Below are positions 1-64,000 of a stretch of 64,000 nt of DNA, in pieces (within the stretch, counting starts at the first letter, position 1; each line of letters starts with the position of its first letter). The stretch comes from Deroplatys truncata (taxonomy: Eukaryota > Arthropoda > Insecta > Mantodea > Mantidae): positions 173,188,096-173,252,095 of the forward strand of contig CM060985.1 of the NCBI GenBank assembly GCA_030765065.1, in the 5' to 3' direction. Position numbers and translations under genes: made by a program. Below the pieces are notes generated by a model that saw only the letters and a list, made by a program, of their open reading frames with translations, had not been told where the DNA came from and made no database searches.

Positions 1-1115
1 AAGTGTCGGCGGAAGGTCTCGGCATGTACATCACAGGAGAAAAGGATGCTCTAAATAAACTTTCGTCCCTGGGACTGCGAGCGGTTTGCAGGTTACCCGC
101 CAGGGGCTTAGGTGCAAAAGATCTACGTAGGTCGAGGTGCTCAATTCCCCCCTACCGCTTCTATTCCATCGTATCCTATTTACATGGGCATGAAGAATTA
201 AGAGTGTTAATATACACTTTGTTAAAAGGTGTGAGAGATGTGTGGCAGCACAAGGTCATGATTTTCAGCAGCATCTATGAAGAATGTATGTGATATTTGT
301 AGTTAATATTTGCATAAGAAATCCATGCGCTTGAATATCGACACTGTCGGCGGCAAACACCGTGCTTCCCGCTGCCAAGAAATTTCCACGCGTCCAAACG
401 AAGTACTGTTAAAATTACAGACGAATATTGGTTTGCGTTTTTCGTCTGTTAAATGGCGGTGTTGAATATATGGGTAGTGGGGGAAAAAAGAAGCTTTTAT
501 GATAATTTTACACCGCCAGTGCCTTATAATACGGTTGTATGCAACCTTACTAGGATTAGCAGACCGATATGCCTGGCTGATGCAAAAGATGACAGTTGTA
601 ACCGCACCCTCTCCCTCTCTTTTTGGAGAACAATGGAACTAGGATATGCGCATTTGCTCGAGATGTGCATGTGGGTTATTTCCTTACGCATCGCACTGAT
701 TGCTGCACTTCCTGGGCGGGGCGAGGTTGGTAGCACTGTGTTCCGGTGTTGAGGTCTTGGGCAACTCCGTGGAACGAGAAAGAACCGGTCGCGACACGGG
801 ATACGGTTCGTAACCCGAGAAGATGATGGTCTGTGTCAGTCTTGAGTCAGAATCTCGCTCGTGATGATGGCGCCTTCGGAGTTACTGCTGCTTCTCCCAG
901 GTTCGTACAACTGACTGTTGTGAACTAGTTTTGTATAGTAGAATCTAGGGCTGTGCATCAAACAGTTTTGGTCATTAATTTGTGCCATTCAAACCTTCGA
1001 ACACAAATGAGCTCGTGTGTACGGGCGAGTTGCGTAAACTGGAGTTCGAACTATGTCCCTCTCTCAGTCCATTCCGTTTGGTATACCGAACGAGTATGTT
1101 TCTCATTTCCTTCCA
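1..1115. other. Unassigned sequence at left edge
   Basis: I recognise no gene or repeat here. Open frames on both strands are under 100 codons and show no family motif. Base composition is less AT-rich than most of the window, so this could be unique host sequence or an old repeat I cannot name. Confidence 0.4.
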
Positions 1116-1390
1116 TCCCAGTCTAGTTCCCGAGGTCGCGGATTCAAACTCGGCGGAGGGCGGTGGATCCTTTCGGGCGTAAACATTCTTAGCATGGTTT
1201 ACTTCGAAAGGGAAGTAAAGCTGGCGGTCCCTTGTAGATTTACGACACGTAAAACAACCTCAAACCTGATAAAGAGGCCTCTGAACAAAATGTCCGGTTT
1301 TTCACGCTCAATATAAAATGGAACGCTAAGAACCATAGCGGTTAAAGAGTTTGCTCAAAAAGAAAAGATAAACTCAATTTTCACTGTGAA
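1116..1390 (+). mobile_element. tRNA-derived SINE, family S1, decayed copy
   Basis: The sequence from the B-box-like GGATTCAAACTC onward matches the other S1 copies through the GGCGGAGGGCG junction, the body with CGGGCGTAAA and GGGAAGTAAAG, and the end AACTCAATTTTCA. The first part of the tRNA-like head, with the A box, is missing or too diverged to read. It is the most diverged S1 copy in the window. Its reading frames are not believed to code for protein. Confidence 0.75.
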
Positions 1391-1937
1391 CGCCCAGTGT
1401 GACCAGACTCAAGGGGAAAGCTCAGTCTGTTTGCTTCGGTGATGTTGCCGCACGGTGCCTTATGGGCGTGAAATTCCTGTACAAGGAAAATGTTCTCCTA
1501 AAATTAAATAAATGGGTTTATCAGTTAGAACATAAAACCGGAAGAAGCGGTATATGGAACGCCTCAGGTTTATTGTGGATCGAACATAACAATATTAATA
1601 ACATAAAGAATTATTTTTAAATTACCATTTAAGAACACACTTTCTTTTTATTTTTATACTATTTGAGAATTCGTACCACCTATTTATAACTTTAAGGTGC
1701 TCTTCCATTAGAGATTTTTGTCATTACCGAGTTTATTCTCAGGTTTGTTAATTTGTATCTCGTTAAAACAAAAAGTAAATTTACCATTAAACTAAAACAA
1801 TTTTTGAGTTAATTAACCTTAATTTTTGTTAAAGTTGTCAGTAGCATACGTTACTTTGATGACATTGTGCGGTTTATGGAGTTTAAAGAATAATCATTAT
1901 TTAACTAAAAGTTTATACACATTCACTCTGAATTGCT

Positions 1938-2727
1938 TTTTACCTTTTCTACTACGTATAGTAAGTAGGGGAAGTCTTGCATTCCACCCAAAAATTCGAT
2001 GCCGAGATTTCACTGGAAATGAGGTGCCCTGAATCCAAAAGAAGCAATATCTCCGTGTGTGTGTGAACGGCATAACTCAAAAAGGAAAATGAGGATAAAT
2101 ACCAAACTTGGTATTTGAATTTAGTATCTTCAAAGGACACGCCCCAAACTACCCTTTACATGGGACATTTTTGTAAATTTTGATTTTCTCAAAAATGGCT
2201 CTAACGATTTTGATTAAAATATCATATGTTTAAGATATTTTCATGACAAATGAAATGTATGTCTTGAAGTTTCTGGGAATGTCCGCAGAAGTCATCTTCA
2301 TTCTCAATAGCTTTCGCATATAACTGGGAAACCGTTATAGATTTTACTGCACAAATAATGTAGATCTGGTTAAAACACACTTTATGTCGTATACACTTTT
2401 TTCGCCGAGTGAACCATTTCCGAGATATTCCTTGTTATTTGTTTGAATTTTCCGATGCTTATACCTTTTCTCAAATAGAATTCGTTATTCATTTTTTTTT
2501 GTCCTGGTTATGCAAAGAGAATGGAATGCGCCACATAGCAACCAGCTCTTAAAACATTTGACTATCGCTTAAAGCCTACCATATTCCCCTTGCATCTACA
2601 AGAAAATTAGCAATGATAGTTTCTGCAAATGTTTATCTACTAACATGAAATAGATGGAGAATAAGCGTTTGTAAAAATAATTGTACTACAAGTGTAGAGA
2701 AAGTCATGTGACTGCAACACATCATTT
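1938..2727 (+). mobile_element. Family A dispersed repeat, copy 1
   Basis: Starts at the T-rich run before CTTTTCTACTACG and ends at GTAGAGAAAGTCATGTGAC followed by CAACACATC. All blocks of the family are in order: CCACCCAAAAATTCGAT, GAACGGCATAACTC, TACCAAACTTGGTATTT, TCTAACGATTTTGATTAAAAT and GACTATCGCTTAAAGCC. No transposase or reverse transcriptase is encoded, so the element is non-autonomous or of unknown class. It runs straight into copy 2 in the same direction. Confidence 0.85.
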
Positions 2728-3565
2728 TTACTTTCTCTACTACGTATAGTAAGTAGGGGAAGTGTTGTATTCCACCCAAAAATTCGATACCGAGATTTCA
2801 CCGGAAATATATGTTTCGAGGCGCTTATTAACCCAAAAAATGGCATGTTTAAAGAAAAGGCCTGTGTGTGTCTTTAAACAGCATAACTCAAAAACGAAAA
2901 GTCGGAAAGTATCAAACTTAGTATTCAAGTTCAATATCTTTCAAAGATGCGACACTAAGATTTTCAAGAAAACTTCCCCACTCTCTAATACGCTTTTCTG
3001 GAATATTTTTCGAAAATTTTGATTTTTTAAAAAAATGGATGTAACGATTTTGATTAAAATACCATATATTAAAGATATTTACATGACAAATAAAATGTAT
3101 ATTCTTATTTTCTGAAAACAGTCCTCTTCATTCAGAAGGAATTCTATAAGCGATAGATGAAAACGTACTACACAAAAAATGTAGATCTCTTTAAAACGCA
3201 GAATTTATTTTCCAATAACGTTGTTTGTGGCATCCGTCATTTCCGAGATAGCCCTTAGTAATGCTTCGAATTATCAATACGTTGTCATTCTTTTAAAGTC
3301 CTGTCGATTTTCAGTTGTTTCTCGCGATGTCATGGAAACAGTATGGAATTTTAAGGCCAGCATATAGCGTCCAGTTGTTAAACATTTGACTATCGCTGTT
3401 CTCTTTGTATCCATAACGAAATGTGTAATGTAGGTATTTCCGGAAGGTTTATTTGGATTAAAATGTAGTAAATAGGAAAATAAGCTTTGGTAAGATTAGT
3501 TTTGCATACCCGCTAATAATCAATAGAGAGCAGAGAAGATCATGTGAATTGACATCCGATGTTTT
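2728..3565 (+). mobile_element. Family A dispersed repeat, copy 2
   Basis: Begins TTTTACTTTCTCTACTACG directly after the end of copy 1, giving a head-to-tail dimer. The right half is of the second sequence subtype, with TTCTCTTTGTATCCATAACG and GGTTTATTTGGATTAAAATG. It ends near GCAGAGAAGATCATGTGAATT. No coding capacity. Confidence 0.85.
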
Positions 3566-3811
3566 TTCTATCCACTTCATGTTAATCCAGATAAACCTTT
3601 ACAGGAGTAATTTCATAATTCATTTCTTTATAGGTACAACGGGGATAGAGAAAACTGACTCGATAGTCACGTAATTTTACACTTTCCATGACTGCGAGAA
3701 CCAAATGAATAGCGACCGCACTGGAAAAATATGACCAAGTACTGAAACTGTCTCGAGAATGGCTGATGCCATAAACATTTTTATTTTAAATAAACTGTGT
3801 GTTTTAAAGGC

Positions 3812-3873
<62 letters not shown>

Positions 3874-4172
3874 TTTACAGGCTATTCCCAGAAGATTTAA
3901 GATATACATTTTATTTGTCACGTAAATATCTTTAATATATGGTATTTTAATCAAATTCGTTGACTGCTATTTTTTAGAAAATAAAACATTTCGAAAAAAG
4001 TCTCCATGTAAAGGGTAGTTGGGCGTGGGGGGGATTTTCTTGAAAATCTTCCTGTCCCAGTTTTAGAAGGTATTTATCCGATATTTTTTAGTTTCTGTTC
4101 ACAGATATGGGTTGAATGGAATACCTTCTCCACCTACTATGTACGTGATAGGGAAATTAAAAAGCTTAAAAG
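3566..4172 (-). mobile_element. Family A copy 3, inverted, carrying an (AT)n tract
   Basis: Reverse-strand copy joined tail-to-tail to copy 2 at TTTTTTCTATCCACTTC. It lacks the outer ~80 bp of the right end, so the junction is internal. It ends at the family left end near CTACTATGTACGTGATAGGG. The centre holds an AT microsatellite at 3,813-3,871. Confidence 0.75.
3813..3871. repeat. (AT)n microsatellite
   Basis: About 29 uninterrupted AT dinucleotides inside an inverted family A copy. The site differs from the TG-rich site used in the other copies. Confidence 0.95.
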
Positions 4173-4799
4173 CTAACAGTTTTTGTGCATGCTTAATGCA
4201 TATTTTCGTGCAGACAAATCGTCTGTCTAAACATACGAGATATCGTTCAGTATAAGCTCTTTGGCTGCAACCTTCTCAGAGCATCGTTATGATGTTCGGA
4301 ATTTTGTTTACGTACCGTTACGAGGTAGTAGATTTTCTATGGACGAAGAAGTACGGGAAGCGGTGCATAAACGAAATCCATTTCTTCTTGGAATAGATAC
4401 GCCGGTCCCAGTGTTGCCAAGTGCAGGATAATTATGCTACGCAAAAGTAGCGTAATTGTGTGTTTTAATTTAGCAATTCAGATAGCTGTCGGTGTGCGGT
4501 GCTCTATAAAAGAGAAGTAAACATAAAGGTGACATAAAAATTTCAGTCATCCCTTGCCCATCTTCTAAAGCCGTCATATTACATCTATGACAATTTTGGC
4601 ACATACTCCACAAAGTATGCAAAAATTTTACAAATTTTGAACCCTTTATTACAAATACTATACACTCACTTTAGTGAAGTTGTAATGGCGGTTTCTAATC
4701 TGAATAAAAACAAAAACGTAACAATCGATCGTTTGTTATACTCCGCCAGTGATCCTCTCGTGCGCACGGAGTTCAGAAGAGTATGTCATGCTGTATTTA
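4173..4799. other. No gene recognised
   Basis: AT-rich sequence between two family A clusters. No open frame with recognisable similarity and no repeat shared with the rest of the window. Confidence 0.5.
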
Positions 4800-4911
4800 C
4801 TCCTACTTTCTCTACCACGTGCACAGTAGGCAGAGAAGGGGAGGGGGGATCCAATATCAGATTTCACCCGAAATACATGTTTTGTGATCCCCTGAATAAA
4901 AAAATTAGTTT
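4800..4911 (+). mobile_element. Family A 5' fragment (copy 4)
   Basis: Only the first ~110 bp of the family are present, from CTACTTTCTCTACCACG to the block before the TG tract (CCCCTGAATAAAAAAA). It is then replaced by the start of copy 5 in the same direction, so the left end is duplicated in tandem. Confidence 0.7.
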
Positions 4912-5735
4912 TATTTTTTCTACCAAGTACCTAGCAGGTAGAGAAGGTATTGTATACCACCCAAAAATTCGATACCGAAATTTCACTGGAAATATGTGTT
5001 TTGAGGCCTCTGAATATAAAAAAAATGAAATACGCGGGAGTGTGTGTAACTGAGTGTCTGTGAACAGCATAAACGAAAAGTCGGATAAATACCAAATTGG
5101 GTATTTATGTTCAGTATATTCTAAAGTTGTGAAACCCCACCCCACCCCAAACTACCTGGAACATTTTTCAAAATATTTTATTTTCTAAGAAATGGCTCTA
5201 ACGATTTTGAATAAAATACCATAATATATTAAAAATATTTACATGACAAATGTATATCTTGAGTTTCATAGGCATAGCCTGTGAGGTTCTGCTCATTCGA
5301 AAGAAATGTAGAATCTTGTGCAACGCGTTAAGTGATAGACGAAAACGTACTACAAAAATGTGGATATATTTAAAACACACAATTTATTTCAAATAACATT
5401 TTTGTGGCATCAGCCATTTCCGAGATATATACGTTATTAATGGTTCGAATTGTTCAATTCTTTGCCATTTTTTTAAAGTCTCGTCAACATTCAGTTGTTT
5501 CTCGCGATGTCATGGAAACAGTATGGAATTTTAAGGCTAGCATATAGCGTCCAGTTGTTAAACATTTGACTATCGCTGTTCTCTATAACGAAATGTGTAA
5601 GGTAGCCATTTCTGCAACGGTTTATTTGGATTAAAATGAAGTAAATAGGAGAATAAAACTTTGCTAAGAATAGTTTCTATATCTTTTAATAAACGATAAA
5701 GGGTAGAGCAAGTCCTGTGAATGTACACATAAGAT
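4912..5735 (+). mobile_element. Family A dispersed repeat, copy 5
   Basis: Starts TTTTTTCTACCAAGTACC and runs through CCACCCAAAAATTCGATACC, TGAACAGCATAAACG and the subtype-2 right half, which has CTCGCGATGTCATGGAAACA. It ends at GGTAGAGCAAGTCCTGTGAA. It adjoins copy 6 head-to-tail through ACACATAAGATTATTTTTAC. Confidence 0.85.
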
Positions 5736-5874
5736 TATTTTTACTTTCTCTACTACGTATAGTAACTAGGGGAAGCATTGTATTCCACCCAAAAATTCGA
5801 TACTGATATTTCACCGGAAATATATGTTTTGAGGCCCCCTGAATCCAAAAAAAACACTTTTGGAAACATGTCCG

Positions 5875-5912
<38 letters not shown>

Positions 5913-6634
5913 TGTGTCTGTGTGTCTGTCTGTGAACAGCATAACTCAGAAACGAACAGTCGGATAAACACCAAACTTGGTATTTAGGTTCAGTATCTTC
6001 CAGAGATGCGACACGAAGGTTTTCAAGAAAATCCCCCCACCTCAGATTATACTTTACATAGATCATTTTTCGAAAATTTTAATTTTCTCAAAAATGGCTC
6101 TAACGATTTTGATTAAAATATCATATGTTTAAAATATTTTTATGACAAATGAAATGTATATCTCGAATTTTCTGGGAATGTCTCCAAAAGTATTCTTCAT
6201 TGTGAACAACTTTTGCATAACTGGTAAACCATTTTCGAGATATTACTTGTTATTCCGTTAAAATTTTCAATACTTATTTTCTCAAATGGAAATTCGTTAT
6301 TCATTTTTTTTTGTCTTGGATATGCAAAGAGTATTAATCTGTGGCAAAGAGAATGGTGCTGCACCTAGCAACCAGCTATTAAGATATATGTGTATGCTTA
6401 AAGGCTACTGTATTTCTATATCGCCCTTGCAAATACAAAACAAGGCGAACATAGTACGCCTTAAGCGATATTCAAATATTTTTAGAACTGGTCGCTATGT
6501 GTAAAATGTCAAAAGATCGTTTCTGCAAATGTTTATTTCGATTAACATGAAGCATATGGAGAATAAGCGTTTGTAAAAATAGTTTGTACAAGAGTAGAAA
6601 AAGTCATGTGAGTGTAACACATCAGATTTTTTCA
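5736..6634 (+). mobile_element. Family A dispersed repeat, copy 6, with (TG)n
   Basis: A nearly complete copy from ATTTTTACTTTCTCTACTAC to AAAAAGTCATGTGAGTGTAA followed by CACATCAGATTTTTT. The internal TG tract at 5,876-5,932 is expanded compared with the short tract in most copies. No reading frame spans more than a fragment of it. Confidence 0.9.
5876..5932. repeat. (TG)n microsatellite inside family A
   Basis: A pure TG run followed by TCTG-type variants, immediately before the conserved family A block GAACAGCATAACTCAGAAAC. The same internal site is a short TG tract in sister copies. Confidence 0.95.
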
Positions 6635-7064
6635 CATGGCACAACAGTAATTTCAATACGACTGTGATCACTTTGACAAATTTGTGTGAAATGGAAGAAT
6701 GTGAGCTTTAAGCGTGTATGAATTTGTTTGCCTTTTCTTAGTTTAAATACTTTTATCAAGACGAACTATGGCCAGTAGATATGCTTGCTTTCGGGGCGAC
6801 ATTTAGACCAACAGTTAGGTCGCTTGGCCAAACTTGAGTCTGCCTTGTAGAGACAATACAACCGCTTCTGTCACTGTGCAAGTGTTGGTCATGAGAAGTA
6901 GATAGAAGTGCCTAAATATAGACATATGAGCCCAAATCAATCTTACGTAAATGAGAGAGATGGCAGCGATTTCAGAATCTTCTAAAATAATTTTCCTGAT
7001 TTTTCAAAGGAATTTCTTTCCATTCAACAATAATGGCTGTTGAGTAGAATGGTTATGATAGTAA
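6635..7064. other. No gene recognised
   Basis: AT-rich spacer between family A copies on opposite strands. I see no coding similarity and no repeat shared elsewhere in the window. Confidence 0.5.
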
Positions 7065-7744
7065 CAAATCCGATGTGTTACATTCACGTGACTTTCTCTA
7101 CCCTATAACCCTTATAAGTGATTATATAAACTATTCTTACTAAAGCTTATTTTTCTATCTACTTCATCTTAATCCAAATAAATGCCAAGTCCTAAACTAT
7201 TTGAACCTTTACTAACGAATATCTCGGAAATGGCTAATACCACAAAAAGTATTTGAAGTAAATGTGGTTTTAAAGACATCTAAATTTTCTGTGTAGTACT
7301 TTTCGTCTATCATTTGGTTTACCAGTTGTACAAGATGATACAAAATTCTTCCGAAAGGACAGGACTTCACATGCTGTTCCCAGAAGATTCAAGGTATACA
7401 TTTCATTTGTCATGAAAACATCTTAAAGTTGTGGTATTTTAATCAAAATCGTTAGAGCCATTTTTGAAAAAACAAATCAGAAAGTCTTCCAATTTAAGGG
7501 TAGTTTGAGATGGAGGAATTTTCTTAAATATTGTTGTGTCGCAACCGTAGTGGATGCTGAGCTTAAATACCAAGTTTGGTGCTTAACCGACATTTCTTTT
7601 TGGGTATGTTGTTCACAGACACAACAGATGCATCTTTTTTAAAATGCTTCTTTTTTGGTTCAAGTGCCTCAAAACGTGTATTTTCATTGGAATCTCCTTA
7701 TGATTATTTGTGTGGAATACAATACTTTCTCTACTCACTCTAAG
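7065..7744 (-). mobile_element. Family A copy 7, inverted
   Basis: Begins with the reverse of the right end (GATGTGTTACATTCACGTGA, CTTTCTCTACCC) and ends near TTTCTCTACTCACTCTAAGTAG. It is shortened centrally and the left-end third is quite diverged. It abuts a GGC-rich trinucleotide tract and then a mariner remnant. Confidence 0.8.
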
Positions 7745-7745
7745 T

Positions 7746-7783
7746 AGTAATAGTAGTGGTGGCGGTGGCGGCGGCGGCGGCTT
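7746..7783. repeat. TAG/TGG/CGG trinucleotide microsatellite
   Basis: Runs of TAG, then GTGGCGG, then GGCGGC. It marks the junction of a family A copy and a truncated mariner 3' end. Confidence 0.85.
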
Positions 7784-8695
7784 TTCCACCTTTCAACACC
7801 CTCAGTAAAATAAGATTTGTCCAGCTGTGCAAAATAAGCCTCTGTCTCAACTTGAACCTCATCATTGGGTGTGAATGTTTGTCTCTCCAGCCATTTCTTC
7901 AGGTTTGCGAACAAAATGTAATCGCTGGGAGCCAGATCCGGTGAGTATGACGGATGTGCAAGCACTTGGAAGCGAGGGTCATGCAGTTTTGCGGGAACAA
8001 TCTAGACGTGTGAAGGCGCATTATCATAATGAAAGAGAGCGTTCTTTTTCGCAAGGTGTGGGCATTTACCCAGAACAACATCCTACGGTTGGTCCAATAG
8101 TGAAGTGCAATAGTCTCCTGTGACGGTTCTGTCCTTTTGGAAGGACTCTATGTGCACCACACCTTGAGAATCCTAGCTTTCACCTAAGTCACCAACCTTT
8201 TGGACGGCTCCTTCGTCTTTGGCGTCGTGTAGTGATAAATCCATGGTTTGTTTATTATGAAACGTCGCAGAAACTTACTGGAATTGCATGTATACAAGAC
8301 TAAACATTCTTGAAAAATGATCATTGGAATGCACTTTTGGTCCATTGTTTACAAACGCGGCACACATCGAGCAGAATCTCGTACCCAAAACTTCGTGTAA
8401 AATATAGTGCACACGGCCTATCGAAGTCTTTGCAACTCGCATGTCTTCATTCGGCTATCACTGAATGCGACATTGTGAATTTTTATCTCGTCGGTCGTTG
8501 CGGTTTTGGAGCTTCCTGAGCGCGGTTTTCCTTGAATGGATGTACGACCGTACTTAAATTCAGCAGCGTGTTTTTAACCGTATAAACTCCTTTAGTATTT
8601 CTGTAGGGGTTTAATCTTCAAAACGAAGTACTCTATCATAGAGCTCATATTTCAGTTTTGTGAACATGTTAACACTAGTCTGTATACACGCTCGT
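7784..8695 (-). pseudogene. Decayed mariner-like transposase
   Basis: On the minus strand the C-terminal catalytic block is clear: YSPDLAPSDYILFANLKKWL followed by a stretch ending in AQLDKSYFTEGVERWK, typical of mariner transposases. Upstream, split over frames with stops, are a second-aspartate block (FHYDNAPSH), a diverged first-aspartate region (FLRRFIINKPWIYHYTTP) and helix-turn-helix remnants. The first aspartate appears to be lost. Transposases of this family cut and paste their own element at TA sites; this copy cannot. The 3' end is truncated at the trinucleotide repeat and no terminal repeats were found. It is a different lineage from the mariner immediately to the right. Confidence 0.8.
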
Positions 8696-8753
8696 CACAA
8701 ACAAGTGATGACTCGCGTCGGAAACTTTACAGCCTGTCACCTAAACGATATTA

Positions 8754-9999
8754 CGAGGGCATCCCAGAAGTACCCGACCTGATGTATAGATATTGGTTGT
8801 TTCAAACAAATGACTGTGGTATATTACTTAAGTTTGAAGTTTAATGATGCTACGTTGTTTAGTAATTGTTTGGCAGCCATTATTAGTGAACTATCTCAGC
8901 GAATTTGTAAACATGAATAAAACTGGCCATCGTTATGTGATACAATACTTTCATTTGAAAGGCCTTAGACAAACTAATATTAAAGCTGAGCTAGATTCTA
9001 CTCTGAGGGAGTCTGCTTCTTCGTTTACAACAGTAAAATATTGGGTGGCAGAGTTTAAGCGAGGCTCTACGAGCTGCCAACACGAACATCGCAGTGGTCG
9101 ACCAAATGAGGTGACCAGGCCAGAAATTGTGAAGAAAATCCAAAAAATGGTATTGCATGATTGTCGACTGAAAGTGCACGAGCTAGCAGACTTCGCAGGC
9201 ATTTCAAAAAGTGTTGTACATCGCATACTGACTGAAAATTTGGACATGAGAAAGCTATGCGTAAGACGGGTGCCGCGTTTACTCACAATGGAACAAAAGC
9301 AGCGTCGTGAAGATGTTTCAGTCCAGTGATTGGGAAGTTTTGCTGCAATAAAGCCGAGTTTTTGTGTCGATTCATAACCATGGATGAAACATGGGTCCAT
9401 CACTTCACACCTGAGACGAAGGAACAGTCAAAACAGTGGACTGAAAGGAGAGAAACGGCTCCAAAGATGCAGGCAAGGTCCTGGCGTCAGTTTTTTGGAA
9501 TGTGTGTGGAATATCATTGATTATCTTCAAAAAGGAAAAGTAATCAATGGTGAGTGTTATACAAACTTATTGCAGCATTTGAATGATGAAATCAAGCAAA
9601 AACGGCCGCATTTAGTGGAAAAGAAACTTTCGTTTCATCAAGACAATGCACCAGTTTACACGTCCATTATCGCCATGGCCAAAATCAATGAGTTAAAGTT
9701 CAAATTGCTTCCTCATGCACCTTATCGCCAGACTGAGCCCCCTCTGATTATTTTCTCTTTCCAAAGTTGAAGAAATGGCTTGGTGGTAAAAGGTTTGCCA
9801 ACAATGAAGAGGTGGAGTTTGCAGTTGAAGATTATTTTGCAGAACTCGACGGCTGTTACTATAAACAGGGTATGGAAGCTATTGAACATCGCTGGGAAAA
9901 GTGTGTCGAGCTGAAAGGGGACTATGTAGAGGAATAGATGTTTTCTCCCAAAATTTTTGTGTTTTCTTTATTAGGTCGGGTACTTCTAGGAAGCCCTCA
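8754..9999 (+). mobile_element. Mariner element, family M1, full length
   Basis: 1,246 bp flanked by TA on both sides (8,752-8,753 and 10,000-10,001). The left terminal inverted repeat starts CGAGGGCATCCC and ends TACCCGACCT; the right end is its imperfect complement (AGGTCGGGTACTTCTAGGAA then GCCCTC). Two other copies of the family occur at 16,403-17,248 and 26,529-27,789. The element keeps both ends but its transposase is broken. Confidence 0.93.
8913..9937 (+). pseudogene. Mariner (DD34D) transposase, frameshifted
   Basis: The transposase starts at MNKTGHRYVIQYFHLKGL. The N-terminal paired helix-turn-helix region includes SGRPNEV and ends in a linker with RRVPRLLTMEQKQRRED. Frameshifts near 9,325 and 9,430-9,480 break the frame. 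The catalytic blocks survive in separate frames: TMDETWVHHFTPET (first Asp), HQDNAPVYTS (second Asp) and a damaged third block at 9,720-9,770, where YSPDLAPSD has become YRQTEPPL by frameshift. The last frame ends in a normal stop at 9,935. An upstream in-frame ATG at 8,844 also exists, but family similarity starts at 8,913. Confidence 0.92.
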
Positions 10000-10149
10000 T
10001 AGCTATCATTAGATGACGGGTTTTTTTTGTTGGAGTTTTGTCGACCTCCCGCTGCTGGCTGTCTCGCGCAGTAGAGAGAGGCCGCGAGTGGGTTCGAATA
10101 TAGTTTAACTACCCTTTAGTTATACGGTTGCATTAGTTAGGTCGAAAAC

Positions 10150-10250
10150 ATGCCAAAAGGAAAACATTGCAGTGAGCAGGAAAGAAACCAACTAAAAGAG
10201 TTGGTGCTGAGATACAAAGACATTGGACGCTGTGTGATGTACTGGCCTTA
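10150..10250 (+). pseudogene. N-terminal fragment of a Tc1-like transposase
   Basis: About 30 codons starting MPKGKHCSEQERNQLKEL and including YKDIGRCVM. This resembles the N-terminal DNA-binding start of Tc1-like transposases (basic start, acidic-ERxQ, then K-D-I-G-R). It then hits a stop, with no recognisable continuation. The call rests on a short match and is tentative. Confidence 0.4.
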
Positions 10251-11290
10251 AGTGGTATTTAGTCGTGGACTGTTTTAAAACTAAAATCCTACTTTCTAAC
10301 GTAAAGTGTTAGTACGAGCTAGAAGTATTTGGAATATGCGAACTGTGTATATGCATGCATGCATGGGGGCACATCACAAATGTAGTTACTACACCGTCTA
10401 GCAGTAATCAGAAAAACAAAAGTACGCAATAGCTTACAATATTTAGCTTTAACAGCGGTTTTACACGCGAAATCGGCAAACTTCTGTTCAAGATTTTGAT
10501 AACCCAATGTATATTTGTGAATTAATGGTAAAGACATGTGACTTGTTAGGTGATTCGTTGGAGTGGTGGTAATTATGCAAAATAGGCAATTTGATCAAGA
10601 AAAACACTGCAGAAATGTACTTTAGAAATATTTCCACATTTTATTTTTAAGATTTTATTGAATGATTCTGATAAGTGCAGCGGAATCTCGTGTTCTAGGG
10701 ACCTAAGGACTTTGGACAACATAAATGGGAAAACGTCTGAACATAAAACATAGGGATAGTGTCATAGCACTGAGATTCTGTACATTATCTTTTCAAGTAA
10801 GCCTGTTTCACGTTGCGACTTCATAACCTCTGTTTGTTAAGGTTACGTTGTTTAGCAGAGGCATTAGATTATTGCAACAGCAGCTTTGGTAAACTGATAT
10901 CACTTCTTAAATTCAGCATCCCTATGTGTTTCAAGTGAATCCTGCAAACCAAGCAGATTTGTTTATTAATGCGCAGTACAATTCCGTTATCAAATTCCAT
11001 ATACTCCACGAAATCGCTATTATCGTTAACCTCCGTTGTAGGCAGTTGATACAAGATGGCGTGCTTCCTTATATGAATAAGCATTTCCTTATTCGCCTGA
11101 AAGAGTAGCGTCTGTGTATTGAAAACCGCTGCTTAAGGACATCCTTGAAATAAGCGAAGACTATGAATTCGACCCTAATGGCCGTGCGCACCATCCTCGT
11201 TAAACAAATCCTTCAGGAACCTTCAGCTTACCACGGTAAGAATTTGACCGGGGTAATCATCACAGAAGCGGTGCACCAATGTTCACTGTG
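10251..11290. other. No gene recognised
   Basis: About 1 kb without a recognisable gene or repeat. Short open frames on both strands have no family motif. Confidence 0.45.
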
Positions 11291-11293
11291 GTG

Positions 11294-11590
11294 TCGTCCT
11301 CCGTGGACTAGTGGTACCGTGCTAGCCTCTGGTTCCCAAGGTCGCGGGTTCAAACCCGGCGGAGGGCGATGGATTTTTTTCGGGCGTAAAAATCCTAGGA
11401 CGGCTTCCTACGGAAGGGAAGTAAAGCCGGTGGTCCCGTGTCGTAGATTTACGGCACGTAAAAGAACCTCAAGCCTGATAAAGAGGCCTCTGAGCAAAAT
11501 TACCGGTGTTTCACGCCCAATATAGAATGGGACGCTAAGAACCATAGTAGTTAAAGAGCGTCCATAAATAAAACTCAATTTCAATTTCTT
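11294..11590 (+). mobile_element. tRNA-derived SINE, family S1, complete copy
   Basis: The head is tRNA-like: CCTCCGTGGACTAGTGGTAC holds the A box of a pol III internal promoter and GGTTCAAACCCGGCGGAGG holds the B box and the pairing end of an acceptor stem. The body follows (CGGGCGTAAA, GGGAAGTAAAGCC, GATAAAGAGGCCTCTGAG, AATATAGAATGGGACGCTAAG) and the end is AAACTCAATTTCAATTTC. SINEs are copied by a partner LINE and do not encode protein; the apparent open reading frame across it is incidental. Confidence 0.92.
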
Positions 11591-11993
11591 TCGGCGTGGT
11601 TATGTGGCAGCCGCTCACCTTGGTTGAGCGCACCGTTCATTGGAGGTAAACTCTACTGAACGCACCCGGATGTACATCACGTCGTCTGTTTTTCACTTGT
11701 TCTACCTCTTTGCTGAAGCGCATGCATGTAGTTCAGCGTGCAATGGAGGAAAGCAAAAGCAGACCCAAGTTTCTCTATTGCGTTATTAAATTCAATATCA
11801 ATTTTTAACAAAAGATAGAAAGTGCAGAGATAGAAGCAATAACTTTAAGCTGGACACGTGGGAAAAGCTGGCCTTACGAATGATTAGAAAAATATGCTCA
11901 ACTATTATAGACATTTTTCACTTTTCACACTGACTAAATTCCAGTTAGCTTAGCCGATATTCCTGAAAGACGGGCAGGAAAAGAAAGGAAAAA
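11591..11993. other. No gene recognised
   Basis: Spacer between a SINE and an inverted family A copy, with no recognisable coding or repeat content. Confidence 0.5.
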
Positions 11994-12665
11994 ATCTGAT
12001 GTGTTACACTCACATGACTTTCTCTACTCTTGTACAAACTATTTTTACAAACGCTTATTCTCCATATGCTTCATGTTAATCGAGATGTTAATCTTATTGC
12101 TAATTTTCTTGTAGATGCAAGGGGAATTGATAGTATTTAAGCGATAGTCAAATATCTTAAGAGCTGGTTGCTATGTGGAGTATTCCATTCTCTTTGCCTT
12201 ACCAGGAAAAAGAAAATGAATAACGAATTTCCATTTGAGAAAAAATTATAAGTATTGGAAAATTTAAGGAAATAACAAGCAAATTCTCAAAAATGGTTCA
12301 CTCCAAAAAAAGAATTATGACATAAATTGTGTATTTGAACGCGATCTACATTTTTTGTGTAGTAAAATTTTGTCTATCTCTTATGGTTTACCAGTTATGC
12401 AAAAATCGTTCACAATGAGACATTCCCAGGAAATTCGAGATACACATTTCATTTGTCATGAAAGTATCTTAAACATATGATATTTTAATCAAAATCGTTA
12501 GAGCCATTTTTGAGAAAATTAAAATTTTCGAAAAATGTTCCATGTAAAGGGTAATCTGGGGTGGGGGATTTTCTTGAAAACCTTCGTGTCGCATCTCTGG
12601 AAGATACTGAACCTAAATACCAAGTTTGGTGTTTATCCGGCTGTTCGTTTCTGAGTTATGCTGTT

Positions 12666-12719
<54 letters not shown>

Positions 12720-12861
12720 CAGACACGGACGTTTCCAAAAATGCTTTTTTGGATTCAGGGGGTCTCAAAACATATATTTCCGGTGAAATCTCGATATCGA
12801 ATTTTTGGGTGGAATACAATACTTCCCCTACTTACTATACGTGGTAGAGAAAGTAAAAATG
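11994..12861 (-). mobile_element. Family A copy 8, inverted, full length
   Basis: Runs from AAATCTGATGTGTTACACTC (complement of the right end) to GTGGTAGAGAAAGTAAAAAT (complement of the left end), about 865 bp. All internal blocks are present. The TG-rich site is occupied by a compound CA/TA microsatellite at 12,666-12,720. This is one of the best copies for defining family length. Confidence 0.92.
12666..12720. repeat. (CA)n(TA)n compound microsatellite in family A
   Basis: Ten or more CA units followed by about 15 TA units, directly beside the conserved block that reads GAACAGCATAACTCAGAAAC on the other strand. Confidence 0.95.
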
Positions 12862-12867
12862 TTATTC

Positions 12868-12945
12868 CCAAACAAGATTTGAACCCGGAACGTGTATAGA
12901 AGGCGCACACGCTACCAGATACCTATATCTCTTAATTAATGTACT
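12868..12945 (-). repeat. tRNA-like segment, possible SINE head
   Basis: On the minus strand the segment contains ATCTGGTAGCGTGTGCGCC (A-box-like) and, about 25 bp on, CGGGTTCAAATCTTG (B-box-like). The spacing fits a tRNA gene, but the flanks do not pair into an acceptor stem, so a functional tRNA is unlikely. It is probably the head of another SINE family or a tRNA pseudogene. Confidence 0.45.
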
Positions 12946-13284
12946 TAATATTGCTGAAAATGTACTAATTGCACTAAATCCATTCATTACTCTCCTTATG
13001 TCTGCCTTGTTTTTGGAACTATGCTTCAGCTGACATGACTGTGATATGAACGTCGTGATTTTGTGCATTTGCGTCACGTCTTCGGGTCAGGATCTATAAG
13101 ACATCTGTCTCACAAAAATGCCTTAAAGCATTAAAAATTACAAAGTACATTTAAAGTAATTTTATCAGGATGTATTCATTGACGAAAATTGTGTGTGTCT
13201 ATTCGTTGGGAATGCTAACCTATACCGTTCCGCCATTTTAGCATTTCAGCACAAGTAAAGTTAGAAATAATCGAAGAAAACCGG
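12946..13284. other. No gene recognised
   Basis: Spacer between the tRNA-like segment and the 3' end of a non-LTR retrotransposon. It may include that element's 3' untranslated region, which I cannot delimit. Confidence 0.4.
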
Positions 13285-13302
13285 CCGTTCATGGCCGGTC
13301 AG
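13285..13302. other. GC-rich inverted repeat downstream of retrotransposon ORF
   Basis: CCGGCCGTTCATGGCCGG can form a hairpin with a 6-8 bp stem. It lies about 25 bp beyond the stop codon of the RNase H reading frame, in the position of a 3' untranslated region. Function unknown. Confidence 0.5.
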
Positions 13303-13326
13303 ATTTAACCGCGGTAAAATCCTCGA

Positions 13327-14100
13327 TCAACTTTTACCGGCGTCGATGCACCGTTCACCGCGGCAAAGTCCGTGTTTTACCACGGTAAAATCTTGATCGA
13401 GAATGTTGCACACGGCCACAAGTGTCTTTCTTGCCAGGAATGAGCAGTCAAACAGGATGTGCGAGGCAGTTTCCTCATCCTTTTTGCTCATAGTACAGAT
13501 TGGTTCATCCTTGTGGAGACCTACTTTACGTAGAAGTTTCCTGAAGTGACCATATTCAGAAATTAATGCAACTACTTTGCTTATTCCTGTTCTATCTAAT
13601 CTCGGGAGAGGTCAGGAAAGTGTGTTGCATAGATCTAAGATCAGTTTCCTTGCTTGTCTTTGTCCAGGATAGGTTTGCCACCCGAGTTGACGTGCTTCCC
13701 TAATCCACGCTATTACAGAGGTTTTGGCAGAACGTGTAGTGCGTCCAACCATAAGTTCGGGGCCAACATAGGGTGTCTCAGTACCTGTTTTAGCCAGCAG
13801 ATCAGCTGTTTCATTTCCATAGATGCCATGATGTCCCGGCACCCACCGCATTTCAAGCCTGTTACAAAATGATAGGGCATTTAAGCATTCCCAAACCAGT
13901 TTAGATTTTACCTAGTTTGGAGAGAGTGCCTTTAAAGCACCTTGACTGTCTGCAAGGATGAGAATTCGTTTGCCATGGTAACCTCTTTCAAGACCTCTTA
14001 GAGCACAGCTCAGGATAGCTCTAATCTGATCTAGTTGTTAAACTATCATAGTAATGTGGCCACCTTCACGACATCTGTGAGTGAGGCCGAGAACTTTTAA
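13327..14100 (-). pseudogene. Non-LTR retrotransposon ORF2 3' end (RNase H + C-terminal Cys/His)
   Basis: On the minus strand one continuous frame with three in-frame stops gives an RNase H domain: ILILADSQGALKAL (central Asp) and RWVPGHHGIYGNETADLLAK (the H...GNE.AD block). A C-terminal segment follows with GHFRKLLRKVGL and the Cys/His motif CTMSKKDEETASHILFDC. Such proteins are the polymerase of insect LINEs that carry a C-terminal RNase H; the domain removes RNA from the RNA-DNA hybrid during reverse transcription. The reverse transcriptase and endonuclease regions are absent, so this is a 5'-truncated insertion. No frameshift is needed over about 770 bp, which suggests moderate age. Confidence 0.9.
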
Positions 14101-14512
14101 ATCATACGACTCGAGACCCTAATGGCACAGTTGGCGTTATTGGCAGACCCACACGGTCTATAAAATCGATACCATAACAGAAAGTGCCTCCATTCATCAA
14201 AGGCAAAATTAGTTAACGTATTTAATTGACTTGACCTTCTCGATGAAGCGCGACGTAAAAGGTCATATGGCAGGGGTCGCAGCGTAACCATGGTTACCGA
14301 CGTGGGCTGTGGAGAAAGAGGGTTGGAGGTGCTGTATTGAGCCCACATTCAAATTCAATTTGTACACCCTTGGGAAAAATGGTAGTTTCGATTCGTTATA
14401 TTTTAATTAGTGGGTATTAATCAACGAGTGTGTAATTATGTATTAACTTTTGAACACTCCTTAATTACGAGTGTTGTAAAAAAGAAGTCTTACGTGTTGC
14501 TTTCACTTAACT
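14101..14512. other. No gene recognised
   Basis: No readable continuation of the retrotransposon frame and no other recognised element. Confidence 0.4.
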
Positions 14513-14722
14513 CTCACCACTCACTCCTCTACCAACTATTCTTATAGCAGTTTATTGTTTGATTTACTTTTTGTTAATCCAGATAAACTTTCAATTTAAA
14601 TATACGCATTTCGTTGTAAGCTACACTAGCTAAAGCGATAGTCAGATTTCTATAGAGCGTGACGCTATAAGATGGCTTTGAAATCCCATGTTCTTTGCAT
14701 TACCACGACAAGGTAAAGGGGG
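14513..14722 (-). mobile_element. Family A right-end fragment, inverted
   Basis: About 210 bp with ACTATTCTTATAGCAGTTT, GTTAATCCAGATAAAC and AAAGCGATAGTCAGATTTC, the complement of the right third of family A. It ends in a G/A-rich run where the next inverted copy begins. Confidence 0.7.
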
Positions 14723-15494
14723 GGAAAACGTGATACATTCACAATACTTTCTCTAACCCCTATCGTTTATTATTGAGCATACAAACTATTCTTACTAAAG
14801 CTTATTTTTCTATCTACTGCGTTTTAATCCAAATAAACTTTTACAGAAATAGCTACATTACACATTTCGTTATAGAGAACAGCGATAGTCAAATGTTTAA
14901 CAACTGGACGCCATATGCTGGCCTTAAAATTCCATACTGTTTCCATGACATCGCGAGAAACAACTGAATGTTGAAAGGGCATAAGAAATGAACCGTTCGA
15001 AACATTAATAATGGATATTTCAAAAATGACTTATGCAGCAAAAAACTTATTGGAAAATAAATTGTTTTTTTAAAGAGATTTACGTTTTTTGCATAGTCCG
15101 TTTTCCTATGAAAATGACTTCAGAGGCTATTCCCAAAAATTTAAGATAAACATTTTATTTGCCATGTAAATAGACTTAATTAAAGCCATATTAGCAAATA
15201 AAATTTTTTGAAAAATGTTGCATGTAAAGGGTAGTTCGGGATTTTCTTGAAAATATTCATGTCAAATCACTGCAAGATACTGAACTTAAATACAAAGTTT
15301 GGTACTTATTCAACTTTTTGTTTTTTGAGTTATGTTGTTCACAGATAAACATACAAACACACGGACATGTGTCCAAAAATGCTTTATTTGTATTCAGGGC
15401 GCCTCAAAACGTATATTTCCGGTGAAATCTCGGTATCAAAATTTTGGGTGAAACACAATATTTTTCTACCTACTATCGTGGTAGAGAAAGTAAA
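14723..15494 (-). mobile_element. Family A copy 9, inverted
   Basis: From GTGATACATTCACAATACTT to CTATCGTGGTAGAGAAAGTA, with all main blocks (GCGATAGTCAAATGTTTAAC, CGCGAGAAACAACTGAATG, TTTTGGGTGAAACACAA). The TG-site is short and interrupted here (ATAAACATACAAACACACGG). Confidence 0.85.
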
Positions 15495-15981
15495 AAGCGA
15501 AGAGACCTACCACTAGAAAAGAGTATAAAGTATTTGAAAATTCAAATCAGTAACAAAGAATATCTCGTGAATGGTTAACGCTACCAAAAAGGTGTATTTG
15601 ACATAAACTGCGTGTTTTTAACCAGATCTATAATTGTTTGTGTAGCAAGATTTTGTGTATCTTTTACGGTTTACCAGTTATACAATAGTGATTCAGAATG
15701 AAGAGGTCTTTACATGATATTTTCAGAAAATTCAAGATATGTATAGATACATTTTATTTGTCATGAAAACATCTTAAGGTTGTATTTTAAAGAAAATCTT
15801 TAGAGCCATTTTGGACTGCATCACAGATAACAAGCACATTTCCTGTAAAGGATAGTTTGCAGTGGGGGAATTTTGTTGAAAAACTTCGTGTAAAGTCTGG
15901 GATAATGTTAAACCTAAATACATACTAAGATTGATATTTATGGGACACTTCTTTTTGGGTTATACTGCACGCGCGCGCGCG

Positions 15982-16038
<57 letters not shown>

Positions 16039-16148
16039 CGAACCTTTTTCTAACAGTGTTTTTATTGGATTCAGGGAATCACAAAGTGTGAAATCTGGAT
16101 ATCGAACTTTTGGGTGGAATGCAATTCTTCCTCTACTTATTATAGGTA
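15495..16148 (-). mobile_element. Family A copy 10, inverted, partial, with long (CA)n
   Basis: Adjoins copy 9 in the same orientation. It lacks the outermost right part and runs from TAAAGTATTTGAAAATTC to CTCTACTTATTATAGGTAAG. A GC then CA microsatellite occupies the usual internal site. Confidence 0.8.
15969..16035. repeat. (GC)n(CA)n microsatellite in family A
   Basis: About seven GC units followed by about 26 CA units at the same internal family A position as the tracts near 5.9 and 12.7 kb. Confidence 0.95.
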
Positions 16149-16402
16149 AGCAGTGGCAGCTGAAACGTGAATGCAGTCGTAGTGCCAGGAACACCTCCCC
16201 GAAATTGCTATATGATGTAATACGTATACTATCACCGACTCGTAATTTAACAACTTCAGAAGATTTACTGCTTGTTAGAAAGTATCACATAAATGTTCAC
16301 TCTCTACAAACAAGAGTAACGGTACACCTCCAGTGACAGAGCTCAATTCTGGTCTTGTAAGTCAAACCTGCAGTTCAATTTGTAATCTGCTGTCTTCAAA
16401 TA

Positions 16403-17248
16403 ACGGGTATACTTCCAGTAGTTACTGACCTAACAAAGAAAGTAAACATTTTGGGGAAAAAAAACATCTTTATTTCTCTACATGGTCTCCTTTCAGCTCG
16501 ATACACTTTTCCCAGCGATGTTCAATAGCTTCGATACCCTGTTTATAGTGAGAACCGTCGAGTTCTGCAAAATAGCCATCAACTGCAGACTCCATCCCTT
16601 CATTGTTGGCAAACCTTTTACCACCAAGCCATTTCTTCAACTTTGGAAACAGAAAATAATCAGAGGGGGCTAAGGCTGGCGAATAGGGTGCATGAGGAAG
16701 CAATTCGAGCTTTAACTCATTGATTTTGGCCATGACGATAATGGATGTGTGAACTGGTGCATTGTCTTGATGAAACAGAATTTTCTTTTCCACTAAATGC
16801 GGCCGTTTTTTGCTTGATTTCACCATTAAAACACCATTCATTTCGCATAATACTCGCCATAGATTGCTTTTCCTTTTTGAAGATAATCAATGAAAATTAT
16901 CCCACGTGCATCCCCCCCCAAGAAAACTGACGCCATGAGCTTACCATTTTACTGTTGTAAACGAAGGAGCAGATTCCCCAGAGTAGAATCTAGCTCAACT
17001 TTAATATTAGTTGGACTAAGACCTTTCAAATGAAAGTATTGTATCACATAGCGATGGCCAGTTTTATTCATGTTTACACATTCACTGAGAGAGTTCACTA
17101 TTGATGGCTGCCAAACAATTACTAAACAACGTAGCATCGTCAAACTTCAGAGTTAAGCTTTATAAGGTTGGTACTTTTTACCAGTCATTTGTTTGAAACA
17201 ACAACCGCTATCTATACATCAGGTCGGGCACTTCTGGGACTGGCCTCG
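16403..17248 (-). mobile_element. Mariner family M1, internally deleted copy
   Basis: The right terminal repeat is well kept (AGGTCGGGCACTTCTGGGAC then TGGCCTCG, followed by TA at 17,249-17,250). The left one is eroded but recognisable up to GACCTAACAAAGAAA. The element is about 846 bp against about 1,250 bp for its relatives, because some 400 bp of transposase coding sequence are missing near 16,935. Confidence 0.88.
16470..17071 (-). pseudogene. Mariner transposase with central deletion
   Basis: The N-terminus starts MNKTGHRYVIQYFHLKGLSP and stops after the first helices. The frame resumes with IIFIDYLQKGK and then reads KILFHQDNAPVHTS, followed by 34 residues to the third catalytic Asp in ALAPSDYFLFPKLKKWL. 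It ends LKGDHVEK and a stop at 16,470. The helix-turn-helix linker and the first catalytic Asp block are deleted. The DD34D spacing of mariner can be counted directly in this copy. Confidence 0.9.
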
Positions 17249-17379
17249 TATTTCAGGGGAAGTTTTTTTATATAAATCATTCAGATTTTATTGATTTATG
17301 TTTTCGGAATTTCCTCAAACATATATCCCTTGTGGCATTTAGAGAAGTGCCGTTTGAAAGTGAAACGCCTTCTAAGGGG

Positions 17380-18400
17380 TTTGCAACATACGTACAGTGT
17401 GAGTTAATGATACAACCAGTATATATTATTTAAGCTCGCATATCTTCAAGGTTATATTGCGACCACATTTGAAGTAGGTTGTTGCTTCACGTATGGAAAG
17501 CCAATTTGAAGAAGGAATTGTATTGTAGTTCAACTGTTGGGGAGCCGAACTTGAAGTAGTTGCAACCGCACGTATGGTACCCGGTAGCCTTCGTCCCAAA
17601 TTTAAAAATGTTAACTTTGAAATTTGACTGTTTCTTTAAATATTATATATTTATGTTTGCCTCGGCTGCGTCAGTATTATTGTTAGAGACATGGATTTCT
17701 TTGCAGGGAGTATTGCGGCTAAGAATGTAGGCTTACACAGATTTTAATTTTTACTTCACTGCATTTATTAATCCTTGATACAATTTAAATAACACTTCAC
17801 TGATATAGGGAGAGCTGTGAGATTTTTTTTATTAATTACTTGCACTTTTTAACACGTAAACTATTTTTGTCTCACACTGAATACGTATTAAATTTCTCGA
17901 GGACGCATCTCGCGTCCGGTTAGGAATACTGCCTACAACCAACTGACTTCTGAGTTTGTAAATTTTGCTATATTGCAGTTTCTGATTGGCGAATCCTACT
18001 CCAATAGAATACCTTCACTTAACTAAAGCTTTTTCTGGTTGTTGATTGGCTATTTTTAAACTGTCTCAAAATTTACATTATTGTTGCTCCAATAATGACT
18101 AGTAGCATTATTAAACTCTTACTCATTGTTGTCTCAAGGTTACCGCATTGTTTCCTCATTGTTAGCAACTTTTAACCTATTGTTCTCACAGCTCTTACAT
18201 TATTGAATTACGTAATACATTTAGAATAACATTATTGCATGTATACAATAATATAAAAATATACAATGATTGTAATATACACTTTTTATACATTGTTACA
18301 CACATATTGCTTTAAGGCGGGCTGTTATTGAATTTATATATTATATAATTAGACTGAAATCATTTAAGTGTTAAAAATACTGCCTCAAATTAAACACACA
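17380..18400 (-). repeat. CCAAT-box-rich repeat, copy 1, inverted
   Basis: Reverse-strand copy of a ~1 kb repeat also found near 23.0-24.1 and 32.4-33.3 kb. The sharp end is TTGAGGCAGTATTTTTAAC (complement at 18,378-18,397). Shared blocks include the complement of AGCCCGCCTTAAAGCAATAT, two CCAAT-type boxes (CTGATTGGCGAATCC, TTGATTGGCTATTTTT) and GCCTCGGCTGCGTCAGTATT. The motif GAGCTGTGAG at 17,813 is matched by CTCACAGCTC at 18,186, about 385 bp apart. No protein is encoded. It could be a solo LTR-like or other non-autonomous element. Confidence 0.75.
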
Positions 18401-18489
18401 AGTTACAATACAGAGAAACAAACAGTACTTCATCTTAACATTTTAGAGTACATTGGTTGAGGGTGTTGACATTAGACACAATTGATACA

Positions 18490-18969
18490 TATAACAATTA
18501 GAAATTGGGAGTCACAATAAATGGTATACAGAAATGTTTGTTAGGTAGTTCTTCACTGCAGAAATATACTGTTTTTCATTTAGTGCTGTGGATACGTCAT
18601 TTGGTATGCAATTTTTCTTTCTAGCTGAATTATATTGTGGAGTATGTGTTTCACTGCTAGAGGACATTTACACGCAGAAGGTTCCTCTCTTAAAAATATG
18701 TAGCATTGTGATAATTTTAACCTGATGTCTTTTTTCTAATGAGATTGTGGTGTGAAGCTGACAAGGGAAGTTCTCGGTCCAGTTATTGATACATTGTTCT
18801 TTTATTCTCTTGTTAATGATTGGAAAAAGATCTTGATGGGGCACTGGAATTTGGCTACTGTTTCATATGTACTACTTTTCTTGGCTGCACGGTCGGCTTT
18901 TTCATTACCCCCTATTCCACAATGTGAGGGAACCCAGGTAATAATTATTTCTTTTCCATTTGCTTGAAG
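18490..18969 (-). pseudogene. Non-LTR retrotransposon RNase H C-terminal half
   Basis: Minus strand: IIITWVPSHCGIGGNEKADR is the C-terminal active-site block of RNase H from an insect LINE. It is followed, with stops, by a degraded Cys/His tail (SACKCPLAVKHIL). The matching N-terminal half lies at 19,231-19,580, separated by a short inserted retroposon. Catalytic His and Asp positions of this half are present. Confidence 0.8.
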
Positions 18970-19230
18970 AGATGATGATTTGTGTTTAAGGGCGCTCAAC
19001 TGCTAGGTCATTAGCGCCCTTGTTAAAAGGATCATGCAAAGGTCAGAGATAAATATCGATATAAAAATCACAGCACACGTCAGAAATATATATGAATATG
19101 TAAAACTAAACCGAGAAATATAAAACACCTGCTATTATCACGACTAAATCCGCATTTGGAAATTTACGTTTGGCACAAAATTAGAAGTCTATCAAGCGCT
19201 TGCTTATCATCCGCTAAGACCTCTGCAAGA
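18970..19230 (-). mobile_element. Short retroposon 3' end with hairpin, inserted in RNase H
   Basis: A ~260 bp segment separates the two halves of an RNase H domain. At its 3' end (minus strand) it has the perfect inverted repeat GGGCGCT...AGCGCCC (18,990-19,019) followed by a short ATC repeat (18,971-18,979). This hairpin-plus-ATC-tail arrangement is what I know from the 3' ends of widespread insect LINE/SINE insertions. No coding part remains. The exact 5' boundary is uncertain. Confidence 0.65.
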
Positions 19231-19596
19231 CTATCCGGCAGTTGCAGAGTCCCGATGGTGTTCTAGAGAAATACACTCTAGTAATACGTGACGGACGACT
19301 GTGTGGTATAATGTTTGTATCAGTTTTTGTGTTGTCCAAGAATTTGTTATAGTCATTATCGAGCTCATGAAATCAGAGATGATGAATTTGTTGTCTTTAT
19401 TTTGTATATGTAATAGAGGCTGTTTAAGTGTGTGCAATTCACATGGAAATATAGATAGGGTTCCAGATAGTTTGAAGCATTTTATTTCCTTTTCTGTTGT
19501 AATGGCGTAGCCGCAACCTTCAGTGAATGTTGAGCCATCTAGAGCGCAAGTACACCCAGTAATGAAACCAAGCCAAACACCACGGTCCCTTTTCAA
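19231..19596 (-). pseudogene. Non-LTR retrotransposon RNase H N-terminal half
   Basis: Minus strand: CALDGSTFTEGCGYAITT carries the first RNase H Asp (usually T/Y-D-G-S) and KFIISDFMSSIMTI the middle Asp. The glutamate region is represented by FPCELHTLKQPLLHI. The rest of the domain continues at 18,490-18,969. No reverse transcriptase remains upstream. Confidence 0.8.
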
Positions 19597-20734
19597 ATCG
19601 GGCGCTGTCTGTAGAGTCTTTACTTCTCATCCAATCGTTTTCTGGACTGCTGGAAGTGCCGGCAGCATTATGGAAAGTATTAATTTTAAGTATAAATAAT
19701 GAAAAATGACATCACAAAGCACGATTTTATGCAAATATATACCTGCAAGAGACTAACACCTTACTTTTCACTTCCCAGTATAGCACACTTTGTCGTAGGT
19801 GTACGAAAAAAAGTTGATCGTATGATTCGAATGTGCTGCCAAGATAAGCCGCGACAGGTACTAACTGGCACGAATGTGGGCTATCCTCTTGCCCCTCCAA
19901 TCCCTGCTGCTAGAGTCGAAGAATAAAGCTTGGAGACTTACAGTTTACAGTGCTTCCTATAGCTTTTATGGCTTTCTACTGTTAGACAAGTCATTTCATT
20001 GCGCCTTTAAAAATAATATGCATGACCGCATTCTGGGTGGAATAATTTCAAATGCGTATTACTTCATTTTATTAAGGTAGTGCCAGGCACAGACGCACTA
20101 GTCTAATACAACATCCATTAATGTTTCATAGTCATTTGTGCAAAATATCAAGGATTTTCACCAGGTGTTAGGAATACCATGGGGTTATATGAGATTACAG
20201 TTATAAGGGATATTTCACCATGAAAATGTGCTACTTAACTTTACAATAAAGCCTTAAATGGCCATCTGTGCAACGACGGCTAACTCAGTCGGTTGCCAAT
20301 ATAAAGTCAACTCAGTGCGACCTCGAAAAAGACTTGTTTTGGTGAGCAAATTAATAAGTTGCCTACTGACGTAATTGCTATACCCATTGAGAGATGGAAA
20401 TGCAGAAAGAAAGCGGTCAAGAGCACCAAGCAGGGACCCCGAACTTGGTGAAGGAGCTCAAGACACTCGCCAGCGCCTACACTCACTGGTAACACACTTA
20501 GCTTTCTGCAAGAAAGTCTTGGTCCTACATTTCTTGCTGTAAATGTAGGCAGAAAGCATTCTTTACATCTTCATACTGGACCAGAAGCATTTAATGATGC
20601 AGCAAATCTTCTGCAAATTGCTATTTGGTCTTCCTTTATGGGATCCTTAAGCCCTCATCCACGTAACTTTGCTCCGTAACACTGTACGGTCACGTGCACT
20701 AGCTACCTGTAGTGGAATAGGTTGTTATGCAATT
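19597..20734. other. No gene recognised
   Basis: About 1.1 kb without a recognised gene or repeat. Open frames are all under 80 codons. Confidence 0.45.
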
Positions 20735-21408
20735 TAAGCTGTTCTTTCTCCACCACGTACATGGTAGGTAGAAAAGGTATTGCATTCCGCCTAAAACTTC
20801 GATCAAGATTCACCGGAAATGCATGTTTTGAGGCACCTTGAACCCAAAAAAACAATTTTAGTAAAAGGTTCGCGCGTGTGTCTGTGAACAGCATAACTCA
20901 AAAACGAAAAGTGTGATAATACCACACTTGGTATTTAGGTTCAAGCCTTCCAAAGATGCGACATGAAAGTGGCCTTCATTCGGAAGGGACTTTGTATAAT
21001 CTTGTATACTGGTAAACGTTAAGTGATAGACGAAAACGTACAACACAAAAAAGTGTAGGTCTCTTTAAAACACATTTACTTAAAATAAGTTTTTCTGTGG
21101 CATAAGCCGTTTCTGAGATATCCGTTATTAAAGTACGAATTGTTCAGTACGTGTTCTTTTAAACTCTCATCGATTTTCAGTTGTTTCTCGCAATGTCATG
21201 GAAACAGTATGGAATTTTAAGGCAGCATATAGCGTCCAGTTGTTAAACATTTGACTATCGCTGTTCTCTTTGTATCTATAACGAAATATGTAATGTAGTT
21301 GTTTCTGTAAAGATTTATCTGGATTAAAATGTGCTAGATGGAGAAATAAGCTTTAGTAAGAATAGTTTGTATGCAGGGTAGAGAAATCATGTGAATGTAT
21401 CACATTAG
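20735..21408 (+). mobile_element. Family A copy 11, internally deleted
   Basis: From TTTCTCCACCACGTACATGG to GGTAGAGAAATCATGTGAAT. About 180 bp are missing after GATGCGACATGAAAGTGG, where the sequence jumps to CCTTCATTCGGAAGGG. The right half is subtype 2. Confidence 0.85.
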
Positions 21409-22480
21409 AATTGCTATTCGCTTTAAAATTGGCACACCTAGTATCAGTAAATAAAGAAATGACTGTGCAAATAAATTAAATATGTTTAATTAGCGAAAAA
21501 AATGTAAATTTTCTAAAACTGCCCTGCGCATTCAAATTCGTCAGAAAAGTATGTTGGCGACATTTTCTACCACTCTAACACAGTGAAAATAAATGGAAGG
21601 ATTTCATTAAAGTGAATGTTATTAGTTATAGAGATTTTTTTTGAAGTTTTTCTTGTTTTTCAGCATCAGAGCTGAAATTTAAAGCTCAAAAATGTAAAAT
21701 TGAGAGAGAAAAAAAAACGTACAGAAAGGGTCAGTGGGGTTAAACGGCAGCACACAGATGATTTAAACGTGCATCTGTGTTTTAAAAATGCCGGATGTTT
21801 GTTCAAAATGATTCACAGGCTCTGTACCATATGTTAATGTATTCGAAGAGTAACTGTCAAATTCACATTTTCATAACAGCATGAATCAAGTATGTTGTGT
21901 AACATCTGTAATGAATGTAAATTCTTATCAACAAATAGATTGGAGGATTCTTCGATCTAAACCTGCCGCACGTGCATCTATCATGACAGTGTTTTTATCG
22001 CTTGAACTTGCGTTGCACAGAGCTTGTATATCGCCATTCACAGGTGTGCATTAGCCAATCAGGCGAAAGGGGAAGTAAATTGAGCGCGGAAGGATGCATG
22101 TCAGCAGGGCAAGGTTATAAGAAACAGAGAGCAGTACTGTACAGTATTGTGTTTTGTTTACATCTGACATGCCACAAACAGACTTCACAATCGGAGACTG
22201 TTACTTGTGTTGACACGTGTAGTCTTGTGGTTCCTGTCAGGAAGGTATTGTGTATAACTGGCAAACCCTAACATATTATAGAGCAACAGTTACTACACAG
22301 AAGACGTACTTTGCTTTCAAACACAATTTATTTCGATTACATTTTTTTGACTCGTTACCCATATACGAGATAACTGCGTTTAGTGATAGGACGATACCAC
22401 TGTTTCTTGAAACTCGATACCGATTTTTGAGCACGGTTCTTTTGTGTCATCTTAAAGTCCAAACTAAGGATGGAATTCAG
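21409..22480. other. No gene recognised
   Basis: About 1.1 kb without a recognisable element. The left end of the decayed mariner to the right may lie in the last 150 bp, but I could not find its terminal repeat. Confidence 0.4.
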
Positions 22481-22484
22481 AAAC

Positions 22485-22940
22485 TTATCCCCACAATCCT
22501 TCAACGTAGTCTCCATCTCTCCCCACACACAGTTGTAGACGGTGCAACCACTTGTCAAAAGCACCACGATAGACTGAGATACTGCCAACAGAGCTGAGCA
22601 AGGTCCTGCACTCTGTTCCAGCAATGCAAGATTTCACTCGAGGAAACAGCCACAAGTCACACAGTGCAAGGTCAGGACTGTAGGGTGGATGGTCAAGCAC
22701 TGGACTATAGCGGCTTCTAGTTTCCTCAAATTTGCCGTTGTTCCTGTGAGGAGACGCATTGTCATGCAAAAGCAACAATCTTGAAGTTCCTGTCTTTGGA
22801 TACCGCTACCTCAGCTCTTCAAATAAAGGATTGAAAACATAAGAGCCACAGTATTCTCCAACATTTGTCTCTCTTCTGGCATGCAGTCAACCACTAATGG
22901 TCCTTCATACTTGAACACGGTGAACATTTGTGTAATTGAT
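22485..22940 (-). pseudogene. Mariner transposase C-terminal part, interrupted gene
   Basis: Minus strand: LLLLHDNASPH carries the second catalytic Asp. Thirty-four residues later comes the third Asp block (HPPYSPDLALCDLWLFPRVK), then a C-terminus with CVGRDGDYVEGL and a stop. Upstream are FTVFKYEGPLVVDCMPEE and further degraded sequence up to about 22,940. The N-terminal part lies at 24,116-24,615, beyond a ~1.2 kb insertion. The lineage differs from family M1. Confidence 0.85.
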
Positions 22941-24115
22941 TTTGTTTTGTTTAAAAAAAGATTATGTTGATACAATGATTAATTTATTTGTAAAAAGTGT
23001 TGTGACCAATATTCATCTATAATTTGATGTGTTCCACTGTTTTATTTAATGTTTTTGAAAGTTTAAAGTTAACAAAAAAAATTAAAAAATCTAGTCATGT
23101 CTACTGAGGCAGTATTTTAATACCTGAATAATTTCAATTGTATTTTATAATAGGTAAATTCAATACCAGCCCGCCTTGAAACAATATGTATGTAATAATT
23201 ATTTTTAAATGTATGTAACAGTCATTGCATATGCTTATTTTTATTGTAAACATGTTTAATAATGTTATGTGAATACATTATATACTTTAATAATGCAAGA
23301 GCTGTGAGAACAATAAGTTTTAAGTTGCTAACAATGAGGTAATAATAAGGTAACCTAATAGCAATAATGAGTTTAAGAGTTTGAATATTACTAGTCATGA
23401 TTATAGTAAAGATAATGTAAATTCAGTAACAGTTTAAAATTAGCCAATCAATAGCAATGAAAAAGTTTAAGTAAAATGCAGATATTCTATTGGACTAGAA
23501 TTAGCCAATCAGAGACTTAAAATACCGAAGGTTTAACGGTTGAAATAATGTTCAGTTGCTGGCAAACCTTGGTAGTGACCAGATGGAAGATGTGTTCTCT
23601 ACAGAAATATTACGTGTGAATCGTAAAATATGTCTACGCGTTAAGTGAAACTATTAAAGAATCTCACAGCTCTTAAAAAGTGTAGTGCTTTATTAAATTG
23701 TGCAAAGGATAAATAAAAGAAGTGAATTTAAAAAAAACTTAAAAAATCTGTGTATGTCTACAATTCTTGTTGCACCGCACCCTGACTAAGATATACTTGA
23801 CTCTACAAACAAGACTGACGCAGCCGAGGCAAACATAAACATAAATAATACATAGAAGCAGTTTTTAATAACAAAGTTAAATAATATAGTGTAAAACTTG
23901 GAGTGTGACAACAAAATTACATCTTAAAATTAGCTTCTCGTACGTAGCAGCATATTGCGTAACAACAGTAAATATTACGTAATCAACAAAATTCAAACCG
24001 ACGCCCAAAAGCGTGTTGCAAACTTCTTAAATAAAGCAAACTCCAAGAACAACACTTCAAGTTGGCTTCCAATGCATGAAGCTTAATAAGTTACGTAAAA
24101 CTATTAAGTAACAAA
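22941..24115 (+). repeat. CCAAT-box-rich repeat, copy 2, inside a mariner
   Basis: The shared sharp end TGAGGCAGTATTTTAATACC starts at 23,104, and similarity to copies 1 and 3 runs to about 24,115. It includes AGCCCGCCTTGAAACAATA, TTAGCCAATCAGAGACTT and GACTGACGCAGCCGAGGCAA. GAGCTGTGAG (23,290) and CTCACAGCTC (23,665) are about 385 bp apart. The stretch 22,941-23,103 is AT-rich and not shared with the other copies. The whole segment splits a mariner transposase between its first and second catalytic Asp regions. Confidence 0.75.
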
Positions 24116-24615
24116 ACACCTCAACATTCACTTCAGAGAATGAAAATCTTGTGGAAGAACGACTGGTCTTGGATCTTACCCAGACACAATTCTGAGCTTT
24201 ATTTGGTGTGGTATAACAATAAAACCAACTTTCATCAACACTGCATACATCTGTCAAACGTTTAGGTGGAAGCATGCTTAGCAGTTTCCTTGCACACTCC
24301 TTTCTTCTCCATTGGTTAGAGAATGTGGAACCCATTTAGCACAGACTTTTCGCAGCTTTAAATGCCAATGCTGTCAACACTGATATCCATACTTAGAATT
24401 TCAACATCATATGTCGATTTTCCCCCAAGTTCCTCACTCTTTGAATCATTCTTTCGTTCACAGCTTCCCAAGGCCGACCAGAACGAGGGATGTCTTTCAA
24501 AGTTTCTCGCCCTTCTTCAAATGAATCTTGCAGTGGTGTCAAATGAACACACTTGGTCACCATAAACAGCTAACAAGTCCTCATGGCTTATTTTCTTCAT
24601 TCACCTAGCTTGTAG
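24116..24615 (-). pseudogene. Mariner transposase N-terminal part, interrupted gene
   Basis: Minus strand, over two frames: a helix-turn-helix region with FEEGRETLKDIPRSGRPWEA followed by NERMIQRVRNLGENRH, the linker KVCAKWVPHSLTNGEKK, and the first catalytic Asp in VCSVDESWFYCYTTPNKAQN. The start codon is probably near 24,600 (MKKISHEDLL). The terminal repeat of this element is likely the GAGGGGCATTCAAAAGTTTT-like end near 24,785-24,823, a classic mariner terminus. The partner terminal repeat on the left was not found. Confidence 0.8.
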
Positions 24616-24823
24616 CATGTGAAAATGTAGAATCTAATGTTCCCTTTAGAAATATCCATGATGTTTCACCAGCTATTGACACAGGACTGTACGACTATAA
24701 ATATTAAAGTTTAAACTCGCACTTATGCATATTTTGATAGTTTAAGGTGAATTGTTGCCAGCCCTATTAGTTACATTTTTGTAACCATTATTGTGGTTGC
24801 GAAAACTTTTGAATGCCCCTCAC

Positions 24824-25214
24824 CTCTTAGGTTCTGATTTGTTTCTTTTGGATTCACATATTTTGGTCACTGGAGTAATGAAGTGTGAGAGTGAGTCACC
24901 AAGCGTCAGCTAAATCAGCTTCATTCACAACTCAGTTAACGCTGCATGTTACCTCTACTCCTTCCCCGAATGTATTGCATGTTTTCATTTAGAATAGAAG
25001 TCTAAGCAATGTTGCATTGAATCACCCACAAGAAAAGGTCTATTAAGAACTACAGTCCTGCAGCTCTAGGTGACACGTAACGTGAAGTCTCGACTCCTTT
25101 CATTCCTTAAAGTTAAATGTGACAACTTTCAATAATGCAAAATTTAAAATTGTCGAAGACATATTCATGCTTTACGATACCACCATCCCTGATTGTTTTG
25201 GATTTTTCACTATT
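24824..25214. other. No gene recognised
   Basis: Spacer with no recognised coding or repeat content. Confidence 0.45.
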
Positions 25215-25487
25215 TTGTCAATGTTTTAAAGTGCTGCCGCTATACAGTTGTTTCTCCCGTTGCCATGGAAAGAGTATGGAATTTCAAGGCCAGCATATAG
25301 GGACATCTATAGCTTCTGGTCTCTGTATCCACCTTGTAGGTACTTGGAAGAAAGCTGCAATGAAACTATTTCTGCAAAGGTTTATTTCAATTAACATGAA
25401 GCAGATAGATAAATGAGGTTTGTTAAAGTATTAAAGTAAACATAGTGGGTAGAGAAAGTCATGTAAATGTAACATATAGGATGTTTT
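25215..25487 (+). mobile_element. Family A right-end fragment
   Basis: About 270 bp of the right third: TTTCTCCCGTTGCCATGGAA, GGCCAGCATATAG, GGTTTATTTCAATTAACATG and GGGTAGAGAAAGTCATGTAA. The left two thirds are missing. Confidence 0.75.
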
Positions 25488-25708
25488 CTTAATGCTTAGT
25501 TTTATGATTATTTCCATTATTTTATGCGTCGTATGGAATGTATGTGTCCGTCCTTTGTTTCCTCGTGTACTTAACTTTCGGACATGCGGACATCTACGGG
25601 TATTGCCATTGTCTAATGTGGCGATTGTCATCAGCGTTCGGCATAGTTCAAGACCCCCAAAACGCTAACCAACTCGAAGAACGTCGTTCTTTAAGAGCAA
25701 CAGCAAGA

Positions 25709-25895
25709 TTGGAATTGAGTTTTATTTGTGGACGCTCTTTAACTGCTGTGGTCCATAGCGTCCCATTCTATATTGACATGAAGGACTGGTAATTTTCTCA
25801 GAGGCCTCTTTATCAAGCTTGAGGTTCTTTTATGTGCCGTGAATTTACGACCACCGGCTTTACTTCCCTTCCAAAGGAAGTTATGCTACTTTATG
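25709..25895 (-). mobile_element. tRNA-derived SINE, family S1, 3' part
   Basis: Minus-strand copy from the tail (complement of AAAATAAAACTCAATT) through AATATAGAATGGGACGCT and GGGAAGTAAAG. The tRNA-like head is lost and the copy stops in a C-run, next to a family A end. Its position suggests the two insertions met or were recombined. Confidence 0.8.
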
Positions 25896-25907
25896 CCCCC
25901 CCCCCAA

Positions 25908-25988
25908 AAAATATCTGATGTGTTATACTCACATGACTTTCTCTACTCTTGTACAAACTATTTCTACAAACTCTTATTCTCTTATTCT
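25908..25988 (-). mobile_element. Family A terminal ~80 bp, inverted
   Basis: Carries the complement of the right end (ATCTGATGTGTTATACTCAC, TTTCTCTACTC, GTACAAACTA) and then switches directly into a forward copy. The same arrangement occurs at 34,013-34,095. Confidence 0.75.
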
Positions 25989-26528
25989 TCCAAAGATTCG
26001 ACACGAAGATTTTCAAGAAACTCTCCACACCAAACTACCCTTTACATGGAACATTTTCCGAAAATTTCGATTTTCTGAAACATTTCTCTAATGATTTTGA
26101 TTAAAATACCATATACTGAATATATTTACTTGGCAAATAAAATGTATATCTTGAGTTTTCTACGAATAGCCTGTGAAGTCCTCTTCAATCGGAAGGAATT
26201 TTGTGTAATATTGTATAACTGATAAACGAAAACATACTGAAAAAAGTGGAGCCCCTTTAAAGCACACAATTAATTTCAAATAATAGTTTTTTGTGGCATC
26301 AGCCATTTCCTAGATATCCATTATCAATGGTTCGAATTGTTGAGTACTTTGTGGTAAATTTCTACCGATTTTCAACTGTTTCTCGCGTTGTCATAGAAGC
26401 AGTATGGAACTTTAAGGCAGCATATAGCGTCCAGTTGTTAAACATTTGACTCGCTCTTCTCTTTGTATCTACAACGAAATGTGGATGCAGCTATTTCCGC
26501 AAAGGTTTCCTTGAATTAAAATCAAGTA

Positions 26529-27789
26529 CGAGGGCTGTCCCAGAAGTACCCGACCTAACAAAGAAAACACAAACATTTTGGGAAAAAACATCTTTAAAAA
26601 CATGGGCTCCTTTCAGCTCGGTACGCTTTTCCCAGCGATGTTCAATAGCTTCGATACCCTGTTTATAGTGAGAACAGCCGAGTTCTGCAAAATAGCCATC
26701 AAATGCAAACGCCAGCTCTTCATTGTTGGCAAATCTTTTACCACCAAGCCATTTCTTCAACTTTGGAAACAGAAAATAATCAGAGGGGGCTAAGTCTGGT
26801 GAATAGGGTGCATGAGGAAGCAATTCAAACTTTAACTCATCGATTTTGGCCAGCGATAATGGATGTGTGAACTGGTGCATTGTCTTGATGAAACAGAACT
26901 TTCTTTTTAGCTAAATGCAGCCGTTTTTGCTTTATTTCATCATTCAAACGCTGCAATAAGTTTGCATAATACTCGCCATTGATTGTTTTTCCTTTTTGAA
27001 GATAATCAATGAAAATTATCCCACGCGTATCCCAAAAAACTGACGACATGACCTTGCCTGCAGATGGAACTGTCTTCGCCTTCTTTGGAGCCGATTCTCC
27101 CCTTTCAAGCCACTGTTTTGGCTGTTACTTCGTCTCAGGTGTGAAGTGATGGACCCATGTTTCATCCACGGTTATGAATCGACGCAAAAACTCTGCTTTA
27201 TTGCAGCGAAACATCACCAAACACTCGACTGAAACATCCTCACGATGCTGCTTTTGTTCCATTGTGAGCAAACATCTTGCCCACAGCTTTCTCATGTCTA
27301 AATTCTCAGTTAGTGTGCGATGTACAGCACTTTTTGAAATTCCTACGATGTCTGCTAGCTCGGGCACTTTCAGTCGATGGTCATCCAATACCATTTTGTG
27401 GATTTTCTTCACAATTTCTGGCGTGGTCACCTCATTTGGTCGATCACTGCGATGTTCGTCTTGGCAGCACGTACGGTCTCGCTTAAACTCTGTCACCCAA
27501 TACTTCACTGTTGTAAACGAAGAACAGACTCCCCCAGCTCAGCTTTAATATTAGTTGGACTAAGACATTTCAAATGAAAGTATTGTATCACATAACGATG
27601 GCCAGTTTTATCCATGTTTATAAATTCGTTGAGAGAGTTCACTATTGAAAGATGCCAAAGAATTACTAAACAATGTCGCATCGTCAAACTTCAAACTTAA
27701 GCATTATAAGGGTGGTACTTTCTACCACAGTCATTTGTTTGAAACAACTGATATATACGTGAGGTCGGGTACTTCTGGAACTGTCCTCT
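26529..27789 (-). mobile_element. Mariner family M1, full-length copy in family A
   Basis: 1,261 bp flanked by TA (26,527-26,528 and 27,790-27,791). The left repeat starts CGAGGGCTGTCCC and ends TACCCGACCT; the right end reads AGGTCGGGTACTTCTGGAAC then TGTCCTCT. This copy has the best-kept left terminal repeat of the family. Confidence 0.93.
26600..27615 (-). pseudogene. Mariner (DD34D) transposase, several frameshifts
   Basis: Starts MDKTGHRYVIQYFHLKCLSP. The second frame holds WVTEFKRDRT, NEVTTPEIVKKIHKMVL, GISKSAVHRTLTENLDMRKL and the first catalytic Asp (TVDETWVHHFTPETK), ending at an early stop at 27,125. A third frame has IIFIDYLQKGKTINGEYYAN and HQDNAPVHTS. A fourth has AKIDELKFELLPHAPYSPDL, then APSDYFLFPKLKKWL. 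The normal C-terminal stop is lost. All three catalytic Asp residues are present but spread over frames. The gene cannot make an active protein. Confidence 0.92.
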
Positions 27790-27885
27790 TAGATAGGAGA
27801 ATAAACTTTCGTAGTAATAATTTATATACCCAATAAGAAGCGATAGGTTGTAGTGAATGTTGTGTTACATTCACACGACTAAGCT

Positions 27886-29055
27886 TTTTCGCTAGAATTT
27901 TCGTGAATAGCTACGATCGTGATAAAAACATTTCCACTCGTAAAAAAGCCCTTTTCAGTTACAAGTTGGGTGAATATTTATTTATGGTAGCCTCTTTTAA
28001 TATTGTGTTACGAAAAACCTAAGCAATATTAGTTGTACTCGTGGAGTCATGACCGTCAGTTCTGCTCTTCCACACCACTAGAGAGGTAAAGGAAGCAACG
28101 TATAAGCTATTTTAAAACAACCAAAGTTTGTGCAACACATCAAACATGCCGTTTTACCCATCGGAAGCCTTAATAGAAGTTCACATTTATATATTTTGTT
28201 GGTTTTCTCAAAATTAATAGAAAATAATCGTTCCTTGTGTATTATTATTATTACTAAAGTCTAAATGTGTTAATTTCTTTTTTTACAGGTGAGTTGCTTA
28301 GCGGAACTTTCCTGTCTGGTAAATGTGATTGCATCTGGGTGAGTTTTATTATAATACTCTGTTTTAAGGACGACTTCCCCTGCCATATATACCTACTTAC
28401 GTTACTGAGAAGGTACGCGCCGTGCATAATGAGCGTACACTTTACCGGCTCATTCAAAGGTGCACGTTTTTTATTGACGCAGGGGTGGCCAGTTCTCGGC
28501 ACGCGGGCCACGATAGCTCAAGTTCTGATGTGAAGCTATTTGTCATTGTTAAACTCTCCCACATACTTATTCATCAAAACACCCCTCGTTGCAAACGGAA
28601 ATAATAGGAATTCAAAATCACTCAGGACCTTGTGCTAAATTAAAAGCGCATTGTGTAACACCTAATTGTCTGAACTTTGGAAATATGTCCCTTCAGACGT
28701 GTTTCTTGCTCTAAGGCTTGTGTAGATTTGGTTTCACATACATTTGTGAGCTAACTACTTCTGCCAGGAATGTTATTGAGAATAAATTACGTTCACCTAT
28801 CACATCATGCTAATATACTTGTGTGCACTTTAAAAATTACACTCAATGTTGAGGAATTGATAAATGAAAAACAAGTTCATGTTCTTAGTAAATTGATTAT
28901 TATAATTCATTGTGTTCCCTTTTATGACAATTTTTAGAAAATGTGTAAAATTATAAGAATAACTGAATGAAGTTTAAAACATTATGTTTTATATATCAGC
29001 CTCGATGCTTTATAACCTATATTAATTTCATCAGAAAGAAAGAGTGTGCGCGTGT
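27886..29055. other. No gene recognised
   Basis: About 1.2 kb without a recognised gene. At 28,482-28,516 GGGGTGGCCAGTTCTCGGCA followed by CGCGGGCCACGA resembles ends seen in some hAT-like non-autonomous elements, but no partner end was found. Confidence 0.4.
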
Positions 29056-30825
29056 ATTTTTGTGTTTATGTAGGGTAATCTCAAAAAAAACACTCAACCA
29101 AATATGATAATTCTTTCACCATTGAAAACTCCTATTCGTTTTGACGAACATGGGGCTATAAAACGCACTATTAATTTCATAAGTTACTAAAACATTAAAA
29201 ACTATTTCCAACGCCCTTGTACTTGAATACGAACACATTGGAGTGACAAAAGAACATGCTTGCAAAGAAAGCCTTGACTATTAGTTAAGAATGCCACGAA
29301 TATTTTATTCCAAACAAATATATGTAGAGGGTCACGACTTAGCAACTAAGACACAGCAAAACAAAAGAGAATCGAGTCTGTTTATAACGCTTGCGATACC
29401 AATGCTAAAGTATTTTTATTACCCTCATGTAAGTTTTGCTTTATTTATTTTCTACTTATGTTGTAATCAATTTCCTCAGTGTGCATACAAATAACTTAGG
29501 GGAAATTGCTAAAATGAAATCGGTGAACCTATATTTTTACTTTCTCTACTACTTACAGTAAGTTGGGGAAGTATTGTATTCCCCCAAAAATTCGATACCG
29601 AGATTTCACCGGAAATATATGTTTTGAGACCCCCTGAATCCAAAAAAAGCCTTTTTGGAAACATGTCCGTGGTTGTGTGTCTGTCTGTCTGTCTGTGAAC
29701 AGCATAACTCAGAAACGAACAGTCGGATAAACACCAAACTTGGTATTTAGGTTCAGTATCTTCCAAGCATGTGACACGAACGTTTTCAAGAAAATCCCCC
29801 CCACCCCAGATTACCCTTTACATGGAACATTTTTCGAAAATTTTAATTATCTCAAAAATGGCTCTATCGATTTTGATTAAAATATATGTTTAAGATATTT
29901 TCATGACAAATAAAATGTATATCTTGAATTTTCTGGGAATGTCTCCAAAAGTATTCTCCATTGTGAACGACTTTTGCATAACTGGTAAACCATAAGAGAT
30001 AGACAAAATTGTACTACACAAAAAATGTAGATCGCGTTAAAATACCAATTTATGTCATATACATTTTTGTTGTTGAGTGAACCATTTTCGAGATATTGCT
30101 TGTTATTCCCTTAAATGTTTCAATACTTATTTTCTCAAATGGGAATTCGTTATTAATTTTTTTTTGTCTTGGATATGCAAAGAGTATTAATCTGTGGCAA
30201 AGGGAATGGTGCTGCACCTAGCAACCAGCTAACGTATATGCTTAAAGGCTACTGTATTTCTATATTGCCCTTGTAAATATATATTCCCCTTACATCTACA
30301 AAAAAATTAGCAATAAGATAGAGTCTGCAAATGTTTATCTCGATTAACATGAAGTAGATGGAGAATAAGCGTTTGTACAAGAGTAGGGAAAGTCATGTGA
30401 GTGTAACACATATTTTTTAATTAACAACTCAAAGTGTTTTTCTCGATGGACGCAGACTGTGTCTTCTTCAAAGAAGGTAACTTGGTGGGTTGGGTGCGGA
30501 ATCTTCATATTCACCAGCTTCACCTGTATTTCGTTGTGTGTTTTGTACGAAAACTATAACTTTTGTGTTAAGTAAACATGGGACCAAAGCGAAGGTACAA
30601 AGGTTTAGAATTTCGCCCTGTAACTACTTAAGATATTACTCGACCATTCCGACCGATGATTGTTCCATCACCAAAGGGTACTTAAAGGCTGCAGAACTTG
30701 GAAGACTGTCGGGGGAGGTTAAGGAAGTCAGACGTTGCACCAATGTTTCACATGTTTTTGTGTGAATATCAGGGGATTTTTCATCCGTTACCAGGTATAG
30801 CCGGAATTGCAGGAAATTAAAATCA
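29056..30825 (+). repeat. Dispersed repeat X, copy 1, with family A insertion
   Basis: Three stretches match a second copy at 60,040-63,970 in the same order: 29,120-29,290 (CCCTTGTACTTGAATACGAA), 29,505-29,530 plus 30,405-30,480 (GAAATCGGTGAACCTAT, GACGCAGACTGTGTCTTC) and 30,630-30,800 (GGAGGTTAAGGAAGTCAGAC, ATCAGGGGATTTTTCATCCG). Family A copy 13 sits inside it. I cannot assign the repeat to a class; short frames near 30.7 kb are similar between the copies but not convincingly coding. Confidence 0.7.
29535..30406 (+). mobile_element. Family A copy 13, full length
   Basis: From ACTTTCTCTACTACTTACAG to AGTAGGGAAAGTCATGTGAG and GTAACAC. All blocks are in order and the TG site is short (TGTGTGTCTGTCTGTCTG). 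The T-rich flank ATATTTTT occurs on both sides, and the paralogous locus near 62,265 lacks the element, so the boundaries are better supported than for most copies. Confidence 0.92.
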
Positions 30826-31032
30826 TAAGCTGTAAAGTGGAGGATTAAAGATGTTGCATAAATTGACGGAGGTAAATGAAATTAATTTTGTCATTCCAGT
30901 TTAAAAAGGTAACCGTGTAACGTTGGGCGGCCAGCTAGTAGTTACATTATACTTATTCAAAATACAGTTGTGTTTTTAAAGTACAGCAGAACATTATTTT
31001 CCAAATACTTTATTATCATTCATAATCTTACA

Positions 31033-31227
31033 CTAATTCTTCACATAGTCGCCGTCGTTATTCAGGCATTTGTCGGAACAGTAAATCAGCATTTGTATGC
31101 CTTCGTCAAAGAATGATGCCGCGTTGCGGTGAAAGCCAAGTCCTACTTCTTGTTTCACATCATCATCGTTGAAATGTTTTCCACCAAGAAAATCGTTTCG
31201 TGCCAAATACGGACTATAAGGATGGTG
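31033..31227 (-). pseudogene. C-terminal fragment of a mariner transposase
   Basis: Minus strand: HHPYSPYLARNDFLGGKHF is a shortened third-Asp block, followed by a tail ending CSDKCLNNDGDYVKN and a stop at 31,033. This matches mariner C-termini, which end in ...DKCLN..GDYVE. It is truncated on its 5' side by an inverted family A copy. A lineage distinct from M1. Confidence 0.8.
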
Positions 31228-31787
31228 GTCTAATTGAAGAACTGGACGCTATATGCTGGCCTTAAAATTCCATACTGTTTCCATGACATCGCGAGAAACA
31301 ACTGAAATCGACAAGACTAGTAAAGAATGACACAGTATTGAACAAATCGAACCATTAATAACAGATACCTCGGAAGTGGCTAATACCACAAAAAAAGCTA
31401 TTTGAAATAAATTGTTTAAAACAGATTATACATATTATACAAAATTCCTCCCGAATGAAGAGGGCTTCACAGCCTATTCCCGAACATTCAATGTATATAA
31501 TTATTTGCCATGCAAATATCTTTAATGTGTGGTATTTTAATCAAAACCATTAGAGCCATTTTTAGGAACTTAAAAATTTCGAAAAATATTGCAAGTAAAG
31601 TTTGGGGTGGGGGGATTTTCTTGAAAATCTTCTTCTCGCATCTTTGGAAGGTACTGAATCCAAATACCAAGTTCGAATTTTCGTTTTTGTGTTATACAAA
31701 AACATTTTTCTAAAAGATGTATTTCCGTTGAAATGTCGATATCGAATTTTTGGGTGGAATGCTATAGCTTCCCTACTACTCGCGTAT
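31228..31787 (-). mobile_element. Family A copy 14, inverted
   Basis: From GAACTGGACGCTATATGCTG to TTTTTGGGTGGAATGCTATA and CTACTACTCGCG. The final piece of its left end (ACGGTAGAGAAAGTAAAAAT) is found about 590 bp further on at 32,380-32,402, so this copy appears to be interrupted. Confidence 0.8.
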
Positions 31788-32378
31788 TTAAAATGTGGCC
31801 CATAATGAAACTGAGCTGTTTATGCCGGCACGAAGAAACTCTAGCCACATCCCCTATTAGCGTGACCACCTTTGTTCTCCAAGTATAACTCTAGCCACTG
31901 GATTTGCAGGGTACTTTACCTCCCCCAAAGTATGACCGAACTGCCAAACGATTACATTACAACTTAAATCTTATATTTTCATGCTGCACTGCCGCTTAGT
32001 AGCAGCAATAACTTAACCTTCGTCTCCAAGTAGCTGATGAAAGCTCTCATATATGTAAATGTTCATAGCTGTCGTTGAGCCTAACCTCACATACAAATGT
32101 TTCCTCTAGAACACCCAGTTATTTGTAATTGGTTTAGCCTTTCATTGTTTACCAATCGTAGCGGAACTCTTTCATAGAGGGGTATCCGAACCACCCCTAA
32201 ATTTAACATAGATTATAGACATAGTTATTGGTTAGTTTTTATGCCCCTGAGTTGTTTTTCATGTCAGTCACATAAAGAGCTGATACCGGCCGGACGGAGT
32301 CAAAAGTTGGTTGCCTCAAGGTAGAAGAAAAGCACTATGGCGGTCTAGGGGAATGAGCAACTTTTTATGCGCGGCAGT
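31788..32378. mobile_element. Possible ~590 bp insertion in family A
   Basis: This segment lies between the body of an inverted family A copy and the last ~20 bp of the same copy's end. Its edges are weakly complementary (CGCGTATTTAAAA at left; CTTTTTATGCGCG at right). No coding capacity. It could be a small non-autonomous DNA element; the boundaries are inferred. Confidence 0.45.
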
Positions 32379-32402
32379 GTACACGGTAGAGAAAGTAAAA
32401 AT

Positions 32403-33330
32403 GCTATCAATTGAGGCAGTATTTTAATATCTGAATAATTAAATTCAATAACAGCCCGCCTTGAAACAATATGTATGTAATAATCATTTGAATTGTATGT
32501 AACAGTCATTGCAAATGCTTATTTTTATTGTAAACATATTTTATTAATGTTATGTGAATACATTACATACTCTAATAATGCAAGAACTGTGAGAATAATA
32601 AGTTTTAGGTTGCTAACAATGAGTAATAATGAGGTGATTGTGGCAATAATGTGTTCACGGTTTTGAAATGTACTGGTCATGATTAGAGCGACGATGACGT
32701 AGTTTCAGTGACAGTTTTTAAATTAACCAATCAACAGCAAAGAAAAGTTAAATGCAGATATTCTATTGGACTAGTATTAGCCAATCAGAGACTTGCAATA
32801 CCGAAGCTATGGGTTTGACCGTTGAGGTTACTCAGTTCCTGGCGAGACTTGATAGAGTACAGATGGGAAAATGTGTTCTCTACGAGTGAATAGTAAAAAC
32901 AGATATACGCGCTAAGTGAATGTATGCAAGTTTCTCACAGTTCTTTAAAAGGTGTAGTGGTTTATAAATATGTGCAATAAATTAATAAAAGAAGTTAATT
33001 TAAAAGTTTAATTCTGTGCCATACCACGCCCTACCCAAGATACATGACTCTAAAGTAAGACTGACGGAGCCGAGGCAAATTCATACATAAGTAATATTAC
33101 GTAAGCATCAAATTCAAACCAACGCCCAAAGAGTGTTACAAACTACATATAACAATTCTTCAAGTTTACGTAAACATATATTACGCAACAACAGCAGCAA
33201 ATTAACCACTGCAAGTTAGCTTCCAAGCGTGTGGCTAACAACAGTTGAAAAATATAACATTCTTCAAGTTGGCTCCTAATTGCGGGGCAGATAATATAAT
33301 TTACGTAATTTATTACGTGAAACAAAATTC
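32403..33330 (+). repeat. CCAAT-box-rich repeat, copy 3
   Basis: Sharp end TTGAGGCAGTATTTTAATAT at 32,411, directly after the family A end. It shares ACAGCCCGCCTTGAAACAAT, GGACTAGTATTAGCCAATCA and GACTGACGGAGCCGAGGCAA with copies 1 and 2. The internal inverted motif is slightly changed (GAACTGTGAG and CTCACAGTTC). The right part holds short degenerate subrepeats around TTCAAGTTGGCTCC. Confidence 0.78.
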
Positions 33331-33903
33331 ACTTCTTCTTCACAGTGTACTGGCCCAAGCTCGAAATAGGTTGGACAGCCCTGTATTAACGCTTCCTGCG
33401 GTACATGTTTGCATACCTGAGCTTAATGACGTATTCTATTATGTGAAAATAATGTGCTGATGTTGTCTTCTGCCCAACGAGAAACGCGTAATCGCGAGTT
33501 TTCCCCGAAATGATGCATCACGCATAACTTCTTCCTGCAGTAATGGCTCGCTACTTCCAAGAAAGGTAGTGAAAGGCACATTCATTGTGTGGAATTATAT
33601 GCATAAGGCTTGACAACACCCAGCATGACTGTGTTAAAGGCCTCTGTTCACATGAACGCGTGCCTTTGTGGGCCCACTTACTTGATGATATATCATTTGT
33701 AGGGAATATTTCATGAATACCCTAATGTATTGAAAAAAGAACGTATGTATACACTGCCGTTCATCTTGTGGACGTGGTCACTGCTTGGTTCTGAATTCCA
33801 CTTGGAGAAGAAGCTCATAGTGTGCGATCTTGTGGATGAGATGCAGGAAAATCCAGATAATTCATCATATGTCCTAGGAATGTGCTAGGAAAACAACACT
33901 AAG
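33331..33903. other. No gene recognised
   Basis: Spacer without recognised repeats or coding similarity. Confidence 0.45.
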
Positions 33904-34012
33904 TTAATTACTTTCTCGGTCACGCACATAGTATGTGTTGCATTCCTCCTAAAAGTTCGATATACAGATTTCACTAGAAATATACGTTTTGAAGCTCGTT
34001 GAATAACAAATT
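33904..34012 (+). mobile_element. Family A 5' fragment
   Basis: About 100 bp of the left end (TTACTTTCTCGGTCACGCAC, CTAAAAGTTCGATATACAGA, TTTCACTAGAAATATACG), truncated before the TG site and followed by an inverted terminal piece. Confidence 0.65.
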
Positions 34013-34095
34013 CGGATGTAATACATTCGCATGACTTTCTCTAGCACCTATCTTTTATTATTGGGTATACAAATTATTCTAATGCTTTTTTTGTA
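34013..34095 (-). mobile_element. Family A terminal ~80 bp, inverted
   Basis: GGATGTAATACATTCGCATG, ACTTTCTCTAGC and ACAAATTATTCTAATGC are the complement of the right end. It switches at a T-run into a forward copy starting TTGTATTCCACCC. Confidence 0.75.
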
Positions 34096-34577
34096 TTCCA
34101 CCCAAAAATTCGATACCGAGATTTCACCGGAAATACATGTTTTGAGTCCCCCTGAATCCAAAAAAGGATTTTTGGAAACATGTCCGTGTGTGTGTGTGTG
34201 TGTCTGTGAACAGCATAACTCAGAAACGAACAGTCGGATAAACACCAAACTTGGTATTTAGGTTCAGTATCTTCCAGAGATGCGACACGAAGGTTTTCAA
34301 GAAAATCCCCCACCCTAGGTTACCCTTTACATGGAACATTTTTCGAAAATTTTAATTTTCTCAAAAATAGCTCTAACGATTTTGATTAAAATATCATATG
34401 TTTAAGATATTTTCATGTCAAATAAAATGTATATCTTGAATTTTCTGGGAATGTATCCAAAAGTATTCTTCATTGTGAACGACGTTTGCATAACTGGTAA
34501 ACCATAAGATATAGACAAAATTTTACTACACAAAACAATGTAGATCGCGTTAAAATACACAACTTATGTCATATACA
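34096..34577 (+). mobile_element. Family A copy 15, forward, truncated right
   Basis: Left end minus its first ~45 bp, continuing through CCACCCAAAAATTCGATACC, the TG tract at 34,185-34,204 and TAACTGGTAAACCATAAGAT. It stops at GTCATATACATTTTTTT, where an inverted copy begins. Confidence 0.85.
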
Positions 34578-35238
34578 TTTTTTTCTATCTACTACATTTT
34601 AAGCCAAATAAACCTTTACAGAAACAGCTACATTACACATTACGTTATAGATACTAAGAGAACAGCGATAGTCAAATGTTAAACAACTAGACGCTATATG
34701 CTGGCCTTAAAATTCCATGACATCGCGAGAAACAACTGAATGTTGATAAGACTTTAAGAGAATGACCAAGAAATGAACAATTGGAGCCATTAATAACGGA
34801 TATCTCAGAAATGGTTTATGCCATAAAAAGCTTATTTAAAATAAGTTGTGTTTTTTAAAGAATCTACTTTTTTTAATTCCTTCCGAATGAAGAGGACTTC
34901 CTAGGTTATTTCCAAAAAATTCAAGACATACATTTTATTTTTCATGTAAATATATTTCATATATAGTATTTTAATCAAAAACGTTACAGCCATTTTTATA
35001 AAATCAACATTTTCGAAGAATGTCCCATGTATAGCTAGTTTGGGGTGTGGGAGTTTGTTGAAAATCTTCGTGTCGCATCTTTGGAAAAATACCAAGACAC
35101 AGGTACACCTTTTTCAAAAAATGCTTTTTGGGGTGTTCAGGGGACCTCAAGACATATTTCAGATGAATTCTCGATATCGAATTTTTGGATGTAATACAAT
35201 ATTTCTCCTACTTACTATTCGTAGTAGAGAAAATAAAA
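34578..35238 (-). mobile_element. Family A copy 16, inverted
   Basis: Starts internally at TTTCTATCTACTACATTTTA, the same breakpoint as at 3,566 and 53,775, and ends with ATTCGTAGTAGAGAAAATAA. Part of the region around the TG site is deleted. Confidence 0.8.
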
Positions 35239-35256
35239 ACATTTTGGAAAAAGTTT

Positions 35257-35311
<55 letters not shown>

Positions 35312-35690
35312 ACAGCATAACTGAAGAAAGAAAAAAAACCGAAAATTTTGATTAACACCAAACTTGGTTTTGAAGTCCAGTATGTTTCAAAGATAACACA
35401 AAGATTTTCAAGAAAATCATCAACCTCAAATTACCCTTTACATGGAACATTTTTCGAGTTTTTTTTTCTCTCAAGAATGGCTGAAATGATTTTGATCAAA
35501 ATACTATATGTTTAAGATATTTTCATGACAAATAAAATGTATATCTGTAATTTTCTGGGAATAGACTGTCAACTCTTCATTCTGAATGACTTTTGCATAA
35601 CTGGTAAACAGTAAAAGACAGACTACATAAAATGTAGATCGCTTTAAAGCACGCAGTTTATGTCAAACGTTTTTTGTGGGTTAACGATTT
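35239..35690 (+). mobile_element. Family A copy 17 with (GA)n
   Basis: A forward partial copy. The TG site is replaced by a GA microsatellite directly before GAACAGCATAACTGAAG. It continues through CACCAAACTTGGTTTTG and ATGTAGATCGCTTTAAAGCA and then breaks off. Confidence 0.8.
35259..35310. repeat. (GA)n microsatellite in family A
   Basis: About 24 GA units at the internal position where sister copies carry TG repeats. Confidence 0.95.
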
Positions 35691-35949
35691 CAGTATTTTA
35701 TTTTATCTATTTTTTATTGGTCCATTTCTACCCCACTTTAACTGCAGTGGTCATATTGACGCCCTTTTACCTTTGGAACATATTGGCTGTCGGTAATGGT
35801 GTTAATTCGTATATCGTTGTTATTGGATTTCTGGTTTTTTCTTTCGGATTTATAGATTAGGTCAAACGCACACATTGGATATAGCTCTTGTTTTATTATT
35901 TCCCTGCTCTTCGTGTTCACACAAAGAGCGCAAAATTTGAAAGGCGTCA

Positions 35950-36090
35950 CCAGCGTTCAGGTTTAGCCTATTATTCATACCTACAACGAAATTTGTAAAT
36001 GTGTAATGAAATTGTATCTGTTTTAACAAGAAGTAGATAAAAGAATAAGATTTTGTAAGAAGAGTGAATAGAGAACTGCAACACATAAGT
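35950..36090 (+). mobile_element. Family A right-end fragment
   Basis: A diverged ~140 bp piece with ACCTACAACGAAATTTGTAA, AAGAAGTAGATAAAAGAATAAG and an end near GAATAGAGAACTGCAACACA. Boundaries approximate. Confidence 0.55.
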
Positions 36091-36757
36091 TCGAAGGTGC
36101 TCAAAGTGATCATTTCTAATGAAATGTGTATATTTAATTTTTGGGGCGAAAGCTTTCTCCGCGTCAGTCCCAGATTCGTGTTTCACTGTAATCGGGAAAG
36201 CTAGAGCTGTGGTGAAAGCATTGTGAATACGAAGCATGTACCTTGGCATCAACATCTGGCTCTTGGAACACCCGGACATTGCCTTGCCAGTGTGTCAACG
36301 ATCTAAAAGCGGAAAGTGGTGCACCAGCGTCATAAGGAATGTCTCACAGGGTAAAAATAGAGACATGTACATTCTTCCGCTCCGTTTCATCTTCTCTTTC
36401 TGCTTTGGTTAACACCGTCCTGAGGCCCAGGTATAGTGCAGTAGAAGTCGTTAACGAGATAGTTGCAGCATATGCACACTAAACTTGGTTGTACAGACGG
36501 CGAATTAAGTATCGCGGGAACCTGCTTAACCTCTTTGTACACCCCTGAAGAGCGTAACTGGCATGAGCAGTTTCCTCCATGTTGTGTTTTCAGGGTGTAG
36601 CATTAATACAGACATGGATCTTGCTTTCACAGTAAACATTTGGATTTTAGGAGAAATATATCACATCAGTTATATGCCAAAAAGGTATTATATTTCGAAG
36701 TATTTTGCTTCGACTTGAACCTCTCCGGGTTTGAGACAACAAGGTTTATGCGGATTC
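36091..36757. other. No gene recognised
   Basis: Less AT-rich than the surroundings, but no open frame shows a family motif on either strand. Confidence 0.4.
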
Positions 36758-36832
36758 CTATCGCAGTGGTAAAGCATTGACGCTGAAAGCCTAAGATCCA
36801 TGGCTCGAGTCTAGCTATGGTACTGACATTTT
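36758..36832 (+). repeat. tRNA-like segment, possible SINE head
   Basis: CGCAGTGGTAAAGCATTGAC resembles a tRNA A box with D-loop, and 30-35 bp on ATGGCTCGAGTCTAGC resembles a B box. No matching acceptor stem is seen, so a working tRNA is unlikely. It may be a decayed SINE of a third family. Confidence 0.4.
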
Positions 36833-37404
36833 CAAATCACGTTCCACCTTCGAAGATATCCAGATTTTATGCAGTAACTTTCCTCTCGTTTTCACCATCA
36901 AATTATACGGGGTAAACCAGTGAAACTCATCTCGGTCCGGTTTTCTACTTTCGAATCCTAACTCGGTCCCGTCATCCAGAATGTAAACAGCTTCATTCGG
37001 TCCTGTAGGAAATTAGTCTCAATCTTGTTCTTAATGCATACTTTCCCTTCCCTTAGGCCTTTCAGCAGACCTATGTTGACTGCAAAACGTGTTGCAATCT
37101 CAGTTTCACTTAAATAACACCACGTGATTTGTACTAATTGCGTGTAACAATTTTGTAAACTCCACACACAAAATAGTTGAAAAATCTGTGTATTATTAAA
37201 ACAGTATATGATTATAATCAAATAAAGGATTTGTAAAACGCCAAAATATGTAATCTGTAATAAAGTTTGTTTTTATGAAGAGCTACCGGTAATGTCGCGG
37301 TCACACCCAACTACTTGTGCTCAGTGCCACTATCGATTTTTCGTAACAGGGATGCCACACCACTTTATACTTCCTGTGCTCCAGAGTATTATTTCGGTTT
37401 CGTG
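36833..37404. other. No gene recognised
   Basis: Sequence leading up to the minisatellite. No recognisable coding region. Confidence 0.45.
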
Positions 37405-40220
37405 TGCCACCGGGCGTAGTTGGGTTGTTAGCACTGTGTACTACCGGACGATTTGGTTGTTGACAGTATGTACCACCAGACCAAGTTGGGTTGTTGACAG
37501 TATATACCAACGGGCCAAGTTGGGTTGTTGACAGTATATACCAACGGGCCAAGTTGGGTTGTTGACAGTATATACTACCGGACCAAGTTGGGTTGTTGAC
37601 AGTATATACCACCAGACCAAGTTGGGTTGTTGACAGTATATACCAACGGGCCAAGTTGGGTTGTTGACAGTATATACTACCGGACCAAGTTGGGTTGTTG
37701 ACAGTATATACTACCGGACCAAGTTGTGTTGTTGACAGTGTATACTACCGGACCAAGTTGGGTTGTTGACATTATATACCACCGGACCAAGTTGGGTTGT
37801 TGACAGTATATACTACCGGACCAAGTTGTGTTGTTGACATTATATGCCACCGGACCAAGTTGGGTTGTTGACATTATATACCACCGGACCAAGTTGGGTT
37901 GTTGACAGTATATACTACCGGACCAAGTTGGGTTGTTGACATTATATGCCACCGGACCAAGTTGGGTTGTTGACACTATATACTACCGGACCAAGTTGTG
38001 TTGTTGACAGTATATACTACCGGACCAAGTTGGGTTGTTGACAATATATACCACCGGACCAAGTTGTGTTGTTGACACTATATGCCACGGCATCTATGTG
38101 GGTTGTTGACAGTATATACCACTGGACCAAGTTTGGTTGTTGACAGTATATACTACCGGACCAAGTTGTGTTGTTGACACTATATGCCACCGCACCTAGG
38201 TGGGTTGTTGACAGTATATACTACCGGACCAAGTTGGGATGTTGACAGTATATACCACCGGACCAAGTTGTGTTGTTGACAGTGTATACTACCGGACCAA
38301 GTTGGGTTGTTGACAGTATATGCCACCGGACTAAGTTGGGTTGTTGACACTATATACTACCGGACCAAGTTGTGTTGTTGACAGTATATACTACCGGACC
38401 AACTTGTGTTGATGACAGTATATACTACCGGACCAACTTGTGTTGATGACAGTATATACTACCGGACCAAGTTGGGTTGTTGACAGTATATGCCACCGGA
38501 CTAAGTTGGGTTGTTGACAGTATATACTACCGGACCAAGTTGTGTTGTTGACAGTGCATACTACCGGACCAAGTTGGGTTGTTGACACTATATACTACCG
38601 GACCAAGTTGTGTTGTTGACAGTGTATACTACCGGACCAAGTTGGGTTGTTGACACTATATACTACCGGACCGAGTTGGGTTGACAGTATATGCCACCGG
38701 ACCAAGTTGGGTTGTTGACACTATAGTATCGGCCCAAGTTGGGTTGTTGACACTATATACTATCGGACCAAGTTGGGATGTTGACATTATATGCCACCGG
38801 ACCAAGGTGGGTTGTTGACAGTATATGCTACCGGACAAAAGTGCGTTGTTGACACTATATACTACCGCAATTAGTTGGATTGTTGACAGTATATGCTACC
38901 GGACCCAGTTAGGTTGTTGACGGTATATGCTACCGAACCGAGTTCGATTGTTGACAGTAAATGCTACCGGACCGATTTGGATTGTTGACAGTACATACTA
39001 CCGTACCAATTTGGTTGTCAGCAGTATGCTACCGGACCGATTTGGATTGTTGACAGTAAATGCTACCGGACCGATTTGGTTTGTTGACAGTAAATGCTAC
39101 CGGACCGATTTGGATTGTTGCCAGTACATACTACCGTACCAATTTGGTTGTCAGCAGTCTGCTACCGAACCGATTGGATTGTTGACAGTAAATTATATCG
39201 GACCGAGTTGGATTGTTGACAGTAAATGCTACCGGACCAAGTTGGGTTGTTGACACTATATACTAACGGAATTAGTTGGATTGTTGACAGTATATGCTAC
39301 CGGACCCAGTTAGGTTGTTGACGGTATATGCTACCGAACCGATTGGATTGTTGACAGTAAATGCTATCGGACCGAGTTGGATTGTTGACAGTATATGCTA
39401 TCATACCAATTTGGTTGTCAGCCGTATGCTACCGTGCCAAGTTAGATTGTTGACACTATATACTACCGGACCCAGTTATGTTGTTGACACTATATACTAC
39501 CGGAATTAGTTGGATTGTTGACAGTATATACCACCATACCAATTTGGTTGTCAGCAGTATGCTACCGGACCAAGTTGGATTGTTGACACTATATACTACC
39601 GGAATTAGTTGGGTTGTTGACAGTATATGCTACCGGACCAAGTTGGGTTGTTGACACTATATACTACCGGAATTAGTTGGGTTGTTGACAGTATATGCTA
39701 TCGTACCAATTTGGTTGTCAGCAGTATGCTACCGAGCCAAGTTGGATTGTTGACACTATATACTACCGGACCCAGTTAGGTTGTTGACACTATATACTAC
39801 CGGAATTAGTTGGATTTTTGACAGTATATACCACCGTACCAATTTGGTTGTCAGCAGTATGCTACCGGACCAAGTTGGATTGTTGACACTATATACTACC
39901 GGAATTAGTTGGGTTGTTGACAGTATATGCTACCGGACCAAGTTGGGTTGTTGTCAGTATATGCTACCGGACCCAGTTAGGTTGACGGTAATTGCTACCG
40001 GGCCGAGTTGGATTGTTTACAGTATATACCACCGTACCAATTTGGTTGTCATTATACTACCGGACCGAGTTGGATTGTTGACAGTAAATGCCTGCTGGGC
40101 CGAGTTGGATTGTTGACAGTAAATGCTGCCGGACCGAGTTGGATTGTTGACAGTATATACTACCGTACCAATTTGGTTGTCAGCAGTATGCTACCGAACC
40201 GATTGGATTGTTGACATTTT
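37405..40220. repeat. 34-bp minisatellite array, about 80 units
   Basis: Tandem units of 34 bp, for example successive CGGACC starts at 37,681, 37,715 and 37,749. The core reads ACCGGACCAAGTTGGGTTGT then TGACAGTATATACT. The left half (to about 38,800) is fairly uniform, with G/T and TAT/TGT variants. The right half mixes units with ACCGATTTGGATTGTTGACA and a shorter unit with ACCAATTTGGTTGTCAGCAG, which recurs about every 133 bp, a higher-order period of roughly four units. Because 34 is not a multiple of three, all frames stay partly open; the long apparent reading frames are by-products of the repeat. Confidence 0.97.
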
Positions 40221-40439
40221 ACTCACAAGATAACGGGGCCGAATTAGGATACCTTGAATGAACAGTCCTTAGCGGGACCGGTTTTGCGACGTGTGGCCGT
40301 CCGGCGAATCTGGTTGCTGTATCGGAGGTGCGCGTGACAGGAAGTCCATGTATATATTACGGTTTATCGTAAGTTATTTGTAACACACATAACAAACACC
40401 AAAATAAGAAGTAAATTACTCGCGTATATCACGCAAGGA
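40221..40439. other. No gene recognised
   Basis: Short unique-looking spacer after the minisatellite. Confidence 0.5.
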
Positions 40440-40665
40440 GGTTTTGGAATTGCCTCTCTTCGTTGTTCAAGCATTTCGAGCACCTGCTTGGTCCATTACC
40501 TCTGCTCTTCCCTCTGAAAAATGGCAGTAGTTTCTTGACTAATGTAATTTTTAAGTTCATTTAAAGTGCGCGGTTTATTTCGTAAACTTTCTCTTTTAGT
40601 GCACCCCAGAGACAAAACTCGCAGGGAGTTAAATAAGGGAAGGCTTTACTGTTCGCGTTGAATGG
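40440..40665 (-). pseudogene. C-terminal fragment of a rosa-like mariner transposase
   Basis: Minus strand: FPYLTPCEFCLWGALKEKVY matches the third catalytic block of the mariner-like family whose block normally reads SPDLTPCDFFLWG. Here the catalytic Asp is Glu (CEF). A degraded tail with a stop follows. Only this block remains. Confidence 0.65.
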
Positions 40666-40808
40666 GCTGTTGTACCATGACTGCTTGCAATTTTGCAGTT
40701 CAAAAAAGTATAAAACATTTGGCGATTCAAGCTTACAGTGAAGAATACATCGGAAATGGTGAACGCCACAAACAAAATTTGTATATACATCGGATCTCTT
40801 ACAGTTTA

Positions 40809-41107
40809 ATAAATAAATGCTGTAGCGCTGCAGCCTGCGAATAGCCTGGACCCGACTGACCGCCTCACGCGCACCTAGGCAGGGCAGAGGTGGGCAATCG
40901 TCCAACTGATACGAGGAGGTGATGTGGTCAGCATCACACATCCCCCAGCCGGAAAGTTGGCTCACGAGGCCAGGATCACTGTCTATCACAGTTCCTCACG
41001 GTACTGAGTGGGCAGCGGTCCTATACATGGGTGGAATCAAACCCAAGCCCCTTCCGTAACCGGAAACCAGAGCTGCACGCTCTAACCATAGCGTTACGGC
41101 GCAGGAC
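40809..41107 (-). mobile_element. tRNA-derived SINE, family S2
   Basis: 299 bp flanked by CTCTTACAGTTTA (40,796-40,808) and CTCTTACTGTTTA (41,108-41,120). The minus-strand head carries CTATGGTTAGAGCGTGCAG (A box) and GGGTTTGATTCCACCC (B box). The tail, next to the left duplication, is a TTTA-type repeat. The body is GC-rich with no coding. It is unrelated in sequence to S1. Confidence 0.82.
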
Positions 41108-41217
41108 CTCTTACTGTTTACCAATCATACAAAAAAATATATTCAAAATGAAGACGTCTTCACAGCCAATTCCCCAGAAAATTTAAAATATACATATTAT
41201 TTGTCATAGGAATAGGT

Positions 41218-41918
41218 TATGCAAAAGAAGGGGGCATCTCGCGCTCTGCGACCTATTGCGGCTATCACTCCCCAAGAGGAAGGGTTGAAGTAAAGAAAAC
41301 ACAAGAGGTTACACGCTAACGGTTCCAGGCTCCAAGACCCGTCCCACTGTTGGAGTTGCCTAGAGAGGAAAATGAAAGACCACGGTTCCGATCCCTTCAG
41401 CTGCCGTGGTGAGGGCGCTGCGGACCCTGACGTTACTAGAAGTACGCGGGCCGAACATTCGAGCCCCTCCCGAGAGGAAGCTGTTCGGATTGGGTTGGAC
41501 GTGGCGGGGCAGTGGTTCCCGACTCCCGTCTGCATGGGTTTCCACGCCGGCGGGGTTGTGAGACGCCTCAATGTCCTCCGGTACCGCCCTGGAGAGCTGG
41601 TAGACGGAGACCTTTATAACTCAAGGTATTGCCCTCATGGGAAACCCCCACGGCTGGCGCTAACCCTGGGTTTCGAGGGCGGCTTGGGCTTACGCTCTTG
41701 CCCAGGTAGACCTTCGAAGCAAATGTTCACGAGAGTACTCTATCCTCTGAGCATGCATCCGCGCCATCTGTCCGGCACCGCCATACGCCAACCTAGAAGC
41801 ACACCTGAAACATGAGAAGAAACGGAATGAACGGGGAAATGGTGGAAAGGAAATCCTACATAGATGAGAAATCCCCCATTATTCGACTACTGACCAGGGA
41901 AAACCACAAAATGCCCAA
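41218..41918. mobile_element. GC-rich 0.7 kb insertion of unknown class
   Basis: 701 bp, clearly more GC-rich than the flanks, inserted in a family A copy with TGTCAT on both sides (41,212-41,217 and 41,919-41,924). Open frames of up to 147 codons on the plus strand and 124 on the minus strand have no motif I recognise. No terminal inverted repeat, A-tail or tRNA head is obvious. Confidence 0.65.
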
Positions 41919-42215
41919 TGTCATGCAGACTTCTTAAACATATGATATTTTAATAAAAATCGTTAGCCATTTTTGAGAAAATAAAAAAAAATAATCTAAT
42001 TGTTTCCGTGTAAAGGGTAGTTTGGGGTGGGGGTATTTTCTTAAAAATGTTTGTGTCACATCCTTAGAGTGTAGGTACTCACACGCGCCCGCGCAGGACC
42101 TCTTTCTAAAAATGATTTTTATTTTTTTTATTCATGGGACTTAAAAAAGTGTATCTCCGATGAAATCTGGTATAGAAATTTTGCGTGAAATACAATTAAA
42201 CAGTAAAGAAAGTAG

Positions 42216-42831
42216 CAAGTGGTATTGATGATTTGAAAATGTTGTCCCCCAGCAGTGTTGCCAACTTAGCTATTTTATGACTAAATCTAGTATTTTTAAA
42301 GTAGCGTTTAGCCATATAAAATCGTAAAATGCTTATAGCCTGAAATTAGCCTATTTAACAAAAAAACCCTTAGCCAAAATCTAGCTTAAATAGCATAATT
42401 TCATCTGCGCTTTAGCTATGCAAAAGGAATAAATGGTTAGGGTGAATCCCCACTACTGTGTAGTTGTATTATGTTGCTATCATGAGTCGGGATATGTCCT
42501 CAAAATGTGTACTAATCATAAAGTCGACTTTCTGGAGTATGCGCTCAAAATGTAGGATTTTTGGCACACTAATTGGTCAGCTTTTACAATTTTACCTAAA
42601 GAATTTCAGTAAATTTCATATTTCAATATCAGATATACTTAACTACGGTATTGGTGCTTAGCAAAACTATACCTTATTCCATTACAGTTTTATATTAAAT
42701 AAATTATTCTTTTATAATATTTAAGTAATATAGAAATATCTAATCGGTTATGATATTTAGAATGTCTTAATGGGGTTTAACTTCTGCAAACAAAATATGG
42801 GTACTTTTAGACGCTAATTATATCTAGCCTT
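42216..42831. other. No gene recognised
   Basis: AT-rich spacer without recognised elements. Confidence 0.5.
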
Positions 42832-43682
42832 TTTACTTTCTCTACTACGTATAGTAAGTAGAGGAAGTATTGTGTTCCACACAAAAATTGGATACCGAGA
42901 TTTCACAAGAAATACATGTTTTGAGGTGCACTGAATCCAAAAAAAAGTATTTTTGGAAACATGTCCGTGTGTGTGTCTGTGAACAGCATAACTCAGAAAC
43001 GAACAGTCGGATAAACACCAAACTTGGTATTTAGGTTCAGTATCTTCCAGAGATGCGACACGAAGGTTTTCAAGAAAATCCCCCACCCCATACTACCCTT
43101 TACATGGAACATTTTCGTAAATTTTAATTTTCTCAAAAATGGCTCTAACGATTTTGATTAAAATATCAATGTTTAAGATATTTTCATGACAAATGACATG
43201 TATATCTTGAATTTTCTGGGAATGTCTCCAAAAGTATTCTTCATTATGAACGACTTTTGCATAACTGGTAAACCATAAGAGATAGACAAAATGTTACTAC
43301 ACAAAAAATGTAGATCGCGTTAAAATACACAATTTATGCCATATACATTTTTTGTTGTTGAGTGAATCATTTTCGAGATTTTGCTTGTTATTCCCTTAAA
43401 TTTTCCAATACTTATAGTTTTTTCAAATGGGAATTCGTTATTCATTTTTTTTTGTCCTGGACATGCAAAGAGAATGAAATACTCCACATAGCAACCAGCT
43501 CTTAAAACATTTGACTATCGCTTAAAGCCTACCATATTCCCCTTGCACCTACAAGAAAATTAGCAATAAGATTAACATATCGATATCTCGATTAACATGA
43601 AGCATATGGAGAATAAGCGTTTGTAAAAATGGTATGTACAAGAATAGAGAAAGTCATGTGAGTGTAACACATAAGATTTTTT
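42832..43682 (+). mobile_element. Family A copy 19, full length
   Basis: From TTTTACTTTCTCTACTACGT to ATAGAGAAAGTCATGTGAGT, then GTAACACATAAG and a T-run; about 850 bp with every family block and a short TG tract. A good reference copy for subtype 1. Confidence 0.93.
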
Positions 43683-44367
43683 TGTTAAGTAATGCCTTTT
43701 AAAGATGTCATCTAGCCATTATTTGCGAGGAAATGTTGGCAACACTGGTTCCCAGTGTAATTGCTTGTTTGAGTTGTAACATACGTGTGATTTCCACATA
43801 TTTATTATCTCGTGTTAGTCAGAGCTGCTCCCGAGGTGTACAGGATGAATCACGTTCACTGATCTCATTCCCTGTTATCTGGAGATATTGATTGTCGGTG
43901 ACGTGATCCAACATCATTTCACCGTTGGAAAAGCTTAGTATACCATGCTGTATACCAAAAGGATGTATTGCATTCCACCCAAAAATTCTATGTCGAAATT
44001 TCACCAGAAATGCACGTTTTGAGGCACCATAAATCTCTCACCCCAAAATCAGTTTTGCGCGTGCGCCTGTAAATAGCTTAACGCAAAAACAATATGCCAA
44101 TAAATACCAAAGGCACCTTCTAAACATTAGTCCTCCGTGGGGCAGTGGTTAGTTACCATGCTAGACTCTAGTTCCCGCGGTCTCGGGTTCAAACACGGCG
44201 GAGGGCGATGGATTTTTTTCGGGCTTCCTTCGGAATGGAAGTAAAGCCGATGGTCCCATGTCGTAGATTTACGGCACGTAAAAGAACCTCAAGCCCGAAA
44301 AAGAGGCCTATGAAAAATTTCCGGTCTTTCACGCCCAATATAGAATGGGACGCTGAAGACCGTAGTA

Positions 44368-45346
44368 CAGGGTGAACCAAAAGACTCCGAACCGCTTGCG
44401 CGGTATTTTTACTGTCCGCGTCCTCGACGTCTGCTGCTACCATAGAAAGACGCGGATGAAACCATACATTTTTAAAACTACTTTTAAAGGCTTTACTTTA
44501 CCAACTTTATGAAAGGAAATGTTGAAACTGGCCACTGTCGATGTCCATACATTTTTGGCACTTGTTTAGAAAACTATCCATCATGGAATTTTTCAAACGA
44601 TGACCGATGTCGTCTAATGTTTCTTCGGTAAGAACCGAACGCCGTCTTTTAGATTTCTTAGCCTGAACACTTCCTGTGGCCTGAAATTTACTATAAAGTT
44701 CATGGATTGTCGTACGGCCTGGGATTTTTACACCTGGAAATGTTTCTGCAAATCGTACTTTCACTTGGCGAGCTGACCGAGTTAACATATACTAATCTTA
44801 AGTAAATACACGCTGTGCAGTAGAAAAGATGCTGAGTCATAATATACTTTGTGACTAAGTACAGGACAAAGTAATAAATAACTCGTAATAACTGAACTAC
44901 ATCACATCACCGTCAACTCAATACTGCACTTCACACTGCACAGCAAAACAACAACGTAACTTTGTTTATAGCAGCAGTGCGTTATCATGTTTTAACATAT
45001 TTCCACACGCCCAGTGGAAAAAGGCCGCGCAGCCGGTAATATTGTTCATAAAATGTACAAGACAAACCTACACACCCTGGAAGAATTAAAATAATATATC
45101 CGCCAGGAAATTTCTCAACGTGAACTACGGCGAGTTATGGATAGTTTCCTAAAGAGGTGTCAAAAATGTATGGACAACGGTGGTCAGTTTCAGCATCTCC
45201 TTTCATAAAGTTGGTAAGTAAAGCCTTTAAAAATAGTTTTGGAAATGTATGGTTTCATCCGCGCCTTTCTATGATGGCGGCGACAGCAAAGAGCGCGGAC
45301 AGGGAAAACACCGCGCAGGCGGTTCGGAGTGTTTTGGCTCACTCTG
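44368..45346 (-). mobile_element. Long-TIR mariner-like element L, copy 1
   Basis: 979 bp with TA on both sides (44,366-44,367 and 45,347-45,348). The ends read CAGGGTGAACCAAAAGACTC and, complemented, CAGAGTGAGCCAAAACACTC. Terminal inverted repeats are about 210 bp and include the last codons of the transposase, so both ends read outward as CQKCMDN..GQFQHLLS-like sequence. The centre holds a transposase N-terminus on the minus strand. Confidence 0.9.
44507..44788 (-). pseudogene. Transposase N-terminal domain fused to C-terminal tail
   Basis: The reading frame (93 codons) begins MLTRSARQVKVRFAETFPGV and continues IPGRTTIHELYSKFQATGSV, then QAKKSKRRRSVLTEETLDDI. This is the N-terminal helix-turn-helix region (DUF4817-like) of the mariner-like family whose catalytic block reads WPPRSPDLTPCDF. 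It then joins the C-terminal tail (MDSFLNKCQKCMD) without the catalytic core. A deletion derivative; it might bind element ends but cannot cut DNA. Confidence 0.75.
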
Positions 45347-45775
45347 TAGTTAAAGAGCGTCCATAAATAAAACTCAATTTAAATTTATCTTCTAAACTTG
45401 CGACACGATTCTGAAGAAACTCTCCCCACTCCAAATTATCCATTGCATGCAAAATGTTGACGTGTTTTATTTTCTCTAAAATTGCTCAAAAGATTTTGAT
45501 TAAAATATACGTTTAAATTATTTAACGTATATTTCGAATTTTCTGCGAAAGGTCCCTGAACTTTTAGAAGTAGGAAAAATCTTACTACACAAAAAATGTA
45601 GAGCTCGTTAAAGACGCAATTTATGTAACATGCTTTTTGTGAAGTAAACTCCGAGACATTGTTATTGATTTGAATTTTGAAATACTCCGTGTCTCTCTCG
45701 TGGTCATGCAAAGAGCATGGAATTTCAAAGCCATCGTACAGCGACCGCTCTGTAAGAAATTGACCACCACTGCGG

Positions 45776-46600
45776 TGTGGAAATAATAGCGTATGCGTCA
45801 TATGCACTGTCGGTTAGGTTAAGTTTACCTGAATAAGGTTATTTCCGGGTTTTCTCTCATACTAAGTGGACGGAAGCTAGGTAACCTAAAGCTCTAGGGA
45901 CCCCGGGCGCATTTCGCCCATTCGCCGTCCGATGTGACCCCAGCAGGTTAAAGGACGTAGATGAATCATCAAAGCACAGCTCTTCCTACATGTGGAAATG
46001 TGAATTGAAACTTTATCTAGGTGAGAGGTGAGATTTATAAATCTTACAGCTTTTATCCAAATGTTTTCAAAATTGTGTCACACTGCTCTACCCGAATTAT
46101 AAGCGTGTTGTAAATTTCATGTCCATATCTAATATTTTTTGGGAAAAAAATACATTTTACTTTAATTATGGTAATAAACTGTTCAGTTTTCACAAAAAGG
46201 AAAGAACTACCATATTATTTAAATGCTAATGAACAAAGCTGCATATACATTTTTATTCATACTATGAATGAAAAAAAAAAGCTTTAAATATAATTTATTT
46301 AACAACATCCTCAATGGTCGAATTGTCATATCTTGAGGAATTTTAAAGTGTATCAAAAACCATATGCCAGTTTTCTTTAAGTTCATTCTCTCTGAGCTGC
46401 TGAAAATTTGAGCAAGATTGTGTACAAACCACGTGGTACATTACGTGCAAGATTTTTAATGCGAAAAAGTGGAAGAAAAATCAAAATCAAGTAAAAGACA
46501 TTGGAAGTAAGTACAGGTGAAGTACTCTTGGGCGTTTAAATGGTCACGTGTAGAAGCTTTAAAGGGCCCTGAGATCAAAATTATAATATGTAATTGAAGC
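45776..46600. other. No gene recognised
   Basis: About 0.8 kb of AT-rich sequence without recognised coding or repeat content. Confidence 0.45.
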
Positions 46601-47382
46601 TAAAGGTTCAAAGTATTGCATTCAGCCCAAAAATTCGATACCAAGATTTCATGAGAAATATATATTTTTTGAGATCCCCTAAATCCCCCCCATAAAGCAT
46701 TTTTAGAAGGTCTGTGTGTGTGTGTATGTGTGTGTGTGAGAGAGAACAGCATAACTAAAAACGAAAAATCAGCTAAATACCTACCGAACTTTGTATTTAG
46801 CTTCAGTACCTTCTAAAGATGCGACACGAAGATTTTTCAAGAAAATCCCCTTAACCCCAATTATCCTTTACATGGAACATTTTTCGTTATTTTGTTTTTC
46901 TAAAAAACACATCTAATACTTCAAGACACCATATATTAAACATGTTTACATGACAAATAAGAAGTTGGTATATCTTGAATTTTCTGGGAGTAGCCTTTGA
47001 GGTCGTGTTCATTCGGAAGGAATTATTGTATAACTGGCAAACGTTAAGGGATAAACGAAAACGTACTACACAAAAAATGTAGATCTCTTTAAAACACACA
47101 GTTTATTTAAAATAAGTTTTCTGTGGTATAAGCCGTTTCTGAGATATGTTAGATATTAATAGTTCGAATTGTTCATTACTTCGTCATTTCAGTTGTTTCT
47201 CGCGATGTCATGGAAACAGTATGAAATTTTAAGGCCACCATATAGCATCCAGTTGTTAAACATTTGACTATCGCTGTTCTCTTTGTATCTATAACGAAAT
47301 GTGTAATGTAGCTATTTCTGCAAAGGTAGTAATAAAGATAGAGGATAGAGAAAGTAATGTGGGCGTATCACATCAGATTTTT
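46601..47382 (+). mobile_element. Family A copy 21
   Basis: Lacks the first ~30 bp. Runs from AAAGTATTGCATTCAGCCCA to GATAGAGAAAGTAATGTGGG and CACATCAGATTTTTTT. The TG site is moderately expanded (46,711-46,739). The right half is subtype 2. Confidence 0.88.
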
Positions 47383-47454
47383 TTAACATAAAAACTAATT
47401 TTTGAATTTTTTGATAATTTTGACCAAATTTCAGTTATGGACACCCTTAACAAG

Positions 47455-47530
47455 ACAGACAATAAGCTTTTGTAAAATAGTTTGTAAAGTTAGAGTAGAG
47501 AAAGTCCTGTGAGTACAACACATCACAACT
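47455..47530 (+). mobile_element. Family A terminal fragment
   Basis: About 75 bp: AATAAGCTTTTGTAAAATAG, then AGAGTAGAGAAAGTCCTGTG and CAACACATC. An extra right end just beyond copy 21. Confidence 0.7.
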
Positions 47531-47846
47531 TTTTTCCTACCTCTAATGTACATTATATTCTTTTACAGAGTAACGTATAGTAGAACATTTTCAGTTTAAA
47601 TACTTCTGTAATCAGTGTAAAGCTGCTTCTACACGATGAAATTTTTGCCAAATTCAATGCTTTACAAAACCTTCTAAGAGTTGTCACAACTTCTCGTGTG
47701 AAATTACTTTGAAGACTTTTAAAATCTAAGGACATGCTCTAAACGGTGATAATGATTTGATGGCTTTGGCCAATGTAATACGAGTATTTAGAGTGCATCA
47801 CGAAATCTGCAACGTGGCTGAAAGCGAAAAGTAAACAAAAATTGCT
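47531..47846. other. No gene recognised
   Basis: Spacer before the inverted SINE. No recognisable content. Confidence 0.5.
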
Positions 47847-47858
47847 ACCTGGGCAAGG

Positions 47859-48132
47859 AAATTGAATTAAATTGAGTTTTATTTATGGACGCTCTTTAAC
47901 TGCTGTGGTCCTTAGCGTCCCATTCTATATTGGGCGTGAAAGACCGGGAATTTTGCTCAGGCTTGAGGTTCTTTTACGTGCCGTAAATCTACGACACGGG
48001 ACCACGTGCTTTACTTCCCTTCCGAAGGAAGCCATGCTAAGGATTTTTACGCCAGAAAAAAACCCTCCGCCGGGTTTGAACCCGCGACCTCGGGAACTAG
48101 AGGCTAGCATGGTAACCACTACACCACGGAGG
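47859..48132 (-). mobile_element. tRNA-derived SINE S1, complete, with target duplication
   Basis: Minus-strand copy flanked by ACCTGGGCAAGG (47,847-47,858) and ACCTGCGCAAGG (48,133-48,144). The head is the cleanest in the window: on the minus strand CCTCCGTGGTGTAGTGGTTA (A box) and GGGTTCAAACCCGGCGGAGG (B box and stem). The tail reads AAAACTCAATTTAATTC on the minus strand. Confidence 0.95.
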
Positions 48133-48144
48133 ACCTGCGCAAGG

Positions 48145-48539
48145 GATGTCGTATGCGAGCTGATTATGTTATACGTAAGCTGGCCGTATCTGTACGAGTA
48201 TGTTGTGGGCTCCGTGGATCACCCACCACAACAAGATGAAGACGAGGCATATGAAGAAATTGACAGGCAGATTTTCGAAGTATGCTATAATGCATTAATG
48301 TAATGTTATATAGTGTAGTTAATCTATCAATTCATTTCCATCGCATTCCTTAATCGTAATCTGATTTCATGGTTTATAATACGTGAAAATGCTATGTAAT
48401 AACGTAAAGGACAATATTTTACTCGTATAGCAAGTTGTTATAGCACGATGCTAATAGTAAATTACTTTGCACGTAATAAATTATCAATGTGTTTTGAAAG
48501 GGTTAAATTTGGCAAAAAGACAACGTGTAAATATATATA
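48145..48539. other. No gene recognised
   Basis: A short plus-strand frame after the SINE (48,145-48,303) reads CELIMLYVSWPYLYEYVVGS then VDHPPQQDEDEAYEEIDRQI. It has no motif I can name and may be chance or a remnant. Confidence 0.35.
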
Positions 48540-49301
48540 CAGAGAGAGCCAAAAAACTACGAACCGGCTGCGCGGTGTTTTTCCTGTCCGCGTCCTCGGC
48601 GCTCGTTGCTGTCTGCCGCTATCATAGAAAGACGCGTACATTTTTAAAACTACTTTTAAAGGCTTTATTTACCAACTTTATGAAAGGAGATGCTGAAACT
48701 GGCCACCGTCGTTGTCCATACATTTTTGGCACCAATTTTTTTCGAATCAACAGCTGAAACCCGTGAATACAGTTTTGCTCCCTGTTTTTTAGAGAATTAA
48801 CAGACAGGGAGCGTGATTTTGTCTTTTTTCAACAAGACTCTGCAACAGCTCATACGGCTAATATTTCCATGAGAACAATTGAAAGTGCGTTTGGGGACAG
48901 AATTATTAGTAGAGATTTGTGGCCCCCTCGGTCCCCCGACCTAACTCCCTGCGATTTCTATCTCTGGGCTAACTTAAAACAAAGTGTACAAGACAAACCC
49001 AAACACCCTGGAAGAATTAAAACACAATATCCGCCAGGAAATTGCCAGCATTTCTCAACGTGAACTACGGCGAATGATGGATAGTTTCCGAAAGAGATGC
49101 CAAAAATGTATGGACAACGACGGTGGCCAGTTTCAGCATCTCCTTTCATAAAGTTGGTAAGTAAAGCCTTTAAAAGTAGTTTTAAAAATGTTGTATGGTT
49201 TCATCCGCGCCTTACTATAATAATGGCAACGGCAACGTGCGCCGAGGACGCAGACAGGAAAAACACCGCGCAGCCGGTTCGTAGTTTTTTGGCGTTCCTT
49301 G
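48540..49301 (+). mobile_element. Long-TIR mariner-like element L, copy 2
   Basis: The left end is CAGAGAGAGCCAAAAAACTA after TA (48,538-48,539). The right end is the complement of the same repeat but its outermost bases are altered (TTTTTTGGCGTTCCTTGTGT). Terminal repeats extend about 190-210 bp. The core between them encodes a piece of transposase on the plus strand. Confidence 0.85.
48800..49165 (+). pseudogene. Mariner-like transposase catalytic C-terminal fragment
   Basis: Plus strand: FVFFQQDSATAHTANISM (second catalytic Asp), FGDRIISRDLWPPRSPDLTP then CDFYLWANLKQSV (third Asp), and a C-terminus reaching MDSFRKRCQKCMDNDGGQFQ. Thirty-eight residues separate the two Asp residues, against about 41 in the rosa-type family I compare it with; three residues look deleted after ISRD. 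The N-terminus and first Asp are missing. Confidence 0.8.
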
Positions 49302-50004
49302 TGTGCGTTTCCTGCATTTGAGGGTCCGATGAGGAATAGGCAATTGATGTTCGTTTCCTGTAGTCTGTCAACTCTTGAATTGAAAAACAAGTTTGATCAT
49401 GTACCTACAAGGGGTTTACAACCAGTCAGTTGTGGCAGTCAAGAGACGTGACAAGACATACTGTTGCATTCACCCACCTTCTGCTTAGAGAACAATAACC
49501 TTTCACGGACGTTACACATCAGAAACTGAACATGCAGTTAAAATAGTTAAATCAAATGAATCCTTCAGCGCGTCCGCAACTTCGCAAACTGTACTTAACG
49601 GCCAGTTAGAGGCCTGCGATCCATTTCCTGATAAGGCTACTGGCGCCGTGCTTCCAGTGTTTCAATATAAAGAGAGTCTTGTGCCTTTTGTATTACTTCC
49701 GGCACTTCATGTTAGCCCTTCCTCTTTTCTAGGGAATTCCGTTGATAAACTATTGCGGTCGTATCTCTTCCTGTACCAAACATTTCAGATTCTCTTTAAC
49801 ACGTCCTTGCCTGTTCCCAAGCCTTCTACTTTCAGGTAGGTGAAGTGCTGCACACCCGGTCAAACTAAAACTGGCCCGTCCCCTTCGAGAGAGCGCGCGG
49901 TTCACAACCGTCGACTTCTGTGCACCGGTTTGGCTAACTCTGTAATACAAGTCAATGTCACATTTCAGAAGTCTGTTGTAAAATAAGTACTTGACATATC
50001 AGTG
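49302..50004. other. No gene recognised
   Basis: About 0.7 kb without recognised genes or repeats. Confidence 0.45.
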
Positions 50005-50905
50005 TGAATGATATACCAAATGAAAGGCAATCTCCCAAAGTTTGTTTGCTGTGCATTACAAGTGTCCAATGTGTGCGCCTCTGGTTACACGGGAGACATC
50101 CAGGCGATAGTCCAATTCTGCCCACAGCACCAGCATGTCACGGTCGATCGTTGCTATCGCTGCTGTAATGCGATCTCGGAGGTCCTTCAAGTCAGCTGCA
50201 AGTGGTGGAATGAACACCCTATTCTTCAGATATCCCCAGAGAAAGAAATCACATGGTGTTAAGTCCGGGGATAGGGGCGGCCAACGAAACAATGCGATGT
50301 CATTGTCAGCATTTCGTCCAATCCAACGTCGCGGTAAGTTCTGGTTCAGGTACGCGTGCACGAGTCGATGGAAGTGGGATGGGGCCCCGTCGTGTTGGAA
50401 AACAAGGTCACCTTTGTCATTTGCGGCATAAGCTATTGTTCTAACATGTTCAGATAAGTGATGCCAGTCGCTGTTGTTCAGTTCCCCGACAAGTGAAACG
50501 TTGCTTCGTCGCTGAAGACGAGTCTATCACCAAAATCATCATCTGCCATTGCAGCTTGCTTGTCGATGGCAAATTGTGTACGAACTTCCTTGTCACCATC
50601 TGTGAGCGCCTGCAGGAGTTGCAGTTTTCACCTTCAGTTGTTTGCAAGAATCCGCCACACAGTCGACTGAGACATTCCCAGCTGCAGACTTGCACGATTT
50701 GTCCACAGACACAGGCAACCAGTGCGCTCTTGATGGCCGTGCGATCTGGCGCATCCTTGTGAAAACGAGTGCGAAATCGCCGCTGAACAGTCACAGTAAC
50801 CTCTGCTTTCACGGTCTCATTACCTGTGAACGCCAATTTGTACACTCCTGCCGCCTATCGGCCAACCGCGTCACGTGACACAAACTTTAGAGTTTCTGTT
50901 ATATT
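50005..50905 (-). mobile_element. Rosa-like mariner element, internally deleted
   Basis: Edges near 50,036 (CCCAAAGTTTGTTTGC) and 50,890 (complement of TCTAAAGTTTGTGTCACG) are mutually inverted. Between them lies a degraded transposase on the minus strand. Exact termini and target duplication were not resolved. Confidence 0.6.
50056..50870 (-). pseudogene. Rosa-like mariner transposase, frameshifted
   Basis: N-terminal part: VTVQRRFRTRFHKDAPDRTA (DUF4817-like DNA-binding region). The first catalytic Asp is in RLVFSDEATFHLSG, then a stop and deletion. The second is in a HxGAPSHFHRL-type block around 50,370. The third is in WPPLSPDLTPCDFFLWGYLK. A C-terminus with MLVLWAELDYRLDVSRVTRG follows. 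Frames shift at least twice and the D1-D2 interval is much too short. A different lineage from element L but the same broad family. Confidence 0.8.
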
Positions 50906-51770
50906 ACTCGAACTGCGTTAGTTGCTACCTTCTGTCGTGCTCTAAGCATTAGAGTTTGTGCATTGTGCATCTTAAAGGTGAAAGTGTATTGAACATAATG
51001 ATCTGTGCTGTGTGTGATTTGCTCAAGAGTGTTCTTGTTATTATTGCTGTTCTTGTCTTATTATTCCACTGAAATGCTTACCGACAAATTCACGCTTTAA
51101 CAACGCATTTTTATTGTACGTACGATACATACGTAAAAAGTGAATCGTGTTTCAGGAGTCATTTTCTCGTATTCCAGTTCCAGGTAGAGAAATTTTTAGA
51201 CTCTGGTTAATAAGTTTAGGACAATGGGATCGCTAAACGCTAACGGAGGAAAAAATTGACGAAATTGATGCATCATTCGAACCCTTAAAAAAAAAAAAAG
51301 TTTATAGGAACAATCGCCACACCATAGACGAGCTTAAGGACAACATAATGAGAGTTATGCAAGAAGAACTTATACGTGTGAATGGAAATTTCATCCGAAG
51401 ATGCCAGGAAGGTCTGAATGCAAATAGACATAATTTTCAACTCCACTTACAACAAGGTTGTAGTACATGTAACTATTACTCGTAAGTAATCCTGGAGATT
51501 TAGAATGGAAAACTCTCCAGTGTAATACACAATGCGCGGGGCAGGCATACGCGCGATCCGCGGCCCCGCAATGTAAGGTCACACTGTTGTCATGATACTT
51601 GCATGTTCATCCCGAGAGGTAGCTTTAAACGGAAGAACCATCCTATCTGTTAATACATTCCAGATGCATCAACTCTATTACGTAATTTATCTGATTCATA
51701 CGGTTATGGAAAATATAAATTTGACAATTGTCTTCAAATATATTAGGATAAACGATGATAAATGAGCAAC
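50906..51770. other. No gene recognised
   Basis: About 0.9 kb of mainly AT-rich sequence without recognised content. Confidence 0.45.
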
Positions 51771-51772
51771 TA

Positions 51773-52546
51773 CAGAGAGAGCCAAAAAACTACGAACCGT
51801 CTGTGCGGTATTTTTCCTGTCCGCGTCCTCGGCGCTATCATAGAAAGGCGCGGATGAAACCATACAACATTTTTAAAACTACTTTTAAAGGCTTTACTTT
51901 CCAACTTTATGAAAGGAAACGCTGAAACTGGCACCGTCGTTGTCCATACATTTTTGGCACCTCTTTAGGAAACTATCCATCACTCGCAATTTTTTTCGAG
52001 TCAACAGTTGAAGCCCTTACATATGTGAATACCTACAATTTTGGCGCCTTTTTTTTTTAAAGAGAATTAACAGACAGGGGGCCTGATTTTGCCTTTTTTC
52101 AACAACACTCTGCAACAGTTCATACGGCCAATATTTCGATGAGAACAATTTGAAAGTGTGTTTGAGGACAGAATTATTAGTAGAGATTTGTGGCCCCCTC
52201 GGTCCCCCGGCCTAACCCCCTGCGATTTCTATCTGTGGGGTAACTTAAAACAAAGTGTACAAGACAAATCCACCCGGAAGAATTAAAACAAAATATCCGC
52301 CAGGAAATTTCTCAACGTGAACTACGGCGAGTGATGGATAGTTTCCTAAAGAAGTGCCAAAAATGTATGGACAACGACGGTGGCCAGTTTCAGCATCTCC
52401 TTTCATAAAGTTGGTAAGTAAAGCCTTTAAAAATGTTGTATGGTTTCATCCGCGCCTTTCTATGATAGCGGTAGACGGCAGCGAGCGCCGAGGAGGCGAA
52501 CAGGAAAAACATCGCGCTGCGGGTCGTAGTTTTTTGGCTCACCTTG
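51773..52546 (+). mobile_element. Long-TIR mariner-like element L, copy 3
   Basis: 774 bp with TA at 51,771-51,772 and 52,547-52,548. The left end CAGAGAGAGCCAAAAAACTA and right end (complement CAAGGTGAGCCAAAAAACTA) start inverted repeats of about 210 bp. The core has the same transposase piece as copy 2 (WPPRSPGLTPCDFYLWGNLK) with frameshifts; the SPD aspartate is Gly but the catalytic CDF is kept. Confidence 0.9.
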
Positions 52547-52548
52547 TA

Positions 52549-52959
52549 GTCTGTATCGCACAACAACGTATTGCACGACAGCAGCCTGTTGAGAGAATGC
52601 AGGAACAGAAGATTTTCGTGTCCTGGCCAGTTTGCGCAGTCGCCAGCCACAGTAAATTCGATAATGAAGTGCTCGGAATGCATAACGACGAATAGTGGGA
52701 GTGAAAGAAATAGCCGGTGATTGCCTACAGAAGAGTAACTGTTTTAAGGTCAAGCGAAGCTAAACGAGGGCAGACGGAGCCTGTTTGTAGAGAAGACCAA
52801 AAGAAAAGAAAAAGAAAAACAAGGCCATCCGGTGATATACGCTCGTCAGACTACAGAGCCTTTGGCTGGCGTCCTGCACACGTACCACTACTTCATTTGG
52901 GTTCAGAGTCCTCGCAGCACACGACATTCCCTACTCGCTCTTCCACAAACTATTCTTAC
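52549..52959. other. No gene recognised
   Basis: Somewhat GC-richer spacer. Short frames on both strands have no motif I can assign. Confidence 0.4.
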
Positions 52960-52969
52960 AAAAGCTTAT

Positions 52970-53773
52970 TTTTACTTTCTCTACTACGTATAGCAAGTAG
53001 GGGAAGTATTGTATTCCACCCAAAAATTCGATACCGAGATTTCACTGGAAGCACATGTTTTGAGGGCCCCTGAATCCAAATAAAGCATTTTTGGAAACAT
53101 CTCCGTGTGTGTGTTTGTGAACAGCATAACTCAAAAACGAAAAGTCGGATAAATACCAAACTTGGTATTTGAGTTTAGTATCTTCCAAGTATGCGACACG
53201 AAGATTTTCTAGAAATCTTCCCACCCCAACTACCCTTTAGATGGAACAGTTTTCGAAAATTTTGATTTTCTCAAAAATGGTTAAAGCGATTTTGATTAAA
53301 ATACCACTTCTTTAAGATAGGTCATTCTTGGTAAATGAAATGTTTATCTTGAATTTTCTGGAAATGTCCCCAAAAGTCGTCTTCATTCTGAATGACTTGT
53401 ATAGCTGGTAAACCGTAAGAGATGGACAAAAGTTTACTATACAAAATATGTAGATCTCGTTAAAACACATAATTTATGTCATATACATTCTTTTTTTCTT
53501 GAGTGAACGTTTCCAAGATATTCCTCGTTATTTGTTTGAATTTTCCAATACTTATACTTTTTCTCAAATGGGAATTTGTTATTCGTTTTTTATGTCCTGG
53601 ACATGCAAAGAGAATGGAATGCAACCAGCTCTTAAAACATTTGACTATCGTTTAAAGTCTACTATATTCCCCTTGTATCTCGATTAACATGAAGTAGATG
53701 GAGAATAAGTGTTTGTAAAAATAGTTTGTACAAGAGTAGAGAAAGTCATGTGAGTGTAACACATCAGATTTTT
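52970..53773 (+). mobile_element. Family A copy 22, full length
   Basis: From ATTTTTACTTTCTCTACTAC to GTAGAGAAAGTCATGTGAGT and CACATCAGATTTTT. Just upstream, ACAAACTATTCTTACAAAAG is the complement of the family's right part, so the left flank is again a piece of inverted family A. Confidence 0.92.
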
Positions 53774-54524
53774 CTATCTGCTTGTTAATACAGCTATACT
53801 TTTACAGAAATAGTTTCATTAGACATTTCGTTGTAGGTACAAGGGGACACACAGGGAAATTAATATATAGTCAAATGTTAAAAAGTGGGTGGCTATATTT
53901 TAGCCTTAAAATTCCATACTTTCAGTGACATGCGAGAAACAACTGAATGTCGACAGCACTTCAACGATAAAGTAGTGAAAAAATTCAGGCTAACAGCTAA
54001 TGTTGCAAAAAAGTTATTTTAAATAAATTCTGTGTTTTAAATAAATATACTATTTTCTTTTGTGGTAGTTTCCGTCTATCGCTTAACGTTTACCAGTTAT
54101 ACAAGATTATACAAAATCCTTCCGAATGAAGAGAACTTTAAAGGTTACTGCCAGGAATTTCAATATATACATTTTATTTGTCATGTAAATATATTTAATA
54201 TATGATATTTTAAAGAAAATAGAACCGTTTTTTAAAGGATCCAAAATTTCGAAAAATCTTCCATGTAAATCATAGTTTGGGGTGGAGCGATTTTCTTGAA
54301 TATCTTCGTGTCGAATCTTTAGAAGGTACAGAATTTAAATACCAAATTTAGTGTTTATCCGACTTAGGTCGGAATATGCTGTACATACACAGGGACTTTT
54401 TTTTCTAATCCCCCCCTTTATTCGAGGGTCTCAAACAAGTATTTCCGGTGAAATCTCGGTATCGAATTCTTGGGTGGAATGCAACACCTTCTCTACTTGC
54501 TATATACCTGGTAGAGAAAGCTAA
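53774..54524 (-). mobile_element. Family A copy 23, inverted
   Basis: Begins at the internal breakpoint TTTTTCTATCTGC (tail-to-tail with copy 22) and ends with ATACCTGGTAGAGAAAGCTA. Subtype 2. Confidence 0.85.
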
Positions 54525-55034
54525 AATCATATAATATTATATGCTTGATGAATGGAAAAATAATTAACCATGCAGCAACACCGGAAATAAGCAATTATAT
54601 GCAGTATAAAACTTTACATGCAAGCACAGAAGAACGTGTTGCAAAACTTCATTCCATAGCACAAGTAAAACCGAACTAAACAAATCCGTTGCCTAATTGC
54701 GTGTAAATAGCTTATATTTTATAATAATCTGCAGGAGGCTGAGACAGCGGTAAGCATTTGTTTTATGTCAGCCGTGAGCTTAACCTGGGCTAATTTAAAC
54801 GAACAGTGAATGTCTCGGAAATGGTTAATGCTACGATATACATGTTTATGAACTGTTTTAACGAGGTTCATATAAAATTCAAGAATAAATAGGATCAATG
54901 GATAGTTAAGATAGCCTTACATCCCTTTAGGACAGTGGCCTCCTACGCTAGCCAGTCCAATGGGATACTTCAAGAAAAAGTTTTGTTCATACCAATATCT
55001 CAAACATAAGATATTTTAGCAAATACCATAAGCC
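54525..55034. other. No gene recognised
   Basis: AT-rich spacer without recognised content. Confidence 0.5.
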
Positions 55035-55736
55035 ATTTTTTTTACTTCCACTACTACTTATACTAAGTATTCCAGCCAAAAATTGACACAGAGACTTCAC
55101 AAGAAATACACGTTTTGAGACTCCATGAATAAAAAACAAAAATGTATGCGTGAACACCATAACTCAAAAACAAAAATTCGATTAAATGCTAAACTTGGTA
55201 CTTAACTTCAGCATCTTCCAAGGACGTGACAAAGGTTTTCAAGAATACCCCCACCCTATACTTCCTTTACATGGAAAATATTTATGTTGTAAAAATGGTT
55301 CTAACGATTTTGATTTGAATACATTTTAGGACATTTGCATGAAAAAATGTTTATCTTGAATTTTCTGGGAATCGCCTCTGAAGACGTCTTTATTCTGAAT
55401 GACTTTTGTATAACCGGTAAACCTTAAGAGATAGAGAAAATCTTACTAACCAAAAGTTTTGATCTTGTTATGGCACACAATTTATGTCAAATAAAATCAT
55501 TTGCGCCGTTAACCATTTTCGAGATAGCCTTTGGGAAGTCGTTATTCTTCTTTTTCTCGTGGTGATGCAAAGAGCGTGGAATTTCAAAGCCATCATATAG
55601 CTATATGCTCTTTAAAAAAAAATAAATCTGACTATCGACTTAGCCTACTGTATTCTTGTATACGTACAAGGAAATGCATGGATGGTAGAATGAGCTTTTG
55701 TAAGAATAGCTTGTGAAAGAGTGAGTAGAGAACACC
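55035..55736 (+). mobile_element. Family A copy 24, diverged
   Basis: From TTTTTTTACTTCCACTACTA to GAGTGAGTAGAGAACACCTC. Blocks are recognisable (AACTCAAAAACAAAAATTCG, AAATGCTAAACTTGGTAC) but more diverged and shortened. This looks like an old copy. Confidence 0.8.
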
Positions 55737-55764
55737 TCAGCGTCATTTTCTAAGAGTGTAGTTG

Positions 55765-56800
55765 GTTAGTTTCTGCACAACTACTCTGTATTCACTCTTA
55801 GGTTGATCCGCGACAAAACAAACCCACGTGGTCAGTGCAGCGTGGTGCAACACGGTAGCAATGCGCCCAGGAAAGTGGTCCCATACTAATAATCTGAATT
55901 TTAGAATGAATTTATTCTTAAATAGTATAATATTCCATACAAATACCTAAGGTTTTATTTAACGCTGATTTATACCGTAAAACAGAGCTACAAGTCCCAT
56001 GATGCAATTAGTATGAGTCACCTGACATCCGGGTAGGCGCAGAATATTGTTTACAGCCAGAAACCAGCAGTTGTGTTTAGTATCATGGCGGACGGTGAAT
56101 TTGCTCTTGTGTTTTCGTCGAATTACATAAAGCATTAGCCGCGTAAACCATTGACTAGTGGTGAAAAAACAACAGTGTTGTATCTTTAATATAAGTTATG
56201 TGAGAAATATCCAACACTTTCCGCGAAAGAAATGGTGAAATTAACTTCTGAGCTCACCGGTGTTTCGAGTACAAGTATAAACAGTGTTTGTGCAGAAAAA
56301 TCTGAAACGGGAAAAGTGGTTACACCCGAAAAAAGAAAAGAAAAAGAAAGCATATGAAATACGCGATGCAAGAATGTAGTGATCTTAAGAAGAATGCAAT
56401 TCGTGTAACAGTGCACAATTTCTTTTTTAAACTGAGCCGCCAACAGTTAATAAAGTGCCGCTTCCAGAGAGCGAATAAATTAGGTTATCGCATACCTGTT
56501 ACTTTATTTTTCGCTCATTTATTTTAGAATTAACTATTATATGTGCAAACGTTTATTTTGTTGCAACTATCAATCTTATCACCTTTAACCTTTTAACAGA
56601 ATATGCTAGACACCGTTTCAGTTGTCGAAATACGGACTGTTCTTTTTTGCACTACGTGCCGCTTGTACTGGCCACATGGTCTGAAAGTGTGACAGTATTT
56701 CTAGTGCGAATGGCGGAAGGATACATTATAGCGGTGCACTGGTCACCTGGGGTTTGTTTTGACGCGGATCAACCTAAGAGTGAATACAGAGCAAGTGCAG
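55765..56800 (+). mobile_element. DNA transposon with ~42 bp or longer inverted repeats
   Basis: The left end (55,783-55,826) contains CTCTGTATTCACTCTTAGGT, TGATCCGCGACAAAACAAAC and CC. The right end (56,752-56,792) is its complement: GGTTTGTTTTGACGCGGATC and AACCTAAGAGTGAATACAGA. Weaker complementarity continues inward (ACGTGGTCAGTGCAG against GTGCACTGGTCACCT) and outward (CTGCAC). The core carries a transposase-like fragment. No target duplication could be fixed. Confidence 0.8.
56135..56470 (+). pseudogene. Transposase-like N-terminal helix-turn-helix fragment
   Basis: Plus strand: after a start region (SGEKTTVLYL, stop, YKLCEKYPTLS) it reads AKEMVKLTSELTGVSSTSIN, then SVCAEKSETGKVVTPEKRKE. 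A second degraded stretch includes AIRVTVHNFFFK. The pattern of a helix-turn-helix ending in V-S-x-x-S/T-I/V, a basic linker, then A-I-R-x-x-V-H-x-F resembles N-terminal regions of insect IS630/Tc1-related transposase families. I infer that from pattern only. The catalytic domain is missing. Confidence 0.55.
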
Positions 56801-58520
56801 TTTTACTGTTGGTACACGTGTAGCGGAACTTGTGACAGTTGAAGTCTGTGGAGCGGAGTCTACCTCCTGAGGCCAGGACAAAAAGCGGTTATGCACGCCA
56901 TGGTATATCCGGCGACCACAGGAATGATGGGCTCGCGACATTGTTTCACAACTATTTCACTTCAAAACTACAACATTTCATAACTAAGTTTTAAATAACA
57001 TGTCTGTAATTATACCAAGAACATCAATAGTCGATGCCATTTCTTCAAGAAACAAAACTCCACGAAGTAGATTTGGAATGAATGACATTTCCATTTTGCA
57101 CAATTTTAAAGCTACATACTTAATTTTTTGTACACATACTTGGGGTGTTATGTGAAAGTATTTGTCAGAGTTTCGTTTTTGAATGTCAATCAGTTTTTTA
57201 ATTATTGAAAATTTTCTTTCAAAACATTTGCAAATTTCAAAATTCACTCCACACTTTTTGAAAAAAGTTTGAATTTTTTTTTTTTACATAACCAGTAGCT
57301 TATTTCAATATTTTTGCAATCATTTCACACATTTTATTTTTTATCTCAAAAAGTATTAAGTTAATGTTGAATCCCTTGCGTCTTTTTTATGCTTTATAGA
57401 ATGTACAGTAAAAATTTCAGCCCTCTAACACCTAATTTGTGGATGTAATTTTGTTTTGAATTAATAAAAATGTGGCAATAATTAAATTGAGGAAAAATCA
57501 GTTTAAAATTTGCGTGCAGTTAACCAGAAATAATGACTTACAGATCTTCCTAGAAGTGTCCAACTTACATGTGTAATTTGAACTCTTATTTCATTACAAG
57601 CACTGCAAATCAGTTCTAATTTATGGCATAAGCCAAGTCCTATGTACAAACACTTTTGATTGTGGTCATTACACTTCAGGTCTTCACCAATGATGACAGT
57701 AAACTGGTGTCCACCAATATATATTTACACTCTTCATTATTTACAGCAGGTATATGTTCACAGTTATCCTCCAGCTGTTTCCGCCTTAAATTTTTTTCTT
57801 TTGTACACCACATTCTTGCTGAATCTTTCATCACTGCTATTATTTACATTATGTTACACTTGTTTCTGACCCATGTTTATGAAACAACATATAATTTGAT
57901 GTTACACGACATCTACGGGCAGAGCTGCTGTTACTACTATGTTATACCGATTATGGTGGCTCAGTGACAAATCAGACACTAACCTTCCAGGAAACAGTCC
58001 CGCAAAAATCGGTAAAAAGCGGATTTTTGGTTCATGCTGCGATTTTATCATCTACCACGCCTCCTCGGGGACATTTAAAGAGCGCAGACCTTTAAATATG
58101 ACGTAATTAGAGCAACTTCCAGGCACTGTAGTGCTTTACAACTTTGCATATATGCACTTCAAACCACCTAGCAGTTTTTGGTACAAAAAACTGTGAAATT
58201 TTGTCATTTTTGGTCATATTTTCACCCATTTCCCCCCTTAAAAACATAAATCAGGGTTTAATGTATAGTACTTTCAACATTCACTTCAAACTTTAAAGCC
58301 ATGTAAATGCAATAGGCTATTTCACTGGTTTCTGGAAACCATCTCAGATTATTTAGTAGTGTTTATCGAGCCCACAGAAAGTGGTTACTTTTAATTCTTT
58401 TATGTATTTCTTAAAAAATTAAAATGCACTATTTGAAAACGCTATCTTGAGCAGTATGGCGTCGCACTGAATTCAGTGACGTCAAACCTCCAACTTGAGT
58501 TAGCATTCTGCTGTTCAAGT
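56801..58520. other. No gene recognised
   Basis: About 1.7 kb of AT-rich sequence, the longest gap without an assigned element. Frames up to about 100 codons (57,656-57,967 plus; 56,984-57,247 minus) show no family motif. It may contain unique host intergenic sequence. Confidence 0.45.
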
Positions 58521-59345
58521 AATTTTTACTTTCTCTACTACGTATTGTATTCCACCCAAAAATTCGATACCGAGATTTCACCGGAAATACATGTTTTGAG
58601 ACCCCCTGAATCCAAAAAAATGCATTTTTGGAAACATGTCTGTGTGTGTGTCTGTGAACAGCATAACTCAGAAACGAACAGTCGGATAAACACCAAACTT
58701 GGTATTTAGGTTCAGCATCTTCCAGAGATGCGACACGAAGGTTTCCAAGAAAATCCCCCCACTCCAAATTACCCTTTACATGGAATATTTTTCGAAAATT
58801 TTTATTTTCTCAAAAATGGCTCTTAACGATTTTGATTAAAATATCATATGTTTAAGACATTTTCATGAGAAATGAAATGTATATCTCGAATTTTCTGGGA
58901 ATGTCTCCAAAAGTATTCTTCATTGTGAACGACCTTTGCATAACTGGTAAACCATAAGAGATAAATAAAATGTTACTACACAAAAAATGTAGATAGCGTT
59001 AAAATACACAATTTATGTCATATACATTTTTTGTTGAGTGAACCGTTTTCGAGATATTGCTTGTTATTCCCTTAAATTTTCCAATACTTATACTTTTTCT
59101 CAAATGGAAATTCGTAATTCATTTGGGGGGGGGGGTCCTGGTAATGCAAAGAGTGCAATACTTCACATAGCAACCAACGCTTAAAATATTTGACTATCGC
59201 TTAAAGCCTACCATATTCCCCTTGCATCTACAAGAAAATTAGCAATAAGATTAACATCTCGATTAACATGAAGCATATGAAGAATAAGCGTTTGTAAAAA
59301 TAGTATGTACAAGAGTAGAGAAAGTTATGTGAGTGTAACAGAGAA
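58521..59345 (+). mobile_element. Family A copy 25, full length
   Basis: From ATTTTTACTTTCTCTACTAC to GTAGAGAAAGTTATGTGAGT and GTAACAG. About 25 bp of the left end (AGTAAGTAGGGGAAG) are deleted. TG tract short. It adjoins a THAP-like coding remnant. Confidence 0.9.
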
Positions 59346-59364
59346 TTTTTTACGGCGATTTACC

Positions 59365-59560
59365 CATGAAAACAGTTACAAATGGTGTGTAGTGCCAGCG
59401 TGCACAAACACGTCAATAAAGACACCAGAGAAACTATTTGCACGTGTTTTAAAGAATACCAAAATTCGCAAAAAGTGGTTACAACTACCTCGCAGATGAT
59501 ATAGCGGATAATTCAATTGTTATCTCTGTGAAGACATTAAGTAAAGATAGAGTATTTCAT
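59365..59560 (+). pseudogene. THAP-type zinc finger fragment
   Basis: Plus strand: YKWCVVPACTNTSIKTPEKL then a stretch ending RKKWLQLPRR. This is the first half of a THAP DNA-binding domain: C-x4-C, a conserved Pro, a phenylalanine-type position, and the RKKWL segment. After two stops, YLCEDIK resembles the second half, which should be C-x2-H, but the His is lost. THAP domains occur in host DNA-binding proteins and in P-element-type transposons. I cannot tell which this was. It abuts a family A copy at its 5' side. Confidence 0.65.
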
Positions 59561-59599
59561 GTTAAAGACATAATATACATTATGGATGGTCTATTTTAC

Positions 59600-59754
59600 C
59601 AATCTGTTTGAGCTTAGAATAGTCCAGACACTTGCAGCTCATCTCATCCACCACCATAGTCACATTGGTGTTCAGGACAGATCTTCCATTTGAATGTGCA
59701 GGATACAGCTGCACGTAACCAATAGCATCATCTCCATAAAATTCTCTTGCAGCC
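59600..59754 (-). CDS. Candidate internal exon of an unidentified gene
   Basis: On the minus strand a 155-bp segment is bounded by a good splice acceptor (TTAATTTTCCTGTGCAG, with a pyrimidine tract) and a possible donor (ATTG/GTAAAATAG). It is open in one frame for 51 codons: AAREFYGDDAIGYVQLYPAH, then SNGRSVLNTNVTMVVDEMSC and KCLDYSKLKQI. The FYGDDAIGYVQL stretch resembles the region before the SWIM zinc finger in an insect family linked to YqaJ-type nucleases, but the rest does not clearly follow. It could be a host exon or an exon of a mobile gene. No neighbouring exon was found. Confidence 0.4.
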
Positions 59755-60039
59755 CTGCACAGGAAAATTAACTATTACAAACACGAAATTGCCGCATAAC
59801 TAACTTAACTTACGATGTGTTACATTATAACAACCAAAATTTATGTTTAGGTAGTATTATTTCACCTCAATACGTTTATGTTGGGTTACTAAGTAAGTTG
59901 GTAAGGTACTTGTGACGTCATTATAGATTCGGGCAGTTGAGACCGTTTTCGATCACATGGCGTCATCTAAAATGTTTATCTCTTTTTTAAACAAATAATC
60001 CATTTTTAGTCAGATTAATCACTTTTAAAACCTATAATA
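59755..60039. other. Unassigned; possible intron upstream of the candidate exon
   Basis: AT-rich with no recognised content. If the minus-strand exon at 59,600-59,754 is real, this is its upstream intron. Confidence 0.3.
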
Positions 60040-60374
60040 TATGCGGATATCTGTCAAATAGCTTATTGAAAAACTCAATTCGTTCTGATCGACATGGGAC
60101 CATAAATCACCTGCAAGTACAAAGCGCTTGTACTTGAATACAAACACATTGGAGCTGTAGAAGAACTTTTTGCGAAGAAGAAATTGACTGAGATTGCCAC
60201 TGAGTAGAAAAATGGTTGTTACTTCACATAACAGAGAGAGATTTATTAATTAATAAATCATGTCCTCCAGTGAGGATCACCACATGGATCCAGAATATAT
60301 AAACTTTAGATAAATTTTGGAAATTGTGTACAATTGATTTTGAAAATAGTTATATCATAGTTATTTCTGTTTAA

Positions 60375-61085
60375 ATTTTTATGGTTTTATAGAGTTTGTT
60401 TGTAAACAATTCTTGAGGTATAAATGGAAATGTAGTATTTCAATGGAGTCTCTGAGTATCTGTTTGAGAATCTTCTTTATCTCGTGGAATATAAATTTAA
60501 AAGCATTTGTTGTGTATTTAGGAAGCGTACCTCTTGTTCGAAATAAAGACCTCTGGTTGGTCCATTTTTGTCTTGGGATATTCCACTTCACAGACACGAA
60601 TGGAGTGCATGGCTCATAAATTGCTTGTTTTAGGTCTGTCTCAAAGCGAACAGTAGGATGTAATGTTATTGCAGTATTGTTGTTCCTATTGATGACTACG
60701 ATGTCTGCTCTTCTGTTAAGAGTCGTCTGTCAGTGAACTTCATCGTCGTCGTTGCAGGATTTCAGCTACAGATGTCGTAACTGTTACGCAGTGCTCCAGC
60801 AGAACGCCAACACATGTCCAAGTGTTTCTGTCTCGTTACATCCAATTTGGCAGCAGCGGGTTCTTCCGGGAACCGATCTCACTGCTGTCATATTACATGA
60901 CATTTTCACTGCGCTTATACATTCTGTACAAGAAAGAAGGGAGTTACTGGACATTCTGCATATATGCTCACTCCTTTTCCTTTATGAGATAGGAGACACC
61001 CGAGTTCACATGATCTCTCTAAGCTTTCTTCTGTTTGCTTTAGGTGGAAGTGTGTCTTTATGGATATTCAGTCTGTGAAGGGCGA
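60375..61085 (-). pseudogene. Non-LTR retrotransposon C-terminus, R2-type Cys/His
   Basis: Minus strand: CQIGCNETETLGHVLAFC is a C-x3-C-x7-H-x4-C motif (60,799-60,852), the arrangement found in LINEs with a restriction-like endonuclease (R2 and related clades). Downstream are RRADIVVINRNNNTAITL and HPTVRFETDLKQAIYEP, the endonuclease-like part, and a C-terminus with KWNIPRQKW, RGTLPKYTTNAF and a stop at 60,379. Several stops and frameshifts occur between the blocks. The reverse transcriptase is missing, so this is a 5'-truncated copy. Confidence 0.78.
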
Positions 61086-61149
61086 AATTTTGTTCTTCGT
61101 TGAGGAGTTTCCAATAGTTGGTTATCTTCACTGTATGTTAATCAGACTT

Positions 61150-61990
61150 CTGAGTTTTGTACCGGCTTCTCAAGTAAACTGTTTACAATTAAACCAGCTG
61201 TGATTTATATTTAGAGTACTCGATGTTCAAAGTTATTTGTTATATACTCAGATTCTAAAAGTGCACTACTTGCAATAAACAATCCACCATCAACCCATAT
61301 TCTTACTCAAGAAGTTCAATCACTACTTCATAGAGCCAATAAGCAAGGAAAGCAAGTAAGTGTCTTTAGTATGGATTCCATCCCACATTGGAATACAAGG
61401 CAACGAATTGGCCGATCAGGCAGCAAAAACTGTGACCCAACTATAACTATATCAGCCCATGATGTTATCTCAAACAGTGGAAGACAGGATGGCTTGACTC
61501 CACAAGAACTCTGTGATATAAAATCGAGTTTTTCGACACATCTTCCCAGCAATTCTCTTTCCAGACAAGATGAGGTTTTGATATCCCGACTGAGAATGGA
61601 CCATACCAAGATCACGCACAGTTATCTTCTTTCAAAGGACCAACCAACATACTGTTAACGACGAAACACATAATCGTGGAATGTCCACAATACGATCAAT
61701 GGAGACAACACTACCAGATAGCCAATGTATACAAACAGCACTCAACTATTCCATGTAGCCTAAGATAGTTGAATTTTTTAAAAACATAAATTCATATAAA
61801 AGTATATAATGTTCACTCAATTTGATTATAGTGCCACTGGTTTTATATACTAGTTCATTGAAATGGTTTAAAACTACCAGAATGTTAAATAACCTCATTG
61901 TTTTATTGTTAAATATTTATTTTATAAAAGGTTGTAAAGTCACGAGATGACTAATATGTTAAAACCACTATAAACTTTCAATTACAAAAA
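61150..61990 (+). pseudogene. Non-LTR retrotransposon 3' end with RNase H
   Basis: Plus strand: LFVIYSDSKSALLAINNPPS (middle Asp) and VWIPSHIGIQGNELADQAAK (His and Gly-Asn-Glu...Ala-Asp block) define RNase H. A frameshift follows, then VLISRLRMDHTKITHSYLL and a broken Cys/His end (TKHIIVECPQYDQW). The tail to about 61,990 ends in an A-rich run after GTAAAGTCACGAGATGACTA, consistent with the element's 3' untranslated region. It points toward the right, back-to-back with the R2-type remnant. Confidence 0.82.
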
Positions 61991-62240
61991 AAGTATGAAA
62001 ACAAAAGCCAGTTACATTTTATTGCAAATAATAAACATAGATGTAACACTTCAGCAAACAAGACAGTTTAAAAAGTGACAATCCATCCTATGTTATATTA
62101 ACTGTCATTTATCAAATACTCCAGATGTGTGCGCAATGAAAGAGTGTCAGAACCTGTGAATAACCCACATATAAGGACGTTTTCCTTTGTAATTAAGTTC
62201 GTTAGTAGGGCATGCTAAATAATTGTATAAAGAGACAAAA
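61991..62240. other. No gene recognised
   Basis: AT-rich spacer between a retrotransposon tail and repeat X. Confidence 0.45.
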
Positions 62241-62461
62241 CTACTAACATTAGAAATCAGTGAACCCATATTTTATATCAACTCAGAAGATCATTTTTCT
62301 CTATGGTCGCAGACTGTGTCTTTTCCGAAGATGTTAACTTGGTGGCCTCGGAGTGCGGGATTGTTGTATATGTTAATAAGGGTTTCTGCATTATTTGAAG
62401 ATTATGTAGCTTTTATGATACTAAATAACTATGGTACAGACGTTTAAAATTTAATCTACTA

Positions 62462-63750
62462 CGAGGGGCACTATTTATATTTTGAGCCTAATAATTAAAA
62501 CAAAGTAATTTCTGATTGAAAACTTCTTTATTGTTTTTCAAAATATTCTCCTTTATGACCAATACACTTTTGCATCCGTTTGAACCATTTGTCAAAGCAT
62601 TTATTCCAGTCTTCTTGAGACACCTCCAAAACATGGTTCTTGAAGGCATCAACGGCTTCTTCTGCCAACGAAAATCGTTATCCACGCAATTTATTCTTGT
62701 TGTTCGGGAACATAAAGAAGTCATTGGGTGCCAAATCAGGACTGTATAGCGAATGACCCATCAATTCGATTTTTTGAGCCTTCAAACACTCTGTTGTTAG
62801 ACGAGATGTGTGCGCGCTCGCATTGTCTTGATGAAGAACGATCCTACGGTTCTTGTTGGTTTTCCTTCCTTCACCGAAGACTTCCGGCAAACAAATGGTT
62901 GTGTACCATTCGGCATTGACCGTCTTACGTTCCTCTAAAGGCACTGTTGCCACATGGCCAGTTTTGCTGAAAAAGCAGGCGACCATTTGCTTCGAAGTGC
63001 TTCGAGTGCGAACAACTTTTGTAGGATTTGCTTCATCTTGAAACACCCATACCGTCGACTGCTGTTTACGTTCCGGCTCATACGCATAGATCCATGATTC
63101 GTCACCTGTTACAATCTTATATACGTCTTTTGAGGCACCGCCATTGTATTTCTTGAGCATTTTTGTACACCAATCGACACGAGCACCTTTTTGAGATTGC
63201 GTCAAATTATGTGGGATCCAACTAGAGCAAACCTTTTTCACGGCTAAATAATCATGCAATATTTTATATATGCTGGTGGAACTAATGCCTAGGGTTGCCT
63301 CAATCTCACAATATGTCGCATGACGATCTTTCTTCATTAGTTTTTGCACAGCATCAATGTTTTCTGGCACAACTGACTTTGGACGACCTTCATGAACTTA
63401 GTCATTGAGCGAACGGCGGCCACGATTAAATTCGTTATACCAGCGTTTCACAGTGGCAAAGGATGGAACTTCGTTGCCAAATGTGGAAGTTAGTTGATCA
63501 ATGCACTCTTGTCTTGATAAGCCACGTCGAAAGTCGTAATAAATCATTGCGCAAACATTTTCACGAGTTAATTCCATGTTTTTGTTGACACACAATGTTC
63601 AAGTTAGTGTAAACAAAACAAATGACGCTCTATTGACAAAATGTGTGAAGTAGATTATGGTAAAACATGTAAAACTTTCCATTGGAAACGTCAGATGGCA
63701 CCTACAACATTCAGGGTTGCCAAGGCTCAAAATATAAATAGTGCCCCTCG
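62462..63750 (-). mobile_element. Mariner element M2, best preserved in the window
   Basis: 1,289 bp with TA at 62,460-62,461 and 63,751-63,752. The terminal inverted repeats are perfect over 28 bp: CGAGGGGCACTATTTATATT then TTGAGCCT at the left, and the exact complement at the right. It is inserted in repeat X; the related locus near 30,635 lacks it. Perfect ends and a nearly open transposase indicate a recent insertion. Confidence 0.95.
62528..63577 (-). pseudogene. Mariner (DD34D) transposase with two nonsense codons
   Basis: A single minus-strand frame runs from MELTRENVCAMIYYDFRRGL (63,577; an upstream in-frame ATG is at 63,595) to a stop at 62,528, about 349 codons, normal for mariner. 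The N-terminal helix-turn-helix part has FATVKRWYNEFNRGRRSLND and the linker SWIPHNLTQSQKGARVDW. Catalytic Asp residues are in TGDESWIYAYEPE, HQDNASAHTS and SPDLAPNDFF, with 34 residues between the last two. The only damage I see is TAA at 63,398-63,400 and TAA at 62,678-62,680, both without frame change. As it stands it should not make a full-length protein. Confidence 0.94.
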
Positions 63751-64000
63751 TACATTATTTAAAACGTTATTCGACCAATCCGACCGAGGATTGTTCTACC
63801 GCCAAAGGATACGTATACGCAGGCTATACAGCATTTCTAGAACTTGGAAGAGTGTCGGTGGGAGGTTAAGGAAGTCAGACGTTCTGCCGATGTTTCACAT
63901 GCTTTTGCGTGAATATCACGGGATTTTTCATCTGTTATTTGAGATAGTCGGGTCTGTACTAAATCACAGTTTATAATGAAGGGGGAAGTAAATTAAGTTA

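Follow-up and report, generated by a model that had tools for sequence, protein, structure and literature searches.

Nested insertions of a Helentron-like family, a SINE and a putative derivative of a mirrored Tc1/mariner-superfamily transposon

Structure of the Locus

Three insertions lie one inside the other in a stretch of 64,000 nucleotides, referred to here as the window (Table 1). A copy of a repeat designated family A is interrupted at 44125/45389 by an S1 SINE, and the SINE is in turn interrupted at 44367/45347 by a third element, designated L. The nest of family A, SINE and L is real to the base, and in itself it is ordinary.

Table 1. Features of the nest and of related copies in the window (positions are those of the window; a point marks features without strand)
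Feature	Position	Strand	Basis or remark
Family A copy (Helentron-like, HINE-type), left part including the target duplication	43961..44125	+	BLAST against other family A copies; alignment of the restored copy
Target-site duplication, left copy, CTTCTAAAC	44117..44125, possibly to 44127 as CTTCTAAACAT	.	
S1 SINE, left part, ending in the TA target	44128..44367	+	start at 44126-44128, depending on duplication length
Element L between two TAs, read as non-autonomous and derived by deletion from a mirrored Tc1/mariner-superfamily transposon	44368..45346	+	
L, left arm, equivalent to the transposase gene's 3' end	44368..44581	-	colinear with E1
Relic of the transposase N-terminus (DUF4817 helix-turn-helix)	44582..44830, approximate	-	consensus translation 25.2 bits, cut-off 22.6
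22-bp relic of the original 5' TIR	45016..45037	-	21/22 identical to the TIR in the consensus
L, right arm, the 3' end repeated in inverted orientation with codons of the transposase C-terminus	45056..45346, start approximate	+	
S1 SINE, right part with the second TA (45347-45348) and the 3' tail	45347..45388	+	
Target-site duplication, right copy, CTTCTAAAC	45389..45397, possibly to 45399	.	
Family A copy, right part	45398..45764	+	BLAST; alignment of the restored copy
Intact S1 SINE serving as the reference copy	11294..11590	+	
Related derivative of another type, with QQDSATAHT and SPDLTPCDF between two 3'-type arms, lacking the right tip	48538..49292	+	
Second copy of the 48538-type derivative	51771..52550	+	

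The order of the insertions had been proposed in a preliminary description from a 9-bp repeat around the SINE, a TA on either side of L within the SINE and the match of the rejoined SINE to the intact copy, and excision followed by realignment had been named as the check. L starts with CAGGGTGAACC directly after the left TA and ends in CACTCTG directly before the right one. Excision of L together with one TA yields CCGTAGTAGTTAAAGAG, where the intact SINE has CCATAGTAGTTAAAGAG. The alignment of the restored SINE is continuous across the joint over 272 sites, with a gap of ~20 bp and smaller gaps, and that of restored family A is continuous over 561 sites; the proposed order was thereby confirmed, as both restored copies align through their junctions.

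The 9-bp repeat was found to be a duplication and not a feature of the family A consensus. At the site of CTTCTAAAC, one homologous stretch, never doubled, is present in the 15 other window copies chosen and in the young consensus. An exact shared repeat of at least 9 bases between two 15-base stretches was obtained for 20 of 20,000 random pairs of window sites. The two bases following CTTCTAAAC are AT on the left and TT on the right, with A at the differing position in 13 of the 15 aligned family A copies, so that the duplication may comprise 11 bp, CTTCTAAACAT, with one later change.

The Outer and Middle Layers

Family A occupies 17184 of the 64000 window bases (26.9%) in 21 merged intervals within 1930-59351, and some of its copies stand head to tail, for instance 1937-2722 adjoining 2725-3549. 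Its young consensus, built from the best genome matches to the window copy a42830, is 853 bp long and shows a GT run and T-run borders. Subterminal inverted repeats were located at 6-16 (ACTTTCTCTAC) and at 815-825 (GTAGAGAAAGT) of the 853 positions, and the 3' tail holds a small palindrome, ATGTG...CACAT, with a weak fold of -3.6 kcal/mol. No flanking duplication was evident by eye in 30 loci. Judged by these sequence features, family A fits HINE/DINE-1-like elements, which are non-autonomous Helentrons. The window also holds a 34-bp minisatellite of 83.5 copies (37418-40216) and a long inverted repeat pair (8752-10001 / 27791-26527) whose members are 84% identical over 1293 aligned bases.

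In the S1 SINE, motifs were noticed by eye which we take to resemble the A and B boxes of RNA polymerase III. The tail is variable, rich in T and A, and made of short tandem repeats. Target duplications of ~8-14 bp were seen by eye in many of 30 fetched rows, and the intact window copy shows no clear one. For the head, no tRNA match was obtained by ARAGORN in the window or by Rfam in 11200-11700, and a text search for the SINE core string gave no match.

Divergence and Relative Ages

Comparison of the divergence of each layer, also put forward in the preliminary description, gave the same order as the nest. Restored family A differs by 27.8% from the young consensus over 561 sites (26% from the window majority), the restored SINE by 9.9% from its family consensus over 272 sites (8.9% without CpG), and the window copy of L by 5.4% from the L consensus over 978 sites (2.7-5.4% among 20 L loci); divergence thus declines inward in agreement with the nest, the three values being not strictly comparable, as each consensus rests on the genome sequences that best match a single window copy and the consensuses differ in breadth.

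The further proposal that the locus fixes relative ages for three families was too broad. The window copies a34091, a11989, a42830 and a58522 of family A are only 3.3-4.5% from the young consensus, below the 5.4% of the L copy, and 30 fetched rows of family A are 6.4-8.7% from it with 30 flanking bases per side included, so that these ranges and the value for L are roughly comparable only. In the case of the SINE, 5 of the 30 fetched rows are identical to the consensus (0.0%), by which measure S1 is a very recently active family. Taken together, the young family A copies and the SINE copies at 0% indicate that the three families overlap in time; what the locus orders is three copies, not families.

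Anatomy and Parentage of Element L

The consensus of L, built from 20 genome loci with the window copy among them, is 1056 bp long and has arms of 228 bp that are identical at 225 of 228 positions. In the window copy, the arms align with 183 identities, 26 mismatches and 6 gap positions. Both tips and both TAs are present in 13 of the 20 loci, the window copy included. On the minus strand, the DUF4817 N-terminus runs, by internal deletion, into the transposase C-terminus, and the right arm codes for the transposase C-terminus a second time, on the plus strand. In the transposon from which L derives, the 3' end recurs inverted in place of the 5' end and brings ~62 C-terminal transposase codons with it; within L, the 22-bp TIR piece sits at the position expected for the former 5' end of the minus-strand gene. 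The earlier label of a long-TIR element was correct as to the repeat and incomplete as to its nature, since the long TIR is the duplicated 3' end of the transposase gene. A second TIR-like site was not found within the arm (direct score 13 and inverted score 16, with the 95% level of shuffles at 17).

The parent of L was sought by protein search, in which 150 of 182029 first-look candidates were scored, and two relatives, E1 (contig C2, loci L081 and L083) and E2 (contig C11, which also carries the window), were chosen for their long open frames. E1 is 1758 bp long with TA on both sides and has an open frame of 347 codons. At its 5' end, 341 bp repeat the 3' end in inverted orientation with ~89% identity; ~187 bp of this arm are coding and correspond to the transposase C-terminus. 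Between the mirrored arm and the gene lie a short filler, then the 22-bp TIR relic and lastly the 5' UTR. E1 is the one full-length mirrored copy read (n = 1), and its arms differ by 11%. L is colinear with E1 except for E1 positions 964-1659 (696 bp), which it lacks. A head-to-head fusion from an already deleted element was dropped as the origin of L, as E1 carries the mirror in a full-length element. In E2, the 5' end is of the ordinary type, with an eroded tip and a short TIR (39 bp, 84.6%), and the frame comprises 338 codons. Mirrored and ordinary relatives therefore coexist in the same genome.

The catalytic triad of E1 was assigned by motif as D159-D243-D282, with 83 residues between the first two in E1 and 75 in E2. 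The second and third are separated by 38 residues in both, differing from the DD34D of mariner proper. The transposase matched DUF4817 with 31.9 bits and, in the PDB, Sleeping Beauty (E 4.6e-06, residues 237-334) and Mos1 (E 1.3e-04, residues 14-340). No Pfam DDE-transposase model matched at E 0.1, and the triad rests on the motif and the PDB alignment. L and E1 show the TA duplication and the helix-turn-helix of the Tc1/mariner superfamily, and E1 its DDE/D triad by motif. The initial designation of L as mariner-like was right. On sequence grounds, L is a deletion derivative of a Tc1/mariner-superfamily transposon with a DUF4817 helix-turn-helix and a DD38D triad. The copies at 48538 and 51771, in which part of the catalytic domain survives between two 3'-type arms, probably arose from mirrored elements through other deletions.

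Abundance of Mirrored and Ordinary Ends

In the whole genome, the mirrored junction was matched at 4033 places with at most 3 mismatches (582 without mismatch) and the ordinary 5' end at 1073 places (68 listed without mismatch), the reversed-pattern controls giving 0 each; the patterns, made from known copies, differ in length (mirrored 36, ordinary 34), the mirrored count includes L, and such counts favour younger copies and hence reflect success and relative youth, not transposition rate. The recurrence of one junction pattern in thousands of places suggests that the mirrored type had one origin and was then amplified. The switch to the mirrored arrangement seems single and datable.

The 5' side was read at seven catalytic-domain places, namely E1, E2 and five short stretches, of which four were ordinary, one mirrored and two unclassed. 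A further three catalytic places follow ordinary 5' ends among the matches listed, 810-843 bases downstream of them; the mirrored matches listed come from C1 and part of C2 only, so that ordinary and mirrored types counted by position give no fair ratio. Among longer copies the ordinary type looks commoner, and the mirrored surplus may for that reason consist mostly of L.

Proposed History and Alternatives

The whole is best explained, with high confidence, by the insertion of family A, then of the SINE and then of L, the last being derived from a mirrored transposon parent. In the first step, a Helentron-like family A element inserted and decayed. A SINE was then copied into it, with a target duplication of 9-11 bp as expected from target-primed reverse transcription. 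Finally, transposase presumably supplied in trans placed L at a TA of the SINE. The ancestor of L lost its outer 5' TIR, which was replaced by ~341 bp of inverted 3' end; the mirror and the filler arose most likely through faulty repair after excision, or when the element was joined to a truncated neighbour in inverted orientation. With two 3'-type ends at its disposal, the mirrored element would have been amplified, and an internal deletion of ~700 bp would have led to L.

The use of two 3' ends may itself have helped the mirrored type to spread, a proposition drawn from the mariner Mos1. Mos1 carrying two right (3') ends was reported to be 26-fold more active in vitro than the natural element (PMC4505599), and a ~20-fold increase was given for two 3' ends in another study (PMC3419177). 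According to the available text of both reports, natural mariners carry two unequal ends, though two identical 3' ends are better in vitro. In Mboumar-9, the left end and not the right is the preferred one (PMC4505599). By analogy, the mirrored element may be a natural counterpart of Mos1 with two 3' ends, and from the activity of that construct it could be expected to spread well. The 5' TIR relic is identical to the 3' TIR at 21 of 22 positions and gives no sign of an affinity difference such as Mos1 has, so that only the outermost bases or subterminal sequence could be the source of an advantage. The negative search for a second TIR-like site in the arm and the mostly ordinary class of the longer copies likewise speak against an advantage. 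The strongest form of this proposition, in which a lineage switched to two of its own 3' ends while keeping the full transposase frame, the configuration drove its amplification past the ordinary sisters, and L became the main non-autonomous product, is tentative, and we lean against it.

The case for and against a chance burst appears evenly balanced to us. The mirrored abundance would then reflect the success of one young deletion derivative, two 3' ends would confer no advantage, and the anatomy described above would be unaffected. The single structure shared by the 20 L loci, the near identity of the outer TIR at both original ends and the mostly ordinary class of the longer copies all accord with such a burst, whereas the presence of a second derivative type with two 3'-type arms, in two copies in the window, does not, nor does the preference for two 3' ends in Mos1 (PMC4505599, PMC3419177).

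It is improbable that L became mirrored by itself, after its deletion, and has no kinship with any mirrored element of full length. The 22-bp relic and the breakpoint of the mirror recur in E1 together with a full transposase frame, and L is colinear with it, even though separate accidents could have given L and the 48538/51771 type their two 3'-type arms and most of the longer classable copies are ordinary.

The exact junction between SINE and L was found once in the 4.29-Gb genome, at 1 of 47 places, the 46 others having 1-3 mismatches. Joint movement, in which L would have inserted into a source SINE before that SINE was copied into family A, is favoured by the few other places that resemble the junction at 1-3 mismatches, but it is very improbable given the uniqueness of the exact junction and the TA on either side of L within the SINE. 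At C12:45516584, C13:12867490, C3:109256699 and C4:173537645, the sequence resembles, with 1-3 mismatches, the same SINE site beside an L-type tip; these four places possibly mark a favoured TA within the SINE.

Both end arrangements are found in one genome with many descendants each, which would allow end asymmetry to be examined in a natural setting. Moreover, read-through RNA from the 341-bp inverted repeat with its coding sequence could fold into a long hairpin, and such a hairpin might act as a trigger of small-RNA silencing.

Comparison with Known Systems

S1 resembles tRNA-type SINEs with short tandem 3' tails in its A- and B-box-like motifs, variable tail and target duplications, and differs from them in a head that neither ARAGORN nor Rfam recognised. 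Family A resembles the DINE-1/HINE elements of PMC4067079 in its subterminal inverted repeats, GT microsatellite, 3' palindrome, T-run borders and lack of an evident duplication. In the mite families described in the available text of that paper, these repeats lie 2-4 nt from the 5' tip and 38-60 bp from the 3' tip, whereas the corresponding distances in family A are 5 nt and 28 bp.

L and its parent are similar to Tc1/mariner transposons and their deletion-derived MITEs with respect to the TA target, the CAG...CTG tips and derivatives made by internal deletion, and the parent transposase can be aligned to those of Mos1 and Sleeping Beauty. The mirrored element is set apart from Tc1/mariner by the inverted 3' end with transposase codons at its 5' end, the DUF4817-type helix-turn-helix and the DD38D triad. 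In our literature searches, no report of TIRs made from an inverted 3' end with codons was found in the texts accessible, which is weak evidence and no proof of absence; for DD38D transposases, nothing beyond passing mention was found there.

Long TIRs have been reported elsewhere in the superfamily. A Bari1 variant of D. rhopaloa has identical long TIRs (PMC4877112), and the LTIR elements of aphids have DD40-41D triads (PMC5490172). As in those cases, long-TIR members occur beside short-TIR kin, one of them putatively autonomous; an inverted duplication of C-terminal coding sequence, as in the mirrored element, is not described for them in the accessible portions of the two papers. A further parallel is offered by the laboratory constructs 3T3 and RR of Mos1 (PMC3419177, PMC4505599), in which, according to the available text, both ends are likewise copies of one end. 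The mirrored element differs from them in being natural, in having ~341 bp duplicated as compared with a 28-bp ITR and in retaining the gene, and any advantage of it would follow from those constructs by analogy.
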